A stretch of DNA of 64,000 nt from Halocatena pleomorpha (GTDB lineage: Archaea; Halobacteriota; Halobacteria; Halobacteriales; Haloarculaceae): positions 62,001 to 126,000 of the forward strand of contig NZ_RRCH01000014.1 in the NCBI RefSeq assembly GCF_003862495.1, read 5' to 3'. Positions 1 to 64,000 of the stretch are shown here, piece by piece. Position numbers and translations under genes: made by a program. A model generated the notes under the pieces. That model did not search any database. It worked only from the letters and a program-made list of their open reading frames with translations, and was not told the DNA's origin. How positions within the stretch are numbered: the stretch's first letter is position 1; the number at the start of each line of letters is the position of its first letter.

Positions 1-290
1 TATTGCCGGGCGCACGCTTACCCGTTCGGTCAAATAACGTTCTGTACGATGGTTTGGGAGTTCCAATGTCCGGTCGATGGGTGTGAGTTTTCGAAGCAGG
101 CGAACAGAGAATCGACAGTCATCGAGAGCGCTCAGGATCACACACGAAACACGCACGGTTCCACACCGACTCGCGAGGAGATTGAACAGTACGTCATCGG
201 CCCGGGATGATGGTCGGATCGTAGATCCTTGTGTCGGCCGGTTTATGAAACCCGAGCGAATTAGTGAATAGGGACCAACTATCACAGTCG
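1..290. other. Upstream region, no gene seen
   Basis: No convincing coding frame is visible. A TTTATGA-like box at about 241-247 could be the promoter of the dehydrogenase operon that follows. The only open frame, at 77-271, has an arginine/serine-rich composition typical of an out-of-frame reading. Confidence 0.5.
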
Positions 291-1430
291 ATGGCACACG
301 AGATGTGGACGGAAGAACGGCCACCAGAGGATTTCTACCGAATCCTTGATCCGAATGGGGAATTGCAGACAGATCCTCCCGAACTGGACGAAGAGGAGCT
401 ACTGAAACTGTATCGGACGTTCATCGCGACGCGGATACTTGAAGAGAAGATGTTGAATATGCAACGCAGCGGGGAGGTCAGCCTCGTCGCGCGGACACTC
501 GGAGAAGAGGCCACGCCACTCGGGTGTGCCGCGGCCCTGCAACCCGACGACTGGATATTTTACACGTATCGGCAAACACCGGCACTACTCTACTGGAAAC
601 TGCCCATGGTAGAGGTGATCGCCAGCGCCACCGGACGTGAACCCGAAACGATCGCTGAGCAGGTAGACACCGAAGACACTCCCGTGAATTTTTCCCCGGA
701 TTACACGCCGATCGGGACGAACGTCGTCAACGGAGTTGGTGCAGCTATGACAGACGCGTTCAACGACCGAGACACCGTTACGATGGTGTTTACCGGTGAT
801 GGATCAACTAGCCAAGGCGCGTTTCACGACGGGATGAACTTCGCCGGTGTTTTCGATGTTCCGGCAGTTATCGTCTGTCAAAACAACCAGTGGGCGATCT
901 CCGAACCCGCACACCGTCAGACCGGTAGCGAGACGTTCGCTCAGAAAGCCGACGCGTATGGACTGCCCAGCGCCCGCGTAGATGGGAACGACGTGTTCGC
1001 CGTCTATGAGACGGCGCGTACGGCAGTCGAACGCGCTCGATCGGGTAACGGGGCGACGTTCATCGAGTGTGTAACGTACCGGATGGGGGCGCACAACACG
1101 TCGGACAATCCGAACCGGTATCGGGACGACAGCGAGCAACGGGCGTACTGGGAGGATCGGGATCCGGTCGATCGATACGAAACGTATCTCCGGGACCAAG
1201 GGATTCTCGAAGACGATACCGAAGCGGAGTTGCGGGATGGGATCAACGATCAGGTTGACGATGCCGTTGAGCGAGTCCGTTCGATCTCGACTTCGGAACC
1301 GGAGCGGATGTTTGACACCATCCTCCACGGCGAATCGTGGCGCGAACGCCACCAGCGAGCGGAACTGCACCGAGAACTGAACGACATGAATCCGTTTGTC
1401 GATTTCACCGGGGAGGGGTTCGATGAGTAA
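291..1430 (+). CDS. 2-oxoacid dehydrogenase E1 component, alpha subunit
   Basis: Thiamine-diphosphate-dependent alpha subunit of a pyruvate/branched-chain-type 2-oxoacid dehydrogenase complex, which decarboxylates the oxoacid and passes the acyl group to E2 lipoate in the cytoplasm. The ThDP motif is visible as GDGSTSQGAFHDGMNFA followed by QNNQWAIS, and the active-site loop region as YRMGAHNTSDNPNRYR, which resembles branched-chain oxoacid E1 rather than classical pyruvate E1. Length of 379 aa is normal. ATG 291 is preferred; an in-frame GTG at 264 would add nine residues. The stop codon overlaps the E1-beta start (ATGAGTAA), so the genes are translationally coupled. Haloarchaea keep several such operons of unclear substrate, so the substrate is left open. 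Confidence 0.93.
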   Translation: MAHEMWTEERPPEDFYRILDPNGELQTDPPELDEEELLKLYRTFIATRILEEKMLNMQRSGEVSLVARTLGEEATPLGCAAALQPDDWIFYTYRQTPALLYWKLPMVEVIASATGREPETIAEQVDTEDTPVNFSPDYTPIGTNVVNGVGAAMTDAFNDRDTVTMVFTGDGSTSQGAFHDGMNFAGVFDVPAVIVCQNNQWAISEPAHRQTGSETFAQKADAYGLPSARVDGNDVFAVYETARTAVERARSGNGATFIECVTYRMGAHNTSDNPNRYRDDSEQRAYWEDRDPVDRYETYLRDQGILEDDTEAELRDGINDQVDDAVERVRSISTSEPERMFDTILHGESWRERHQRAELHRELNDMNPFVDFTGEGFDE

Positions 1431-2457
1431 CGATCTCGATACGGAGTTGGACACCGACGAGACGGCGATCGATCCTCAGGAGACCGAAACTATCAATCTC
1501 ATCACAGCGGTCAATCGGACGCTCCATCAGGAGATGGACCGCGATGAAAGCATCCGGCTGCTCGGCTACGACATCGGTCCGCTGGGTGGGGTCTATCGGG
1601 GAACGGAAGGATTGTTAGCGGAGTTCGGTGACAAACGGGTCATCGACACGCCGCTTTCGGAAAACGGTATTATCGGCACTGCTGTGGGCATGGCAATGCG
1701 AGGCGAGCGGCCAGTTCCCGAGATCCAGTTCATGGGCTTTTTCTACCCCGCCTTCGGCCAGTTCATGTACGCAGTTGTCAAAATGTATAAGCGAACTGGC
1801 GGCGCGCTGGAGCTGCCGATGACGATACGCATTCCGTACGGTGGAGGGGTCAAGGCGCTCGAATACCATCAGGAATCGACTGAGACGTACTTCATCCACA
1901 CACCCGGCGTTCGAGTCATCTGTGCGAGCACACCCGCACAGACGAAGGGGTTGCTGGCGGCGAGTATCCGTACCGTTGATCCCGTGATCTTTCTCGAACC
2001 GAAAAAAATCTATCGCGGGGTAGACGAACCAGTGCCGACGGCGGCGTACACCCTTCCGTTGAACAAAGCGCGCATCGTTCAGACGGGAAGCGACGTGACG
2101 GTGCTCACGTGGGGTGCGATGGTGCAACAGGCACAAGCCGCGGCGACCGATGTGGATGCCGATGTCGAAATCGTTGATCTGCGGTCGCTCTCCCCGTTGG
2201 ACATCGAAACGATTCTCGATTCGGTGTCGAAGACGGGACGGTGTGTCGTTTTTCATGAAGCCCGGCGCACACTCGGCCTCGGAGCGGAACTGTCCGCGCT
2301 GATAAACGAGTACGCGCTTGATCGCCTCAAAGCCCCGATCAAGCGCGCAACGGGATACGACGTGCATTTCCCTGGGCACGACATTGAGGACGATTATCTC
2401 CCAGACGACGATCGCGTCAGATACGCTATTGAGGCGGTGATGAGCTATGAATTTTGA
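1423..2457 (+). CDS. 2-oxoacid dehydrogenase E1 component, beta subunit
   Basis: Beta subunit of the alpha2beta2 E1 enzyme; it completes the ThDP site and binds E2. The 344-aa protein has the family hallmarks: NLITAVNRTLHQEM at the N-terminus, the GTEGL and DTPLSENGIIGTAVGMA blocks, and the PVPEIQFMGF segment. The start at 1423 overlaps the alpha subunit stop and has a GGAGG sequence at 1411-1416, a rare clear Shine-Dalgarno in this window, as expected for an internal operon gene. The longer frame from 1396 would encode part of the alpha tail and is rejected. It lies 24 nt before E2. Confidence 0.94.
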   Translation: MSNDLDTELDTDETAIDPQETETINLITAVNRTLHQEMDRDESIRLLGYDIGPLGGVYRGTEGLLAEFGDKRVIDTPLSENGIIGTAVGMAMRGERPVPEIQFMGFFYPAFGQFMYAVVKMYKRTGGALELPMTIRIPYGGGVKALEYHQESTETYFIHTPGVRVICASTPAQTKGLLAASIRTVDPVIFLEPKKIYRGVDEPVPTAAYTLPLNKARIVQTGSDVTVLTWGAMVQQAQAAATDVDADVEIVDLRSLSPLDIETILDSVSKTGRCVVFHEARRTLGLGAELSALINEYALDRLKAPIKRATGYDVHFPGHDIEDDYLPDDDRVRYAIEAVMSYEF

Positions 2458-2481
2458 TCGAATCACGGAGGGACACACACA

Positions 2482-3792
2482 ATGACAGCGTTCGAATTCC
2501 GTCTTCCGGATCCAGGTGAAGGACTGACAGAGGCCGAAATCACGGAATGGCACGTTCAAGTGGGTGATGAAATCGAAGAGGACGACGTTCTCTGTGAAAT
2601 CGAGACCGACAAAGCCGTTTCGGACGTTCCGTCACCGTGTCCCGGCACGATCGAAGATCGCTCGGTGAGTGAAGGCGATGTTGTCGATGTCGGTACGGTC
2701 ATCGTGACGATCGAAACGGAAAATCCACCTCGACAACAAGTGAGTGGTGAGACTGAACCGGAGACAGAGGAACCGGAAGACGGTGCGGAGGAATCGGAAG
2801 AAGCGGAGGTAGAGCAGGCAGTACAGGACGTTCAAGAAGAACGTGTCGAGGCGGCGTCGGCTCCCGAGGCCGAGACCGACGTGACGAAAGGACGTGTGTT
2901 CGCTGCCCCGCGGACGCGGCGGTACGCGCGAGAAGAGAACGTCAACCTGTCGGATGTTGATGGATCAGGACCGGATGGAAGAGTTCTCCAAGAAGACATC
3001 GACGCGTATCTACAGGAGACCGAACCGGAGCGTGTCGAGCGGGCGCATCCGAGCGTTGCTATCGAGTCGGAGCCAGTTGAGGAAGACGAGTCGCGCTCGA
3101 CGCGTCGTGAACTCTCCGGACTCCGTGGGACCATCGCAGAGAACATGACGCGGTCGAAGACGATCATTCCGCATCTCACGTCGGGTTTCGAAGCCGATGC
3201 GAGTGAACTCGTTGCGCTCAAAGAACGGCTTGACGGGAAACACGATGTCCACATCACGTACACCCCGTTGCTCGTCAAAGCGGTCGTACCGGCCCTCAAA
3301 CAGTTCCCGATCGTTAACGCCAGCATCGACGATACGACGGACGAAATCGTCGAGAAGCATTACTACAACATCGGCGTCGCCACGCACACCGACGATGGAC
3401 TCATCGTCCCCGTTATCACGGATGTCGATACCAAGTCCGTCGTCGAAATCGCCGAGGAACTACAGACGCTTGCCGAGCAGGCGCGTGATCGGTCGATTGA
3501 CATGAGTGCGCTTCAGGGCGGAACGTTCACTGTCACCAACCTCGCCACGTACGGCGAACACCGGACAGCCGGAACCCCCATCATCAACCACCCGGAGGCA
3601 GCCATTCTCGGGATCGGTCGCATTCGACGAAAGCCGGTGGCGACCGATGAGAGTACGGTTGAGGTTCGGCAACGACTCGGACTCGACTTGTCCTACGATC
3701 ACCGGCTTATCGACGGCGCTGTTGCGAACCAGTTCATGGAGTTTCTGATCACCGGGATCGAAGATCCGGATCTACTGCTATCACGGATATGA
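2482..3792 (+). CDS. Dihydrolipoamide acyltransferase (E2 of 2-oxoacid dehydrogenase complex)
   Basis: E2 core of the complex, transferring the acyl group from lipoate to CoA. Domains in order: N-terminal lipoyl domain with the modified lysine in ETDKAVSDV (K44); an acidic linker rich in Glu (about 85-135); a peripheral subunit-binding domain (about 138-176, APRTRRYAREENVNL...GRVLQEDI); and the C-terminal catalytic domain ending in the DHRLIDGA motif, where His and Asp are catalytic. Length 436 aa is typical. GGAGG lies 11 nt before the ATG. No dihydrolipoamide dehydrogenase (E3) follows: the next genes are glycosidases on the other strand, so E3 and any lipoate ligase must be elsewhere. Confidence 0.95.
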   Translation: MTAFEFRLPDPGEGLTEAEITEWHVQVGDEIEEDDVLCEIETDKAVSDVPSPCPGTIEDRSVSEGDVVDVGTVIVTIETENPPRQQVSGETEPETEEPEDGAEESEEAEVEQAVQDVQEERVEAASAPEAETDVTKGRVFAAPRTRRYAREENVNLSDVDGSGPDGRVLQEDIDAYLQETEPERVERAHPSVAIESEPVEEDESRSTRRELSGLRGTIAENMTRSKTIIPHLTSGFEADASELVALKERLDGKHDVHITYTPLLVKAVVPALKQFPIVNASIDDTTDEIVEKHYYNIGVATHTDDGLIVPVITDVDTKSVVEIAEELQTLAEQARDRSIDMSALQGGTFTVTNLATYGEHRTAGTPIINHPEAAILGIGRIRRKPVATDESTVEVRQRLGLDLSYDHRLIDGAVANQFMEFLITGIEDPDLLLSRI

Positions 3793-3870
3793 TCGGACGT
3801 ACGCTGGTTTCTGACACGGTAGTTCTGGGAACGCAGCGACTCAGAGCCGGGATGAATCGCACTGACAGCG

Positions 3871-4932
3871 CTATCTACAGTAGTAGATACCGCTGTGGGG
3901 CATCGAACTTTGAGTGCTTGGAACACCGTTGCAAGCAACGACGGGCCAATCGTTGCTGTCCCACCGAATCCGATCGACCATCAGTATGCGACCCTCCCGG
4001 CTCTCGGTCGCCTCGACGTGGTACACCATCCACCAGTCACCGTCGTCGTCCTGAATCGCTGTATTGTGACCCGGTCCGATGAACTGGTTGGTTCCTGATA
4101 AGACTGCTACGCCGCTGTGATGTTCGTTTAACTCGCGGAGATCCGTCCCGTTCTGGTTGTAATACGGGCCGAAAAACGATTCAGACCGTCCGACTTCGAC
4201 TCCGTATGTGCTGTCGTATCCCTGACAGCAGTGTCCCGTCGAGTAGAACAGATAGTAATAGCCGTTTTCCGCAAGGATCATGCCACCTTCGCGCCGATCG
4301 CCCGCCAGCTGGAACGTCGTTCCCGGCACGTACTCTCGACCGTCTTCGGTCAACTCGACACCGTAAATACCGTACCAACTGCCCCATATCAGGTAGGGAG
4401 TTCCGTCGATGACGTTGAAATCCGCGTCGATGCAGTTGGTTGGGCCAAGATCATTCTCTCGAAACACCGGTCCCTGATCGGTAAACGGGCCATCCGGCGT
4501 GTCCGATGTTGCGAGTCCGATACCAGGATTGTTGGTGCTTCCCCATTCCGAGTAGGAGTAGTAAATACGATACTCGCCGTCGTAATAGGAGATGTCCGGT
4601 GCCCACACGCCTGCGTCGTCGTTTCGCCAGTCAGGTTGACTCTGCAAGGCTGCACCGATGTACGTCCAGTTCACCAAGTCTGATGATCTGGCGATCGGAA
4701 TCACGTCTTCTGACGTTTCGGTACCGTACACGTAGTAGGTTCCGTCGGCAGTACGTACGACGGTCGCGTCACCAAATCCGAACGGTCCCGTCGGATTGTG
4801 ATAGTGGTTCGGATTCGGATCCCCGGCCGCCAACCCACTCGTCCGTATCCCAGCAGCGCCAAGCGCACTCCCACCGATTGTTTGCAATACACTTCGTCTA
4901 CTTACCGTATTACACCCTCTCCATTCCGCCAT
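3871..4932 (-). CDS. Exported glycoside hydrolase family 43 protein (arabinanase-like)
   Basis: Predicted secreted five-bladed beta-propeller hydrolase acting on arabinan or arabinoxylan side chains. A Tat signal (SRRSVLQTIGGSALGAAG) is followed by the GH43 fold. Numbering from ATG 4932: catalytic base in GFGDATVV (about D55), WAPDISYYDG (about D113), the transition-state residue region NCIDADF, and a general acid candidate in RREGGM (about E215). The GPGHNTAIQDDDGDWWMVYH block is typical of endo-arabinanase-type GH43 proteins. ATG 4932 is chosen over GTG 4947 because a TTTTTATAAC box (4957-4966) lies about 28 nt ahead, fitting a leaderless mRNA. It is followed on the same strand order by a second GH43 upstream at 5038-6603. 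Exact substrate is inferred. Confidence 0.88.
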   Translation of the reverse strand: MAEWRGCNTVSRRSVLQTIGGSALGAAGIRTSGLAAGDPNPNHYHNPTGPFGFGDATVVRTADGTYYVYGTETSEDVIPIARSSDLVNWTYIGAALQSQPDWRNDDAGVWAPDISYYDGEYRIYYSYSEWGSTNNPGIGLATSDTPDGPFTDQGPVFRENDLGPTNCIDADFNVIDGTPYLIWGSWYGIYGVELTEDGREYVPGTTFQLAGDRREGGMILAENGYYYLFYSTGHCCQGYDSTYGVEVGRSESFFGPYYNQNGTDLRELNEHHSGVAVLSGTNQFIGPGHNTAIQDDDGDWWMVYHVEATESREGRILMVDRIRWDSNDWPVVACNGVPSTQSSMPHSGIYYCR

Positions 4933-5037
4933 AGATACGTACAACACATTATTAGTTATAAAAATTTCGTTTTGAATTATATTTGCTTTGGTTTGTATAT
5001 CACGAGCGAGCGCCGTGTCGATACCATCGCCCGGACG

Positions 5038-6603
5038 TCACCAGGGACGTCCGTCGTCGGTAGGTTGAACCGTCTCAACGAAATTGAGCGTCCACCGTTG
5101 GTTCGTGTCGGCTGTCCACGGCCACTGGATGACATCGTCTCCGTCTGCGGTTGAACTCTCGTTCACGTCGACGACATCGCCGCTGTTGATGTTCCTGATG
5201 CGGTGGGTGCCATCACCGTTGTCGATGATCTCCCACTTCTGCGAGCCACCGGTCCACCACGCGAACTGCTGGAGGCTCTCGCCGTCCGTTGTCGATCCGT
5301 CTGGAACGTCGAGCGCTCGGTTGCTGTTTTGGTTGATAATGCGATACTCGTCGCCACCGATGTATTCAATCCACCATCGCTGGCAGGAACACCCATTCGA
5401 GGACCACTGTCTGACGTTGTCGCCGTCCGCAGTTCCGGCGTCTGCCACCTCCAGAAGTTTGCCACTGTTGACGTTCTCTATCTCGTATATGCCATCAGCA
5501 ATGTCTCCCGAGTCGGTGGTGTTCGGTCGAACGGACTGGAGGCTCGGGGTCTTGTCGCCACCGATGATCGGCCAGCCGTCGGTCCACTCAACCCGATCGA
5601 TGAAGAGTTGTCGAGCCGGAACGCCATCAACGAACTCCTGATCGTCACGGTCGTAGGCGTGGTAGACGAACCAATCTGTACCGTTATCGTCGGTCGTGAT
5701 GTCGCCGTGAGCCGGCGCCGGGAATCGACCGTTAGCAGTAAGTTGCGCGATACCGGCATTGTGGCTGTTGTAGTTCATGAGATCCGTCCCAGACGGATCA
5801 GTGTACGGTCCAAAGAAGTCCGTCGATCGACCGACTTCGACCTCGTAGGTACTGCTGTAGCCATCACAGCAGGTCCCTGTGGAGACGAACATGTACCAAT
5901 AGTCACCGCGTTTGAAAACGGTTGTGCCTTCGTAGGCGTCGCCTGCGACCTGCTGAATCGTTCCCGCCTGCCAATCCTGAAGATCGGACGTGAGTTCCAT
6001 CACGTAGATTCCCTGAAAGCTCCCCCAAAACAGATACGGCGTTCCTTCGTGTTCGACGAAATAGCCGTCGATGGTCCCTCCGCCCGCGTGATCGTTGTCA
6101 CCGATGATCTGCCCGTGATCTGTGAACGGCCCGTCGGGCGTGTCCGATGTTGCGAGACCGATCCCGAACTCGCCGCTCTCCCACGGACGGGGCGAAAGTG
6201 AATAGAACATCACCCACTCGCCGTTGTAGTAGTGAATGTCCGGTGCCCAGATAGAACCGTACGTCCATCCTGGACGCGTATCGAACGCTTCAGTGACGTA
6301 GCGCCACTCGTGTAGATTGTCCGATTTGAGTATCGGTATCAGACGTTCTTGAGGGTCGTTACCCCCATCGTTTCGGTTCATATTCGTCCCGTACGCCCAC
6401 CATGTTCCGTTACCGTCCCGATGGATCGTCGGATCTGGGAAGTGAGGCCCGTACAGTTCGTTGTGATAATGCGTCGAGTCGTCAGTGGTTGCGGTAACCG
6501 AGCTCCTTGTACTGATGGCACTACCGACCCCAAGCGCCCCGCCACCGATGGCCTTCAGTACGGTCCGCCTGTTCACCGCCAAATCATTACAATATTCTCT
6601 CAC
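5038..6603 (-). CDS. Exported GH43 glycosidase with C-terminal ricin-type (CBM13) lectin domain
   Basis: Secreted hydrolase for arabinose/xylose-containing polysaccharide plus a carbohydrate-binding module. A Tat signal (NRRTVLKAIGGGALG) is followed by a GH43 domain (about 45-350): catalytic base in HFPDPTIHRDG (D57), WAPDIHYYNG, the TIDGYF region, and YEGTTVF containing the acid candidate. Residues about 365-508 form a beta-trefoil with three QxW-type repeats (QRWW, QKW, QRW) and repeated N-x-NSG-x-x-(V/L)-(D/E)-V units, as in ricin-B/CBM13. GTG 6603 is supported by an ATATTTATC box about 26 nt upstream. It is a distant paralogue of the neighbouring GH43, and its lectin module resembles the one on the second GH11 xylanase at 50-51 kb. 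Confidence 0.9.
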   Translation of the reverse strand: MREYCNDLAVNRRTVLKAIGGGALGVGSAISTRSSVTATTDDSTHYHNELYGPHFPDPTIHRDGNGTWWAYGTNMNRNDGGNDPQERLIPILKSDNLHEWRYVTEAFDTRPGWTYGSIWAPDIHYYNGEWVMFYSLSPRPWESGEFGIGLATSDTPDGPFTDHGQIIGDNDHAGGGTIDGYFVEHEGTPYLFWGSFQGIYVMELTSDLQDWQAGTIQQVAGDAYEGTTVFKRGDYWYMFVSTGTCCDGYSSTYEVEVGRSTDFFGPYTDPSGTDLMNYNSHNAGIAQLTANGRFPAPAHGDITTDDNGTDWFVYHAYDRDDQEFVDGVPARQLFIDRVEWTDGWPIIGGDKTPSLQSVRPNTTDSGDIADGIYEIENVNSGKLLEVADAGTADGDNVRQWSSNGCSCQRWWIEYIGGDEYRIINQNSNRALDVPDGSTTDGESLQQFAWWTGGSQKWEIIDNGDGTHRIRNINSGDVVDVNESSTADGDDVIQWPWTADTNQRWTLNFVETVQPTDDGRPW

Positions 6604-7148
6604 ATGTTATTTTGAAGATTGTGTTGATAAATATGTTATGGAGGGTGAAAATAAGGGGGCGAGGGCTGAGTATCGAGACACGTTGTCGCGTGCTCGTGCC
6701 GAACAGAACGTTGGTCATTCCAGCGATGCTAAAAGCACAGTGTGTGCATCGCTTACAGCCGTACTGTTGTAATTCCAGAAAATAGAAATCCCTGAGTCGT
6801 GCCTGATCCGGTGTTAGAGTCCCAACCTCCGCCCTTTCGGTGATTTCAACAGTGTGAAGACGAGGCACCGGTGCCATCCACGGTACCGTCTGTGATTCTC
6901 CGCAGTCATGCAGTGAAGACGATTCGGGGTTCGGTACGCGGGAATCCCTCGACTATTCCCGCTGCCGCGACCGACAAGCAGGGCCGTATGGAGAAGGAAT
7001 TTCACCACAAGAAATTTATTTGTTATATAATGTGTGGATAGTCGGACATCTATATCCGTGAACAACGACGCGTGAACACTGCAGTGGGAACGTCGGTTCC
7101 GCAAACACCCAGGCTTATACTGCTACGCATAATACACGTGAGCAGACC
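6604..7148. other. Intergenic region, no supported gene
   Basis: The stretch holds the promoter of the GH43 gene on the left (ATATTTATC at about 6626-6634, minus strand) and an A/T-rich TATA-like block near 7009-7030 to the right. On the minus strand a frame stays open from about 6950 to 6587 and contains a Cys-rich piece, but it shows no start consistent with haloarchaeal promoters and no family I recognise. It could be a decayed gene remnant. Confidence 0.4.
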
Positions 7149-7883
7149 ATGAAGAAGGTCCTCGCTAGCATTGGTATCGGTAACGCCACCGTAGACACTG
7201 TTCTTCCCAGAGACACCGTTCGACCCGGAGAAACGGTCGAAGCGGACGTACACATCACTGGTGGAAACGCAGAACAGGATGTCGGGACGATTCGTTTCGA
7301 ACTGGAAACCCGTTACCGGACTGATGAGGGGTATCGAACGGTAGACATCGATCGGTTCACGCTCGCTGAAAGCCTCACGATCCGACCGGACCAGGAGGAA
7401 ACCCGGTCGGTCTCAATCGACGTCCCGTATTCGACCCCGGTTACACTCGGTGGTGTCGACGTGTGGATCGAAACGGAACTCGACATCGATTTCGCTGTCG
7501 ATCCGGAAGACAGGGATCATCTCGATGTCCGACCGACCCCTCGGCTCCAAACTGTCTTTGATGTGATAGATGATCTCGGATTTTCGCTCCACACGGCGGA
7601 CTGTGAAGCTGATCCGTACGGACACTACACTGATCACCGGTTTGTTCAGGAATTCGAGTTTCGAGCTACTGCTGGTCGGTTCCGCGACAGGCTCGACGAA
7701 CTCGAGATCATCGCTCAGCCCGGTCCACAGAAACTCGAACTGTTCGTTGAAATCGACCGTCGCGCCGGTCTGCTGAGTGAAATGGCTGACATCGATGAGC
7801 AAACCGAGCGAATGACGGTTCGTTCAACCGACGCTGCGGCGATCCGCGCCGATATCACTGCACTCATCGAGAAACACGCCTGA
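7149..7883 (+). CDS. Spo0M (SpoOM) family arrestin-like protein
   Basis: The 244-aa protein matches the Spo0M family, named for a Bacillus subtilis sporulation-control protein with an arrestin-like beta-sandwich fold. Visible signatures are the opening MKKVLASIGIGNATVDT, the VRPGETVEADVHITGGNAEQ strand pair, the paired strands with R/Y-rich edges, and the later GG-x-DVWIETELDIDFAVDPEDRD block. The C-terminal half carries SEMADIDE and a helical end. The family is common in haloarchaea, where no sporulation exists, so the role is unknown and possibly related to stress or cell-surface state. It stands alone, with ATG 7149. Confidence 0.88.
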   Translation: MKKVLASIGIGNATVDTVLPRDTVRPGETVEADVHITGGNAEQDVGTIRFELETRYRTDEGYRTVDIDRFTLAESLTIRPDQEETRSVSIDVPYSTPVTLGGVDVWIETELDIDFAVDPEDRDHLDVRPTPRLQTVFDVIDDLGFSLHTADCEADPYGHYTDHRFVQEFEFRATAGRFRDRLDELEIIAQPGPQKLELFVEIDRRAGLLSEMADIDEQTERMTVRSTDAAAIRADITALIEKHA

Positions 7884-8204
7884 ATTCCGGCACACGGCGG
7901 CGTTCGAAGGTTCAGGTCCTACTAGTTACGGTGTCTCTCGCTCTCTGCAACCTCACTCACTTTCCCGTGCGCTGGAGATATCTGTCGGTTTGTGCCTCAT
8001 ATATTTTGGATGATGTTTTATACGTCACAGAGTTGTTGTTATGCATGGATGGCTGCTGTGCGTGTGAATCTCTTTTCGGATTGGTTTCGAACTGCTGTAG
8101 GATAGCGGGGTGGGATATCGGGATCGGTAACGCTCTGATCGGTTTCTAGCACAGAGTGTAGATCACCAGAGATGGTCTGTCGCGCTCGATGGGACCGTGA
8201 GCCC
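7884..8204. other. Intergenic region between convergent genes, nothing recognised
   Basis: The region separates the Spo0M-like gene (+) from the Bat-like regulator (-). The only open frame (7931-8149) is short and Cys/Leu-rich with no family resemblance. Transcription from both sides should terminate here, but no clear stem-T-tract was identified. Confidence 0.4.
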
Positions 8205-8855
8205 CTAAAAGAGGGAGGTGATGACAGCCGCTTCAGCTTTTTGAACGTGTTCGGCTGCGGTTCCCGGAGCGCAACCCATTTCCTGAGCGATGTCCTTCAC
8301 AGTTCCCGTCCGTGGAACGTCGTAGTAGCCGACATCAATACCGAGTCGTAATGCCTCACGCTGTCGATCCGTGAGAATGGAGACGGGGGCCACTCGGTTC
8401 CGATTGTAGTCACCGACTTGCTCGATGATGACTTGTATACTGGCGGGCACTGCGTCCAACGCCGCGTCTAAATCTTCAGAGGTACCGATAACCGTATATC
8501 GAACGCTCCCGTCGTCTCGATACTCGATCGGCGGGATCATGACTACGCTCGGACGAGAAAACGCTGCGATGAGCTGTTGTTCCGTTTCCCTCGTCTGCAC
8601 TCGAATATACACGTAAAAGCTCTCGGCGTCAATCGGTGTGATATCGTGCTCAATGACATGCGGTATACGTTTGAGATGGGACTGATAGACTGAGCGATCC
8701 CCTTCGATGTAGGCCACGAACGTCTGAACCGCGCTGTCAGTTATGTTACCGTGCAGTAGTTTGTATTCTGAGATACGATCTGTTTCTCGCATTAATTTAT
8801 GCGTGGGTTCAATCGTCGTATCCGAGTGGCGGAGCGTTAGACGAAGATAGCGCAC
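8205..8855 (-). CDS. Bat-like HTH_10 transcriptional regulator
   Basis: Probable DNA-binding regulator of the bacterio-opsin-activator type that is abundant in haloarchaea. The C-terminal about 55 residues form the HTH_10 domain: LTDRQREALRLGIDVGYYDVPR followed by TVKDIAQEMGCAPGTAAEHVQKAE. The N-terminal part (RYLRLTLRHSDTTIEPTHKLM onward) is the usual beta-rich input module of the family. GTG 8855 is chosen because the family begins at this RYL-type strand and because CTTAAATACA (8871-8880) sits about 24 nt ahead, giving a leaderless mRNA. A longer frame from ATG 8924 would place the promoter inside the gene. The signal sensed and the targets are unknown; the P450 gene lies divergently upstream. 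Confidence 0.88.
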   Translation of the reverse strand: MRYLRLTLRHSDTTIEPTHKLMRETDRISEYKLLHGNITDSAVQTFVAYIEGDRSVYQSHLKRIPHVIEHDITPIDAESFYVYIRVQTRETEQQLIAAFSRPSVVMIPPIEYRDDGSVRYTVIGTSEDLDAALDAVPASIQVIIEQVGDYNRNRVAPVSILTDRQREALRLGIDVGYYDVPRTGTVKDIAQEMGCAPGTAAEHVQKAEAAVITSLF

Positions 8856-8870
8856 GTGTGATCTCACTGT

Positions 8871-8880
8871 TGTATTTAAG
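8871..8880 (-). promoter_or_regulatory. TATA-like box for the Bat-like regulator
   Basis: On the minus strand the sequence reads CTTAAATACA, with its centre about 24 nt before GTG 8855. This spacing is typical of haloarchaeal leaderless promoters and decides the start codon. Confidence 0.55.
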
Positions 8881-9031
8881 AACTCATAAATGTCCCTAGT
8901 GAGAAGCGCAGTATCTCTTTGCATTCTCCGTACAAATCTTCACGTGACTGTGCTTAGAACTGATCGATCCATCGCGCAGGTACGACATCCGACGGTGATC
9001 GAACCTCGAAACGAGAGAGCAACGTGAGTCG

Positions 9032-10411
9032 ATGACGAGCACACTACCCAAAGACCGGCCCCCTGGTCCACGAAGGATGCCATTGATCGGAAACGCCGGT
9101 CAAGCAGGTCGAGGATTGTTGGCGTTCCTGACTGAGAACGCACAGACGTACGGTGATGTCGTCTACTTCGAGATTGTCAATGAACCGTTTTATCAACTCA
9201 CACATCCCGATGACATCGAATCCGTACTCATAGAGCGCAACCAGCAGTTCAGCAAAGGTCGCCTGAATCGGGAGCTACTCGCCCCGGTTCTCGGCACTGG
9301 ATTGTTCACCAGCGAGGGCGAGACGTGGCGGACTCGACGACATCTCATCCAGCCGTTGTTCCATCCCGACCAGATTGCGATGTACGGGGATATCATGACT
9401 GAGTGTACCGAGCGACTGCTGGATGAGTGGATGGATGAAAAGCGAATCAACGTCCACGACGCGATGAAAGAACTCACCCTCGAAATCGTCGCCCGGTCGC
9501 TTCTGGGAGTGGACTTGCAGCAAGATATCGAGACTATTGGACGAAACCTCGACATCGTTCTCGAATACATCGATAGTACCTCGAATCTCCTTCTGCCGTC
9601 ATGGGCACCGACGCCCGGAAATCGACGGTACAGACGAGCAGTCACCGAGTTAGAATCCATCGTTGAACGGATCATCGACGAACGACGTCCCGAAGCAGGC
9701 GGTGACGATGTTGTGTCGAGGTTGGTCGCAGCCGAGGACGAACACGGTGAACCGATGAGCACTCGGCAACTTCGAGACGAGGTCATGACGTTCCTTATCG
9801 CCGGCCACGAAACGACTGCCGTCACCCTGACGTACACGCTGTACCTGTTAGCCACACACCCTCTCATCGAACAGCGCCTTGTTGAGGAGTTAACAACCGT
9901 TCTCGATGGTGAACCGCCATCGGTGGGCGAGGGAAACGAGCTTTCATTCACCAATCAGGTGATAACGGAGTCGATGCGACTGTTTCCCCCGGCAAACCGC
10001 ATCCACCGCGAACCGGTGGCAGACGCCGTTATCAGCGGTCACCGGATCCCCGAAGGTGCGACAATCGTGCTTCCCCAATGGGTTGTCCATCGGGATTCGC
10101 GATGGTATCCCGATCCGCTCGCGTTTCACCCCGAGCGGTGGTCGGAGGAGTTCCGAGCGGCGCTTCCACGACTCGCGTATTTCCCGTTCGGGACGGGACC
10201 GCGACGGTGTATTGGTGACCGGTTCGCTCGCCTAGAGGCGACGCTCGTCCTCGCAACGATCCTACAGCGGTACCACCTGGAACTTCCCCCAGAGATGTCA
10301 CTCGAAGTGGAAGCAGCGGTCACCACACGACCGAAACAGTCACTTTGGATGAACGTCTGGGAGCGGGACGGGTACTCCTCTGACGCCGTACGCAGGTCCA
10401 AAACAGGATAG
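9032..10411 (+). CDS. Cytochrome P450
   Basis: Heme-thiolate monooxygenase of 459 aa. It shows the proline-rich N-terminal KDRPPGPRRMPLIGNAG, the I-helix oxygen-activation motif AGHETTAVT (about 256), the K-helix ExxR motif in ITESMRLFPPA, the PERF-like FHPERW, and the heme-binding loop FPFGTGPRRCIGDRFA with the ligand Cys at 393. There is no membrane anchor or signal peptide, so it should be cytoplasmic and use a ferredoxin/reductase electron supply. It resembles soluble CYP102/CYP174-like P450s known in haloarchaea. The substrate cannot be told from sequence. The Bat-like regulator is divergent upstream and a GlpA-like FAD enzyme follows 102 nt downstream, but an operator-like repeat between them suggests separate control. 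Confidence 0.94.
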   Translation: MTSTLPKDRPPGPRRMPLIGNAGQAGRGLLAFLTENAQTYGDVVYFEIVNEPFYQLTHPDDIESVLIERNQQFSKGRLNRELLAPVLGTGLFTSEGETWRTRRHLIQPLFHPDQIAMYGDIMTECTERLLDEWMDEKRINVHDAMKELTLEIVARSLLGVDLQQDIETIGRNLDIVLEYIDSTSNLLLPSWAPTPGNRRYRRAVTELESIVERIIDERRPEAGGDDVVSRLVAAEDEHGEPMSTRQLRDEVMTFLIAGHETTAVTLTYTLYLLATHPLIEQRLVEELTTVLDGEPPSVGEGNELSFTNQVITESMRLFPPANRIHREPVADAVISGHRIPEGATIVLPQWVVHRDSRWYPDPLAFHPERWSEEFRAALPRLAYFPFGTGPRRCIGDRFARLEATLVLATILQRYHLELPPEMSLEVEAAVTTRPKQSLWMNVWERDGYSSDAVRRSKTG

Positions 10412-10426
10412 TCACTAAGTGGCTAC

Positions 10427-10451
10427 ATGGATAATGTGGATTATTATCCAT
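10427..10451. promoter_or_regulatory. Perfect inverted repeat, candidate operator of the GlpA-like gene
   Basis: ATGGATAAT (10427-10435), a 7-nt spacer, then ATTATCCAT (10443-10451): nine perfectly paired bases on each arm. It lies just after the P450 stop and 62 nt before ATG 10514. The low stem stability and A/T content favour a dimeric regulator site over a terminator. Confidence 0.5.
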
Positions 10452-10513
10452 ATCAATCCATCAGCTTACACAATCGGCAACGAAGTAATACGGCTACCGT
10501 TCGAAAACCCAGT

Positions 10514-11743
10514 ATGGGACTGGAGACAGACGTACTGATCATCGGCGGCGGGGCAACCGGGACCGGTGTTGCCCGTGATCTCGCAATGCGCGGACTCGAC
10601 ACGATTCTCGTCGAAGAGGGAGCGCTTTCGAGTGGCACCACAGGTCGATCGCACAGTCTGCTTCACAGTGGGGCGCGATACGTGCCTGATGATCCTGCCA
10701 GTGCTGAGGCATGTGTTCAGGAAAACCAAATCCTAACGGAGATAGCCGGACATTGCGTTGACAACACCGGTGGATTGTTCGTCCAGCTCACGGGCGACAG
10801 TGAGGAGTATTTCGAGAGGAAAGTTCAGGCGTGCCACGATCACGGCATCGAGACCGAGGTGTTGTCGGGAGAGGCAGCCCGGAAAACGGTCCCAGCGCTC
10901 TCATCGGATGTCGAGCGCGCTATCCGGGTTCCTGATGGTGTGATCTATCCCTCGCGACTCACGGCGGCCACCGCTGTGAGTGCTCGCGAGCACGGGGCAA
11001 AAATCACTACCCAAGCACCACTCACCGATCTTCACGTCGCGAATGACCGAGTCACGGGCGGAACGATCAGTCTTGAAAATGGCACGACGGAGACGATCGA
11101 CGCTGCTCACGTCGTCAATGCGACCGGTGCATGGGCCGGGGCAGTTGCCAAGTTAGCCGATCTTGACGTCGGTATGCGCCCGAGCAGGGGTGTGATGGTC
11201 GTGGTGGAATTCGACGGACTCGATACCGTCTTGAACCGCTGTCGCTCCCCAGCAGACGGTGACATTATTGTTCCACACGACGAACGAGTGATTCTCGGTA
11301 CGACCAGTGAGAAAGTTACCGATCCGGACGATTATCCAAAGGAAGACTGGGAAGTCGACCGCGTGCTCGAAGAGTGTACAGCCATGCTTCCGGAGATCAA
11401 CGCGGATCAGATACTGCGAACCTACTGGGGGGTCAGACCACTCTACGGCCAACCGACAGAAACGGACGACGAACGCGACATCTCACGAGGGTTCACGCTG
11501 CTCGATCACGCAGAACGAGACGACACTGCCGGGTTCACTAGCATCGTTGGTGGGAAGCTCACGACCCACCGACGGATGGCTGAGGCCGTCAGTGACCACG
11601 TCTGCGATCGACTTGGCGTCACTGCCGAGTGTCACACGGCCACAGAGCCATTACCTGGGAGCGATGATCCGTCCGTGCTCGATAGATTTGTCGAGGAGTT
11701 TGGGGGTTCGGTTCCCTCCGACGCGGACGTTGTCGACATCTGA
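10514..11743 (+). CDS. GlpA-like FAD-dependent glycerol-3-phosphate dehydrogenase (short form)
   Basis: FAD-dependent oxidoreductase of the DAO/GlpA family, expected to oxidise glycerol 3-phosphate or a related hydroxy acid and feed electrons to the membrane. The dinucleotide-binding motif is DVLIIGGGATGTGVARDLAMRG, followed by EEGALSSGTTGRSHSLLHSGARY typical of glycerol-3-phosphate dehydrogenases. FAD-ribityl motifs NATGAWAG and TSIVGGKLTTHRRMAE are present. At 409 aa it ends where classical GlpA (about 540 aa in E. coli) continues into a BFD-like [2Fe-2S] domain, so it is either a short paralogue or truncated; GlpB and GlpC are not adjacent. ATG 10514 is preferred over ATG 10427, because the latter lies inside an inverted repeat and gives an atypical low-complexity leader. 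Confidence 0.85.
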   Translation: MGLETDVLIIGGGATGTGVARDLAMRGLDTILVEEGALSSGTTGRSHSLLHSGARYVPDDPASAEACVQENQILTEIAGHCVDNTGGLFVQLTGDSEEYFERKVQACHDHGIETEVLSGEAARKTVPALSSDVERAIRVPDGVIYPSRLTAATAVSAREHGAKITTQAPLTDLHVANDRVTGGTISLENGTTETIDAAHVVNATGAWAGAVAKLADLDVGMRPSRGVMVVVEFDGLDTVLNRCRSPADGDIIVPHDERVILGTTSEKVTDPDDYPKEDWEVDRVLEECTAMLPEINADQILRTYWGVRPLYGQPTETDDERDISRGFTLLDHAERDDTAGFTSIVGGKLTTHRRMAEAVSDHVCDRLGVTAECHTATEPLPGSDDPSVLDRFVEEFGGSVPSDADVVDI

Positions 11744-11859
11744 GTTGCGTGTCGCTGGCGTTCATATTCCCGACAAACCGGACACCGAAGGCGTCGATCG
11801 TGATTTTGGTGTCTCCGTTGTGATATCTTAGTAGGATTTGGGGGCTCGCCGGTGCGATC

Positions 11860-12309
11860 TTACCGGTCGGGATCGGCTCCGTTTTTCTGTGGCTCGATGC
11901 CTCGGTTTTCGATCAGACGAACAGCGATGTCCCCCGGATGTATCCGTTCTAACGCCAGTTCGATAAACGCTTGGTCGATCTCGTATCGTTTGTCGTTCCG
12001 TACATTATAGTTGTGTTTGAGCTGTCCTTTGGCATCATGCATTAGATCTTCGTATCCATACACCTCCGATTGCTGTAAGAACATCGCGAACTGCTCCCGC
12101 TCCCAAGACAGCGGACGGCTGTCTGCGATCGTCTCGGACTCGTCTCGTGAGTCATTCTGTTCTACATCCACGGTTTGAGACGTGTCCATCGGACCGTCCG
12201 GTGATACGGAGGCATCCTTAGATTTATTCGATCGACCTTTCGGTGCTTTTGGCTGGTGTCCTGCGCTCGTCTCACCGTCTTCGTCTACGAATTCATCGAA
12301 GTCACTCAT
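11860..12309 (-). CDS. Small partner protein encoded with ParA (candidate centromere-binding protein)
   Basis: Protein of 149 aa that I do not recognise by family. Residues 1-75 are acidic, Ser/Asp-rich and likely disordered; residues about 76-140 look helical and include SWEREQFAMFLQQSEVYGYE and KRYEIDQAFIELALERI. Its ATG at 12309 overlaps the ParA stop by the 8-nt ATGAGTGA, so the two are translationally coupled. By analogy with archaeal and bacterial partition cassettes, where an ATPase gene is followed by a DNA-binding adaptor, it is a candidate ParB-like or adaptor protein for the repeat region at 13.36-13.85 kb. That role is inference from position only; no classical ParB/HTH motif is seen. 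Confidence 0.6.
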   Translation of the reverse strand: MSDFDEFVDEDGETSAGHQPKAPKGRSNKSKDASVSPDGPMDTSQTVDVEQNDSRDESETIADSRPLSWEREQFAMFLQQSEVYGYEDLMHDAKGQLKHNYNVRNDKRYEIDQAFIELALERIHPGDIAVRLIENRGIEPQKNGADPDR

Positions 12310-13231
12310 CGAGAACACCCTCGCGCTCAACAATGCGAGCTAGTTCGTCTAAGTGCTGAAGCGTTAGTTGATCGTTGTTGCTTGTCGAACGTTTCGTTTT
12401 GATGTACCTCCCGAATGGCATCTGCTTTTCTTCTAATGCGTTTTCGAGATTCGAGTTTTTTCGTAATCCTGGCTTTGGAACCTCAATATCACCCCTATCG
12501 ATCGCCTCCCATTCCTCTGCTGGAATTCGTGCGAATGAGGGGAGATATTTTGAAAACTTGTCTGACCGGTTCAGACTCTCAAGGAGTCGTCGATCGGCTT
12601 TATCGTGTTTGATATACTCACTTATCATGTTCGGAACGATTGCGAGTATTTGGAAGTTGAGTTCGTCTGGCATCTCATTGATCACGCGTTTGTACGTTCG
12701 TTTGAACCCCGATCGATTCATGTCTCCCGGAGGGATGGGTATGATTGTCCTCGCAGCTGCCCCGTATGCAGCCCTAGCAATGTGGCTCCACTCACCGCCG
12801 CCATCCATGATGATGTAGTCGTAAGTGCCCTCTTCGAGCAGTGGCTGGATGAAGTTCTTCTTGAGAAGTGTAATACTGTTATCGCTAAGCTCGCTTTCGA
12901 GGGTGCTGAGCTTGACTGAGGCAGGAACGAAATCCCACTCCCAGTCTGTGGGATAGATATACTCTTCAAATCCTCCGTATTCGTGAATAACGATGTTCGT
13001 GAGATCATGCGTCGGATCTCCGAAAACGTCTGCGTATCCAAGGCTCTCAGTTATATGGCCGTTCGGATCAAGGTCCATGAAGAGGACGTCGTGCTCCCGG
13101 ACGGATAATCGATCTACGATATTGAGTGCCAGCAGCGATTTCCCGACGCCTCCTTTTAGCATGTTTACGCTGACTGCCTGACCAGTGATCGGTTCAATCT
13201 CTCCTTTGACTTCGTACGGTTTTGATGTCAT
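12302..13231 (-). CDS. ParA/Soj-family partition ATPase
   Basis: P-loop ATPase of the ParA/MinD superfamily, 309 aa, that normally drives segregation of plasmids or secondary chromosomes on nucleoid DNA. The deviant Walker A is MLKGGVGKSLLALN (about 24-37), followed by the A-prime motif LFMDLDPNGHITESLGY and Walker B YDYIIMDGGGEWS. The protein has no N-terminal HTH, so it belongs to the small, Soj-like type. A perfect palindrome 14 nt before the start (13245-13259) could mediate autoregulation, and the repeat-rich 13.36-13.85 kb region lies just upstream. It heads a two-gene operon with the small partner protein. Confidence 0.9.
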   Translation of the reverse strand: MTSKPYEVKGEIEPITGQAVSVNMLKGGVGKSLLALNIVDRLSVREHDVLFMDLDPNGHITESLGYADVFGDPTHDLTNIVIHEYGGFEEYIYPTDWEWDFVPASVKLSTLESELSDNSITLLKKNFIQPLLEEGTYDYIIMDGGGEWSHIARAAYGAAARTIIPIPPGDMNRSGFKRTYKRVINEMPDELNFQILAIVPNMISEYIKHDKADRRLLESLNRSDKFSKYLPSFARIPAEEWEAIDRGDIEVPKPGLRKNSNLENALEEKQMPFGRYIKTKRSTSNNDQLTLQHLDELARIVEREGVLDE

Positions 13232-13244
13232 AATTGAAATTGTT

Positions 13245-13259
13245 GATAACTGTGTTATC
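13245..13259. promoter_or_regulatory. Palindromic candidate operator of parA
   Basis: GATAAC-TGT-GTTATC is a perfect 6-bp inverted repeat with a 3-nt spacer, ending 13-14 nt upstream of the parA start at 13231. The position fits an autoregulatory operator for a ParA or partner protein. Confidence 0.5.
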
Positions 13260-13459
13260 TCTTCATAGTGGACAATTCTGAACGATTTGGCCCATATGAT
13301 GACGTATTATGGAGTTCAAAGATAAAGCTTTGTCAGACATAAGTCAGAGAAGTGAACATAGTTGGCTGACCAAGCGTATAATAATAGCTCCACCCTGTTA
13401 GCGACGTTAGCAAACTCTGCTTAGATAGCTAAGTGGACTTAGTTGGCTAACTTAGCAAA

Positions 13460-13486
13460 GTGTTCACTGCGGCAGTCGGTGAACAC
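13460..13486. repeat. Inverted repeat inside the iteron region
   Basis: GTGTTCAC (13460-13467), 11 nt, then GTGAACAC (13479-13486): perfect 8-bp arms of a sequence class different from the TTAGCTAA elements, suggesting a second protein-binding site. A related half-site AGTGAACA occurs at 13351. Confidence 0.45.
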
Positions 13487-13720
13487 CACTCCGTCACAGG
13501 TTTGGCGTGGTACCTCAAGCGATCAACACGGATCTAAGTCTGTTAACAGCAGACCGACACCAAACTATGCAGAGTTAGCTGACTCAGTAAACTTAGCTCA
13601 CAAATGTATGTTCGGTACCGTACCGGACTGACCATAGTGAATTCGGAGTCTCACGCGTCGAAGGTGCTCAGCAAGCGCTTCGTGCGATCCGATAGAAGCT
13701 TTCGTCTTCTATAAACTTAG

Positions 13721-13742
13721 TTAGCTAAGCTAGCTTAGCTAA
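13721..13742. repeat. Perfect 22-bp palindrome in the iteron region
   Basis: The 22 bases 13721-13742 equal their own reverse complement; they are two TTAGCTAA-type units meeting at a central AAGCTAGCTT. Flanks (CTTAG before, GTTAGC after) continue the repeat, making this the strongest site of the array. Confidence 0.6.
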
Positions 13743-14038
13743 GTTAGCAATCTAAGTAAACTCCGGCTAGTTGGCTATTCTTGCTAACAGAGCTAAGCAA
13801 ACCATGTATGTTGAGATAGTGGGCCATGCTTAGTTAGCTCATTTGGCTTATTTTTGGTTCAAACTCTATCGTTTTCGGCAACGGCAAACAGCTCATCGCT
13901 CAATACGAAGTCGTACAGTAGGGTTTCGACAATTGAGATCTCATTCCAGTTTTTTCCAACCACATACCGAGTGTTGTTTACAACATACTCAACTATTGTC
14001 CGGAATATTAATATAGGAAGGAAAAATACAACATTAAT

Positions 14039-14638
14039 ATGCGACACACATCGTATGTTAGTCCGACCCGACGAGACGTTCTCAAGCGCATTGGAGCAAT
14101 TGGCGGGGCTGGTCTCAGTGGAGTGACGCTAGCGAGCGGCACCGCTGTGGCGAAGCCGACCGTCGACTGGGAGCCAGCCGATTCGAGCAACTTTACCGGC
14201 GGAAACAGAGGGGCAGACGACATCAACTGGATCATCGTCCACGTGGTTCAGGGTTTAGCCAGTAGCGCGGTTAACTGGTTCCAGAACCCTGACGCAAACG
14301 TCAGTGCTCACTACACTGTCGCCAAGAATGGTCATCGCTATCAAAGCGTTAGCGATATGAACATAGCATGGCACGCGGGGAATTGGGATTACAACCAGCA
14401 GTCGATCGGCATTGAACACGGAGGGTATGTCAGTGAGAGCTTCACAGCCGATCAGTATCAAAGTTCTGCTGCACTGACCAGTTGGCTCTGTGAGCAGTAC
14501 AACGTTCCGAAGCAACATCCAGCGGATCCAGCCACTGCTGGTGTTATCGGTCATGCACAAGTGCCCGGTAGTACCCATACTGATCCCGGGGCCAATTGGA
14601 ACTGGGGACACTACATGGATCTCGTTAGGTCTAGGTAA
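14039..14638 (+). CDS. Exported N-acetylmuramoyl-L-alanine amidase (Amidase_2 family)
   Basis: Zinc amidase that in bacteria and phages cuts the bond between muramic acid and the stem peptide of peptidoglycan. A Tat signal (SPTRRDVLKRIGAIGGAG, residues 8-25) is followed by an Amidase_2/AmpD-like domain of about 150 aa. Zinc ligands can be placed at H68 (WIIVHVVQG), H172 (GHAQVPG) and D182 (HTDPG), and the catalytic acid at E126 (SIGIEHGG). Archaea have no peptidoglycan, so the substrate must be foreign: lysis of competing bacteria or nutrient scavenging is inferred. TTAATATA near 14009 precedes ATG 14039 by about 25-30 nt. The next gene encodes a GH73 glucosaminidase, cutting the glycan strand instead. 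It directly abuts the parA repeat region. Confidence 0.9.
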   Translation: MRHTSYVSPTRRDVLKRIGAIGGAGLSGVTLASGTAVAKPTVDWEPADSSNFTGGNRGADDINWIIVHVVQGLASSAVNWFQNPDANVSAHYTVAKNGHRYQSVSDMNIAWHAGNWDYNQQSIGIEHGGYVSESFTADQYQSSAALTSWLCEQYNVPKQHPADPATAGVIGHAQVPGSTHTDPGANWNWGHYMDLVRSR

Positions 14639-14719
14639 CGATACGATCTTGCGGGCAGATACGCGTATGATAAAAAATTGGACTGGACGCAAGCGTGTGA
14701 GAATGGAACTCAAGTGTTC

Positions 14720-15283
14720 ATGACTAGTAATCTTACCCGACGGTCGGTGCTGAAAGCACTGGGCAGTACGAGTATTCTTATGGCTGGTAGCGTATCGTTT
14801 TCGTCTCGTCCCGCTGCTGCGTACACCATTGATAGCGATCTCAGGCGACCCGCTGATGTCACCGGAAGGCAGCTCAATGCGGCGGTTGGCGCGATGTCAC
14901 CGGGAAGTCCGTTGGTCGGTCTCGGAGACCCGTGGGTCGACGTCCAGGCCACCCGGAATATCAATGCGGTGTATATGGCTGCCCATGCAGCACTCGAATC
15001 AGCGTGGGGACGGAGCGATATTGCACAAGAGAAAAACAACATCTACGGATTTGACGCACGAGACATCTGTCCAGCTGAGTGCGCTGATGAGTACGACTCG
15101 TTCGAACAGTGTGTCCGGGAGGTGATGGAATACATCGATCGAGAGTATCTCACACCAGGAGGGACCTACTACGAAGGAGCCACGTTGCGCGGCATGAATG
15201 TCCACTACGCGACTGATCCACAGTGGGCAGAAAAGATCGCTGGCATCATGGACGATCTCGAAACCAACCTTCCGGACGGATAG
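14720..15283 (+). CDS. Exported GH73-like glucosaminidase (peptidoglycan hydrolase)
   Basis: Predicted endo-beta-N-acetylglucosaminidase of the FlgJ/LytG/Bax group, which hydrolyses the sugar backbone of peptidoglycan. From ATG 14720 a Tat signal (TRRSVLKALGSTSILMAG) is followed by the lysozyme-like domain with the catalytic Glu in AAHAALESAWGRSDIAQ (E93), then KNNIYGFDARD, a segment with a Cys pair (DICPAEC, residues 116-121), SFEQCVREVMEYI and TLRGMNVHYATDPQWAEKI, all typical of the family. Length is 187 aa. An in-frame start at 14678 would put 14 extra residues before the signal and is less likely. It lies 81 nt after the amidase on the same strand; the two would act together on one polymer. 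Function against bacteria is inferred. Confidence 0.87.
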   Translation: MTSNLTRRSVLKALGSTSILMAGSVSFSSRPAAAYTIDSDLRRPADVTGRQLNAAVGAMSPGSPLVGLGDPWVDVQATRNINAVYMAAHAALESAWGRSDIAQEKNNIYGFDARDICPAECADEYDSFEQCVREVMEYIDREYLTPGGTYYEGATLRGMNVHYATDPQWAEKIAGIMDDLETNLPDG

Positions 15284-15471
15284 TCCGTTCATCTCTGGTT
15301 CCGGTACATCGTCAGTGTCGTCTACAGTGCGCGTCGTACCATCCTCTTGTAGTGGTGCCTGTGGGCAGATAGACAGAACAAATGGGTCTAATACATCTCC
15401 TTTAACAATACTATCTGGTACGGATACATTTATATACAAGGCAATAAGTACAGGAAGTACTGACAGCATTG

Positions 15472-16932
15472 ATGACAGACAACAACTCCCATTCGACTTC
15501 CGAGTCGGACGGACGACAGGACAACATATCAATCGACCGCCGTGGATATCTGCAAACACTTGGAGCACTGGGCGTGCTTGGTGTCGGAACGACAGTAGCA
15601 GGCACCCCAACCGCCGCCGCGCAGGTGTCATCTGAACTACTTAACTACGATGGGCGCTCCGATGGTGCAGAATGGCGCGAGACCGCTCAAAAGCGCATCG
15701 AGGAAATTCGCAAGACAGACATCGAAGTCGAAGTGATCGGTCCCGGTGGTCAGCCAATGGACGAGGCCACAGTCGATATCGAGATGGCCGAGCACGAGTT
15801 CGACTTCGGCAGTGCTGTTTCGGTCAGCCACATCACCGGTGACGGCGAGGATGACGCGATCTATCGGGAGACGTTCCGTGAGAACTTCAACAAAGCCGTC
15901 ATCGAGAATGGGTTGAAGTATCCGTCATTCCTTGGACCGTGGGGCGACAGCAAAGCGGAAGCCAAGGCAACACTCGATTGGCTCAATGAGCATGATGTCC
16001 CCTCACGCGGACACTACCTAGTGTGGGAAGGATTCGACACCGCATCCGGTGGCGGTATGTCGATCGACGAGTCGGACTCCCGGTCGCCGGAGGAACTCCA
16101 ACAACTGATTGTTGATCGGATTCAGAATCACGCGTTGGATGTCGGAGACCGAGTAACAGAGTGGGACATGCATAATCATCCCATCTGGCAGAGCAACTTC
16201 CGTGACAGGGACGGACTCGGCTGGGATGCCGTCCTCGGGTGGTGGAACGCAGGGGAGCAGGCTACTGACGCCGATCTATACACCAATGAGATGGGGAATG
16301 TTGCTGGGGATTTCTTCCGGCAACAGCACTACGACTTTGTTAAACGACTCCTTGCGGATGGCGCCTCTGTCGATGGGGTCGGCTTCATGGGACACGTTCA
16401 GTTACCCAACGGTAACGTAACACCACCCAAAGAGATGCTTTCGACGTTCGATCAGTTCGCTAAGCTCGACCTGCCGGTCCTAATCACCGAGTTTGATGTC
16501 CAGATCGAACGTCGCAATGATGAGAAACAGGTAGACTGGCAGGTAGACTTCGTTCGAGACTTCCTAACGGCGGCGTTTAGTCACGAGGCCGTTGAAGGCG
16601 TCATGTCGTGGGGCTTTTGGGCCGGAGATCATTGGCGGCCAACGGGGGCGTACTATAATGAGGATTGGACCCTACGGCCACACGGTGAGAAGTATATGGA
16701 CCTCGTCTTCGATGAGTGGTGGACAGACGAGAATGGCAAGACCGACGATAACGGCCGCTACACCACGCGCGGATTCAAAGGAAGTTACAAGGTAACCGCA
16801 AAGAAGGGCTCCCTGTCGGGGGAGGATACTGTAACGTTTGATGATACAACTGAGACGGTGCGTGTCGAACTTGTTCCCCCCGGAAGGAACGATTCGAACG
16901 CATCCCCGAGCAAAAACTCAGAGGAGGAATAA
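15472..16932 (+). CDS. Exported GH10-like protein (xylanase fold, acid/base residue replaced)
   Basis: Tat-exported protein (DRRGYLQTLGALGVLGVG) of 486 aa with the GH10 endo-1,4-beta-xylanase architecture. A short beta-rich N-terminal part (about 55-110, VEVIGPGGQPMDEATVDIEM) precedes the TIM barrel, which contains KYPSFLGPWG, RGHYLVWE, TEWDMHNHP, VGFMGHVQ, LPVLITEFDVQ and GVMSWGFWAGDHW. The nucleophile is present (E340 in ITEFD). At the acid/base site, where GH10 enzymes have WDxxNE, this protein has WDMHNH, i.e. His236 in place of Glu. It may be a divergent GH10 with another proton donor, or a non-hydrolytic binder. The C-terminus (about 430-475) is a small beta domain. ACATTTATATAC at 15426-15437 is the likely promoter. 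Confidence 0.85.
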   Translation: MTDNNSHSTSESDGRQDNISIDRRGYLQTLGALGVLGVGTTVAGTPTAAAQVSSELLNYDGRSDGAEWRETAQKRIEEIRKTDIEVEVIGPGGQPMDEATVDIEMAEHEFDFGSAVSVSHITGDGEDDAIYRETFRENFNKAVIENGLKYPSFLGPWGDSKAEAKATLDWLNEHDVPSRGHYLVWEGFDTASGGGMSIDESDSRSPEELQQLIVDRIQNHALDVGDRVTEWDMHNHPIWQSNFRDRDGLGWDAVLGWWNAGEQATDADLYTNEMGNVAGDFFRQQHYDFVKRLLADGASVDGVGFMGHVQLPNGNVTPPKEMLSTFDQFAKLDLPVLITEFDVQIERRNDEKQVDWQVDFVRDFLTAAFSHEAVEGVMSWGFWAGDHWRPTGAYYNEDWTLRPHGEKYMDLVFDEWWTDENGKTDDNGRYTTRGFKGSYKVTAKKGSLSGEDTVTFDDTTETVRVELVPPGRNDSNASPSKNSEEE

Positions 16933-17194
16933 CGCCAAACAACGATAGTTTCACGAAGCAAGCCATCGATTCATCCGGTGATGTACCCCTGTTCGCACGA
17001 CCGATCCGATGTCGGTGTTGGATCGAAGTTCGAGTATCGGAAGTGTCACGATACCGAAGGGGTAAGAGAACTATTCGATAGGACAACTATAAGGATTCAT
17101 TACATATTGAATGATTAAAATCGGTGCGCCAGACATCGAACCGCCGCTACCACTAGCTAAATACCGGCACTGAGCGGCTGACAACCGTGTCGAA

Positions 17195-18406
17195 CTACCG
17201 GCGGCGTTCGATAACCGTTCCGTCGGTGCCGACTGCGACATCGATGATCCAGTCGCTGTCACCAGTTCCGATACTGATCGCGTATAAGTTGGCATCAGTA
17301 GGCGTTTCGATCACCTCCCAACCACCTTCCGTACGTTCATAAACTGCCCCCTTGTCGCCAGTTGCGAGACCTGTCTCTTCGGAAAGATCGATGGCAGAAA
17401 GCGCGCTACCGGCGTGAAGCCGTGTCCAGACGGCACCGTCGTAACGGAACACTGAACCGTCATCGCCAGCGACGACTACGGTCGAACCAGTCGCAGCGAC
17501 ACCGGTAAACGTGGCGTTTGCGTCTTCGATCCCGATCTTGTCGTAGCTCTCGCCACCGTTGGTCGTCTCGTAGACGCACTGATTGGTGTCACAAATATGT
17601 CCACGGTTATCATCGACGAATGAAACGTTCGAGATACTCGATCCACTCCCCGGTTTCTCGATCGTGCCCCACGAGACGCTTCCGTCTCCGAATTCACCCC
17701 TGAGGAGTTCACCGGAGCCGTTGACGAGGTGAATCCACTCTTCGCCGGTCATACCGGTGACAGCGATATCCTCCCACGTGCTCGTTTGACCCTGTGGCGC
17801 GGAGTGGTCGGTGAGTCGTCCGTTCTTGTACCGCCCGAGTACACCGCTGTCACCAGCGAACCACGCAGTATTGCCGTCTGTAGTGGCGTCTACACCACGA
17901 AGCGGGTTCGAGTTCGCTGTGGGACCGTGTTCGAGTGCGACCGACCATTCTTCTCCAGTCCGGTGGAGGACGACGCCGCCCTCACCAACCGCATACGCGC
18001 CGTTGTGAGTAGAAACGACGCTGAGAAGCGATTCTTCTGTCGGCGTATCGGCTTCGATCCAGTCGGGTTCTGTCTCGGAATCGGGTTCGCCAGTTGCAGC
18101 ATCGTCGGCGGCTGTCGAGGGTGTTTGGATCGTTGACTCACCGTTGGTGGCAGGTTCAGCGCTATCGCTGGTCTCATCACTGACAACAGTAGGCACGTTT
18201 TCGCCTTCCGCTGTAAGGTAAAGAAATACCGGTGGAAGAACGTAGACAGCGATTGCCAGCAGAATGAACCTGTTGTTGCCTGTGTAGCTGGCAAGCCCAA
18301 TCAGCGCAGTTAGCGCCGCTGCGCTTGCCGCGTGTATTCCAGAACGGGCGTACACCCGGTAGTAGGCGAAAAAGCCACGAGGTACGCTGTCCTTAGACGA
18401 AGTCAT
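17195..18406 (-). CDS. Membrane-anchored beta-propeller protein, function unknown
   Basis: A 403-aa protein with two hydrophobic segments near the N-terminus (about 26-42 and 47-66), an acidic Ser/Thr-rich linker (about 75-125), and a C-terminal domain of repeated units such as GVDATTDGNTAWFAGDSGVLGRYKNG, GVAATGSTVVVAGDDGSVFRYDG and ATGDKGAVYERTEGGW. These repeats, built around A-x-GD-x-G-V-(F/Y), resemble Ycf48/photosystem-assembly-like and BNR-type beta-propellers. The propeller should face the outside of the cell. No catalytic residues are recognised. It stands alone between two convergently or divergently placed genes. Confidence 0.7.
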   Translation of the reverse strand: MTSSKDSVPRGFFAYYRVYARSGIHAASAAALTALIGLASYTGNNRFILLAIAVYVLPPVFLYLTAEGENVPTVVSDETSDSAEPATNGESTIQTPSTAADDAATGEPDSETEPDWIEADTPTEESLLSVVSTHNGAYAVGEGGVVLHRTGEEWSVALEHGPTANSNPLRGVDATTDGNTAWFAGDSGVLGRYKNGRLTDHSAPQGQTSTWEDIAVTGMTGEEWIHLVNGSGELLRGEFGDGSVSWGTIEKPGSGSSISNVSFVDDNRGHICDTNQCVYETTNGGESYDKIGIEDANATFTGVAATGSTVVVAGDDGSVFRYDGAVWTRLHAGSALSAIDLSEETGLATGDKGAVYERTEGGWEVIETPTDANLYAISIGTGDSDWIIDVAVGTDGTVIERRR

Positions 18407-18490
18407 CAGTGATGAACGATGGGTCAGTAATGCCCATTAGTCTTCGGCCAACCTCCTTCATGGGAGACGCGGATTCGAGGAAGCGGTGCG

Positions 18491-18910
18491 TTATGCGTTT
18501 ATTTCCTCGAATCGATCGACGCCAGCCTGCGCGACTTCCATGTCTTCTTCCACTTCACCGCCACTCGAACCGATCGTCGCGACGATCCGTCCGTCCTGTC
18601 TGAGCGGAAAGCCGCCGCCGAAGATAACGATCCGTCCCTGATCTGTGGTCTGTAGTCCGTACAGGGAGTCACCGGGTGTTGTCATGTCCGCGAGTTCGTG
18701 TGTCGGCATCTCCAACGCGGCGGCGGTGTACGCCTTACAGCGAGATATATTCACACTTGCAAGCCACGCTCCGTCCATCCGATGCTGGGCGATGAGATTC
18801 CCCTCTGCGTTGGCGACTGCGATCACCGATGGAACCTCAATCTCTTCGGCTTTCTGCTCTGCGGCCTCGATCAGTTCTGTTGCCGTTTCGAGTGTGATTG
18901 ATTCGACCAT
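18491..18910 (-). CDS. GlcG/HbpS family heme-binding protein
   Basis: A 139-aa cytoplasmic protein of the DUF336 (GlcG/HbpS) family. Visible signatures: the helix TATELIEAAEQKAEEIEVPSVIAVANAEGNLIAQHRMDGA, then SRCKAYTAAAL and GGFPLRQDGRIVATIGSSGGEVEEDMEVAQAGV. Members bind heme or small organic acids and are found near oxidoreductases; an enzymatic function has not been established for most. The gene is monocistronic here. Confidence 0.88.
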   Translation of the reverse strand: MVESITLETATELIEAAEQKAEEIEVPSVIAVANAEGNLIAQHRMDGAWLASVNISRCKAYTAAALEMPTHELADMTTPGDSLYGLQTTDQGRIVIFGGGFPLRQDGRIVATIGSSGGEVEEDMEVAQAGVDRFEEINA

Positions 18911-19089
18911 CGCTCTGTCCCAGCAGACAGTGCGTAGGTTGGAGTGCTAACGTTCGACCACGCTTTTACAAGCCAATCAAACGAAAACGGATACATCGAA
19001 TACAGGACGAATGAGACGCCTGACGCGCCTGAATCGGTCCAGAGCCATCGGAACAAACCTTATTCGATCACGGGTTATCGTCGAGAGCA

Positions 19090-19482
19090 ATGCTGGAAAG
19101 TACGACGACTTCGAAGAACGGATACGAAACCGTCACCCGACTCAATAACACCGATCTCATCATCGACGCGGGTTCCGAGACCGAACCCAGTCCGACCGAG
19201 ACGTTGCTCGCCAGCTACGCCGCGTGTTATACCGTAGCACTCCGTATCGGTACGCAGCAGCAGGACGTCGACACTCTTGGACGTGTCGAGATCAACGCCG
19301 AAGCTGACCGAGATACCGAAAACGATCTCGAAGCCATCCGCTTTGCAGTGGCCGTCGAAAGCGATCTCGATGCGGAAACGCTTGCAGCAATCGTAGAACG
19401 GGCGAACGATCTCTGCCACGTACACGATGCGCTCCGAAAAGAACTCCACGCAGACGTTACCATCCGAGGGAACGCCGTCTGA
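19090..19482 (+). CDS. OsmC family protein (first of two)
   Basis: A 130-aa OsmC/Ohr-fold protein, a family of thiol peroxidases that detoxify organic hydroperoxides. The two reactive cysteines can be placed in LLASYAACYTVALRIG and ANDLCHVHDALRK. ATG 19090 gives a normal short family length. It is followed 129 nt later by a second OsmC-like gene on the same strand, so an oxidative-stress pair is likely. Confidence 0.85.
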   Translation: MLESTTTSKNGYETVTRLNNTDLIIDAGSETEPSPTETLLASYAACYTVALRIGTQQQDVDTLGRVEINAEADRDTENDLEAIRFAVAVESDLDAETLAAIVERANDLCHVHDALRKELHADVTIRGNAV

Positions 19483-19611
19483 TTCGAAGTCCCGGACGAT
19501 TTCCGAGTGCGCCCCCTCGAACCTGATGCCAGCGACGGGCACGAACATTTGTCATCGATACTCGATGACGGCGGTACCTTATTGTCCGGAACTACCGTAC
19601 AGACACACGCT

Positions 19612-20037
19612 ATGCCAGTGAGAACCGCAGAAGCAACCTGGGAAGGTGGCTTGCAGGACGGCGATGGATCGGTTGAGCTTGAGAGTGGCGCATACGAGGG
19701 GCCGTATTCGTTTCAATCTCGATTCGAAGAGGGGATGGGGACGAATCCAGAGGAACTCATCGGCGGTGCCGAGGCAGGCTGCTTTTCGATGGCGCTCTCG
19801 ATGCTCCTTGCGGAAGACGACTACACGCCTGAGCGGATCCACACCGAAGCGGCTGTCCGACTCGAACAAGTCGACGGCGACTTCGCTATTACCAGTGTCG
19901 AACTCGATACCGAGGGTACAGTTCCGGAGATCGATGAGTCGACGTTTACCGAGTACGCCCAAGAAGCCAAAGAGAACTGTCCGGTTTCGAAGGCATTGGG
20001 TGGCACTGATATCACGGTGAACGCAACGCTCAACTGA
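19612..20037 (+). CDS. OsmC family peroxiredoxin-like protein (second of two)
   Basis: A 141-aa OsmC-type protein closer to the bacterial OsmC branch: ATWEGGLQDGDGSVELESGAYEGPYSFQSRFEEG, then TNPEELIGGAEAGCFSMALSMLL with the first reactive Cys, and ENCPVSKAL with the second. ATG 19612 is chosen; a GTG frame from 19507 adds 35 residues not shared with the family. It should act as a cytoplasmic hydroperoxide reductase. It is divergent in sequence from the preceding OsmC protein, so they are not recent duplicates. Confidence 0.92.
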   Translation: MPVRTAEATWEGGLQDGDGSVELESGAYEGPYSFQSRFEEGMGTNPEELIGGAEAGCFSMALSMLLAEDDYTPERIHTEAAVRLEQVDGDFAITSVELDTEGTVPEIDESTFTEYAQEAKENCPVSKALGGTDITVNATLN

Positions 20038-20285
20038 ACGCGCTAACCAGTTTCGGACTGAGATAACAGTGAACGCTGCCGGAACATTCGACTGACGAAC
20101 TAGCCACCGAACAAGTTCGTATCAGTCGAATACCGGCCGTAGGGTTTGAGACGCCTTCATGCGTGCTGTCGATCAGTATGAGTCGTTGTGACTCGCATTT
20201 ACATACGTACTTCCGTAACGATAATTGTTCTGGACAGGAGAATCGAGATGGCGTACAATCATCGACAGTTCGAAACTCGACTGTT

Positions 20286-20714
20286 CTACTCTTCTCCGCC
20301 GTGGGGAATTACTTCATCAGGTCGTATTTTGAGGAGAACACGCGAGGTCCGGATGGGCGGTTGATACTCGTCGGCGTCTGTGTAGCGTTGGGCAAGCGTG
20401 TCGATGTGTTCACGAGCGTTCTCTTCACTGATTTCATCCACAGTTCCAAGCACTGAGAGCGCCCGATATCCATCCGCCGGATCTGTCATACTTATTCCGA
20501 CAGATTTGTTATTTTGAACGTTCTGTTCCTTTCGTCGTCCGCGTTCCGTATTCACGAGTAGTCGGTCAGTGTCGTCGTCGTAATCGATCCACACCGGAGT
20601 AACGTGTGGAAAACCGTCAGGGGTGAGTGTCGCGATGTGCGCGAACGTTTCCTTTTCGAACAAGTCCTGAAAGTTAGATGGAATCGAGCCCATACCGTAC
20701 GAATCGTCCGCCAT
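20286..20714 (-). CDS. Pyridoxamine 5-phosphate oxidase-fold (PPOX) protein
   Basis: A 142-aa split-barrel flavin-binding protein of the PPOX class, probably using FMN or F420. Evidence: LFEKETFAHIATLTPDGFPHVTPVWIDYDDDTDRLLVNTERGRRKEQNVQNNKSVGIS, the standard strand order and the R-x-K-x-x-N cofactor region, and the C-terminal LLKIRPDEVIPHG. Substrate unknown. ATG 20714 is preferred over TTG 20717. Confidence 0.87.
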   Translation of the reverse strand: MADDSYGMGSIPSNFQDLFEKETFAHIATLTPDGFPHVTPVWIDYDDDTDRLLVNTERGRRKEQNVQNNKSVGISMTDPADGYRALSVLGTVDEISEENAREHIDTLAQRYTDADEYQPPIRTSRVLLKIRPDEVIPHGGEE

Positions 20715-20919
20715 CAACTTTATACTACCTGCGCATCGGCTTTTTCGATCAATCGAATTACGTATTATTTTCCTCGTCGAATGAACCTAGACCAGGTTCG
20801 AACAAATCTGCGTGACATCGGTCGCCGTACAACGAGCGTCACAGATCGGTTGTTATGGTATTTGACTGTTTTTACAATATATGGTTACTATCCGGAACTA
20901 TTATGTATTTTCAGACTTC

Positions 20920-22080
20920 ATGACTCATATGGATGACTCGAAACGGGAGTTCGGCAGTGGGATCAGTCGTCGAGAACTGCTTGCTCTTGCAGGCATCTCC
21001 GGAGTGACAGCATTAACGGGGTGCGCGAGCGCAGAAACGACCGCTACGAATCCTTCTGTGGGAAGTCCATCACCGTTGCCAGTCCCAGAAACAGGGGATA
21101 TTCCCCAGCCATCTGGTCCGCCAGGGAACCTCACTGTGCTCGATTGGGCCGGATTTGACAGTGCCGTTTCGTACACCTTTGATGACGGACAGCCATCGCA
21201 ACTCGAACATTATAACGAATTACGGAAGACGGGTATCAATTCAACCTTTTACATCTCAATCAACGTTGATTTCTCTGGCTACGAAGAGGGATGGCAACAG
21301 GTCGCTGCAGACGGCCACGAAATCGGAAATCACACGGTGAGCCATCCTTACGCCGATCTTACCGGGAGCAGTTTCGGAGAACCGCTAAACAGCACTGCAG
21401 CAGAAATCAAACAGTGCACGGAATATATCACCCAAACGTTCGAGCAGCAGGACGTGTGGACCATGGCAGCCCCCTTCGGTGATACCGGGTGGATCGAACC
21501 GGCCAAGCAGGCCGATGTTTTCTTGAATCGTGGTGTTGGTGGAGGAACGATCGCGCCGAACGATTCCACGAATCCCTTCGACTTACCGTGTTATACCGCA
21601 AGCGACGGCGACACAGCAGAGACGTTTGACGATTTGGCCGATTCGAGCCATTCGAATGGGGAGTGGCTCATTTACCTGTTCCACTCGATCGCGCCCACCG
21701 ACGCGGAGTGGTACGCACCTGTGGGCATATCTGAAATCACTGAAAATATAAACCATGTGAAATCACTCGATAATGTCTGGATCGACACGGTTGCTACGAT
21801 CGGTGCTTACTGGCTTGGGCAAAAGATACTCGATTCGACCACACCTACGAGAGCAGGAAGCGACAAAGTTTGGACGTGGACATTGCCGGACGGCTTTCCG
21901 CAGGGTCAATATCTCCGGGTCAAAACGGACGGCGGAATTCTCAAGCAGGAGGGTGAGGCTTTAGAGTGGGACCCACATGGCTACTATGAAATTTCATTGG
22001 ATGCAGGCCGTTTGACACTTTCGCCATCGTCCGCCGGTCCTCCTCGACGCTGCAACAGGCGGTACGATCACGACCGCTAA
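20920..22080 (+). CDS. Exported lipoprotein polysaccharide deacetylase (CE4/NodB)
   Basis: Metal-dependent deacetylase acting outside the cell on acetylated polysaccharide (xylan, chitin-type or other). The N-terminus combines a Tat motif (SRRELLALAGISG) with a lipobox (ALTGCAS), so it should be a Tat-exported, lipid-anchored protein. The CE4 motifs are VSYTFDDGQPS (two Asp, first the base, second a metal ligand) and HEIGNHTVSHP (the H-xxx-H metal ligands), then AAPFGDTGW (motif 3) and LIYLFHSI (motif with the general acid His). The region after about residue 300 is a small beta domain. The last about 25 residues are Arg/Pro-rich, possibly an altered terminus. Acetyl-xylan substrates fit the GH10/GH11/GH43 genes in the window, but that is inference. 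Confidence 0.85.
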   Translation: MTHMDDSKREFGSGISRRELLALAGISGVTALTGCASAETTATNPSVGSPSPLPVPETGDIPQPSGPPGNLTVLDWAGFDSAVSYTFDDGQPSQLEHYNELRKTGINSTFYISINVDFSGYEEGWQQVAADGHEIGNHTVSHPYADLTGSSFGEPLNSTAAEIKQCTEYITQTFEQQDVWTMAAPFGDTGWIEPAKQADVFLNRGVGGGTIAPNDSTNPFDLPCYTASDGDTAETFDDLADSSHSNGEWLIYLFHSIAPTDAEWYAPVGISEITENINHVKSLDNVWIDTVATIGAYWLGQKILDSTTPTRAGSDKVWTWTLPDGFPQGQYLRVKTDGGILKQEGEALEWDPHGYYEISLDAGRLTLSPSSAGPPRRCNRRYDHDR

Positions 22081-22114
22081 TAGTAGATCGCGTCGCAATT
22101 ACCAGCCCGAGGCG

Positions 22115-23269
22115 TCAGTAAACGCGTTCAGTCGCAATCTCGGCTCCCTCAACAAGGGCTTCGAGCTTCGCCCACGCAATTTCGGGATGGACCATTCCAA
22201 GGCCGGCTTGCGTGCCGAAGCCACAGTCGGGTGCGGCGACGAGCGGTGTCGAGTCGTCGACCACTGTGGCAACGCGCACAAGACGATCCGCGATCGTCTC
22301 CGGGTGGTCAATGATGTTCGTTTTCACGTCAACGACGCCCGGGATCAGCGTCCAGCCGTCCGGAAGCGGTTGCTCTCCGAACGCACGATACTCGTGTTGG
22401 TGGCGTGGGTTCGCCTGCTCGATACTCAGTCCAGAGATATCAGCCTCATAAATCTCCGGCAGGAGGTCGACAAGATCCGTGTCGAGGTGGTGGGGTCCCT
22501 CGTAGCTCCCCCAACACGTGTGGAGACGGACCTGTTCGGGAGGAACGTTTTCGAGGGCTTTGTTGAGTGCTTCGACGTGGAGGCGCGTAGCGTCCTTGAT
22601 CTGTTCGCGTGATTCGTCCGCGTAGGCTGCCGTCTGACCGATGGTGAGGAGTTCCGGCGCGTCGATCTGGAGGGTCAGCCCCGTTTCGGCAATCAGCTCG
22701 TACTCCTCGGCCATTGCGTCCGCGATGGCAAAGAGGAATTCCTCGTGAGAACCGTAGTACTCGTTAACATGTGTGGTCGCAACGACACTCGGTGACGCCG
22801 AAGTCATGAACACTCCCTCGAAGTCGGTGTCGAGAGTCTCAAGCGCATTGTGCAACTCCCTCTGTTCGGCTTGGGCTTCGTCGAAACCGGTGTACTCGAT
22901 AGACTCGGTGACGACGGGTTGCATTGCGAGGTCGATAACGTCCGTTTTGAACGTCTCCTCGGCGTAGTCCGGGAACTCTTGGAGGTCTGCCCAGAGTTCC
23001 TGCTCGCGTTTCCCGTCGATTCCGCTCAATCGATCTGCAACGTACCAGTTGAACGAGACGCGAGCCTGTTCGCCGTTGTTGACGATATCGAGTCCGATGT
23101 CGTCCTGACGTGTGAGAACGTTCCTCGTGGCCTTCGTGACGGTCGCGTTCCACTCCTCTTCGTTGATATCCACGCCGTTCTGGCGCGCTTTGAGGAGTTC
23201 GAGCAGTTCCGGGGACCGCGGGAGACTTCCAATGTGAGTCGTAAGGATTCGATCTTCGGTAGCAGTCAT
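22115..23269 (-). CDS. Cobalamin-independent methionine synthase (MetE C-terminal-like) family protein
   Basis: A 384-aa single-domain MetE/UROD-fold protein of the YxjG/YxjH group, expected to transfer methyl groups to a thiol acceptor such as homocysteine. It opens with ILTTHIGSLPRSPELLELLKAR. Candidate zinc ligands are His/Cys in VRLHTCWGSYEGPH and Cys in PLVAAPDCGFGTQAGLG. The substrate-binding LQIDAPELLT replaces the usual IDEPAL, so the methyl donor and acceptor may differ from methionine synthesis. ATG 23269 is chosen because the family starts there; a frame from 23380 adds 37 unrelated residues. Confidence 0.85.
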   Translation of the reverse strand: MTATEDRILTTHIGSLPRSPELLELLKARQNGVDINEEEWNATVTKATRNVLTRQDDIGLDIVNNGEQARVSFNWYVADRLSGIDGKREQELWADLQEFPDYAEETFKTDVIDLAMQPVVTESIEYTGFDEAQAEQRELHNALETLDTDFEGVFMTSASPSVVATTHVNEYYGSHEEFLFAIADAMAEEYELIAETGLTLQIDAPELLTIGQTAAYADESREQIKDATRLHVEALNKALENVPPEQVRLHTCWGSYEGPHHLDTDLVDLLPEIYEADISGLSIEQANPRHQHEYRAFGEQPLPDGWTLIPGVVDVKTNIIDHPETIADRLVRVATVVDDSTPLVAAPDCGFGTQAGLGMVHPEIAWAKLEALVEGAEIATERVY

Positions 23270-23651
23270 TGAATACCTATCCCAGTAATAGTTTTTCACG
23301 ATATTATAACCAACGGTATTTTGGTGGTGACAGAAACGAGTCATACACTCACGAGCAGGTGTGAATTGGCGGGATAACAACCACTCGTCGTGGAGTTTAT
23401 TGTTATTTAGTATAAATTTAGATATGTGAAATCATATAATCGGGGTGGAGTATCACAGATTCCGCTGTATTACTCGGAAGCGCCACCGGCGTAGTCACGG
23501 TGGCTCTCTATTTCGCTGGTGGGCTTATCTGGTCCTCTTCGGGATCGCTGGCGGGATCGAGCGTTACATTCGCTCCTGCCGAGACGCAACTTCTCAGTGA
23601 GGGAGAGACGCCCTGCGATAGGGCGGGTTCAATGCAGGACGACGGTCGCCG
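23270..23651. other. Intergenic region
   Basis: Contains the MetE-like promoter on the right-hand side and, around 23396-23435, an A/T-rich block. Around 23458-23520 the plus strand can be read as a hydrophobic peptide (SAVLLGSATGVVTVALYFAG) with no start codon; it may be chance or a tiny remnant of a membrane gene. Confidence 0.35.
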
Positions 23652-24368
23652 TCAGTCGTCCGCTATGGGGACGCGACTGCCCATGGCTGCGGCGTCGCGC
23701 TGTACGTCGAGGAAGTCCAGTTCAGCATCTGGACACGTTCGTTTGATCAGGTCGAACGTCTCTCGACACAACGCACGGCCATCGGCTTTCGTCATGCGCT
23801 CATTACCGGGCACCATCACTAACACCTCATTGGTGTCCTGAGTGACCTTGAACCGATCAGCATCCCGGCTGACGGGGCCGAGCAACGCCAGTATATCTTC
23901 GTTCGACTCCCAGAGCAGATCGCCCGTTGTTGCTGTCTCTGGTTCGTCGTGGAAGATTGGGAGCATCGTCTCGCCGCCGTCGGCGCGGCGCACCGTGATC
24001 GGCCCGGTGATGTCGGCCGTATCGTGCATCCCCATGATTGCGCCCGACCGTGCCCCGACGATGTTGTACGCATCAACGACGTTGTTGGTGCGGTTAAATC
24101 CGCGCGCTTCGATGAGCTTTGCGAGCTGCTCACCGGCTGGTTCCTGGGAGGGACGCCCGAGTCGTCTGAACAGCTCACGCGATCCCGCGATAACGTCGGA
24201 ATTTAATACGTCCGACGCGTCGCCAGTCAGTTGATTGATATCGTCAATCTCGGCGTCTAGTTCGTCACAATCCTGTTGGATGGTAAGATTGCGAATGAGA
24301 CACCCCACAGGAGAGATCCCCAACTCCCGCGCATTCTCAGAAACGATGAGTTTCGTATTGCTATCCAT
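23652..24368 (-). CDS. B3/B4 tRNA-binding-domain protein
   Basis: A 238-aa protein of the B3/B4 domain family, named from the editing-type domain of phenylalanyl-tRNA synthetase beta. Typical blocks: SPVGCLIRNLTIQ, FRRLGRPSQEPAGEQLAKLIEARGFNRTNNVVDAYNIVGARSGAIMGMHDTADITGPITVRRADGGE, and ALLGPVSRDADRFKVTQDTNEVLVMVPGNERM. Stand-alone members may edit mischarged tRNA or have an unrelated role; their function is not established. It has its own promoter region. Confidence 0.85.
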   Translation of the reverse strand: MDSNTKLIVSENARELGISPVGCLIRNLTIQQDCDELDAEIDDINQLTGDASDVLNSDVIAGSRELFRRLGRPSQEPAGEQLAKLIEARGFNRTNNVVDAYNIVGARSGAIMGMHDTADITGPITVRRADGGETMLPIFHDEPETATTGDLLWESNEDILALLGPVSRDADRFKVTQDTNEVLVMVPGNERMTKADGRALCRETFDLIKRTCPDAELDFLDVQRDAAAMGSRVPIADD

Positions 24369-24673
24369 AGTTAGACCACATGCTACTTCTTACAGTCCAT
24401 ATTGTTATATTTTTCTGTAAGTTACCTAATGCGTAATACAGGTTCTTATATTTACCTATATATAATAAAAAGCCACTGTTGACAGCACTCTTATTAGTAT
24501 GCTGTTTTGTTTCTATCGAGACGTAGTTGGTCTTGCTGTCAGGTAAGGGAGTTTGTACGCGTGCAGTGGTAGCTGGCGAGAACACAGGCTCGTGCGAAGC
24601 TGTTACTGATGACCCACATCCAACCGTTTATTCATATAATTGTACTAACTATTGGGCGTGTTCTGGTTTGACG
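24369..24673. other. A/T-rich intergenic region
   Basis: Between the B3/B4 gene and the end of the D-lactate dehydrogenase gene. It is A/T-rich at 24400-24520 and contains the B3/B4 gene promoter. No gene is supported. Confidence 0.4.
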
Positions 24674-27600
24674 TTAGATCGACGGAAGCACTGCCGCTAT
24701 CTTTTCGATGGGGTGAGGCGGATTTTCAGCACGATTGGCTCGATCACCGATCTGGCTTCGGCACGACCCACCGGGGGCGACCACCGTCTCACTGTCGCTT
24801 TCATCGATCTTTTCGAAGACGCGCTGACCGATCGACTTCGAGAGGTTGTAGTGTTCAGTTTCGTATCCAAAAGAGCCAGCCATGCCGCAACAGCCGGTAT
24901 CGAGAGGATCAACCTGATAGCCTGCTCGCCGGAGGACACCGACCGCGTGATGGTCTGTACCGAGGGCATGCTGATGGCAATGGCCGTGATAGGCCAGCGA
25001 TTCGTCCGTCGTTTCGAGATCGAGACCTTCGATCAACCGGTAGGTATCCAGATATTCACAGATTCCGTACGCGTTCGTTGCGACGCGTTCGGCAGTCGGA
25101 CTGTCGATCAGGTCGGAATATTCGTCCTGAAAGACCACCGCGTCGGAGGGTTCGACCACGACGATCTCATAGCCATCATCGAGGTACTCCGCGAACCGCG
25201 CGATGTTTCTCCGAGCACGTTTCTCGGCCGTATCGAGCATCGCCATCGAGTAGGCAGCCCGGCCGCTCGGTTCGAGATCCTGTGGAACGACAACGTGGAC
25301 GTTTGCGGCCTCAAGAACCCGAACAGCAGCCTTCCCCGGTCCGGGGTAACTGTAGTTAGTGTAGGTGTCTGGGAACAGCAGCACCTTCTGATCAGCCTCG
25401 CGTTCGGTAACGTGTGGACCACGCTCGTCGTACCAAGCCTGCAAGGACTGGCGGCGAAACGGCGGGAGTTGGCGATCACGTGCGATCCCAAGCGTCTTCT
25501 CCAGCACCGTTCGCACGCCGGGTACGTTCGGTGCGACATTCGATACAGGAGTGAGTGCGCTGCCGAGTTTCGAGACAGCGTCGATGTTGCCGAACAGTTT
25601 CTCACGCAGGCTGATCCCGTCCCGCTGGTGGTACTGGTGTTTGGTCTCGGCTTTGAGCTTGGCCATATCGACACCCGTCGGGCAGTCGCTTTTACAACCC
25701 TTACAGCCCACACAGAGATCAAGCACCTCCCTCTGGAACTGCTCCGTGTACAGCTCTTCTTCGGGAATCTCACCGCTGATCGCTGCTCGGAGCATGTTCG
25801 CCCGGCCACGAGTGGTCTCCATCTCCTCGTTCGATCCCCGGTACGTCGGACACATCACCGCATCAGTCTGTCGGCAAGTACCACAGCCATTACACAGTTC
25901 GACGAGCTGCGAGAAACCGCCTTCGTCCTCGAAATCGAGTTTAGTTTGTGGTTCGATCGATGTGTACCCGTCTCCGTACCGAAGGTTCTCACGCATGTCC
26001 GTCTTCCCGGTGGCACGCGGATCGCGTGCTGCACCGTCCCTCCGTTCGTTCGCGGAGTCGTTGTAGACGACCTTCCCGGGATTCATCAGCCAATCAGGAT
26101 CGAAGGCCGATTTGATCGCTTTGAACGCCGTCCATAGCTCTTCGCCGTACATCTTCCGGTTGAACTCCGTGCGCGCGAGACCGTCTCCGTGTTCACCTGA
26201 AAACGAACCGTGGTGTTCTACGACGAGATCGGTCACATCGTCAGAAATGGATTTCATCCGCTGGATTCCCTCATTCTCTTTGAGATTGAGGATCGGGCGG
26301 ATGTGTAGGGTGCCGCTGCCGGCGTGAGCGAAGTAGGCTGCCGAGGTGTTGTGGGCATTGAGTACCTCCTTGAACTTCTTGACGTACGCTGTGAGTTCCT
26401 CGGGTGGAACCGTCGCGTCCTCGATGAACGGATACGGCTTTGGGTCGCCGTCGAGGCTCATCAACAGTGGGATCGCAGCCTTCCGGAGTTTCCAGAGGTC
26501 GTCTTGGTCCTCGGGAGTATGGGCTTCGAGGACAGCGAAAGCGTTGCCGTTCTCCCGGAAGCGCGCGCTCATTTCCTGCATCGGTGTCCTGAGATCGTCG
26601 TGCAGTTCCGAATCGAACTCCACCATCAGCGCCGCCGCAGTACCAGCAGGAATCGGGGCTTCGTACTGAGCGTACTGTTCGGAGTCGCGTGCCAGTCGGA
26701 ACACCGCTTCGTCCATGAGTTCGACCGCGCTCACCTCGTGTTCGAGCGCCTGCGGGACGGCTTCGAGGGCGTCGATCAGCTCCTCGAAACAGTAGAGTGC
26801 AAGCGCAGTTTCATCAGGAACGGACACAAGGCTGATCTCGGCTTCCACAACGACGCCCAACGTCGATTCTGCACCGACGACGAGTTTCGAGAGGTTGATA
26901 ACGCGCTCACCGTCGTCGTTCTCATAGATGACTCGGTTCAGATTGTACCCCGAGACGTTTCGCTTGAGATCAGGATAGCGTTCGGCAATCTCGGCGGCGT
27001 TGTCTGCAACGAGGCCGCGGACGGTCTCGTAGATCTCAGCCTCACGGTCGTCCTTTTCGACGATTGCCTCGTATTCAGGACTGTCGAGGACGATCTCACG
27101 GGTGTGAATAAGGGAGCCATCCGAGAGAACAACCTTCAACTCCTCGGTGTAGGCGTCGGTGATGCCGTAGCGCACTGAGTGGGCACCCGTCGAGTTGTTT
27201 CCGATCCCACCCCCGATCGTCGCGCGGTTCGAAGAGGCGGGATCGGGGGCGAACTTCAGTCCCCACTGGGCAGCGTAGTCATCGAAGTGGTCTTGCACCA
27301 CGCCGGGTTGAACGCGAGCGCGTTGGGCGTCAGGATCGACTGCGAGAACGTCGTTCATATAGGTGCTCATATCGAGAACCACACAGCCCGGTCCGACGGC
27401 CTGACCGGCAAGCGACGAACCGGCTCCGCGGGCGATGATCGGAACACCGTGTTCCGAGGCAATTCTCACCGCGTGGCGCACATCGTCGACGTTCTGGGGC
27501 ATGACGACGCCTGCGGGACGGGCCTGATAGACGCTGCCATCGGTTGCATACAGAACCTGTGCGTACTCATCAAAGCGGGCCTCCCCGTCGAGTTCGGCCC

Positions 27601-27712
27601 GGAGATCGGTAGCGAGGTCCGCGTATTCATCCAGATCCGGACGATCGTGTCTCCGCTCAGCGCTACCGTTGCCGAAGTCACTCGGATTGCTGTGCGGATT
27701 TGTAACAGTCAT
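24674..27712 (-). CDS. dld: D-lactate/glycolate dehydrogenase, fused FAD-binding and Fe-S subunits (Dld/GlcD-GlcF type)
   Basis: A 1012-aa fusion of a GlcD-like FAD-linked oxidase and a GlcF/GlpC-like ferredoxin-CCG protein, likely oxidising D-lactate or another 2-hydroxy acid and passing electrons to menaquinone. The FAD-binding PP-loop is IIARGAGSSLAGQAVGPGCVV followed by ATIGGGIGNNSTGAHSVRYG. Two 4Fe-4S ferredoxin motifs are CNGCGTCRQTDAVMCPTYRG and CVGCKGCKSDCPTG. Two CCG-type motifs lie near HGHCHQHALG and DTGCCGMAGSFGYE. Fusions of this length are typical of haloarchaeal Dld. No signal peptide, so it should sit at the inner face of the membrane. The malate synthase gene downstream in position, on the opposite strand, gives no operon link. 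Confidence 0.93.
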   Translation of the reverse strand: MTVTNPHSNPSDFGNGSAERRHDRPDLDEYADLATDLRAELDGEARFDEYAQVLYATDGSVYQARPAGVVMPQNVDDVRHAVRIASEHGVPIIARGAGSSLAGQAVGPGCVVLDMSTYMNDVLAVDPDAQRARVQPGVVQDHFDDYAAQWGLKFAPDPASSNRATIGGGIGNNSTGAHSVRYGITDAYTEELKVVLSDGSLIHTREIVLDSPEYEAIVEKDDREAEIYETVRGLVADNAAEIAERYPDLKRNVSGYNLNRVIYENDDGERVINLSKLVVGAESTLGVVVEAEISLVSVPDETALALYCFEELIDALEAVPQALEHEVSAVELMDEAVFRLARDSEQYAQYEAPIPAGTAAALMVEFDSELHDDLRTPMQEMSARFRENGNAFAVLEAHTPEDQDDLWKLRKAAIPLLMSLDGDPKPYPFIEDATVPPEELTAYVKKFKEVLNAHNTSAAYFAHAGSGTLHIRPILNLKENEGIQRMKSISDDVTDLVVEHHGSFSGEHGDGLARTEFNRKMYGEELWTAFKAIKSAFDPDWLMNPGKVVYNDSANERRDGAARDPRATGKTDMRENLRYGDGYTSIEPQTKLDFEDEGGFSQLVELCNGCGTCRQTDAVMCPTYRGSNEEMETTRGRANMLRAAISGEIPEEELYTEQFQREVLDLCVGCKGCKSDCPTGVDMAKLKAETKHQYHQRDGISLREKLFGNIDAVSKLGSALTPVSNVAPNVPGVRTVLEKTLGIARDRQLPPFRRQSLQAWYDERGPHVTEREADQKVLLFPDTYTNYSYPGPGKAAVRVLEAANVHVVVPQDLEPSGRAAYSMAMLDTAEKRARRNIARFAEYLDDGYEIVVVEPSDAVVFQDEYSDLIDSPTAERVATNAYGICEYLDTYRLIEGLDLETTDESLAYHGHCHQHALGTDHHAVGVLRRAGYQVDPLDTGCCGMAGSFGYETEHYNLSKSIGQRVFEKIDESDSETVVAPGGSCRSQIGDRANRAENPPHPIEKIAAVLPSI

Positions 27713-28358
27713 TACGCTGACTTCTGGGATCGATCATGATAAATTCTGTGTTTGGGACCCCCTGTCGTGGGATCGGCGGATTGACCCACGATTTTACAAC
27801 GAAGCGGTGTATCGCTCAGGTTCCATCAGGCCGGACTGCACAACCGTTACAATAGTACACATGTAACGAAATTCCGCTCCAACGTAGGGTATTTCCGAAT
27901 GTGTAGTCCGCGTTTGTGACAAACACAGTACTAAGATGATGACAGGTGCTACTAGATTGGATTTCAATCTGATGCCTCGACTGAGATCCAACCCCTGTAT
28001 CGTGATTTCCCGCGCGCCAACCCAGACCCGACACAGCCGCCGATGGACTTCAAGCGTATTAGGTGTTTGAACGTTTATATCCCAACATATAATATAATTC
28101 TCAACTCCTGCCGTTGCGGTCCTATTCCGTTTGGAATGCGTTCCGAGAAACTCGAACACCGTCGACGTGTCCCGCCGGATTCGTTCTATTCCCCCCATCC
28201 ACGATGTGTTTAAGGAACTACCCTCGCCATTAATGTAAGATATAACTCACTATCGGTTGGTGTCGGGAATTCTACGGGTATCGTCTTCGTTAATCGAAAT
28301 CAGGTCGTCCTCAAGCCCCGATTCATCACCTTTAATAATGAGTGAGGTTTCACTCCGA
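27713..28358. other. Intergenic region with divergent promoters
   Basis: Between divergently transcribed D-lactate dehydrogenase and malate synthase. The frame at 27794-28198 (minus) has no family resemblance and no promoter. Promoter elements for malate synthase lie at 28331-28338. Confidence 0.4.
28331..28338 (+). promoter_or_regulatory. TATA box of malate synthase gene
   Basis: TTTAATAA lies with its centre about 25 nt upstream of ATG 28359, matching haloarchaeal leaderless promoters, and shows that in-frame starts further upstream (28257, 28338) are not used. Confidence 0.55.
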
Positions 28359-29678
28359 ATGACTGAGATGGCTGCAATCGACAAGCGGACACACGACCGG
28401 AAGTTCGTGCGGACGTTTTTCACGACCCCGACAGCGGTCGAAGAAGACGATACCGCCAAGATGTTGCGCAGCGCGTCCCAGCTTCGTGGGATGCAAGCAC
28501 CCGACGTGTGGGTGCCCGACAACGAAGACGCTACAGCGCCGAACATGCGCGACGAAGGCGCTACGAACATCGCTGAAGTCGTCGCTGAGGAAGGCGAGGG
28601 CGTTCCCGGTGAAATCCACCCTCGCGTCGTCTGGCACCGCGACAGTCCCGGAACGCGCTACCGCGGCTTCCAGCACATGCTGGAGATCGCTGACCCGGAC
28701 AACGGAGCCGTCGAGCACATCGATGGGTTCGTCATTCCCGAGGTCGGTGATATCGACGACTGGAAGAAAGCCGACGAGTTCATCACGATTGTCGAGAACG
28801 AGCACGGTCTTGAGACGGGGAGCCTCGCGATGTCGGTCATCATCGAATCCGGGGCAGCCGAGCTTGCCATGGAGAAACTGCGGGACGAGATGGGCAAGCC
28901 CACCAACAACCTCGAACGGCTGTTCCTGTTGGTCGACGGTGAAGTCGACTACACGAAGGATATGCGCGCGATCACCCCGACGGGTGAACTCCCGTCGTGG
29001 GACGAACTGCGTCACAACACCTCACGAGCGGCCAGCGCAGCCGGTCTCATCGCAATCGATGGCCCGTACGACGACATTCGCGATGTCGAGGGCTACCACG
29101 AGCGCATGCAGGACAACCAGGCTAAAGGACAGCTGGGCATCTGGTCGTTAACCCCCGGTCAGGTTGTCGAGGCGAACACAGATCCCCTCCCACCCACAGA
29201 AGGGTATTGGCTCATCGACGAGGACGGCCGTGATGTCGAGCTTGAAGACGAGGGTGACGTTCAGGTGTACAACGGCAACCGCATCACTCTCGAAACCTCG
29301 GGCAACGGCTACACCCTCACGGTCGGCAGCGATCGGCTCGAACTCGAAGACGAGGACGCACTCCAAGAGGAACTGCTCGGGTTGCTGTCCTACGTTCCGA
29401 GCTTAGACGACATTGTCGACTCCATGGAGGAGTTCGAGGCCGCCAAGGAAGCAGGTCAGGGGGCTATCGCCATGACGCAGTCGACAACCGTCAACATCGA
29501 CGGCGTCGAGATTGACATTAGCCGCGACCGAATGTGGGACGAAGCGACCTATCAGGCCCTTCAAACACCGATCACCTTCTTCCAGGACATCTACGAGAAC
29601 CGGCCTGACCAGCACGATGACCTCGCTGAACTCTACAGCGAGGATATCGTGAGTCGCGCGATGAACGTTGGGAACTGA
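28359..29678 (+). CDS. aceB: Malate synthase, haloarchaeal type
   Basis: Condenses glyoxylate and acetyl-CoA to malate in the glyoxylate bypass, allowing growth on acetate or fatty acids. The haloarchaeal enzyme belongs to a distinct, smaller malate synthase class related to citrate lyase beta-like proteins, about 430-440 aa. Here 439 aa with the hallmark start KRTHDRKFVRTFFTTPTAVEE, QAPDVWVPDNEDATAPNMRDEGATN, AMSVIIESGAAEL and LFLLVDGEVDYTKDMRAITPTGELP. In well-studied haloarchaea aceB sits beside aceA (isocitrate lyase); here aceA is not adjacent. Start chosen from the TATA spacing. Confidence 0.95.
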   Translation: MTEMAAIDKRTHDRKFVRTFFTTPTAVEEDDTAKMLRSASQLRGMQAPDVWVPDNEDATAPNMRDEGATNIAEVVAEEGEGVPGEIHPRVVWHRDSPGTRYRGFQHMLEIADPDNGAVEHIDGFVIPEVGDIDDWKKADEFITIVENEHGLETGSLAMSVIIESGAAELAMEKLRDEMGKPTNNLERLFLLVDGEVDYTKDMRAITPTGELPSWDELRHNTSRAASAAGLIAIDGPYDDIRDVEGYHERMQDNQAKGQLGIWSLTPGQVVEANTDPLPPTEGYWLIDEDGRDVELEDEGDVQVYNGNRITLETSGNGYTLTVGSDRLELEDEDALQEELLGLLSYVPSLDDIVDSMEEFEAAKEAGQGAIAMTQSTTVNIDGVEIDISRDRMWDEATYQALQTPITFFQDIYENRPDQHDDLAELYSEDIVSRAMNVGN

Positions 29679-29776
29679 TCACACGGGCATAACGCCGCCG
29701 CGCGGGAGCGCGAAGGTGCCGTCCCGTTGGTGTCCGGGACGCAACACCGACTGCGTGGCACATGGGGTTGAGGGAG

Positions 29777-30060
29777 TCAGTCGCCAGTGGCTGACTCCGG
29801 TTCGGTGATTCCGAACTCGTTGAACCGGTCCAGTAGTACGACGAATCCGATGGTGACGGCGAGCGCTCCGAGCAAGAACGGCACTGTCACGCCGTAGTGC
29901 TGGCCGACATATTCTGGTGTAATCGGCGCGAACGCCTGCCGATGAACCGGAGGCTGTTGAACACGCCTGAGACCACGGATCGGCTGTGAGACGAGATTCC
30001 CCTTGCGAGCGTTGACAAGTTCGCGCTCGAGATGCCACAGAGGAGCCCGCCAACGATTAA
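29777..30060 (-). pseudogene. Remnant of an MFS transporter gene (3-prime end, frameshifted)
   Basis: Read on the minus strand, 30060-29985 encodes LIVGGLLCGISSANLSTLAR followed by VVSGVFNSLRFIG, an MFS helix and loop; from about 29985 the reading frame shifts and continues as RQAFAPITPEYVGQHYG then VTVPFLLGALAVTIGFVVLL, a final helix and tail ending at TGA 29777-29779. No start codon or upstream helices exist, so this is the last about 95 codons of a decayed major-facilitator exporter. The upstream part is absent and the region to the right is A/T-rich. Confidence 0.72.
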
Positions 30061-30254
30061 ATGTTGATTTCTATATGGTATGTATCCGAATCACCGTGAT
30101 AATCTATTCTCATACCTTCTCGTGACCCTTAATGATTTTATAGAATAGATATATAATAAAATACACTAATTATTTCGTTCAGGGTAAATGGAATATGAAT
30201 AGGTATGATGAGTGCGTACACGACTCATTCAGAGACACACTGAAAGCGCCTTTT
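30061..30254. other. A/T-rich spacer
   Basis: About 190 nt, strongly A/T-rich at 30110-30180, between the MFS remnant and the end of the RND exporter gene. It may contain a terminator for the RND operon; no gene is seen. Confidence 0.4.
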
Positions 30255-32696
30255 CTATCGTGTTATTCGATCCCACACAACAATAACCGATGGAGTGATA
30301 AGAATCGATGTCAGATACGCAAAAAAGATAGAGAGCGCGACGACAAGACCGAATTGACCGAGAATTGGTGTAATCGCCAGCACAAGCACCCCAATACCAG
30401 TCGTGGTCGTGAGCATACTACCGGTGAGCGCACCTCCGGTTCCGCGAACGGTTTCTTCGAGCGCGGCGAAAAGGTCTGTGCGCTCATCGTACTCGTCGGC
30501 AAACCGATGGACGAAGTGCGCCGAATAATCGACTCCGAGGCCGATGGTGATCGAGAGGATCGTTGCAGTCAACGCGTTGAACGGAATACCGAACAGTCGC
30601 ATCGACCCTGCAAGCAGCGCGACCGAAACGACAATCGGCACGAGATTCACGATACCGAAGGAGGGCCGGCCTTCGATACCGTAGTAAACCAACACGAGGA
30701 ACAACACTGTGACGACGAGCGCCGTGAGGAGGCTCTTGATCGCTGACTCGAAGATGGCGTCAGAGACGGCCTGCAACACGACGGTTTGTCCCGTGGCAAT
30801 CGCTGGGAAGCGATAGCGGTCGGTGAATGCGCGGGCGTCGCTCGTGATCTCCTCCTGTGGGGCATCGCTTGCGGTCGAGTAGACGACTTGAGTATGCCGG
30901 TAGTCCGGAGTGATGTATTCACGCGCTTGCCCCCGATACGACGAATCGAGTAGCGCGTCGTAGATGTCACCCAGGTTGTCGTCGGGCACGCCATCACCGT
31001 CGACATCGTTCCGGTCGACCAACTGCGCGAACGCCGTCGATTGCTCTGCGTAGTCACGAATCACTGTGATAATACTCTCAGTATCGACCTCGCGGTTGTT
31101 CGGCGTGAGAGTGTTCGGCGGATCCTGATTTGCGCGCTGAATCGATTCGAGCGCGGAATCCTTCCGGAGATTCCCCTCAACGTATATCGTCACTGTATCA
31201 TCTTGTGTGGTAGCGAATCGTTCATCGAGGAAATTCGACGTGGCGGTCACGGTGTAGGTGCTGGGTGCAAGCGGTTCGGGGAGTCCCGCGACGTAGTCGG
31301 GGACTTCCTCTGGTGGGAGGAAATCGTCCTGTGAAAACGAGGTGTCGACACCGGTCGCGTAGAAACCAGCCCCAACCGAGATGAGCACTGTCGCCGCGAG
31401 CAGCGCGTAGGGCGCACGCCGGGCGACGACGACCCCGACTGTCAGTATCCGCCCCAACAGCGACCCTTCCGAGCCGAGCGGACGAACCCCGAACTCCCGG
31501 ATCCCACGTTGGTTCCGGAGCCGGTCGGCCCACACCTTTGTGGCTGGCAGGAAAATCCCGAAAATCAGGAACGTAAAGACGATGCCGACGGCGGCAACGA
31601 GACCGAACTGACGAATCGGTCCGAGATCGCTGATACCGTTCGCGGCGAATCCGACGACCGTGGTGCCCGTGACGATGAAAAAGGCCACGAGCAACTGATC
31701 GGTTGTCGCCCGCATCGACTCATCAATCGTGGCCCCGGTGACTCGTTCCTCACGGTAGCGATTGATGGCGTGAATTCCGAAGTCGATTCCTACCGCAAGC
31801 AACAGCGGCGGCACGGCGATGAGCATCTGCGTGAACTGCAGCCCCGCCAGCCCGGTGAATCCGAACGTCCAGATGACCGCCATCACGAGCGAGAGCATCC
31901 CTAAGAGGAGGTCGATCGGATCGCGGTAGGCGAACACCAGAAAAACGAGAATCAGCAGTGCGACCGCGGGCACAACGATGATGAGCGAGTCGAAGATGAT
32001 GTTCGTGAACTCTGTAGAGACGACACCACTGCCAAACACCCGGATATCGCTGTCAACGCTTTCGGCCACGGACTGTGTGCGTGTTTGAATGTCTGTCAGC
32101 GGGCTATTCCCGCTCGTTCCGGCCGACTGTGAGACACCACCTACGTCGTGGTGAACGGTCCCGACGGTTGCAGCAGCCGATGCTGACTTTCGGTTGAAAT
32201 CCTCACTGAGCAGCTCGGTGAAACCAGTCCTCACGGCGGCCGTCCGAATCGCCGTTTCGATCTCCGTGGGTGTTGCACGCTCGATCGTCCGGATCTGCGC
32301 ATCGAGCGTCGTTGCGTTCGGATCAAGCGTGTGCGCAACGATCCGCGCGGCACTCGATGTAGCGACCACTCGAAGATTCTTGCGTGCCACAAGACGCTGT
32401 TGGACTTCGAGCATCGCCACCAGTTCATCTTTCGCGAGGACGTTCGGTCCCGATTGGATGAGTTGAGTGCTCCCGTTCGCCTCCTCGAACGGTGGTGCGA
32501 ACCGTTGATTCACATCATCAAGGGCGTCCTGCGCGGGGCTATCCTCGGTGAACTGGCTAGTTCCGGATTCGGTCGAGATGTTTGTGAATCCGACCGCAAA
32601 AATCGCTGTCAACAACACAAACGCGAGAATCACCCTCTCTGGTCGCTCGATGATCCAGACATCGACCGCGTTGATGTATCGCTGATGGTCGACCAT
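30255..32696 (-). CDS. RND superfamily (MMPL/SSD) exporter
   Basis: Membrane transporter of 813 aa with two similar halves, each with one helix, a large extracytoplasmic domain and a cluster of five helices (12 in total). Motifs include LLLAVGIDFGIHAINRYREE in the first half and SITIGLGVDYSAHFVHRFADEYDE in the second, the conserved Asp-containing helix-4 segments of the family used for proton relay. Archaeal members may export lipids or hydrophobic molecules. It follows 13 nt after the stop of a CARDB-type membrane protein (32710-34803) in the same direction, and the pair likely form an envelope export complex. Confidence 0.9.
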   Translation of the reverse strand: MVDHQRYINAVDVWIIERPERVILAFVLLTAIFAVGFTNISTESGTSQFTEDSPAQDALDDVNQRFAPPFEEANGSTQLIQSGPNVLAKDELVAMLEVQQRLVARKNLRVVATSSAARIVAHTLDPNATTLDAQIRTIERATPTEIETAIRTAAVRTGFTELLSEDFNRKSASAAATVGTVHHDVGGVSQSAGTSGNSPLTDIQTRTQSVAESVDSDIRVFGSGVVSTEFTNIIFDSLIIVVPAVALLILVFLVFAYRDPIDLLLGMLSLVMAVIWTFGFTGLAGLQFTQMLIAVPPLLLAVGIDFGIHAINRYREERVTGATIDESMRATTDQLLVAFFIVTGTTVVGFAANGISDLGPIRQFGLVAAVGIVFTFLIFGIFLPATKVWADRLRNQRGIREFGVRPLGSEGSLLGRILTVGVVVARRAPYALLAATVLISVGAGFYATGVDTSFSQDDFLPPEEVPDYVAGLPEPLAPSTYTVTATSNFLDERFATTQDDTVTIYVEGNLRKDSALESIQRANQDPPNTLTPNNREVDTESIITVIRDYAEQSTAFAQLVDRNDVDGDGVPDDNLGDIYDALLDSSYRGQAREYITPDYRHTQVVYSTASDAPQEEITSDARAFTDRYRFPAIATGQTVVLQAVSDAIFESAIKSLLTALVVTVLFLVLVYYGIEGRPSFGIVNLVPIVVSVALLAGSMRLFGIPFNALTATILSITIGLGVDYSAHFVHRFADEYDERTDLFAALEETVRGTGGALTGSMLTTTTGIGVLVLAITPILGQFGLVVALSIFFAYLTSILITPSVIVVWDRITR

Positions 32697-32709
32697 ATCC
32701 TGTCGGAAG

Positions 32710-34803
32710 TCACTGTTTCATCCGGACCCAACCGGCACCGAGCAGTGCGAACAACGCGCCGAGACCAACCGTCACACCGAGCACGGGAAGTATGCCATCG
32801 TCTCCCTCAGTAGTCGCTGTGACCGGGATCTCATACGTTTGTGAGAGTTTCGAGTCATCCGAAGCAGTCTCGTATTCGAAATCGATCGACAGGGGATACT
32901 GTCCATCGCTCGCGTCGGCGTTCACGCTCACATCGAATGCGATTTGCGCTGACTCACCGGGCTGTAACCGTGCGATGTACGCATCACTGGTGCTGGTCGA
33001 CAGCGGATCGTCGACGAACGTTTTGGCGTTGATATTTCTCACTACGGTATCACGATTGTTGGTTACGTTCAGCGTTACCGTCCCTGTGGACCCAACATCA
33101 ATGGTGGCATTCACGCGTTCAACGATAAATTCGTCGCGCTGTGGGGCGACAGCAACCTGTGTATCGAGTGTTTCGCTCTGACCGGCATTGCCGCTCTCGT
33201 CGTCATATTCTACGACGAAGGAAAACTGGCGCTGCCCAGGCTCCGCGCTGTCGGTGGTTTCTACGGGAACGGAGACGGTCGTCGATTCTCCTACCGAGAG
33301 AGAGCCGATAGCGACTTCAGTTTCCTGTGGATTACTGTTCTGGCTGTGTGTCACGAGGGAAACGACGGCGTTCGAAACGTTCTGCGGGCCCTGATTCGTC
33401 ACCACAGTGGTGACAGTGCCCTCATCCCCCACGCGGAGTGTGCTACTCGTGTTTGTAACGATAAAGCTCTGTTTGGGTTGGGGTGTGACGCCCACGATGA
33501 ACGGTCCTGCTCGGGTCTGGTCGCCGTCAGCGTCGTCGTACGAGACGGTGGCTTGAAACGGGTAACTCCGGGCATTGGTTTGGTTGCTTGCGGTGGCGTT
33601 GAGCGTGATCGTCCGCTCTTCACCCTCATCCCACTCCCCGACGAACTGCGTAGCGTTCGCGGTGTGGCCAAACGTGATGCCGCTCGAAAGCGACCGGAGG
33701 TTGACGGTGGCCTCTGAGGCGTCCGCGTCAGCGTTTTCGAGTGTCACCGAGACGATCCCTGTGCTGCCGACCTGCAGCTCAGTAGACGAGGAAACCACCT
33801 CGAAATCGTCGCGTTCGTCGTCGATATCGATTTGAGCAGTGAGTTCTTGGCTTTGTACGGGATTCATGTTTTGATCGTAATACTCCACTACAAGTGGAAC
33901 CTGCCGCTGACCGGGTTCAGCAGTGCTATTGACCGCCACCGGCAGCTCGAACGATTCTGATTCATCCGAATCGAGACTCCCAAGCACGTACTGGGACTGA
34001 CGAGGAATCACGTCGTGGTTGCCGTTGGAGCCGAACGTGAGTACCGCATCGGTGGCCGATTGAGGACCTTCATTCGTAATCGTACCGGAGATGGTTCCTG
34101 ACTCGCCCGCCTGCAAGTCGCCATCGACACCGGAGAGCGAAAACCGCTGTTCACCATCCGGTGCGACGCCGAACGTGAGCGGTGACGACCGGGATGAATT
34201 ACCGCCGCTGTCTTCGTAGGTGATCGTCGCTCGCACAGGATACTCGGTCGTATCGGCTGTGCGTGACATCCGCGCTTGCACCTCAATGGTCCGTACCTCT
34301 CCCACATTCCACTCGCCAACGAAGCGGCTGGTGTTCGGCGATTGGCCGAACGAGAAATCGCCCGACAGCGACTGGAGGCTCACGACCGCATTCGTAGCGT
34401 CCTCACCGGTGTTCTCGATGGTCACGGAGACGTTTCCGATTCCGCCGGCGGGCACGTCAGAGGAAACTGAGACGACTTCGAACTCTGCATCAGGCGAAGG
34501 AGGAGTTGCGATGATCTGCTCACTCGTCTCGAACACCGAAGACGCGGCGACCGACGCCGCAGTATCGCTATCGGAGAACGTTTCCGTGAACTCACCAGCG
34601 GTCGTTTCCGCTCCGTTTGCGACGTTTCCGACGGCCGAATCGCCCACAATGAAGCCGACGGCGATCCCGTGGAAAACGAGAAGACCGACGAGCGAAACGG
34701 CGAGCGCCGAGTGGTTCATCGGTAGCCAGCTCGAACAGCGAATTTCTCCGTCACAGCCGCCATCCCTCGGAAAGTCTTGCGCTGTTTGACTGTCGCTCCG
34801 CAT
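32710..34803 (-). CDS. Membrane-anchored S-layer-type (COG1361/CARDB) repeat protein, partner of RND exporter
   Basis: A 697-aa extracytoplasmic protein with an N-terminal hydrophobic helix (SALAVSLVGLLVFHGIAVGFIVGD), several Ig-like/CARDB repeats of about 110 aa each (FEVVSVSSDVPAGGIGNVSVTIENTG; FSLSGVDGDLQAGESGTISGTITNEG; FEVVSSSTELQVGSTGIVSVTLENA; FIVTNTSSTLRVGDEGTVTTVV; FIVERVNATIDVGSTGTVTLNVTN) and a C-terminal helix (LPVLGVTVGLGALFALLGAGW) ending in RMKQ. The topology is that of an envelope adaptor anchored at both ends. ATG 34803 is supported by TTTTTATAGA at about 34838-34847. It heads a two-gene operon with the RND exporter. Confidence 0.82.
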   Translation of the reverse strand: MRSDSQTAQDFPRDGGCDGEIRCSSWLPMNHSALAVSLVGLLVFHGIAVGFIVGDSAVGNVANGAETTAGEFTETFSDSDTAASVAASSVFETSEQIIATPPSPDAEFEVVSVSSDVPAGGIGNVSVTIENTGEDATNAVVSLQSLSGDFSFGQSPNTSRFVGEWNVGEVRTIEVQARMSRTADTTEYPVRATITYEDSGGNSSRSSPLTFGVAPDGEQRFSLSGVDGDLQAGESGTISGTITNEGPQSATDAVLTFGSNGNHDVIPRQSQYVLGSLDSDESESFELPVAVNSTAEPGQRQVPLVVEYYDQNMNPVQSQELTAQIDIDDERDDFEVVSSSTELQVGSTGIVSVTLENADADASEATVNLRSLSSGITFGHTANATQFVGEWDEGEERTITLNATASNQTNARSYPFQATVSYDDADGDQTRAGPFIVGVTPQPKQSFIVTNTSSTLRVGDEGTVTTVVTNQGPQNVSNAVVSLVTHSQNSNPQETEVAIGSLSVGESTTVSVPVETTDSAEPGQRQFSFVVEYDDESGNAGQSETLDTQVAVAPQRDEFIVERVNATIDVGSTGTVTLNVTNNRDTVVRNINAKTFVDDPLSTSTSDAYIARLQPGESAQIAFDVSVNADASDGQYPLSIDFEYETASDDSKLSQTYEIPVTATTEGDDGILPVLGVTVGLGALFALLGAGWVRMKQ

Positions 34804-35191
34804 TAGCGTCGTCCATACTATTTTCCTACTAGCAGTCTATAAAAATAATTTCTTCGGTGCTCGATAACCCAGTTGATCGTCTTCCGTCGTGGGTGAACGC
34901 GACCAGTCACTGTATGCGGGGGTGCGCATACAGTTTCGGTGGCTCCGTCAAGGCAGTACGCCGGAATCACGATCTCACGCCACCGAGTTCTACGATCGAC
35001 TCGGCAGCGGAGCCGACGAAGACCGACATGGGATCGGTGGCAGCAGCAAACAACCAATCAACGGCACCGACTGTACCGAACACGGGCGTCTCCCCGGGTG
35101 AATTTGGCTTCGACCCAGACCTCCATCTACTCAGAAAACCGCGTGAATTCGCCGGGTGGACTTTAACGGTGTTCGACTGCGTAGCGCCGTC
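34804..35191. other. Intergenic region with divergent promoters
   Basis: Separates the CARDB-type gene (-) and an SDR gene (+). Open frames on both strands are compositionally biased and start far from any promoter. ACTTTAACGG at about 35159-35168 may be the promoter of the SDR gene. Confidence 0.4.
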
Positions 35192-35938
35192 ATGGGATCC
35201 CTTGATGACAAATCGGCCTTGATCACGGGGGCGTCGAGAAGCATCGGACGCGGAATAGCGGAGGGATTCGGTCGTGAGGGTGCTGCAGTAGCGGTGAACT
35301 ACCATTCGAACGAAGAGGGAGCTGAGGAGACAGTCGAAACGATCGAGGACGCCGGCGGTTCCGCCACCGCTGTGCAGGCCGATGTCAGTGACGAGAACGA
35401 GACCAAAGAACTCGTCGAGACAGTTATAGAAGAATTCGGTGGCATCGACGTGCTCGTGAACAATGCCGGTGTTCTTGAACCATCGACGCTTGCAGAGATG
35501 GATGTCGAGACGTGGGATCGAACCATTTCAGTCGATCTCCGAGGCGCGTTCCTGGTTACACGCTTCGTTATTGCTGGAATGCTCGACCGAAGTGAGGGAA
35601 GAATTATCAATATAGCATCACAATTGGGGATCAAGGGGGCCGAGGAACTCACCCACTACTCGGCCGCAAAAGGCGGTATTATCGCCTTCACACGCGCACT
35701 AGCTCGGGAGGTTGCTCCTGACGTTCAGGTCAACGCCATCGCGCCGGGACCTATCGAAACCGACCTCCTCGACGATACAACCGAGGAGTGGCGCGAAAAC
35801 AAGAAAGCTGAAGTGCCACTCAGCCGGATTGGAACCGTAGACGAAGTCGTGCCCACGGCAGTGCTGCTCGCCGGACACGGCGGGGACTATTATACGGGAC
35901 AGACACTCAGTCCCGACGGTGGCGATGCGATGCATTAG
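35192..35938 (+). CDS. SDR family oxidoreductase (FabG-like)
   Basis: Short-chain dehydrogenase/reductase of 248 aa using NAD(P)H. The cofactor motif is LITGASRSIGRGIAEGFGREGAAVAVNY, with NNAGV; the catalytic triad is in IINIASQLGIKGAEELTHYSAAKGG (S, Y and K), and PGPIETDL follows. The conserved sequence starts at MGSLDDKSALITG, so ATG 35192 is used rather than an upstream GTG at 35156. Substrate is not predictable. Confidence 0.92.
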   Translation: MGSLDDKSALITGASRSIGRGIAEGFGREGAAVAVNYHSNEEGAEETVETIEDAGGSATAVQADVSDENETKELVETVIEEFGGIDVLVNNAGVLEPSTLAEMDVETWDRTISVDLRGAFLVTRFVIAGMLDRSEGRIINIASQLGIKGAEELTHYSAAKGGIIAFTRALAREVAPDVQVNAIAPGPIETDLLDDTTEEWRENKKAEVPLSRIGTVDEVVPTAVLLAGHGGDYYTGQTLSPDGGDAMH

Positions 35939-36035
35939 GCAATGTAAAACCGGTTGAGAATGCTATGCATCCTCATTCCTGAAGTGATAGCGCAATATTT
36001 TCCTAGTCGCAGGCGGTAGCAGCTCGTAGTTGTCA

Positions 36036-37961
36036 ATGGCGCAGAAGAAAGATACGTCTTCACATACCGATGATGTCGATCCCTACGTTCCGGCCGACCG
36101 TAGTGTCACGGAGCTAACGGTAAAGGCCGTACTGCTCGGTCTCGTTCTCAACGTCGTTTTGATGGCGGCGAACACGTACCTCGGACTACGCGCGGGCTTG
36201 ACGATCAGTGCGTCTATTCCTGCGGCAGTCATCAGCATGGGGGCGTTTTACGGGCTGGGACGGTTCGGCATCGGTGGCACCATTCTCGAAAACAACATCG
36301 TCCAGACGATGACATCGGCGGGATCATCACTCACCGCAGGCGTGATTTTCTCGTTGGCTGGTGTGGTCTTTCTTGGAGAATCGATCGACCTCGTGACGAC
36401 GGCGATGGTTGCGCTGCTGGGTGGCACCTTAGGCGTGCTGTTCATGATCCCAATGCGGCGGTATCTCATCGTCGAACAACACCAGGAGCTTCCCTATCCC
36501 GAGGGAACTGCCTGTGCAGATGTTCTTCGTACCGGAGAACAAGGCGGGCGTGGCGTTCGATTCGTCTCGGCCGGATTCATCGTGGGTGCCATCTACATGG
36601 CGCTCGCAGATATCTGGGGCGTGATCCAGACGACGATTCAGGGTGCGTTTTCGGTCGCTGAAACCCGTGGATTCACCTTCGGTGGGGATTTCACGCCCGC
36701 ACTCGTCGGTGTTGGATACATCATCGGTCCGCGTATCGGTGCGTACATTCTCGGTGGAGGTCTCGTCTCGTGGATGATGTTCATCCCGCTGCTCGTTACT
36801 GGAGGGATGGTTCCGGCGGACGCCGCTCAGGCGTCGCTGTTCGAGCAAGCGAATGCCGTCTGGAGCAGCTACATCCGCTACATCGGTGCGGGTGCGATGA
36901 TCGTCGGTGGGCTTTATGCGATCGGTTCAATGCGGACGACGATCGTTGATGCCGTCAGTCTCGCCAGTTCGGAATTCACGCAGGGATTGCGTAGCTCCGA
37001 CCGCAAACGGACTGCCCGCGATCTCCCGATGGGTATCGTCGTTGTTGGCGCGGCCGTTGTCGCGGTCCTGTTGGTTGTCATCCCGCAGGTCCGCGTCGGA
37101 CTGCTCGGTGGCATCATCGCGGTGCTGGCAGCGTTCTTGTTTGTCGCCGTCTCCTCGTATCTCGTCGGCGTCGTCGGGAGTTCCTCGAACCCTGTATCTG
37201 GAATGACGGTTGCGACGATACTGATCGCCGCGGTTGTGCTCCGCTCAACCGGCGTATCAGATCCGGTCGTGGTGTTGGTAACCGGTTCGGTTGTCGCTAT
37301 CGCTGCGGCCGTCGCCGGTGACACCTCACAAGATCTCAAGACTGGCTATCTACTCGGAGCGACACCCCGGAACCAACAACTCGGTCAGCTCATCGGTATC
37401 GCTCTCTCAGCACTGCTGGCCGGGGGCATCCTTGCGTTCTTCAATCAGGCCTACGGCCTCGGGGGCCAGACGCTTCCAGCGCCACAAGCCGGACTCATGG
37501 CACTGATCGCAGAGAGCGTTCTTGGCGGGACTGCCAACTGGGGAATGGTCCTCATTGGCGGCATCTTCGGGATCGTTCTCATCCTGATGGAGATACCGGT
37601 GTTGCCGTTCGCAGTCGGCATCTATCTCCCGGTCACTCTCTCGACACCGATCTTCCTCGGCGGAGTGTTGAAAGCCCTCGTGGATCGCTACACTGCGTGG
37701 TCGGACGCAGAAACTGACACCGATCAGGTGACCCGTCAGGGCCGGATCGTCGCCGCCGGCCTCATCGCTGGCGAAGCGATTATGGGGATCGTTGTCGGTG
37801 CAATCCGTATCCTCGGTGTTGGCAGCGACAGCGGCGTCCCGTTCCCGATCGGTCTCGGTGACCAGTTCTCGCTGTGGCTGGGAGTGATCGCCATCGCTAT
37901 CTTGCTCGCGTTCCTTGGTGTGAGTACGCTGTGGGGAACCAGCACAACACCAGACACGTAG
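36036..37961 (+). CDS. OPT family oligopeptide transporter
   Basis: Multispanning membrane protein of about 641 aa of the oligopeptide transporter family (proton-coupled uptake of small peptides or metal-siderophore-like molecules). Evidence: the N-terminal ELTVKAVLLGLVLNVVLMAANTYLGLRAGLTISASIPAAVISMG, the characteristic NNIVQTMTSAGSSLTAGVIFSLAGVVF, and PYPEGTACADVLRTGEQGG, the family signature. About 14 hydrophobic helices can be counted. It is followed after 13 nt by a PqqD-like gene in the same direction. ATG 36036 is close to the ATG at 36030; either is possible. Confidence 0.92.
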   Translation: MAQKKDTSSHTDDVDPYVPADRSVTELTVKAVLLGLVLNVVLMAANTYLGLRAGLTISASIPAAVISMGAFYGLGRFGIGGTILENNIVQTMTSAGSSLTAGVIFSLAGVVFLGESIDLVTTAMVALLGGTLGVLFMIPMRRYLIVEQHQELPYPEGTACADVLRTGEQGGRGVRFVSAGFIVGAIYMALADIWGVIQTTIQGAFSVAETRGFTFGGDFTPALVGVGYIIGPRIGAYILGGGLVSWMMFIPLLVTGGMVPADAAQASLFEQANAVWSSYIRYIGAGAMIVGGLYAIGSMRTTIVDAVSLASSEFTQGLRSSDRKRTARDLPMGIVVVGAAVVAVLLVVIPQVRVGLLGGIIAVLAAFLFVAVSSYLVGVVGSSSNPVSGMTVATILIAAVVLRSTGVSDPVVVLVTGSVVAIAAAVAGDTSQDLKTGYLLGATPRNQQLGQLIGIALSALLAGGILAFFNQAYGLGGQTLPAPQAGLMALIAESVLGGTANWGMVLIGGIFGIVLILMEIPVLPFAVGIYLPVTLSTPIFLGGVLKALVDRYTAWSDAETDTDQVTRQGRIVAAGLIAGEAIMGIVVGAIRILGVGSDSGVPFPIGLGDQFSLWLGVIAIAILLAFLGVSTLWGTSTTPDT

Positions 37962-37974
37962 GAAACTGCCAGAC

Positions 37975-38343
37975 ATGACTGAACCTGCTCGTGATCCAAC
38001 TGCGGTTCCGATTCGAACAACTGATGACTGGCACTGCGAGCAGATTGATGGAACACCACACGTGACGATTCAGCGCCCTCGTCGCGTTCGAAACCGACTC
38101 GACCGGTTTCTCTTCAAACTGTTCGATACTCCAACAGACAGGGAGCTCGAACTCGATGCAGTCGGGAGCGCCGTCTGGTTGGAATGTGATGGCTCGACTA
38201 CAACCGAAGAGATCGCAAACGAACTCAAAGCGACCTTTGCACCCGAACGCGTCGATCCCGTTTCAGAGACGCTGCCGTATTTTCTCACACAACTGTCTGA
38301 ATTCGAGTTGATTCGCTATGAATCAGCAGCCGAAACCGAGTAA
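37975..38343 (+). CDS. PqqD-family protein (RiPP recognition element-like)
   Basis: A 122-aa protein with the PqqD fold, the peptide-binding module that in RiPP pathways holds the leader peptide. Visible: DRFLFKLFDTPTDRELELDAVGSAVWLECDGSTTTEEIANELKATFAPERVDPVSETLPYFLTQLSEFELIRYE, which matches the winged three-helix module (the W-x-x-x-DG-x-x-T helix start and the C-terminal hydrophobic helix). It is encoded 13 nt downstream of an OPT peptide transporter, but no radical SAM enzyme or precursor gene is seen in the window, so its partner is unknown. It may bind a peptide delivered by the transporter. Confidence 0.82.
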   Translation: MTEPARDPTAVPIRTTDDWHCEQIDGTPHVTIQRPRRVRNRLDRFLFKLFDTPTDRELELDAVGSAVWLECDGSTTTEEIANELKATFAPERVDPVSETLPYFLTQLSEFELIRYESAAETE

Positions 38344-38490
38344 TGTGCAGGTTGGTTTGATCTGACATGCAATGAAGTATAAAATATAATACCATTCTTT
38401 TCGAGACCGATTGAATCCGATGGCATGGATTTATCGGTCGAAGCAATGTTTGAGAGGGCGTCGTACCGGACGCGAACAGTTAACCAGTGC

Positions 38491-39567
38491 CTACCGGTCG
38501 TCATCGGTCGCGTCGGTGTCCTCAAACTGAGCCACGTATTCGTTAGGTGTTTCCTCAGTAACTCCGACTCCCTGACGGGAGTCCACGACAGACTCGGGAT
38601 CGAGCTTTGGCGGAATAGCAGCGCTTTGAAGGGTCTCTACCATCGTCCACTGGTCGACGTCAGCGAGTTCGGCGGCTCTGCTGATCGAAATCCCATCGAG
38701 GGCGTACCGTCCGACCGCATAAGCAAGGGCGTCCTCGTCGGTTCCGTTCGGGGGAGCATCCGGTTTGCTCATTAGTCCTCTGATCTCCTTGAAGAGATAT
38801 TGTGCTTGGACACGAAGCGTGACATCGGAAAGATAGTACAGCGTGCCGAGGTCTTCGTCAGGCACCGACACTGGCTCAAAGGATGGGTCCTGTATGTGCC
38901 GTATTCCCCTGACCAAGACCATGGGTGAGACACGAAAGAGTCGCTGGCGAACCGCAGCCCATGTGGTTGCGTCAGTCAGATCAACCGGTTCGAACGCAAC
39001 AATAGCACCCGCGTCGAGTTTCGGCGTCAACTGTTGTAGTGTCACGCCACCTTGTGGCGCGTCGTGAAGAAACTCCCACAGTCCTGCTGGTGTACCACGA
39101 TACTGCCGAATATCACCGTGATGGAAACTCAACACCCCATACTGCGGTCGGGTGAGAATATCGCCTTGAAGGATACCCACCCGGTAATGGACCACAACAT
39201 CGCAGGCGTTCGCAATCGTCTTGACAACGCCGGATGGAATGTTGACACCGAGTCGCTCGGCTGGTTGCGCTTTACACTGGATGCACGGCACCGAGACCAC
39301 CCCGTCGATCGCAGAAAGCGCCGTGTACGTCTGTGGATCTCGCCGGATGTGATACTTCACTGTTTTTACGCTAGCGTGGCAGTATCGCTTTAACCGGTGT
39401 GTGAGGGTAGAATCGGTTGAACCCTCGTCCGGGCTGGTCGCGTGAACGACGAGTGAGAGCTCTGCATTCGTGGCACGCATCATCGCTCGCACTGAGGCAA
39501 CCATCCAGTCAGCGATGTTCCGTTGGCCTGTGAGAAAACAGACCTGTAGGGGTGTGCTGGACGACAT
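38491..39567 (-). CDS. Formyltransferase-domain protein fused to a C-terminal UPF0175-type helix-turn-helix
   Basis: A 358-aa protein. The first about 240 residues resemble a formyl transferase (methionyl-tRNA formyltransferase fold) with GVLSFHHGDIRQYRGTPAGLWEFLHDAPQGGVTLQQLTPKLDAGAIV: the conserved His and the LDAG Asp are present, while the usual Asn before the His is Ser. The C-terminal part (about 290-335, EDALAYAVGRYALDGISISRAAELADVDQWTMVETLQSAAIPPKL) has the UPF0175 signature, a short helix-turn-helix module better known from toxin-antitoxin-like antitoxins. Substrate of the transferase is unknown, maybe a sugar-amine of glycan synthesis. ATG 39567 is used; two earlier ATGs would add 18 residues. 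Confidence 0.75.
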   Translation of the reverse strand: MSSSTPLQVCFLTGQRNIADWMVASVRAMMRATNAELSLVVHATSPDEGSTDSTLTHRLKRYCHASVKTVKYHIRRDPQTYTALSAIDGVVSVPCIQCKAQPAERLGVNIPSGVVKTIANACDVVVHYRVGILQGDILTRPQYGVLSFHHGDIRQYRGTPAGLWEFLHDAPQGGVTLQQLTPKLDAGAIVAFEPVDLTDATTWAAVRQRLFRVSPMVLVRGIRHIQDPSFEPVSVPDEDLGTLYYLSDVTLRVQAQYLFKEIRGLMSKPDAPPNGTDEDALAYAVGRYALDGISISRAAELADVDQWTMVETLQSAAIPPKLDPESVVDSRQGVGVTEETPNEYVAQFEDTDATDDDR

Positions 39568-39819
39568 GACCATCCAGCGAGTTTGACGGCGTTGATACCG
39601 ATAGTTAATCACCGGTAACATTCGATATATGATAGATTATCGTCCAAGGTGTGATAGAATGGGAGTATTGCGGTAGGGACGTGCCAACTAAGGATCATTC
39701 ACAGCGGGTGATTCTCAGCGTTGTATCGTGTCGGTCCTATGGACAGGCGTGTCGCATGTAGCAGAGATTATTTCCGCTATCGAAACCTGTGTTGGCTGTT
39801 ATCACTATACATACACCCG

Positions 39820-41214
39820 ATGAGTGATGTAGAGCCAACCACTGAAACCGAAGGGCATCACCACGGCCAAACAGAGGGACCGGGCTATGTGACGCCGCAA
39901 GCAGCCATCACGGAGTCGGATCCCGAGAAGATCGCGTACGTAATGAGTCTGTACGTCGGCACAGATGTTGACGCGCCCGATTTCCTCTCGGTCGTTGATG
40001 TTGACCCAGACTCCGAGACGTACACGGAAATCATCGACCGTGTCGAGATGCCAAATAAGGGCGACGAACTCCACCACTTCGGCTGGAACGCGTGTTCATC
40101 ATCGTGTCACATCGGTGGGCTGGAGCGTCGACATCTCGTCATTCCAGGGCAGCGTTCCTCGCGCATTCACATCGTGGACACGAAAGACCGCCGGAATCCC
40201 CAGATCGAGACGATCATCGAACCGGAGGAGGTGTTTGAATATGATCTCTCGGCCCCACATACCGTCCACTGTATCCCAGACGGCGAAATACTCATCAGTA
40301 TGCTCGGGAATGCGAACGGCGAGTTGCCCGGTGGCTTTCTCGAACTCAACGACGACTTCGAGATCGAAGGACGGTGGGACCCGCCCGGTGAGATACAGAT
40401 GAACTACGATTTCTGGTACCAGCCTCGCCACAACGTGATGATCTCCTCAGAGTGGGCGGCACCGTCTACCTACTATCCTGGGTTTGATCTTGCGGACGTT
40501 GAAGCCGGAAGGTACGGCCAGCAACTACACATCTGGAACTGGACTGAACGGGAAGTCGAACAGACGATCGACCTTGGCGAGGAAGGGCAGATTCCACTCG
40601 AAGTCAGGTTTCTCCACAGCCCCGAGACCACACACGGGTACGTCGGCGCAGCGCTCTCTTCGAACATTTTTCATTTCTTTGAATCAGACGGCGAGTGGCA
40701 CGCCGAGAAGGTCATTGATGTCGACGCCCGCGAACACGAAGGGTGGGAGATGCCCGTTCCCGGTCTCGTGACGGATCTTCTCGTCTCCATGGACGACCGC
40801 TACCTGTTTTTCGGGAACTGGCTCCACGGGGATGTCCGGATGTACGATATCAGCGATCCTGCCGTCCCACGGTTGGCTGACCGCGTTTGGGCGGGCGGCC
40901 ACTTCGGTGATTCGTACCCCACCGGTGAACACGGTCGGGAGGTTGGCGGCGGGCCACAGATGCTTCAGTTGTCGCTCGACGGTGAACGCCTCTACTGGAC
41001 GACGTCTCTCTTTTCCTCGTGGGACAATCAATTTTACCCAGAAGAGGCCGAGAACGGATCAGTGATGCTTAAAGCAGATGTCGACCCTCGGAACGGGACC
41101 ATGGAGCTGGATGCGGACTTTCTCGTCGACTTCGGTGCGTTCCCGGACGGACCAGCTCGTGCCCACGAGATCCGCTGGCCGGACGGCGACTGTACCAGCG
41201 ATGTCTGGCAGTAA
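39820..41214 (+). CDS. Selenium-binding protein family (SBP56) / methanethiol oxidase
   Basis: A 464-aa SBP56-family protein, in bacteria a copper-dependent methanethiol oxidase that converts methanethiol to formaldehyde, hydrogen sulfide and hydrogen peroxide. Evidence: SLYVGTDVDAPDFLSVVDVDPDSETYTEIIDRVEMPNKGDELHHFGWNACSSSCH, the characteristic metal-binding His pair and CSSSCH, SPETTHGYVGAALSSNIFHF, FFGNWLHGDVRMYDISDPAVPRLADRVWAGGHFG and GGGPQMLQLSLDGERLYWTTSLFSSWDNQFYP. Some bacterial forms carry Tat signals; none is seen here, so it appears cytoplasmic. ATG 39820 is preferred. A ferredoxin gene starts 3 nt after its stop, suggesting a shared electron-transfer function. Confidence 0.9.
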   Translation: MSDVEPTTETEGHHHGQTEGPGYVTPQAAITESDPEKIAYVMSLYVGTDVDAPDFLSVVDVDPDSETYTEIIDRVEMPNKGDELHHFGWNACSSSCHIGGLERRHLVIPGQRSSRIHIVDTKDRRNPQIETIIEPEEVFEYDLSAPHTVHCIPDGEILISMLGNANGELPGGFLELNDDFEIEGRWDPPGEIQMNYDFWYQPRHNVMISSEWAAPSTYYPGFDLADVEAGRYGQQLHIWNWTEREVEQTIDLGEEGQIPLEVRFLHSPETTHGYVGAALSSNIFHFFESDGEWHAEKVIDVDAREHEGWEMPVPGLVTDLLVSMDDRYLFFGNWLHGDVRMYDISDPAVPRLADRVWAGGHFGDSYPTGEHGREVGGGPQMLQLSLDGERLYWTTSLFSSWDNQFYPEEAENGSVMLKADVDPRNGTMELDADFLVDFGAFPDGPARAHEIRWPDGDCTSDVWQ

Positions 41215-41217
41215 CGG

Positions 41218-41538
41218 ATGACTACCTACGAGATCGTCCTTGAGTGGCAGGACGGACGGACCGAATCCATTCGTGTCGAAGCGGATGAAACTGTACTCGA
41301 AGTGGCCGAGCGGGCGGGGTTGGGACTGCCCTACGGCTGCCTGACTGGAGCGTGTGCGACGTGTACTGGCCGACTCACAGCAGGTGATCTCGCTTACCGA
41401 CGATCTCCTCGGGCGCTCAAAAAGCACCAGCAGCGAAACGGGTATGTCCTCCTCTGCATTGCCGAACCCCGGTCGGACTGTCACATCGATGTCGGTTCGC
41501 GGATACAGGCGGAGATGATGTCTAATCCACTGAAGTAA
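41218..41538 (+). CDS. Plant-type [2Fe-2S] ferredoxin
   Basis: A 106-aa beta-grasp ferredoxin. Cluster ligands are C41, C46, C49 and C80 in the pattern GCLTGACATCTGRL...LLCIA, the C-x4-C-x2-C-xn-C spacing of plant-type ferredoxins. It is 3 nt downstream of the SBP56 methanethiol oxidase gene, so they share one mRNA. It could accept or deliver electrons for that enzyme. Confidence 0.94.
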   Translation: MTTYEIVLEWQDGRTESIRVEADETVLEVAERAGLGLPYGCLTGACATCTGRLTAGDLAYRRSPRALKKHQQRNGYVLLCIAEPRSDCHIDVGSRIQAEMMSNPLK

Positions 41539-41683
41539 CAGCGAAGAGATGACTGATTGCGTCACTGTATGTGTTCCAGTAGTTCATCCGACACTCAGCC
41601 GTTGGTCTCCGTTGGGGTTCAATACCACCAGCGAAATCAGAGCCCGAAAGGGACACGAGTCCAAAGGGACTACACCACCCGTA

Positions 41684-42280
41684 ATGACAAGTCCAAACTC
41701 CTCACTCACTCCCGGAAAACGCGAAATCATGGAGGCGACGTATCGGGCGCTAGAGAAGCATGGTTACGGGAATCTAACGATCCAACAGATCGCGGATGAG
41801 TTCGAGAATAGTAAATCACTGCTCTATTATCATTACGAGAGTCGGGACGAACTCCTCGTTGAGTTCCTCAACTACGTCCTCCACGAATTCATAACGGAAC
41901 TGGATCTTGGTGAACGACCCCCGCGTGAACAACTCCAGTATCTAGTCGACACACTCCTTCCGGAAACGCTCGAAGAGAGAACCCATCGCGTCCAGCTTGC
42001 GATGTTTGAAATGCGTTCGAACGCACCCCACGATCTAGACTGCCGAGAACAGTACATCGAAGTCGATACGCGATTGAAATCGCTCGTGACTGGGATCTTA
42101 CAACGTGGGCTTGAGACGGAGGCGTTCATCGATATCGATCCAGCCGTCGAGGCAGAGATGCTAGTGTCGTTGTTCCTCGGTACGCGAGCACGTCGGCTCA
42201 CAGTCTACGATCCGGACGAATCGATTGCCGAGCTTCGGACGGGCATTTTCTCGTATATTGATCGGATCACGGCTCCGTGA
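41684..42280 (+). CDS. TetR family transcriptional regulator
   Basis: A 198-aa regulator with an N-terminal TetR HTH (MEATYRALEKHGYGNLTIQQIADEFENSKSLLYYHYESRDELLVEFL) and a helical ligand-binding C-terminus. ATG 41684 is used because the family begins close to the HTH; the frame open from 41549 adds 45 unsupported residues. It is followed 86 nt later by an SDR gene in the same direction and by a ferredoxin before it; the SDR pair nearby are likely targets. Confidence 0.92.
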   Translation: MTSPNSSLTPGKREIMEATYRALEKHGYGNLTIQQIADEFENSKSLLYYHYESRDELLVEFLNYVLHEFITELDLGERPPREQLQYLVDTLLPETLEERTHRVQLAMFEMRSNAPHDLDCREQYIEVDTRLKSLVTGILQRGLETEAFIDIDPAVEAEMLVSLFLGTRARRLTVYDPDESIAELRTGIFSYIDRITAP

Positions 42281-42342
42281 AACTACTCCGCGTTTGTCGT
42301 GAATGTTATCGCACTCATACCGGTACCAGAAGAACTTTGAAT

Positions 42343-42350
42343 ATTTATTC
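42343..42350 (+). promoter_or_regulatory. TATA-like box of SDR gene
   Basis: ATTTATTC about 24 nt before ATG 42367, within an A/T-rich run 42336-42365; supports a leaderless start for the SDR at 42367 rather than an in-frame start at 42277 inside the TetR gene. Confidence 0.45.
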
Positions 42351-42366
42351 AATATATAAGTATAGG

Positions 42367-43116
42367 ATGAACGGACTCACTGATACAGTTACACTCATCA
42401 CAGGGGCAGGATCCGGTATCGGTCGTGCAACCGCAAAACGATTTGCTCGTGAAGGGGCGGCTGTCGTTGTCGCTGATATCGACAGTGACGCGGGAGAGAC
42501 AACGGTGACACAGGTCGAGGCTGCTGGCGGCACGGCAACGTTCGTTAAAGTTGATGTCGCCACTCCCGCTGAGAGCAAGGCAGCCGTTGAGACAGCTGTC
42601 GACACCTATGGAGGGCTTGACTTCGCAGTGAACAATGCTGCCACTGGGACGACACCCGTCCCCACGCCCCAAATCACCGAAACAGATTGGGACCGAACCA
42701 CCGCTGTCAATCAGAAGGGTGTCTGGGCCGGTCTGAAACACGAAATACCCGCGCTTTTGGAATCCGGTGGAGGCGCTATCGTCAACGTGTCATCCGTTGC
42801 TGGAATCCGGGGGAGTCCTGGTCGAAGTCCGTACAGTGCCAGCAAGCATGGTGTTATCGGTCTGACGCGGACGGCCGCGCTTGAATTCGCTGACGACGGC
42901 GTCCGTGTGAACGCTGTCTGCCCCACGATCGTCGATACGCCCGCGCTTCAAACGATGACGGAGGAGGAACGAGCCGGTCTCATCGAAGACGTTCCGATGG
43001 GCCGTCCAGCAGCCCCCGAAGAAATCGCCAACGCGATCGTGTGGCTCTGTTCAAACGAGGCTTCGTTCATCACTGGGCATACGCTGCCGATAGATGGTGG
43101 TTCCGGAGTACAGTAA
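42367..43116 (+). CDS. SDR family oxidoreductase, paralogue A
   Basis: A 249-aa SDR. Cofactor motif LITGAGSGIGRATAKRFAREG, then DVATP and NNAATG, catalytic S-Y-K in IVNVSSVAGIRGSPGRSPYSASKHG, PTIVDTP at the substrate loop, and a C-terminal GHTLPIDGGSGVQ. Promoter spacing supports ATG 42367. It is convergent with a related SDR at 43171-43926 whose N-terminal about 40 residues are nearly identical. Specific substrate is unknown. Confidence 0.92.
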   Translation: MNGLTDTVTLITGAGSGIGRATAKRFAREGAAVVVADIDSDAGETTVTQVEAAGGTATFVKVDVATPAESKAAVETAVDTYGGLDFAVNNAATGTTPVPTPQITETDWDRTTAVNQKGVWAGLKHEIPALLESGGGAIVNVSSVAGIRGSPGRSPYSASKHGVIGLTRTAALEFADDGVRVNAVCPTIVDTPALQTMTEEERAGLIEDVPMGRPAAPEEIANAIVWLCSNEASFITGHTLPIDGGSGVQ

Positions 43117-43170
43117 CCGCTTACTACTGGGTGTGACGCACCGTGTTCGAAATCCGCAATGTTCGTATTG

Positions 43171-43926
43171 CTACGCGAGTTTTCCGCCATCGACGGGGAG
43201 AGCGTGTCCGTTCACATAGGACGCGTCGTCGGAAGCGAGCCAGGTGACGGTTGCGGCGATTTCTTCAGGATCAGCCATTCGATCGAGCGGTTGTTCACTA
43301 GTGATCCGATCGACAGCGTCTGAATGATTCTGCATGGCTTGTTCGACCATCGGCGTTCGGACGACACCGGGACAGACGGCGTTCACACGAACACCACGTT
43401 CACCGTAGCGAACAGCAGCCGCTTTCGTGAGACCAACGACACCGTGTTTACTGGCAACATAGGGCGCAGTGCCGTCCGCTGTGAGTCCAGCGATCGAAGA
43501 GGTGTTGATGATACTACCACCACCGTCTTCGAGGAGTGTCGGGAGTTCGTGTTTCATCGTGAGCCACACGCCCGTGAGATTGATATCGAGGACGGTGTTC
43601 CAGTTCTCGATGGTCTGATCAACAAGCGGCACGCCGTCGCCCCGAACACCAGCGTTGTTGTGGGCAATATCGAGTCCTCCGTAGGTTTCACGGGCAACCG
43701 TAACCATCTGTTGAACATCATCCTCCTCAGTGACATCAACGTGAACGAATGCGGCTTCTCCCCCGTCGGCGTGGATGGTTTCAGCCGTCTCCCTGCCAGC
43801 GTCACCATCGATATCAGCGACAACGACAGCCGCCCCTTCACGAGCAAATCGTTTCGCAGTTGCGCGGCCAATCCCACTGCCAGCACCAGTAACGAGTGCT
43901 GTCTTGTTGGCGAATCGATCGGACAT
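43171..43926 (-). CDS. SDR family oxidoreductase, paralogue B
   Basis: A 251-aa SDR with LVTGAGSGIGRATAKRFAREG, HNNAGVRGDG, catalytic S-Y-K in IINTSSIAGLTADGTAPYVASKHG and the C-terminal GHALPVDGGKLA. Near-identical N-terminal sequence to paralogue A indicates duplication of the cofactor-binding part followed by divergence of the substrate loop. ATG 43926 is used; a preceding ATG at 43929 is also possible. Confidence 0.92.
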   Translation of the reverse strand: MSDRFANKTALVTGAGSGIGRATAKRFAREGAAVVVADIDGDAGRETAETIHADGGEAAFVHVDVTEEDDVQQMVTVARETYGGLDIAHNNAGVRGDGVPLVDQTIENWNTVLDINLTGVWLTMKHELPTLLEDGGGSIINTSSIAGLTADGTAPYVASKHGVVGLTKAAAVRYGERGVRVNAVCPGVVRTPMVEQAMQNHSDAVDRITSEQPLDRMADPEEIAATVTWLASDDASYVNGHALPVDGGKLA

Positions 43927-44096
43927 CACTTAGTTGAACGAATCGTCAATATTTAAGTCATGGGATCGAATGAGGTGTGGTGTAGCTTGCTTCGGCTCGG
44001 GAGATCCCCAGAGACGGCCGCGCGTCCCTACTCCTCACGCGACCGGTCGTCGTCAACGAGTCGGGTTCGGACTGTTCGTACTCGTTGCTGGATCGT

Positions 44097-44762
44097 CTAC
44101 CACCACGCTTGAATTCGGTTCATGAGCGTCTTACCAGCAGTGAGAATAGCAAACAGTTCGTGTCCAATAATCATCATCATGCTGAGACCGACGAGCAGCC
44201 CAGCTGCGATTGCGCTTCCACCAAGCATAAGCGAGGGAACTGCTGGAACTCTTCCGACGAATCCACCGAGAAGAGTGTATGGTACGATCGAAGCGAAGAG
44301 CCCACAGTTGCCGAGGATGATGCCAATTCTGGCCCGCCGCACCCAGCGACTCACACCGAGACGTTCCTCGGTCTGTTGGCGTATCTCGGGGGCCGTCTGC
44401 AGAGTGAGGCGATCGAGGGACCGGACATCGTCTGCTTGTGCAGAAACGGTCTCGGCACGGCGTCGCGCCTCTCGTAGCAGTTGGTCCCGGTCATACTGCT
44501 GCAGCACACGAAGCCGCTCAGCAGCCACGTAGGTGTCCGCCAACGCTAGCCGTAACTCCTCCTCAGAAACGTCGTCGAACGCCAGATCATATTGCCTATC
44601 GGGATAGGTGGTGAGTAACCGGAAATCGAGCACTCCGGCTTGGATTCGCTGTCGAATCAGCCGTTGATCACGCTGTTTCGCAGCGGTGTCAACATCTGCG
44701 AACTCATTTTGAAGCCGTTGTCGTTGGGTTTTCGTGAGCAGCGACGCGGATCTCTCATCCAT
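44097..44762 (-). CDS. Haloarchaeal membrane protein with coiled-coil N-terminus, unknown
   Basis: A 221-aa protein: Gln/Arg-rich helical N-terminal part (about 1-130, KTQRQRLQNEFADVDTAAKQRDQRLIRQRIQAG), then two hydrophobic helices (GIILGNCGLFASIVPYTLLGGFVG and LMLGGSAIAAGLLVGLSMMMIIGHELFAIL). No family recognised beyond a general resemblance to haloarchaeal proteins with an N-terminal DNA-binding-like helical domain. Two repeats with GTATAC half-sites lie upstream at 44814-44864, shared with the ABC-exporter operon on the other side. Confidence 0.6.
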   Translation of the reverse strand: MDERSASLLTKTQRQRLQNEFADVDTAAKQRDQRLIRQRIQAGVLDFRLLTTYPDRQYDLAFDDVSEEELRLALADTYVAAERLRVLQQYDRDQLLREARRRAETVSAQADDVRSLDRLTLQTAPEIRQQTEERLGVSRWVRRARIGIILGNCGLFASIVPYTLLGGFVGRVPAVPSLMLGGSAIAAGLLVGLSMMMIIGHELFAILTAGKTLMNRIQAWW

Positions 44763-44813
44763 ACAGCAATTCTATTCATGACAGGATATATATCACTGTC
44801 TACTTGCTGGAAG

Positions 44814-44832
44814 GCGGTGTACCACCGTATAC
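44814..44832. promoter_or_regulatory. Operator-like repeat, copy 1
   Basis: GCGGTGTACNNCCGTATAC at 44814-44832, 52 nt upstream of the start codon of the membrane protein gene (minus). It matches copy 2 at 44961-44979 at 17 of 19 positions. Confidence 0.5.
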
Positions 44833-44847
44833 CACCCTACACCCGTA

Positions 44848-44864
44848 GTATACCGGCGCTATAC
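44848..44864. promoter_or_regulatory. Operator-like repeat with GTATAC half-sites
   Basis: GTATAC-CGGCG-CTATAC at 44848-44864. It is a third cluster of GTATAC-type half-sites in the 280-nt divergent intergenic region. Confidence 0.4.
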
Positions 44865-44960
44865 CGAGGCATCTCTCGCGATTCATGGGCCCTGTCCACC
44901 GAAATTCAGCGGTCTGCAACGCTGCACTGCCAATCCCACCACCTAAATTGGTCCAAAACA

Positions 44961-44979
44961 GCGGTGTACGGCCGTATAC
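44961..44979. promoter_or_regulatory. Operator-like repeat, copy 2
   Basis: GCGGTGTACNNCCGTATAC, starting at 44961, 63 nt before ATG 45043 of the ABC ATPase gene. A TTTAATAC box lies between them at 45011-45018. Confidence 0.5.
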
Positions 44980-45042
44980 TGACGATATATGGTGAAAACA
45001 GTCCTCCCCCTTTAATACAGTCCCATCGGCACACCCAGTTGG

Positions 45043-45990
45043 ATGACTGCAATCGAATTGAGAGGAATAACGAAGCAGTATGGTGACGTGACTGCTGTTG
45101 ACGAGCTTGATCTCGTCGTAGAGGACGGCACCGTCTTCGGCTTTCTTGGCCCGAACGGCGCGGGAAAGTCAACTGTGATCAATTGCATACTCGATTATAT
45201 CCGACCCACTGACGGACAGATCTCCGTGTTGGGTTATGACGCCCAAGCCGAATCGCAGGCTATCTGCCAGCGCACGGGCGTTCTACCGGAGGGGTTCGAC
45301 GTGTACGATCGCTTGACCGGTCGCCAACACCTCCAGTTCGTCATCGATTCGGCCGAGGCGAACGACGATCCTGAAACGATCGCTGAGCGCGTCGGCATTG
45401 GTGACGCCATTGACCGCCGGGCTGGCGGGTATTCGAAGGGCATGCAACAACGACTCATGTTGGGTACCACCCTCGTTGGCCAGCCCGAGCTGTTGATTCT
45501 CGACGAGCCGTTGTCGGGACTTGATCCGGAGGGAGTCCGCACGATGCGCGCGATCGTTCGTGAAGAGGTTGACCAGGGCGCAACCGTCTTCTTTTCGAGT
45601 CACATCCTTGAACAAGTCGAGGCCGTCTGTGACCGCGTGGGTATTCTTCAGGACGGAGCACTCATTGCTGAAGATACCGTTGCCGGCTTACGCGAGACCA
45701 CTGAAGCCGAGACGACCCTCACTGTCGAGGTTGATCAGGTACCCGAGTCAGCGCTCCCGGCCCTCCGTGCATTGGATGCTGTCTCGACAGCCAGCGCCAC
45801 CAACACGACTGTGACGGTACACTGTGCGGACGCAGCGAAAACGACCGTCCTGAACGAACTCGAAGTGGCCGGTGCATCGGTCCAGGATTTCGATCTGACG
45901 ACAACCTCACTCGAAGACCTCTTTATGGCCTACACCGAGGGCAGTACCACATCGACGATACACGATCAGTCCAGCGAGGTGGCTGACTAA
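45043..45990 (+). CDS. ABC transporter ATP-binding protein (ABC-2 export type)
   Basis: A 315-aa cytoplasmic ATPase driving export. Walker A is GPNGAGKST, the Q-loop lies at QRTGVLPEGFDVYDRLTG, the signature motif is YSKGMQQRLMLGTTL, Walker B is LLILDEPLSGLDP, and the H-loop His lies in VFFSSHILEQVEAVCD. The C-terminal about 80 residues form the extra domain common in this group. It is the first gene of a three-gene operon (stop TAA overlaps the next ATG as TAATG). Promoter TTTAATAC at 45011-45018. Confidence 0.94.
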   Translation: MTAIELRGITKQYGDVTAVDELDLVVEDGTVFGFLGPNGAGKSTVINCILDYIRPTDGQISVLGYDAQAESQAICQRTGVLPEGFDVYDRLTGRQHLQFVIDSAEANDDPETIAERVGIGDAIDRRAGGYSKGMQQRLMLGTTLVGQPELLILDEPLSGLDPEGVRTMRAIVREEVDQGATVFFSSHILEQVEAVCDRVGILQDGALIAEDTVAGLRETTEAETTLTVEVDQVPESALPALRALDAVSTASATNTTVTVHCADAAKTTVLNELEVAGASVQDFDLTTTSLEDLFMAYTEGSTTSTIHDQSSEVAD

Positions 45991-46769
45991 TGAGTATACA
46001 ACTAGTCGCGAAAAAGGAGTTTCAGGACGCCATCCGATCGCGGCTGCTGTTGCTCGTGGCGAGCCTGTTTACGGCGTTTCTGGCCTTCTATACGTATTAT
46101 AAGTTTGCGATGGTCACTCCAGCTGAGCCCGCCGTGGTGGCTGACCTGTATCGGGCCGTCGCCAGCGTCGTCGCAGTCGTGGGAACGCTCCTAGGGTACA
46201 ACGCGATCGTGGGCGAGCGCGAGTCAGGCAGTTTAAAATTCCTGCTCGCACAGCCCCACACGCGCCGGGATGTCGTCATCGGCAAATTCCTCGGCCGAGC
46301 AGCCGCCGTTACGGTAACAGTCGGCATCGCGTTCGCCGTCCTCAGCGTCCACTATGCCGTACTGGTTGAGGCGTCGCCGTCAGTCATAGCCTACGCGCGC
46401 TTCGGCGGCAAAATACTGGTGCTCGGCGTGGTCTTCGTCGCCATTGCAGTTGCGTTTTCGGCGGCGGTTCGCTCTACGACTGTTGCGACGTGGGGCGCGG
46501 TGTGGCTCGCGTTCCTGTTCGCGTTCGTCTGGGACTCGGTGCTCGCGGTGATCAAAACGTTCCTGTTCACGTCTCAAACCCTTCCACCGTGGTACTATCT
46601 CGTTGCACGGTTCAATCCGAAATTCACACTCGTTCACATCGACGCGACCGCGCTCGACACGACCCCATTCTATCTGGAGGCATGGTTTGGGGGCGTGATT
46701 CTAGCTGGCTGGCTCCTCGTGCCGCTCGGAGTGGCATATCTGCGGTTCCAGCGGGGTGATCTGGTATGA
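45990..46769 (+). CDS. ABC-2 type transporter permease
   Basis: A 259-aa membrane protein with about six helices: LLLLVASLFTAFLAFYTY, VASVVAVVGTLLGYNAIVGERESGSLKFLLAQPHTRRDVVIGKFLGRAAAVTVTVGIAFAVL, ILVLGVVFVAIAVAFSAAVR and ILAGWLLVPLGVAYLRFQ. The ERESGSLKFLLAQPHTRRDVVIGKF segment is the coupling helix motif typical of ABC-2/NosY permeases. It overlaps the ATPase gene by 1 nt and the next gene by 4 nt. Confidence 0.93.
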   Translation: MSIQLVAKKEFQDAIRSRLLLLVASLFTAFLAFYTYYKFAMVTPAEPAVVADLYRAVASVVAVVGTLLGYNAIVGERESGSLKFLLAQPHTRRDVVIGKFLGRAAAVTVTVGIAFAVLSVHYAVLVEASPSVIAYARFGGKILVLGVVFVAIAVAFSAAVRSTTVATWGAVWLAFLFAFVWDSVLAVIKTFLFTSQTLPPWYYLVARFNPKFTLVHIDATALDTTPFYLEAWFGGVILAGWLLVPLGVAYLRFQRGDLV

Positions 46770-47269
46770 ACCGTCGCCACCGCGCCGTTATTGCGGTGCT
46801 CATCGCTGTCCCACTGTTCGTGACTCCCCTCGTCTCCCCGGTCCCGAACTACGACGCCCACATAGAGATGGGGGTGCATCAGGAACCCGTTAATCAGTCC
46901 GCTAGTGAGACGGGACAACAACAGGTCGGAGACGCACCAACAGTGCGCTACCAGAACCTCTCAGCACCTGGCCAACGCTTGTTCGATAGCGGATACAACG
47001 ACACCGTCTGGAGCGGCATCCTGATGGAGGATGCCCCAACCGTCCCGCTGGACGAAGCGCCCGAGCCGTGGGCTACGCTCGTTCCTACTAGGTCAAAGGG
47101 TGCGACAACTGTTTACGTCCACAGAGACGGACACTACTATGAAACGGTACTCCATCGATTCACACCAAAACCGTCCCTGCCAGCGTTCGGACTGCGGCTA
47201 GGATCACTCCTTGGGGCCATTGGCTTTGGAACACTCGCGGGATACTTCGGTCTCGCTTCCGAAGACTGA
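46766..47269 (+). CDS. Membrane protein of the ABC operon, unknown
   Basis: A 167-aa protein with an N-terminal hydrophobic helix (AVIAVLIAVPLFVTPLVSPVPN), an external middle part with VWSGILMEDAPTVPLDE and a C-terminal helix (GSLLGAIGFGTLAGYFGLAS). It starts in a 4-nt overlap (ATGA) with the permease stop, so it belongs to the exporter operon as an accessory subunit. No family recognised. Confidence 0.7.
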   Translation: MNRRHRAVIAVLIAVPLFVTPLVSPVPNYDAHIEMGVHQEPVNQSASETGQQQVGDAPTVRYQNLSAPGQRLFDSGYNDTVWSGILMEDAPTVPLDEAPEPWATLVPTRSKGATTVYVHRDGHYYETVLHRFTPKPSLPAFGLRLGSLLGAIGFGTLAGYFGLASED

Positions 47270-49031
47270 CAGCGGTTAGCAACCCGAAAGGAAGGGCGTT
47301 CTCAGCGACACGAGAAAGCGCGTCTCAGCCCATCACCGCCTGCTGCGCTAGACGCCGACAGCAACAGCACGTCGGATCAGTGTATCGGTGGCACGGGCAT
47401 GATCACCACTAAATCGAATCTGGGACAGTATTGTGTTAGCATGTAGTTAGCAAATGAGGAGCCATTCGACAGCAATGCGTCTCCGATAACGCGCTCACCT
47501 CGTGCTCACCCCCCGACGGTGTAGCGGAGCCGTGTCGTACTACTCGGTAGCCTGCCGCTCGCTATCAGACAGCTGGGGGAGGAATTCTGCGGTCCCGGCA
47601 GAAAAATAGATCACTCGGGAGCTGCGTGAACCAGTTCAAACTCAAAAAATAATGCTAATACATAATGCGACACAATCACTCATATAGTATTTTTGATTGA
47701 TTATAAACTATCAAGGATAGAATATCTACAGTAATTAGTATTAGCAGAAAGATAAGATCAGGAGTGTGCGTCTATACGAAGCAATTATGATTTGATCTAG
47801 ATATACAAGGTGTAATACCGGTGTCTAGTTTGAATCGTGAGGTTAATTGTTCCCTGATCAGTACCATAGAACAGCTACCACATAACAACATAACCACATA
47901 CCTATGCAGCTGCCTGTTTAGTTTGAAGAAACCTTCATTACTGATATTCGTCAAGTAGTTCCGATATGTGCTCCTTCGAGAGATTGATGCAGACGACAGT
48001 ACGGGCTACGATTCTCTCTGCGATATCGCGGACTCGTTCAAGAAGCACTGAGACAACGCACCGACCTCGACGGAGACAGCGGGTGTACACTGTGGCTTGG
48101 TAACAGCAAATCCATCATTCTCATCAATGCGGACCAGACCAGTGACGACAGAGAAGAATTACACCCGTACGAGTGTAATGGAAACGATCGGATCCGCTCA
48201 ATCAGTGCTACCCGGCTTTCAGGCCGATGGCGGTCATCATATCGACACAACACCAAAAATTTGCTTCGAAACACACGGAGTAGTCTTCTACGCCGTTCAC
48301 AACACGTTTGTACCGAACAGCCATCACCTTTCGATAGGGTGAATCCTGTTCCGCGAAGCGTTTCCTGCTGGCAGCGCATCTCTAAGTAGTACAGCGGGTC
48401 GCTTGAACGACGGCCGATGATCGTGGTTTGAACACCGTTCTTTCTCGGTTGCTATCGATCATTCTGTGGTGGAGAACACTTTCTCCCCGAGATCGCACCG
48501 CAACTGGCACGTCCGTTGGAAATATCGTGATAAATGCGCGAATACACCCTAACCAATATAAATAATCTATTAGGAGTGTCGTGTTACAGTGCTGGAGTTC
48601 TATCGAGGACACACCCGTAGCCCTGCACTGAGTGGTGTTTGAATAGCGTCCCTCTGCCTTCGTTTGTTCTACACGTTAGAACACTACCGATAAAGCGATA
48701 TTTAACACGATATTTGATGTGATATGCTTGGATGATCTACCGTCAGAAAATACCTCTGCATAACTACCTGAAAACACACCGTTCATTCTCCAATAGGGAA
48801 CGGACGGTACAGGCGAGTAGATTGATTCTCTGCACAGCTCACGCGTCACCCCCGATAGCTGTCGCGTCCGAGATCAAGGCTGATCGAAGGGATGGGGACA
48901 ACACAGAGTAGCCGAGAAACAGCCCTGCTGATCAGCAATGCAATTAACAAAGATGTTGTGCGTAAAACATATAAATCCATAATATTTATTAGTTACCATG
49001 TCTATTGTTGGATTGGAGGGGATGTATATGC
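47270..49031. other. 1.76 kb region without a supported gene
   Basis: Contains three short open frames with no family resemblance (e.g. 48097-48342, 48382-48612), an A/T-rich run near 47640-47760, and further A/T-rich stretches at 48500-48700 and 48960-48995. It has no recognisable insertion sequence, tRNA or terminal repeats. Its position directly left of two GH11 genes unusual for archaea suggests a decayed or transferred flank. The GH11 promoter (AATATTTATT, about 48981-48990) is at its right end. Confidence 0.45.
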
Positions 49032-50054
49032 ATGCAAGACGATAGCAAACCACAATCATCTAGTGGAACAGAGAGACGAATAGCAACAAGCAAAATCGGC
49101 AGACGTGGCTACATGAAGGCAGTTTCGGCCGCCGTGGCGACTGGGTTCGGCGTCGGAGCCGTAACGAGCCCAGCCGCGGCTGCCATCACGGAGAACCAGA
49201 CCGGCAACGATGGCGGATACTTCTACTCGTTCTGGACCAACGACCAGGGGTCGGTCTCCATGACGTTGGGGAACGGGGGGAACTACAGCGTCGAATGGAA
49301 CGACACGGGGAACTTCGTCTGCGGTAAAGGCTGGGAAACCGGCGGCCGCAGAAACGTGACCTACTCCGGTTCGTTCAACCCGTCGGGCAACTCGTACCTG
49401 TGTCTGTACGGTTGGACGACGGACCCGCTAGTCGAGTACTACATCCTCGACAACTGGGGTAGCTACCGGCCTGAACACGACTACAAGGGCACCGTCACGA
49501 GCGACGGGGAGACGTACGACATTTACGAGTCGCTGCGGGAAAACGCCCCTTCCATCATAGGCGAGGCAACGTTCCCACAGTACTGGAGCATCCGACAGTC
49601 AAGGCGGACTGGCGGTACCATCACCGCCGGTAACCACTTCGATGCGTGGATCAGTAATGGCATGGACATGGGTAGCCACGACTACCAGATCCTCGCCACC
49701 GAGGGGTACCAGAGCAGTGGAAGCTCCAACATCACGGTCGGTGACTCCGGCGGCGGAGGCGGTGGCGGTGATGACGACAACGGAGGCGGTAGTCCCGGAA
49801 ACCTGATCGCGGAGATCGACCCCAGTACGACATCGGCGTCGATCGGTGAGCTGATCCAGTTCAATGTCAACAACACTGCCGACTCAGGCAACTGGATCAA
49901 TTCCCTTGAGTGGGACCTCGGCAACGGAACGACCGCGACCGGTTGGTACACGGACGAACGGTACCAGTCGGCAGGGACCTACACTGTCACACTCACTGCC
50001 ACCAACAACAACGGCGATACGACAACTGACTCGGTCGACATCACGATCTCGTAA
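49032..50054 (+). CDS. Exported GH11 endo-1,4-beta-xylanase with C-terminal PKD-like domain
   Basis: Secreted xylanase cutting the xylan main chain. Domains from ATG 49032: Tat signal ([20 protein letters not shown]), GH11 catalytic domain (about 50-240), a Gly/Asp-rich linker and a PKD-like domain (about 258-340, [25 protein letters not shown]). Catalytic residues follow GH11 enzymes: nucleophile in DPLVEYYI (E135) and acid/base in [12 protein letters not shown] (E224). A GGAGG at 49015-49019 lies 12 nt before the ATG. A second copy follows 144 nt downstream, with near-identical signal and catalytic blocks but another C-terminal module. GH11 is rare in archaea and common in bacteria and fungi, suggesting transfer. 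Confidence 0.94.
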
Positions 50055-50198
50055 GCCAGTGCGTAGACACCAGATTCATCCACTCTCGGCTTTGCCGGGT
50101 CTCTGTGGTAGCTCCGGTGACAGTATGGATGAGGGAATGCCGCCGACAAACACCTTGCAACGCTCACACAACAACGAAGCGATACGATTCACACAACC

Positions 50199-51455
50199 AT
50201 GACGAACGACAAACGCGATAACGAGGATACACCGAAGAAACGCAACGATCCCGCTGCGATGGCGGAGAACTTGACCGACGACGAGACAAACAACGATCAG
50301 TCGACTGAATACGATGAGGGGGTTTTGGATTCGATCGGACGTCGTGACTACATGAAGGCGGTTTCGGCCGCCGTGGCGACTGGGTTCGGCGTCGGAACCA
50401 TGACAGGATCGGCCGCAGCTGCCATCACGCAGAACCAGACCGGCAACGATGGCGGATACTTCTACTCGTTCTGGACCGACGCGCAAGGAACCGTCTCCAT
50501 GACATTGGGTAGCGGGGGGAACTACAGCACCGAATGGAGCGACACGGGGAACTTCGTCTGCGGCAAAGGCTGGGAGACCGGTGGCCGCAGGAACGTGGCT
50601 TACTCGGGTTCGTTTAATCCGTCCGGTAACGCCTACTTGTGTCTGTACGGTTGGACGACGGACCCGCTAGTCGAGTATTATATTATTGAGAACTGGGGTA
50701 GCTACCGACCCACTGGAAATTTCAAGGGTACCGTTAACAGTGATGGCGGCACGTACGATATCTATCAGACGGAGCGCGTCAATAAGCCCTCCATCATAGG
50801 CGAGGCAACCTTCCCACAGTACTGGAGCGTCCGGCAGTCGAGGCGGACAGGTGGTACCATCACCACCGGTAATCACTTCGACGCCTGGGCCAGTAACGGC
50901 ATGGACATGGGCAACCACGACTACCAGATCCTCGCCACCGAGGGGTACCAGAGCAGTGGAAGCTCCAACGTCACGGTCGGTGACTCCGGCGGTGGCGGCG
51001 GAGGCGGTGGTGGTGGCGGTGGCGGTTCCGTCCCGAACGGTACCTACCGCATTACCAACGTCAACAGCGGGAAAGTGCTCGACGTGGCGAATTCGTCCAC
51101 TCAGGACGGTGCCAATGTCCAGCAGTACTCCTACGGTGGCGGTTCGAACCAGCAGTGGAACGTCGAAAGCACTGGGAGCGGCTACCGCATCGCTAACGTT
51201 AACAGCGGGAAAGTGCTCGACGTGGCGAACTCGTCGACTGGGGACGGTGCCAACGTCCAGCAGTACTCGGACGGCGGCGGCAACAACCAGCGCTTCGAAC
51301 TCCACGACCAAGGCGGCGGCGAGTACCACATCCAGCCGGTCCACAGCGACAAGGCCGTCGACGTGGCGAATTCGTCGACTTCAGACGGGTCAAACGTTCA
51401 ACAGTGGTCCTGGGACAGCAACAGCGATCAGCTCTGGACGTTCGACTCGGTTTGA
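50199..51455 (+). CDS. Exported GH11 endo-1,4-beta-xylanase with ricin-type (CBM13) lectin domain
   Basis: Tandem paralogue of the preceding xylanase, 418 aa. It has a hydrophilic N-terminal extension of about 45 residues before the Tat signal ([20 protein letters not shown]), a GH11 domain with nucleophile DPLVEYYI (E159) and acid/base [12 protein letters not shown] (E248), a pure glycine linker of about 12 residues, then a beta-trefoil with QQW, QRF and QLW repeats (about 285-418). The lectin should dock the enzyme on polysaccharide. It resembles the trefoil on the GH43 at 5.0-6.6 kb. Shared identical DNA blocks with the first copy suggest recent duplication or gene conversion; the C-termini were swapped. 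Confidence 0.94.
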
Positions 51456-52133
51456 CCGCTACCGGCGACAGGGGACGCTCCGAAGGATGAGCCGTAGGAA
51501 GTCGAGTGACCGCCACTAAGTGCCGGCAGACACACCAACGGACCAGTCCGACACAGTTACGTCGGCTACCGTCGAGGCGGTCAGCAGCCCTTCGTAGCAC
51601 GCTTGGAAATTGCTACTAGCGGAAGAGACCCACTCTGCATTATGAAACGCTAGTTACTAAGCCTCGGTCATATCGAACTCCGTTACTGCTGCTTGCTGGA
51701 GAGCAAAGGAGTCGCTTGAAATGAAAAACCTACGATAATACTCATACCGATCACCAAATATATATGTGATAGTAATAACTGCCAATTCGACACTATTCAT
51801 ATACGCTGTAATACACACTGTGTTTCCCATCAAGTGATACACGAGCAATGAGAAGAATAGTAAAGAATACAAATACACACCTCTGAAAACCAATACATTA
51901 TTCAGATACATGATAAGATAGATAGAAGAGAATTATACCACAATAGACACCAACGAGAGTTGTAGTGTCTATTCAGAATTGTTGTAAAATTTAAAGATAT
52001 AATAAAAATTTATTATAAAATATTACTTAAGAAGTAATAATAAGACGCCAGACAGAGCATAGTTCAGCTTTGATAACATTTGTACATTCTAGAAGCTATC
52101 TTTAATAATCTCGTGGGAGAAGTGTATAAATAG
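51456..52133. other. A/T-rich intergenic region
   Basis: The region from about 51700 to 52070 is strongly A/T-rich. A hydrophobic minus-strand frame at 51657-51911 looks like a by-product of A/T content. The catalase promoter lies at 52101-52108. Confidence 0.4.
52101..52108 (+). promoter_or_regulatory. TATA-like box of the catalase gene
   Basis: TTTAATAA about 29 nt upstream of ATG 52134; a second box-like GTATAAATAG adjoins the start itself. Confidence 0.5.
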
Positions 52134-54404
52134 ATGGCTGACGACCAGACCGACAACGACGGCGACGGAATCGGCGAGGAGACGACGAAGCACAGAGCAA
52201 CCACCGAAGAGGGAGGAGGAATCGACAAAAGCGAGGAGTTACACGGAACCGGTAACGACGCCCGCGAACACCTCAGCGAGGACAGCAAACAAGAGCAACT
52301 CCATGAGATGCGCGAGGATCACATGGGCGAATACCTAACGACGGATCAGGGGGTGCGCGTCAACCACACTGACGACTCGCTCAAAGCCGGCGAGCGTGGC
52401 CCGACCCTGATGGAGGATTTCCATTTCAGGGAGAAGATGACGCAGTTTGACCACGAATCAATTCCCGAACGCGTAGTTCATGCCCGCGGAACCGGCGCCC
52501 ACGGGTATTATCAGCCCTACGAGGATCCGGATCTGGGGGAGTACGACGACATCTCGGAGCTAACGAAGGCGAAGTTCCTGACTGATCCAGACCGGAAAAC
52601 ACCGGTTTTCACGCGGTTTTCGACGGTCGTGGGATCAAGAGGATCGAGCGACACGGTCCGAGATGTCCGAGGATTCGCCACGAAATTCTACACCGAGGAG
52701 GGAAATTACGATCTCGTTGGGAACAACATGCCGATCTTCTTCATCCACGACGCGATCAAATTTCCAGACTTGATCCACGCGGTCAAACCCGAACCGAAGA
52801 GCTCCACTCCACAAGCCGCAACGGCCCACGACACGTTCTGGGATTTTGCCTCACTCACTCCCGAGATAACGCATATGTTGATGTGGGTGCTTTCCGATCG
52901 CGCCCTACCGCGTGCCTACCGCATGATGCAGGGCTTTGGCGTCCACACGTTCCGGTTCATCAACGAGGAAGGTGATTCCCGGTTCGTGAAATTCCACTGG
53001 CTCCCCAAATACGGTACCCACTCGTTGGTGTGGGACGAGACGACGAAACTCTGGGGCAAAGCATCCGATTTCAACCGTGCAGGCCTTTACAACGCGATCG
53101 AGAGCGGGAACTATCCGGAGTGGGAGCTCGGTATCCAGATCGTTGAGGAGGACGACGCGGACCAGTTCGATTTCGATCTACTCGATCCGACAAAGATCAT
53201 CCCAGAAGAGGACGTTCCCGTCCGGCGCATCGGCAAGCTCGTGCTCAACGAAACCGTCGATAACTTCTTTGCCGAAACCGAACAGGTGGCGTTCCACCCT
53301 GGCAACGTTGTACCGGGGATCGACTTCACGAACGATCCCCTCTTGCAAGGTCGACTGTTCTCCTATCAGGATACACAGTTAAATCGATTCGGGAGCGCAA
53401 ACTGGGATGAAGTTCCGATCAACCGGCCGCTCGCAAAACGCCACACCAATCAGCGCGCCGGATTCATGCGCCAAACCATCAATAAAGGAAGAACGTCCTA
53501 CTCACCGAACTCCTTAGAGGACGATTATCCCAGAGAGGCAACTGAAGAAGAGGGCGGGTACGTTCATCACGCCGAAAAGGTCAAGGGCAAAAAGATCCGT
53601 AGTCGAAGCGAGAGCTTCCGTAACCACTTCAGTCAGGCAAAACTGTTCTGGAACAGCATGTCTGACCCAGAGAAACAGCATCTCGTGGAGGCAGCGCATT
53701 TCGAACTCGGAAATGTAGAGAACAGAGAAGTCCGGGAGCGTGTCATCTATGAGATCTTCAACAACGTTGATCACGAGTTTGCCGTTCGAGCTGCCGAAGG
53801 GATCGGCGTCGAACCGCCTGATGAACCCGGAACACACCACCCCGATCACGATAAAAGTTCACCAGCACTGAGTCAGGAGAACACGGTGATGGACACGATC
53901 GAATCGCGTCAGATCGCGGTTCTCGTGGATGACGGATTCGACGATGATCAGGTGGGCGAACTCAGATCAACACTCGAAGAACAGGGTGCACAAACGGCAA
54001 TCATCTCGAAGGTGCTCGGTGAAAAAACGGGCGCGAACGGAGATGTACTGATGGTCGACGAGAGCCACGTAATGGCCACCTCAGTCGTGTACGACGCGGT
54101 CTTCGTCCCCGGCGGCAGCAATAGCGTCGAGGCGATGAAAGAACAGAGCGAGCCCAGACATTTCATCGCTGAGGCATTCAAACACAAAAAGCCGATCGGT
54201 GCGCTCGGTGACGGGATCGATCTGCTCGAAACTGTAGACTTGCCAGACACGGCTGTTTCGGGGGACGGGGACGATCTCGTCGTGGAGCAGGGCGTCGTGA
54301 CAAAGCGATCGGGAGACGACATGGATAAATTTCTTGATGCCTTCAGCGAAGCGATCGCGGAACACCGCCACTGGGAGCGCAGTGTAGAGAGCGTGCGTGC
54401 GTAG
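52134..54404 (+). CDS. katE: HPII-type large-subunit monofunctional catalase (KatE)
   Basis: Heme catalase that decomposes hydrogen peroxide. It is 756 aa, the large clade-2 (HPII) type with a C-terminal DJ-1/PfpI-like domain. An acidic N-terminal tail (about 1-85) precedes the catalase core: catalytic His in [12 protein letters not shown] (H116), distal Asn in [11 protein letters not shown] (N199), proximal heme Tyr in [14 protein letters not shown] (Y411). The DJ-1 part is about 595-745 ([19 protein letters not shown]..., [11 protein letters not shown]), lacking a nucleophilic Cys as in HPII. Located near the start of the MDR gene. Confidence 0.96.
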
Positions 54405-54595
54405 GTCAAAGACGACTTTCGATCCGTTTTTGGTGATCAAACAGATTTCGATGGGGATCCATTAATCACCGATGATTCATATAGGCAGGGAAACGCGTAT
54501 CCCGAACAATACAGTATCATATGCAATACAACTATACTCCAATGGAGTGACCTACTCGGAAGAACTAATCCGAATGCCACTCATTATTTGTTCGT

Positions 54596-55609
54596 ATGAA
54601 CGTTGCAGCGTTCACTGGATTCGGCGGGCCGGAAGACGTAGCTGTTCGAGAGATTGACACTCCTGGACCGGGCAACGGAGAGGCAATGATCGATGTACAC
54701 GCATGCGCGATCAATCGCCACGATCTCTGGATTCTCGAAGGCGATTCCGCAATGGTCGGGTCAGAGGAGCTCCCATTCGTTACCGGTCTGGATGTTGCGG
54801 GCGTCGTTAGAACCGTTGGGGACGGTGTTAAATCGGTTTCTGCCGGTGATCGTGTTGTGTTATGCCCGAATCAGACGTGCGGTGTCTGTCGGTTCTGTCG
54901 AGACGGTCCCGAAAACCTCTGTGAGCAGTTCAGTTTATTTCATGGCGGGCTTGCCGAGCACGCTGTCGTGAACGCTGACCGGCTCGTTACACTTCCTGAA
55001 AGCGTTGAGACGACTGCCGTCGCCGCTGTTCCCACCGCGTACATGACTGCGCTTCACATGCTTCGACGGGCCGACGTGGGACCGGGTGACCTCGTGTTGA
55101 TTCCCGGTGCCACGGGTGGTGTTGGCGTCGCCGCAACCCAACTCGTTGACGCCGTCGGTGCACGATCGATCGGCACCTCGACATCGGCGGCTAAACTCGA
55201 TCGGCTCTCGGGGATTGGGGCCGATTTTACCATTAAGGGAAACGATACAGAAACTATTGGGGATGCAGTTGCCAATATCGGTGCACCAGACGCAGTACTC
55301 AACCATCTCGGTGGCGAATACACCGAGATGGGGCTTAGCGTACTCCGACGCGGGGGACGGATGGTGATCTGTGGTCGTACAGCCGGTGGCCGCTCAGAGA
55401 TTGATATTCCAGAACTGTTTCTGGACCACAAGCACGTCATCGGCAGTACGATGGGAACACAGAAAGATCTCCAGACCCTCGTTCAGCTCCTTGCTGACGC
55501 TACGTTCGAACCCGTGATCGACGACGAATACGAGCTCTCTGACACGGATCAAGCGTTTGCAGACATGCAAAACCGCGACATCTTTGGGAAACTCGTTGTT
55601 CATCCGTGA
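54596..55609 (+). CDS. Zinc-type alcohol dehydrogenase-like (MDR) oxidoreductase
   Basis: A 337-aa medium-chain dehydrogenase. It has a GroES-like N-terminal part with INRHDLWILEGDSAM and a structural-zinc-type Cys cluster (CPNQTCGVCRFCRDGPENLC), and a nucleotide-binding part with IPGATGGVGVAATQL. The catalytic-zinc Cys expected in the N-terminal GxDxxG region is not clear (NRH in place of CHTD), so it may act as a quinone oxidoreductase-like member. It stands alone. Confidence 0.9.
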   Translation: MNVAAFTGFGGPEDVAVREIDTPGPGNGEAMIDVHACAINRHDLWILEGDSAMVGSEELPFVTGLDVAGVVRTVGDGVKSVSAGDRVVLCPNQTCGVCRFCRDGPENLCEQFSLFHGGLAEHAVVNADRLVTLPESVETTAVAAVPTAYMTALHMLRRADVGPGDLVLIPGATGGVGVAATQLVDAVGARSIGTSTSAAKLDRLSGIGADFTIKGNDTETIGDAVANIGAPDAVLNHLGGEYTEMGLSVLRRGGRMVICGRTAGGRSEIDIPELFLDHKHVIGSTMGTQKDLQTLVQLLADATFEPVIDDEYELSDTDQAFADMQNRDIFGKLVVHP

Positions 55610-55766
55610 CCGACAGCCGGCTACTGTCCGTATCGAACGAGATAGTCCCACTCAAAAAGTCTCGGTGAGCAGAGCGGACGACCTGCTTCCAAACCATATC
55701 ACTGCGGTACTCTGGATCGCTGCGCAGGTCCCTGCGTGCGTGGTGCACATGGGTACGACGCGGACG

Positions 55767-56060
55767 CTATCCCTCAACGCGATACCCTTGTTCACGAAGT
55801 AGTTCCCGGACCCGTTGCTCGTGGTCACCTTGGATTTCGATGCGATCGTCTTTCGCCGTTCCTCCAGTCCCGAGCGCTGACTTGAGATCACTTGCGAGAT
55901 CGTCAAGATCGGTATCAGTTTCGAATCCGTCGATGATAACCATGTGTTTTCCGTATCTACGCTGTTCAGTTCGCACAGAGAGTTCCTGAAGCGAACGATC
56001 AAGGTCGGCCGTCGGATCCTCGGGAACGTCGAGATCTTCGAAAGGATCGTCTTCACTCAT
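55767..56060 (-). CDS. Translation initiation factor aIF1 / SUI1 family
   Basis: A 97-aa SUI1 domain protein. In archaea aIF1 secures start-codon selection on the small ribosomal subunit. Evidence: the strand RYGKHMVIIDGFETDTDLDDLASDLKSALGTGGTAKDDRIEIQGDHEQRVRELLREQGYRV, the conserved GTGG loop and the I-x-x-QGD-x-x-x-R-V segment. ATG 56060 opens MSEDDPFEDL, as in haloarchaeal homologues. Haloarchaea may carry more than one SUI1 protein. Confidence 0.93.
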   Translation of the reverse strand: MSEDDPFEDLDVPEDPTADLDRSLQELSVRTEQRRYGKHMVIIDGFETDTDLDDLASDLKSALGTGGTAKDDRIEIQGDHEQRVRELLREQGYRVEG

Positions 56061-56721
56061 AGTCAAATGAAGATAGTCACGACAACGGCACAAGAATATT
56101 CCACAATTTCTTGTAATTTCAATGCCGTTGATCTACGATTCAGATGTAGTGCATTATCCGAGATCGAGTGTGGACGATGAACGTCGACAGCGTCGGCTTC
56201 AAAACTGGACACATCTCAGCGTCTGAACATCCCTGTCTTCAAGACGCGACCACACCGCAATTTGATACGAGTGACAAACGGCTGCGGGATCGCTAGCGAC
56301 ACGACGCAGAGAGCCGAAATGTTTGCAGATATTTATGAATATTTAGTATAGTAGAGGATCTTATCCTTCTGGCGGTTGAGGCGAACAATAGGCACCGTGA
56401 CGGTACGAACCGCTCAACACGGCAGTAACGATCACATACAACTTCTTTACGGAATATTTTTGCATGATACTAATAAATTAATTATTCACAGAATCAGAGA
56501 CTCCGTCGCCATCAACTGGGAGAGACCGGTGCCCTCGGTCATATCACCCAAAATGGTGCTAGTCGAAAAATATTCAATCACATTTGTTCATAAGGGTTAT
56601 CGAGACACCATATACGAAGAAAAACCACTCAAACAAACATGGATAGACTTAAAGAAAATTCCTCGAATTGAACTGCCGTGGTTCGTAATTGCGCGTCACA
56701 ATGCTGGATGGAAGATCGAAA
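56061..56721. other. Intergenic region, no supported gene
   Basis: The aIF1 gene and the beta-glucuronidase gene are on the same (minus) strand. A plus-strand frame at 56376-56756 would run into the glucuronidase gene antisense and has no family resemblance. A/T-rich at 56330-56480. Confidence 0.4.
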
Positions 56722-58482
56722 TTACCCGCTGTGGTCAGTGTGGTAAAATTCTCTGAGGACGTGGAACGCCTTCTTTTTTCGCCCGTGTTGATCAACGATT
56801 CCTTTCCGGTTGTAGCCGCGTTGGTGCTCGTTTTGCCGCATGGGTGCCCTGAAATCAAACAGGATCCACGGAGACAGTCCAGCGATCTGTTCGTTATCCT
56901 TGGCTGCGGCTATCTGTCCTCGATAGATCTCTGCCTGAAATTCTTCAGTCCAGCGTTCGTCTCCATCACCGTGATATCCTCGTTTTGCCCCACCTCCGGT
57001 CTCCGAGATGAGAACTGGGGGTCCGTTAGGAGTCTCCTGGAATCGCTGCATATCGTCTGCGCTCCCGTAGTACCAACCGTGGTATTCGTTGATGCCGACG
57101 ACATCTAAGTGGTCTCCCAACGGATCTCGAATGACGAGCCCATCGTCGGTATCGTCCACAAAACAGGCCGCGGTCACAAGCCGGGTGTCGTCGAGTTCGC
57201 GCACGTAGTCAGCCATCTCGGGCAGCACAGCGTTCCTGGTTTCGTCGTTGTGGTCCGTCTCGTTTGCGATCGACCACAAAATGACGGACGCGCGGTTCCA
57301 GTCGCGTTGAATCAGTTCTCGGAGTTGCTGGCGGTAGAGCGTTTGGACGGATTCGTCACCGAATTCGATATCCCAGTACGCGGGGACCTCTTCCCACAGT
57401 AAGATTCCTTCTTCGTCGGCTGTTCGTGCCATCTCTTCGGTGTGTGGGTAGTGCGCCAGTCGGGCGTAGTTGCATCCGAGTTCGTTCATCCAGCGAAAGC
57501 GGGCTTTGATATCCTTGCTGTCGAGCGCACGCCCTTTTCCGTCAGCCTCCTCGTGGAGCGCAATCCCGCGCAACCAAATAGGCTCGCCGTTCAGAACGAT
57601 GTCACTACCGCTCACCCGCACGTCACGAAGGCCGACTTCGTCCGCAACCACGTCGTCTCCGGTTTCGAGTCGGATCGTATACAGTCGCGGTTCAGATGGG
57701 CGCCACAGCGTCACGTCCGCTTCGGAGAGAGAAAGCTCCCCGGTGAATTCGTCCTCTCCGACGCGGGATAATTCAATATCGCGGTTTAATTCGGGGAATG
57801 CGACAGAGATCGCCGTCTCAGGTGTGGAATTTTCAATCCAGGCAGACACGTGAATATCGACGGTTCCACCGGACAGCGTCGTCTCGATTTTGTAGTTGCG
57901 AACGAACGTATTCGGAACAGTGACAAGCTCAACGGACCGATTGACGCCACCGAAATTGAACCAGTCCGTGTCTTCGTTCGGGATCCCGTCTTCGTATCGT
58001 TTACTGTCGGCCTGAACGATCAGCGTGTTTTCGCCGTCCTGTAACTCGCCCGTGACATCGAAACTAAACGGCGTGTATCCCCCTTCGTGTGACCCGAGCA
58101 GTTCACCGTTTAGCCATACCTTGGCTTTGTAATTGATCGCCCCGAAACGAACGAACGCCCGATTGTTACCCTGTTCAGCGGTCCAGTCGAACGTTTTCGC
58201 GTACCAGACCCATCCCTCGTAGTGGCGGAACTCGGGAATCTCCTCGCCCCAACTCGAAGGGATCTCGACGGACCGTCCGTCATGGATATTGAAATCGACC
58301 GGGTCGTTCTCGATGGAGGCGTCCGGTTCGTATATCGGCTTCGGCGCGAATCCAGTCGGGTTGTCACTGTCATCACCGAAAAAGTCCTCAAAATATCCCT
58401 CGAACGTTTCATACTGGTCGGGAATAGCCTGCCAGGTCCCGTCGAGCGAGATCGTCTCCCGTGGGTATGTTAACAGCTGCAT
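56722..58482 (-). CDS. GH2 beta-glucuronidase
   Basis: A 586-aa GH2 enzyme that releases glucuronic acid from beta-glucuronides. It has three domains: N-terminal jelly-roll (about 1-185; VRFGAINYKAKVWLNGELLGSHEGGYTPF), an Ig-like domain (about 190-300) and a TIM barrel. Acid/base Glu in SVILWSIANETDHND (E408) and nucleophile in PVLISETGGGA (E494). Near the C-terminus YNRKG (N558, K560) matches the NxKG motif that binds the uronate carboxylate in beta-glucuronidases, which separates them from beta-galactosidases. No signal peptide, so it should work on imported glucuronides. It lies at the left end of the glucuronate catabolic cluster, 65 nt after the MFS gene. Confidence 0.9.
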   Translation of the reverse strand: MQLLTYPRETISLDGTWQAIPDQYETFEGYFEDFFGDDSDNPTGFAPKPIYEPDASIENDPVDFNIHDGRSVEIPSSWGEEIPEFRHYEGWVWYAKTFDWTAEQGNNRAFVRFGAINYKAKVWLNGELLGSHEGGYTPFSFDVTGELQDGENTLIVQADSKRYEDGIPNEDTDWFNFGGVNRSVELVTVPNTFVRNYKIETTLSGGTVDIHVSAWIENSTPETAISVAFPELNRDIELSRVGEDEFTGELSLSEADVTLWRPSEPRLYTIRLETGDDVVADEVGLRDVRVSGSDIVLNGEPIWLRGIALHEEADGKGRALDSKDIKARFRWMNELGCNYARLAHYPHTEEMARTADEEGILLWEEVPAYWDIEFGDESVQTLYRQQLRELIQRDWNRASVILWSIANETDHNDETRNAVLPEMADYVRELDDTRLVTAACFVDDTDDGLVIRDPLGDHLDVVGINEYHGWYYGSADDMQRFQETPNGPPVLISETGGGAKRGYHGDGDERWTEEFQAEIYRGQIAAAKDNEQIAGLSPWILFDFRAPMRQNEHQRGYNRKGIVDQHGRKKKAFHVLREFYHTDHSG

Positions 58483-58547
58483 GAGTAAGAACACCGAAAG
58501 GCTACTACTAAAAGTTTGGATTTGACTGCGCGGAGTCGGGAACGTCT

Positions 58548-59780
58548 TCACTCGGTATGGTCGGCCGCAGGGGTTGCTACCGTGGTGGAACCTCGACTAA
58601 ACCACCACAGCGTTCCCATGACAACTGTGATGACAAGCAGGAAGCCCGCCCAGACAAGAAGCATTCCTTGTCGTCCAAATCGATTGACCAGTGGAGTAGG
58701 TGCAAACGGCGAGACAGCGAATCCGAGATACATCATCGTTGTGACGCCGCTGAGAGCGCGCCCACGGTACTCCTCTTTGACGATCGCTGCGACCCAGTCG
58801 TTGACTGTTGGAACAACAAGTCCAATTCCACCAGCTGCGGTGAGTATACCAAAGAAAACGACGAGAAAGTTGCTCGTTGCGCTGATTATCGTATATCCTA
58901 CCGTAGCGATACTGAACGCGATCACCAGAATAGTTGTGTATCGAAGCCGACGTTTCATGCGGCCGTACATGGCAGACGACACTGCCCAGAGAACCATAAA
59001 GCCGGAAAGCGTAATGCCGGTCATGGAACCGCTAACCCCCACAGACTCTTGGAGATAATACGGGACTTCAATCTGGATGAGATTCATCGTTAACATAGTG
59101 AAGGTCATGAGGGCGTAGATACTGACCAACAGCAGCACGGGAGATTCACGTACGATTTTGACTGCCGCTTCGGTCCGACTAATTTCTTCATCGTTTCTCG
59201 TTACGCTTGGCTCGGGAAGATAGCGAATAACGGGTGGGACCAGCAGGAGTGCTAGGGCATAAATGAGAAAAATATACCGCCAGTGGATGTCGGCAATAAC
59301 TCCGCCGAAAAGGGCGGCAACCGCACCACCGCCAGCCTGTATCGCCCCATACCACCCCATGACGACCTCACGGCGACTTCCGGAGTAGTAATCGGAAATG
59401 AGTGTTGGAACGGTTACCATAATGGAAGCGATAGCGATGCCGTCAAAGACACGAGTTGCAAGGATTAGATAAAGCGAATCGAGGAAAAACGCAATGCTGG
59501 TACCGATCCCATAGATCAGTATCGCCATAATCAGCACGGGTTTGCGCTGGTACCGATCTAAGAGATATCCGACGATCGGAGCGACGATGACGACAATGGG
59601 AGCCGACATGGTGCTAACAAGCTGCGCGAGCGTCTCTGAATTCGGAAGATGTGAGAACGTGTTCTGTATCGCAGGAATGGTTGGATTGATCAGTGCGCCA
59701 GAAAACGCTGCCATCACTGGGATGAGCAAGAGCGTAACGAGCATCGGCCAGTGGAATGATCGGGGATTTTCTGTTGACAT
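58548..59780 (-). CDS. MFS transporter of the glucuronate cluster
   Basis: A major facilitator protein of 410 aa with 12 predicted helices and the motif-A loop GYLLDRYQRKPVLI between helices 2 and 3. The surrounding genes suggest import of glucuronate, aldouronates or glucuronides, but sequence alone does not show the substrate. It is upstream of the beta-glucuronidase gene by 65 nt on the same strand, so it forms an operon with it. ATG 59780 is preferred over the ATG at 59786. Confidence 0.9.
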   Translation of the reverse strand: MSTENPRSFHWPMLVTLLLIPVMAAFSGALINPTIPAIQNTFSHLPNSETLAQLVSTMSAPIVVIVAPIVGYLLDRYQRKPVLIMAILIYGIGTSIAFFLDSLYLILATRVFDGIAIASIMVTVPTLISDYYSGSRREVVMGWYGAIQAGGGAVAALFGGVIADIHWRYIFLIYALALLLVPPVIRYLPEPSVTRNDEEISRTEAAVKIVRESPVLLLVSIYALMTFTMLTMNLIQIEVPYYLQESVGVSGSMTGITLSGFMVLWAVSSAMYGRMKRRLRYTTILVIAFSIATVGYTIISATSNFLVVFFGILTAAGGIGLVVPTVNDWVAAIVKEEYRGRALSGVTTMMYLGFAVSPFAPTPLVNRFGRQGMLLVWAGFLLVITVVMGTLWWFSRGSTTVATPAADHTE

Positions 59781-60287
59781 TCTCACTCACCAGTGGTGAC
59801 GCCCGCAGTCGATTCGGAGGAAGTTGCTGGGGTATTCGGTGCGTACCCTCGATCACTCATTATCCACACCCCGACGACTAGGCTGCCTCCACAGCACGGC
59901 TCGCTGTCTCGGCTCTCGTCTCCGAACGGGCTGTTCGTGTGAGCACACCCGTTCGTTGCTCGACAGCGATATCTCCGTACAGTCGTTGGGTTCGTCGATA
60001 GTGTGGCTCGCAGTCCCGTCGCCACAGCGTAAACGGTCAACGATCGAACTGCCGTTGTCCGGTCGACGAACCGCCTGCCTGTTCCATCGCTCACGCGTCT
60101 CACAGATCATAGCGCAGCCAACTGTTCACGGTTTATTATATTAATAATCTTCGATCCACATCAAATCGAGGAACGAACGGTATCGGAAGAACGAGACGGT
60201 ATGAGCGGGTTCCAGTGTCCAAAATTGTTAGGAACTCGTGATGGCACGGAGAGAACGTATTAATAATCCGGAGAAAGAAGTCATTCC
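59781..60287. other. Divergent intergenic region
   Basis: Between the MFS gene (-) and the IclR regulator (+). It should contain the promoters of both and the regulator operator. The minus strand frames at 59783-60103 are compositionally unlike neighbours and no gene is supported; a GC-rich part at 59880-60110 may be a gene remnant. Confidence 0.4.
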
Positions 60288-61070
60288 ATGGGCCACGACG
60301 AAGACGACCCTGGGTCACGCAACCGAATCAAATCCGTTGAGAACGCGTTCAACATTATTGAAGCGATTCAAACACTCGGACGCTGCGGTGTCTCAGCTCT
60401 CGCGGACCACCACGACATCCCGAAAAGCACAGCTCATATCTATCTCAAGACGCTTCAGGAACTCGGATACGTGATCAAAGAGGACGGCGAATATCGGCTC
60501 AGTTTGCGGTTTCTCGAACTTGGTGGAACGGTTCGTCACAGCCAAAGCATCTATTTGGTAGCGAGATCAGAGATTGACAGCGTGGCGCGGTCCACGGGTG
60601 AGGTGGGCACGATCGGATACGAAGAGGATGGACTCCGAGTGCTCGTGTACCGGTCCGAACCGGGTGAAGGCGTCTCGGACAACGCACCCACAGGAGAGTT
60701 CACCCGAATGCACTGGACCGCAGTCGGGAAGGTCCTCTTATCACGCCACACGAACGCTGAGATCCGAACCATCGTCGATCGATACGGTCTCCCCGAAGCG
60801 ACAGAGAACACGATCACTGATGTCGATGACCTCCTCACAGAGGTTGACGCGATCCGTTCACAGGGGTATTCGATCGAAGACGAAGAGCGAGTTACCGGTG
60901 TCAAATCTGTCGCTGTCACGGTCGCAGATGACGAAAACAAGGCAGGAAACTCCGCCATCTCAATCGCCGGACCGAAACACCGATTCAGTGACGAACGAAT
61001 CGAGAACGAGCTGGTGCCCGAGCTCCGGAACGCAGCGAACGTGATCGAACTCCAATACAAGCACTATTAG
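60288..61070 (+). CDS. IclR family transcriptional regulator
   Basis: A 260-aa regulator with an N-terminal winged HTH (about 12-70; RIKSVENAFNIIEAIQTLGRCGVSALADHHDIPKSTAHIYLKTLQELGYV) and a C-terminal GAF-like IclR effector domain (FTRMHWTAVGKVLLSRHTNAEI, YSIEDEERVTGVKSVAVTVAD). It sits between the MFS/beta-glucuronidase operon and the UxaC gene, so it is the likely local regulator of uronate catabolism. In bacteria the KdgR-type IclR proteins respond to 2-keto-3-deoxygluconate, which fits this pathway. Confidence 0.93.
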   Translation: MGHDEDDPGSRNRIKSVENAFNIIEAIQTLGRCGVSALADHHDIPKSTAHIYLKTLQELGYVIKEDGEYRLSLRFLELGGTVRHSQSIYLVARSEIDSVARSTGEVGTIGYEEDGLRVLVYRSEPGEGVSDNAPTGEFTRMHWTAVGKVLLSRHTNAEIRTIVDRYGLPEATENTITDVDDLLTEVDAIRSQGYSIEDEERVTGVKSVAVTVADDENKAGNSAISIAGPKHRFSDERIENELVPELRNAANVIELQYKHY

Positions 61071-61226
61071 GCTCCGGTACACTGTCTTCGACCGTGGCGT
61101 CGATAGCGTAGTCAACGCGTCGGTGTCGGTGCGTGCCTTTGACAGCGTCGGTTTTTTCGTGAATTCGGTTGCCGTGATTTCACATTCAACCACATGCTTA
61201 ATGTTGGTTCCGTACAACCGACCTGT

Positions 61227-62591
61227 ATGAGCTTCCTCGATGAGGAGTATCTCCTCGGCTCAGAACCAGCACGACAGCTTTACGACGAAATTCGGGACCT
61301 CCCGGTCCTCGATCCCCACAGCCACCTCGACGTGCAGGCTGTCGCACGAAACGAAGGCTGGGACGACATCTGGGAGGTAGAAGGCGCAACTGATCATTAC
61401 GTCTGGCAGTTGATGCGAAAACGCGGCGTACCCGAACGGAAAATCACCGGTTCGGCCTCCAACCGAGAGAAGTGGATGGCCCTCGCGGAAGTGTTCCCTC
61501 AGTTTGCGGGTAATCCCACCTACGAGTGGGTTCACCTCGATCTCAAACGACGGTTCGGTATCGAGAAACGCATCTCTGGAGACACGGCTGCGGAGATATG
61601 GACGGAAACGAAAGCCGCCCTCGATTCGCCCGAGATGCGACAGCAGTCCCTTCTTGCGGAGATGAACGTCGAAGTCGTCTCCAGCACCGACGACCCCGTT
61701 TCAGACCTCGAACACCACCAACAGCTTGCAGATGATCTCGAAGAGATCACCGTCCGGCCGACGTGGCGGCCCGACACTGCGATGCAGATCGATGAGGCGG
61801 GCTGGAGTGAGTACATCGAAACGCTCGGGCGTGCAACCGATACCGATACTTCTGACCTTGATGGGTTTCTCACGGCCCTTGCGGTCAGCCACGAGTATTT
61901 TGAACAACACGGCTGTCGGGCGAGCGACCACGGTCTCCGCGAAGTCGTCACAAAACCCGTCAGCGACCGCAGAGCAGCCGACATCTACCAGCGGGCGTAC
62001 GCTAGTGAGACGATCACTTCTGATGACGTGACCGATTTTCAGGCGTACGTTCTCGAACGGATCGGTGAGCTGAACCGCGATACCGGTTGGGTAACGCAGT
62101 TCCACATCGGTCCCGTTCGGGACTACCGCGACTCGTTGCACGATGAACTCGGTTCAGACGCCGGCGGAGACGTTTCAACACAGGACATCGAACTCACGGA
62201 GAACCTGAAATATTTCCTCAACCGCTTCGACGCGGAGCTTGAGATTGTCCTCTACACGATCGATCCGACGCACTACCCAACCGTCGCAACGATCTCGCGC
62301 GCATTTCCCAACGTCAGCGTCGGTGCGGCGTGGTGGTTCAACGACAGCCCAATCGGTATGCGCAGACAACTGGAGTACGTCAGTACTGTCGATCTGTTAG
62401 CGAACCACGGCGGGATGGTGAGTGATTCCCGCAAACTGCTGTCGTTCGGCTCCCGGTTCGAGATGTTCCGGCGGTCGCTCGCTGACACCGCCGGATCGAT
62501 GGTCGAGCAGGGACAGATCCCGCACGACGTGGCAGAGGATTTGGTTCACAACGTTGCACACGACCGACCCGCAGCCCTCTGGCAGTTCTAA
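61227..62591 (+). CDS. uxaC: Glucuronate isomerase (UxaC)
   Basis: Converts D-glucuronate to D-fructuronate (and galacturonate to tagaturonate), first step of hexuronate catabolism. It has 454 aa with the amidohydrolase-like opening LPVLDPHSHLDVQAVARNEGWDDIWEVEGATDHYVWQLMRKRGVPE, the STDDPVSDLEHHQ and VRPTWRPDTAM blocks, TGWVTQFHIGPVRDYRDSLHDELGSDAGGD and the C-terminal GGMVSDSRKLLSFGSRFEMFRR. ATG 61227 is used since a CTTAATG box lies about 28 nt ahead; an in-frame ATG at 61194 is part of that promoter. The next gene is convergent. Confidence 0.95.
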   Translation: MSFLDEEYLLGSEPARQLYDEIRDLPVLDPHSHLDVQAVARNEGWDDIWEVEGATDHYVWQLMRKRGVPERKITGSASNREKWMALAEVFPQFAGNPTYEWVHLDLKRRFGIEKRISGDTAAEIWTETKAALDSPEMRQQSLLAEMNVEVVSSTDDPVSDLEHHQQLADDLEEITVRPTWRPDTAMQIDEAGWSEYIETLGRATDTDTSDLDGFLTALAVSHEYFEQHGCRASDHGLREVVTKPVSDRRAADIYQRAYASETITSDDVTDFQAYVLERIGELNRDTGWVTQFHIGPVRDYRDSLHDELGSDAGGDVSTQDIELTENLKYFLNRFDAELEIVLYTIDPTHYPTVATISRAFPNVSVGAAWWFNDSPIGMRRQLEYVSTVDLLANHGGMVSDSRKLLSFGSRFEMFRRSLADTAGSMVEQGQIPHDVAEDLVHNVAHDRPAALWQF

Positions 62592-62613
62592 AGCCCGAGT
62601 CAAATTTCCCGTT

Positions 62614-63438
62614 TCAGACACCGCTGAACGCGGAAAACCCGCCATCGATCGGGATCACAGCGCCGTGAACGAACTCGGAACCGGGAGAGAGCAACCACAG
62701 AACAGTCGTTGAGAGATCCTCCGGATCACCGAACCGGCCTTGTGGCGTGTGATCGATGATCGTCTGACCGCGGTCGGTGTATTCGCCCGTTTCCGCATCG
62801 ATCAACAGATATCGGTTCTGTTCCGTGAGGAAGAATCCGGGTGCGATCGCGTTGACGCGGATGTCTGCGGAGTAATTGTGAGCCATATGGACCGCCAGCC
62901 ACTCAGTAAAGTTCGACACGGCGGCCTTCGCACCCGAATACGCCGGGATCTTGGTCAGTGGCGTGAACGCGTTCATCGACGAAACGTTCAGGATGACGCC
63001 GTCACCTCGCTCAACCATATACTGCCCGAACACTTGGGACGCGAGCACGGTCCCCACGAAGTTGACGTTCAAAACCGTTTCAAAGCCGTCCTTTGGAAGA
63101 TCGAAGAAGGACGTTTCCGTATCCGTCGTCGCCTCAGGACTGTTTCCACCAGCCGCGTTGATGAGAACATCGATCCGACCGTATTCGTCGATTACTGTCT
63201 CGGCAGCCGCTTCTAACTCCGTTCTGTCGAGGACTGATGCCGGAACCGTGAGGTGATCGATATCCAACTCCGCGAGTTCGTCGCTGGTCGCCTGTAATCC
63301 GTCTCGGCCGCGAGCAAGGATAACGACCGTACCGCCGTTCATCCCGATCGCTTTCGCCATTTCTGAGCCGAGAACGCCCGATCCGCCCGTTATTACGCAC
63401 ACTTTCCCGCCGATATCGAATTCATTGGGTACGTTCAT
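62614..63438 (-). CDS. D-mannonate oxidoreductase (SDR type, fructuronate reductase)
   Basis: NAD(P)-dependent SDR of 274 aa likely interconverting fructuronate and mannonate, the UxuB-equivalent step. Cofactor motif VCVITGGSGVLGSEMAKAIGMNGG, NAAGGNSP, catalytic S-Y-K in LNVSSMNAFTPLTKIPAYSGAKAAVSNFTEWLAVHMA, and a C-terminal EFVHGAVIPIDGGFSAFSGV. The start NVPNEFDIGGK at 63438 matches family members; the longer frame running to 63942 would pass through the UxuA gene. It follows uxuA with about 86 nt between. Confidence 0.88.
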   Translation of the reverse strand: MNVPNEFDIGGKVCVITGGSGVLGSEMAKAIGMNGGTVVILARGRDGLQATSDELAELDIDHLTVPASVLDRTELEAAAETVIDEYGRIDVLINAAGGNSPEATTDTETSFFDLPKDGFETVLNVNFVGTVLASQVFGQYMVERGDGVILNVSSMNAFTPLTKIPAYSGAKAAVSNFTEWLAVHMAHNYSADIRVNAIAPGFFLTEQNRYLLIDAETGEYTDRGQTIIDHTPQGRFGDPEDLSTTVLWLLSPGSEFVHGAVIPIDGGFSAFSGV

Positions 63439-63523
63439 TGTTGACGCCATGGTGAGTCTGTCTCGTACACGGCAGTATGAAGCTTTTGTAATTTCGGTTA
63501 TGATCCTGTTGGACGCAACCGCA

Positions 63524-64000
63524 TCAGGCCGTTTTCGTTTGTTCGAGCAGTCCCCGCATGTAGCCGATAGCGAAGAGACGGCCCTTGGTGTGGTATCCCG
63601 GATTGGAATTGTCCTCACCAGCCATCGTCGGCACGTGGTCAGGACGCATTGGTCCCTCGTACCCGATTTCCTCGTAGGCACGCATCGCGGCGAGCATGTC
63701 TGTCGGACCGTTATCGTGCCAGGTCTCAACGAACCGGGAGGCATCACCCTCGACATCCCGGAAGTGAACGAAGTTGATCCGATCACCAAAATGACGGATC
63801 GTGTCCGGTATATCGACACCCATCGCTGCGAAGTTGCCTTGACAGAACGTAACGCCGTTGTATTCACTGTCGACGATGTTGAGAACACGATCGTACGCCT
63901 CGACGCTTCGGGCGAGGCGGGGAATACCCCGGACCGAATCAAGCGGGGGGTCTGCGGGATGAAGACCGAGTTTTACATCCGCCTCCGCAGCGACCGGCAC
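63524..64000 (-). CDS. uxuA: Mannonate dehydratase (UxuA), C-terminal part, runs off window
   Basis: Dehydrates D-mannonate to 2-keto-3-deoxygluconate. Only the C-terminal 158 residues are inside the window; the N-terminus lies beyond 64000. Evidence: KLGLHPADPPLDSVRGIPRLARSVEAYDRVLNIVDSEYNGVTFCQGNFAAMG, NFVHFRDVEGDASRFVETWHDNGPTDMLAAMRAYEEIGYEGPMRPDHVPTMAGEDNSNPGYHTKGRLFAIGYMRGLLE, which is the UxuA signature including metal-binding His, Cys and Asp positions. With UxaC and the mannonate oxidoreductase it completes glucuronate to KDG. Confidence 0.95.
   Translation of the reverse strand: MPVAAEADVKLGLHPADPPLDSVRGIPRLARSVEAYDRVLNIVDSEYNGVTFCQGNFAAMGVDIPDTIRHFGDRINFVHFRDVEGDASRFVETWHDNGPTDMLAAMRAYEEIGYEGPMRPDHVPTMAGEDNSNPGYHTKGRLFAIGYMRGLLEQTKTA

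What the first reader, a model, noticed from the sequence alone, without database searches (positions are those of the whole stretch)
49032..51455. Tandem GH11 xylanases with swapped C-terminal modules
The signal and catalytic domains share long near-identical blocks while the C-terminal module is PKD-like in one and a ricin-type lectin in the other. Identical DNA stretches (for example around the PLVEYY motif) suggest recent duplication or gene conversion followed by domain replacement. GH11 is scarce in archaea, so horizontal acquisition is likely. The gene-free 1.76 kb on the left may mark the insertion edge.
Basis: partly seen in the sequence, partly recalled or inferred. Interest (0 to 1): 0.6.

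Follow-up and report, generated by a model that had tools for sequence, protein, structure and literature searches.

The report
Twin xylanases homogenised by gene conversion
Two neighbouring xylan-cutting enzyme genes in a salt-loving archaeon are old duplicates whose shared catalytic part seems to be copied repeatedly from one gene to the other, except for a short stretch that shapes the substrate cleft; the family came from actinobacteria long ago, so this is a neat new case of a known evolutionary process.

Summary
Window 49032-50054 and 50199-51455 are tandem Tat-signal GH11 xylanases, one ending in PKD, the other in a RicinB (CBM13-type) lectin domain. The duplication is not recent: two congeners carry the pair, and all 12 haloarchaeal GH11 clusters in hand mix RicinB with non-RicinB enzymes. 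Gene conversion is well supported. Outside one stretch the neighbours differ at fewer silent sites (pS 0.30) than the orthologues of congener YIM A00010 do (0.35, 0.40). In a 31-codon island (49458-49550 / 50697-50789) the neighbours are near saturation (0.81), the orthologues not (0.37, 0.39). The island recurs in YIM A00010 and, weakly, in G360; trees of island and right flank conflict. By motif it is the cord and thumb of the GH11 cleft. The 44 haloarchaeal GH11s form one clade nested in Actinomycetota: one old transfer, not a recent arrival here. GH11 is not scarcer in sampled Halobacteria (20 of 391 genomes) than in the phyla of a Bacillota and an actinobacterial hit (13 of 398, 8 of 396). 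The pair sits in different places in three congeners; the left gap is unexplained. Closest precedent: mtrA-1/mtrA-2 of methanogens.

The parts
49032..50054 (+). gene 1 (w1): Tat-signal GH11 xylanase with C-terminal PKD domain, 340 aa
   Evidence: Tat motif RRGYMK at residues 24-29
49212..49736 (+). GH11 catalytic domain of gene 1; predicted nucleophile E135 and acid/base E224
   Evidence: residues 61-235; motif match (PROSITE-like patterns and catalytic roles recalled)
49830..50048 (+). PKD domain of gene 1
   Evidence: PF18911 E 9.4e-13, residues 267-339
50199..51455 (+). gene 2 (w2): Tat-signal GH11 xylanase with C-terminal RicinB lectin domain, 418 aa
   Evidence: Tat motif RRDYMK at residues 48-53
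50451..50975 (+). GH11 catalytic domain of gene 2; predicted nucleophile E159 and acid/base E248
   Evidence: residues 85-259
51030..51449 (+). RicinB (CBM13-type) lectin domain of gene 2 (union of the best stretches, residues 278-417)
   Evidence: PF14200 E 5.1e-37, PF00652 E 2.7e-19
49458..49550 (+). conversion-resistant island in gene 1 (residues 143-173; by motif cord, following strands and thumb up to the Pro of PSI)
   Evidence: coordinates; pS 0.81 inside, 0.30 outside; Fisher p 0.0001; AU test
50697..50789 (+). the same island in gene 2 (residues 167-197)
49122..49157 (+). 36-bp run identical to 50361-50396 (signal peptide)
49192..49238 (+). 47-bp run identical to 50431-50477 (start of the catalytic domain)
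49399..49438 (+).
49676..49730 (+). 55-bp run identical to 50915-50969 (acid/base stretch)
48975..51551 (+). block shared with congener YIM A00010 (84.2% identity over 2628 alignment columns)
47270..49031 (.). gene-free stretch left of the pair; 47270-49000 has no DNA match in the six other genomes of the genus searched

Best explanation
An old tandem pair of secreted GH11 endo-xylanases in a haloarchaeon. The family entered haloarchaea once, from an actinobacterial source. The pair was formed before the congeneric species split and has since been kept alike by recurrent non-reciprocal copying (gene conversion) between the two neighbours, from the signal peptide to the glycine-rich linker. Copying has not erased a 31-codon island that encodes, by motif, the cord and thumb around the substrate cleft, nor the different C-terminal modules. 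Inferred function: both enzymes cut xylan outside the cell with the same catalytic scaffold but with differently shaped clefts and different anchoring (ricin/CBM13-type lectin against PKD). Shown here: the pair, its orthologues, the excess likeness at silent sites within genomes, the island, the phylogeny. Inferred: enzyme activity, substrate difference, and why the island persists (selection for two clefts, or local divergence that blocks recombination, or both).
For: w, y, g = window, YIM A00010, G360. Non-synonymous divergence is larger between neighbours (dN 0.087, 0.071, 0.071) than between orthologues (0.026 and 0.023 for w-y; 0.028-0.063 for the pairs with g), but silent divergence is not: neighbours dS 0.55, 0.31, 0.39, orthologues 0.48-0.83. 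At codons with one amino acid in all four genes, 'same within genome' beats the cross pattern 20:1 (w/y), 24:3 (w/g), 16:2 (y/g) (counting nucleotide sites, has 25 for w/g); sign tests p 2e-5, 5e-5, 0.001. A codon-usage null expects about 8-9 against 7, and none of 1500 runs reached the observed excess. Two controls lack it: ABC permease paralogues 3:2 with 23 orthologous patterns (G000/G360) and 1:3 with 16 (G000/G391); so does a GH11 pair in G050/G089, 0:1 with 32. Island: pS 0.81, 0.56, 0.51 inside against 0.30, 0.19, 0.26 outside; four orthologue comparisons (w-y, w-g) are not raised inside. Fisher p 0.0001, 0.002, 0.028; six orthologue comparisons p 0.26-0.82. Runs tests for clustering of the two patterns along the gene: p 0.039, 0.005, 0.039. 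Trees: the island rejects w1+w2 (AU p 4e-5); the right flank rejects w1+y1+g1 (0.0025) and w2+y2+g2 (0.003). Origin: 44 haloarchaeal GH11 domains form one clade (98/84) inside an actinobacterial ladder rooted on Bacillota-phylum rows. Efficient gene conversion between genome copies is shown for Haloferax volcanii (PMC8223754, abstract and passages seen).
Against: The island was delimited on the w pair and then tested in y and g; g gives only p 0.028 and its strongest dip lies elsewhere (columns 66-92), and a scan of y1-y2 alone gives p 0.15. In the tree of the joined flanks w1+w2 has moderate support (81/89), y1+y2 is not the best grouping (AU p 0.04), and the left flank alone does not decide; in the island tree the gene 1 copies are not resolved. 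Tests on the longest within-genome run were not significant (p 0.70, 0.65, 0.33), and runs tests with Halovivax were not either (0.24, 0.34, 0.23). The longest-run test for w1-w2 gave p 0.012 on all variable sites but 0.20 on third positions, and two orthologous comparisons (w1-g1, y2-g2) also have long runs (p below 0.002, all sites). w1-w2 dS over the whole domain (0.55) is not below w1-y1 (0.48). In Halovivax the island contrast is not significant (p 0.17). Only three species of the genus have the pair. No activity or substrate data.
Confidence: 0.8

Rival explanations
1. Recent duplication in this genome followed by replacement of one C-terminal module.
For: Long identical DNA runs between the genes and different C-terminal modules.
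Against: The pair in the same order exists in YIM A00010 and G360; each gene is closer in protein to its YIM A00010 orthologue (94.2 and 95.2%) than to its neighbour (85.7%); island silent sites are near saturation between the two genes; no close donor of either module in the genome.
Confidence: 0.04
2. No conversion: the silent-site likeness within each genome is shared codon bias, and the amino-acid differences are kept by selection.
For: GC3 of the pair is high (0.754 for both, against 0.559-0.734 in 14 other window genes), so codon choice is constrained.
Against: A null that draws codons from the pair's own usage gives within-genome to cross patterns of about 8.6:6.8, 7.9:6.9 and 8.9:6.7, not 20:1, 24:3 and 16:2 (for y/g the count 16 alone is reached in 1.5% of runs, the excess in none). 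ABC permease paralogues of the same genus show no excess. Codon bias would not spare one stretch.
Confidence: 0.06
3. Recombination between congeneric species (exchange of whole or part genes across species) rather than between the neighbours explains the mosaic.
For: Haloferax species hybrids exchange long DNA stretches (passages in PMC8223754). The G360 gene 2 thumb ([10 protein letters not shown]) resembles gene 1 types, and w1-g1 has 0 of 20 silent differences at columns 112-136 (p 0.002).
Against: Exchange between species makes orthologues alike across genomes; the excess here is likeness of neighbours within a genome, with few cross patterns (1, 3, 2). It may add to the mosaic, above all in G360.
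Confidence: 0.08

Closest known systems
mtrA-1/mtrA-2 tandem paralogues of methanogens (PMC4632066; abstract, start of introduction and outline seen)
   Same: Archaeal duplicates of old age; one copy has a different added domain; the shared domain is homogenised by lasting gene conversion.
   Different: Secreted xylanases of a haloarchaeon; here a short stretch inside the shared domain also escapes homogenisation; far shorter documented duration.
Halorhabdus GH11 xylanases with RicinB lectin domains or CBM6+PKD (PMC7720462; passages seen)
   Same: Same catalytic family and same kinds of C-terminal modules; clustered there with Thermobifida and other GH11.
   Different: Gene 1 here has PKD without CBM6; the passages I saw do not discuss tandem pairing or gene conversion.
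Tandem GH11 pairs of unnamed same-family genomes G050 and G089 (L117, L118)
   Same: Neighbouring GH11 genes, one with RicinB and one with CBM6+PKD.
   Different: Neighbours diverged and orthologous throughout; no sign of conversion (32 orthologous, 0 within-genome, 1 cross).
Talaromyces cellulolyticus XylC structure (PMC4177571; passages seen)
   Same: Cord and thumb of the right-hand fold; Glu119, Tyr129, Pro131, Arg155 and Pro159 correspond by motif and spacing to w1 E135, Y145, P147, R169 and P173 (two residues shorter between).
   Different: Fungal enzyme; the mapping was done by eye from motifs, no structural alignment was run.

Membership tests
GH11 endo-1,4-beta-xylanase | PF00457 domain above the curated cut-off | tested here: met
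   266.3 and 271 bits against cut-off 27
GH11 endo-1,4-beta-xylanase | both catalytic glutamates in their motifs | tested here: met
   [11 protein letters not shown] / [11 protein letters not shown] and [12 protein letters not shown] in the two genes (patterns recalled from PROSITE; of the 117 GH11 rows in hand 117 match the first and 99 the second)
GH11 endo-1,4-beta-xylanase | close sequence relatives with solved GH11 structures | tested here: met
   best match 7eo6 for both: E 7.4e-95 (gene 2) and 6.5e-90 (gene 1); no model of our own was built
GH11 endo-1,4-beta-xylanase | xylan hydrolysis | not testable with these tools
   no activity data
Concerted evolution by gene conversion | neighbours more alike within a genome than orthologues, at silent sites too | tested here: met
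   outside the island pS 0.30 (w) and 0.19 (y) against 0.35 and 0.40 for w-y orthologues; patterns 20:1, 24:3, 16:2. Over the whole domain w1-w2 dS 0.55 lies between w1-y1 0.48 and w2-y2 0.57
Concerted evolution by gene conversion | duplication older than the species split, shown by unconverted parts | tested here: met
   island and C-terminal modules of w and y follow orthology
Concerted evolution by gene conversion | conflicting trees along the gene | tested here: met
   AU tests of island and right flank; left flank alone inconclusive
Concerted evolution by gene conversion | observed conversion events in a living strain | not testable with these tools
   needs an experiment
Recent horizontal acquisition into this genome | nearest relatives outside haloarchaea | tested here: not met
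   nearest are congeners at 94-95%; best bacterial rows 78.6% (gene 1) and 80.2% (gene 2); inside the haloarchaeal clade
Recent horizontal acquisition into this genome | deviating composition | tested here: inconclusive
   GC 0.589 and 0.593 lie within the 0.554-0.596 of 14 other window genes; GC3 0.754 is slightly above their 0.559-0.734

The most novel reading that the evidence does not exclude
Selection keeps two versions of the cord and thumb alive against continual gene conversion, so one catalytic scaffold is maintained jointly by two genes while two substrate clefts and two anchoring modules are kept apart: a prokaryotic counterpart of vertebrate gene pairs in which only the functionally distinct stretch escapes homogenisation (comparison recalled).
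Probability: 0.4. Interest if true: 0.6.

Novelty: new member of a known kind. Interest (0 to 1): 0.42.

Why it matters
Lasting concerted evolution of protein genes is reported as rare in prokaryotes. The one survey I found lists seven archaeal genes, all from methanogens (PMC6053082, passages seen). A haloarchaeal enzyme pair would add a case from a group in which gene conversion has been measured by experiment. The spared stretch points to residues that may decide substrate use in GH11, and it can be tested directly by swapping 31 codons. It also warns that whole-gene trees of such pairs mislead.

Tried and rejected
Rejected: recent duplication. Rejected: recent import into this genome. Rejected as sole cause: codon bias (null, ABC control). 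GC-biased conversion considered: GC3 inside against outside the island is lower in w2 (0.61/0.77), y2 (0.77/0.85) and g2 (0.71/0.77) but not in w1 (0.81/0.81), y1 (0.87/0.85) or g1 (0.74/0.74); left open. A remnant gene in the left gap was sought: no Pfam match for its one ORF of 90 aa or more and no DNA match in the genus; other frames were printed but not searched. A donor for either C-terminal module in the same genome was sought: best other ricin domain 55% identical, best other PKD domain 58%. The quick tree had no outgroup and was superseded. No structure prediction was run; the cord and thumb assignment is by motif and a paper. From the 73 bacterial rows, 18 actinobacterial rows were kept, the other 55 (L040 among them) were dropped, and 22 new bacterial rows were added. 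The samples include their centre genomes, which were chosen because they have GH11.

Literature: four searches bear on novelty (10 of 10 papers listed, 8 of 8, 5 of 5, 12 of 40). None of the listed titles and abstract starts describes gene conversion between archaeal xylanase genes; only open-licence PMC papers are held. One further search (3 papers) listed only animal genes.

Full report
What is there. Window 49032-50054 (w1) and 50199-51455 (w2) encode two Tat-signal proteins with GH11 catalytic domains (E 1.4e-79 and 5.3e-81), followed by PKD in w1 and RicinB lectin in w2 (Tat motif). Both keep the two GH11 motifs with the catalytic glutamates (patterns recalled) and match solved GH11 xylanases. 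They are the only GH11 matches in the genome held. The window also holds two GH43 genes, a GH10 gene, a GH2 gene and a glucuronate isomerase gene, so a role in use of plant hemicellulose is the natural reading.

Same pair elsewhere. Halobacteriales archaeon YIM A00010 (L031; y1, y2) has the same order with PKD and RicinB. G360 (L115; g1, g2) has it with gene 1 ending after the catalytic domain. Halovivax sp. KZCA124 (L033; h1, h2) has it with CBM5/12 in gene 1. YIM A00010 lies in genome G396, whose GH11 matches have the same contig number, coordinates and E-values as those of G392, a genome of the window's genus; I therefore treat L031 as G392. In the genus 3 of 7 genomes have GH11, each two copies. 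In class Halobacteria 20 of 391 sampled genomes (the window's own among them), 12 of 86 genera, have GH11; the like samples gave 13 of 398 for the phylum of L040, a Bacillota MAG, and 8 of 396 for the phylum of L097, an actinobacterium, each counting its centre genome.

Modules. All 44 distinct haloarchaeal GH11 proteins in hand were scanned: 24 with RicinB, 12 with PKD (8 of these with CBM6), 5 with CBM5/12 (1 of these with CBM6), 1 with CBM6 alone, 2 with no added domain. Each of the 12 clusters (window, L031, L033, L037, L111, L112, L114, L115, L116, L117, L118, L119; two to four copies in the stretch fetched) holds at least one RicinB member and one non-RicinB member. The mixed set is thus a recurring haloarchaeal arrangement. 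Halorhabdus GH11 with RicinB or with CBM6 plus PKD is in print (PMC7720462, passages seen), and two GH11 proteins in Halorhabdus utahensis too (PMC3102087, passages seen).

Age against likeness. In protein w1 is 94.2% identical to y1 and w2 95.2% to y2, but w1 and w2 are only 85.7% identical. Non-synonymous divergence agrees: 0.087 between w1 and w2 (0.071 in y, 0.071 in g), against 0.026 and 0.023 for the w-y orthologues; orthologues with g lie at 0.028-0.063. Silent divergence does not: w1-w2 0.55, y1-y2 0.31, g1-g2 0.39, against 0.48 (w1-y1), 0.57 (w2-y2), 0.65 (y1-g1), 0.50 (y2-g2), 0.83 (w1-g1) and 0.81 (w2-g2). At codons that give one amino acid in all four genes, shared-within-genome patterns outnumber cross patterns 20:1, 24:3 and 16:2 for w/y, w/g and y/g, with 7, 6 and 5 orthologous patterns. 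A null from the pairs' own codon usage expects about 8.6:6.8, 7.9:6.9 and 8.9:6.7, and no run of 1500 reached the observed excess. ABC permease paralogues gave 3:2 with 23 orthologous patterns (G000/G360) and 1:3 with 16 (G000/G391) (orthology there taken from similarity). Eight quartets of clustered GH11 copies were counted, some built from copies that are not one-to-one orthologues: G050/G089 0:1 with 32 orthologous patterns, G079/G050 3:7, two quartets of G138/G282 7:3 and 3:2 (13 and 21 orthologous), L037/L119 6:2, L114 with L019/L113 10:6, window/Halovivax 18:1, Halovivax with L006/L004 4:0. The excess is strong in this genus, suggested in some others and absent in G050/G089.

The island. 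Third-position identity of w1 and w2 drops to 0.37-0.47 in the windows that start at columns 111-131, while the six orthologue comparisons lie at 0.47-0.93 without a common dip there. A scan over same-amino-acid codons finds 13 of 20 changed at columns 121-151 (p 0.004). The strongest dip of y1-y2 is at the same place (9 of 20, p 0.15 as a scan); that of g1-g2 lies at columns 66-92 (12 of 20, p 0.006). With the island fixed from w, same-amino-acid codons differ 13 of 20 inside against 27 of 132 outside (w, p 0.0001), 9 of 21 against 17 of 135 (y, p 0.002), 9 of 23 against 24 of 134 (g, p 0.028), 7 of 26 against 19 of 123 (Halovivax, p 0.17); six orthologue comparisons give p 0.26-0.82. pS inside/outside: w 0.81/0.30, y 0.56/0.19, g 0.51/0.26; w-y orthologues 0.37/0.35 and 0.39/0.40; w-g orthologues 0.36/0.53 and 0.52/0.49. 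DNA trees of the w, y, g and Halovivax copies: the island rejects w1+w2 (AU p 4e-5), y1+y2 (1e-5) and, barely, g1+g2 (0.047), and puts w2 with y2 (100/99) and g2 next to them (90/98), while the gene 1 copies are unresolved. The joined flanks put w1 with w2 (81/89) and g1 with g2 (99/98) and reject w1+y1+g1 (0.02; w2+y2+g2 0.056); y1+y2 is not the best grouping there (0.04). The right flank alone rejects w1+y1+g1 (0.0025) and w2+y2+g2 (0.003); the left flank alone does not decide. Tests that did not support conversion: longest within-genome run among informative third positions (p 0.70, 0.65, 0.33), and longest run of third-position identity of w1-w2 (p 0.20; 0.012 with all sites).

What the island is. 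It covers w1 residues 143-173 and w2 167-197. By motif it matches Talaromyces XylC from just before Tyr129 to Pro159, that is the cord (131-143), the next strands and the thumb, with substrate contacts Tyr129, Arg155 and Pro159 (PMC4177571, passages seen; the mapping is mine). The differences are clustered in the cord (EHDY against TGNF) and the thumb (ESLRENAP against QTERVNKP). I infer that the two enzymes have differently shaped clefts. Whether selection or mere divergence shields the island cannot be told here; neighbour pN in the island is high (0.25 in w) and orthologue pN there (w-y 0.042 and 0.055) is above that outside (0.023 and 0.016), so it also evolves faster.

Origin. In a careful tree of 84 catalytic domains rooted on 15 rows from the phylum of L040, all 44 haloarchaeal rows form one clade (98/84, starred) nested in a ladder of Actinomycetota; nearest are Nocardiopsidaceae, including Streptomonospora. 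This fits one old transfer from actinobacteria. Fungal and other bacterial GH11 were not in the tree. The order inside the haloarchaeal clade is comb-like and should not be trusted, as conversion mixes histories. GC of the genes is ordinary for the window.

Place in the genome. The block shared with YIM A00010 runs 48975-51551 only. In YIM A00010 the pair lies beside genes for a solute-binding protein (SBP_bac_5) and an oligopeptide-type ABC transporter, with a GH10 gene at their other end; in G360 it lies beyond GH10 and GH4 genes at the far end of the homologous set. In the window's genome the transporter genes are present near C6:249-257 kb (solute-binding protein at 252567-254372) without the pair, which sits about 140 kb away between an ABC exporter (ABC_tran, ABC2_membrane_2) and a catalase gene; in G360 the orthologues of these two flanks lie on two other contigs. 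So the pair has moved as a unit at least once in the genus; direction and mechanism are unknown.

Novelty. GH11 in haloarchaea, its modules and gene conversion in haloarchaea are all in print. As far as my searches of open-licence PMC papers show, the pair is a new example of concerted evolution of a tandem archaeal pair; mtrA-1/mtrA-2 is the closest precedent (PMC4632066, abstract and outline seen). A survey of prokaryotes lists seven archaeal genes with lasting concerted evolution, all from methanogens (PMC6053082, passages seen).

Noticed in passing
window 14039-14638 (+) and 14678-15283 (+): Adjacent genes for an N-acetylmuramoyl-L-alanine amidase (Amidase_2, E 1.4e-31) and a glucosaminidase-domain protein (PF01832, E 5.4e-20): peptidoglycan-cutting types in an archaeon, perhaps aimed at bacteria.
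   Followed up: partly
window 7149-7883 (+): Spo0M-family protein (E 1.5e-68). The same-genus strain YIM A00010 is reported to show morphological differentiation in a paper on hypha- and spore-forming haloarchaea (PMC10067837, passages seen).
   Followed up: partly
window 12302-13231 (-) and 11860-12333 (-): ParA-type ATPase (AAA_31, E 3.1e-18) with a small overlapping gene without Pfam match, as in replicon or plasmid partition.
   Followed up: no
window 50055-50198: The spacer between the two genes is partly alike in w, y and g by eye and holds a short GC-rich inverted repeat (printed; not tested).
   Followed up: no
L115 5007-5765 (G360): Gene 1 of this congener has no linker or PKD; it ends right after the catalytic domain.
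   Followed up: partly
L180 (G000:C6:239001-258095): The SBP_bac_5/ABC transporter genes that neighbour the GH11 pair in two congeners are kept in the window's genome without the pair; the GH10 gene at their other end in the congeners gave no DNA match here.
   Followed up: partly
window 47270-49031: Gene-free AT-rich stretch; 47270-49000 has no DNA match in the six other genomes of the genus; origin unknown.
   Followed up: partly
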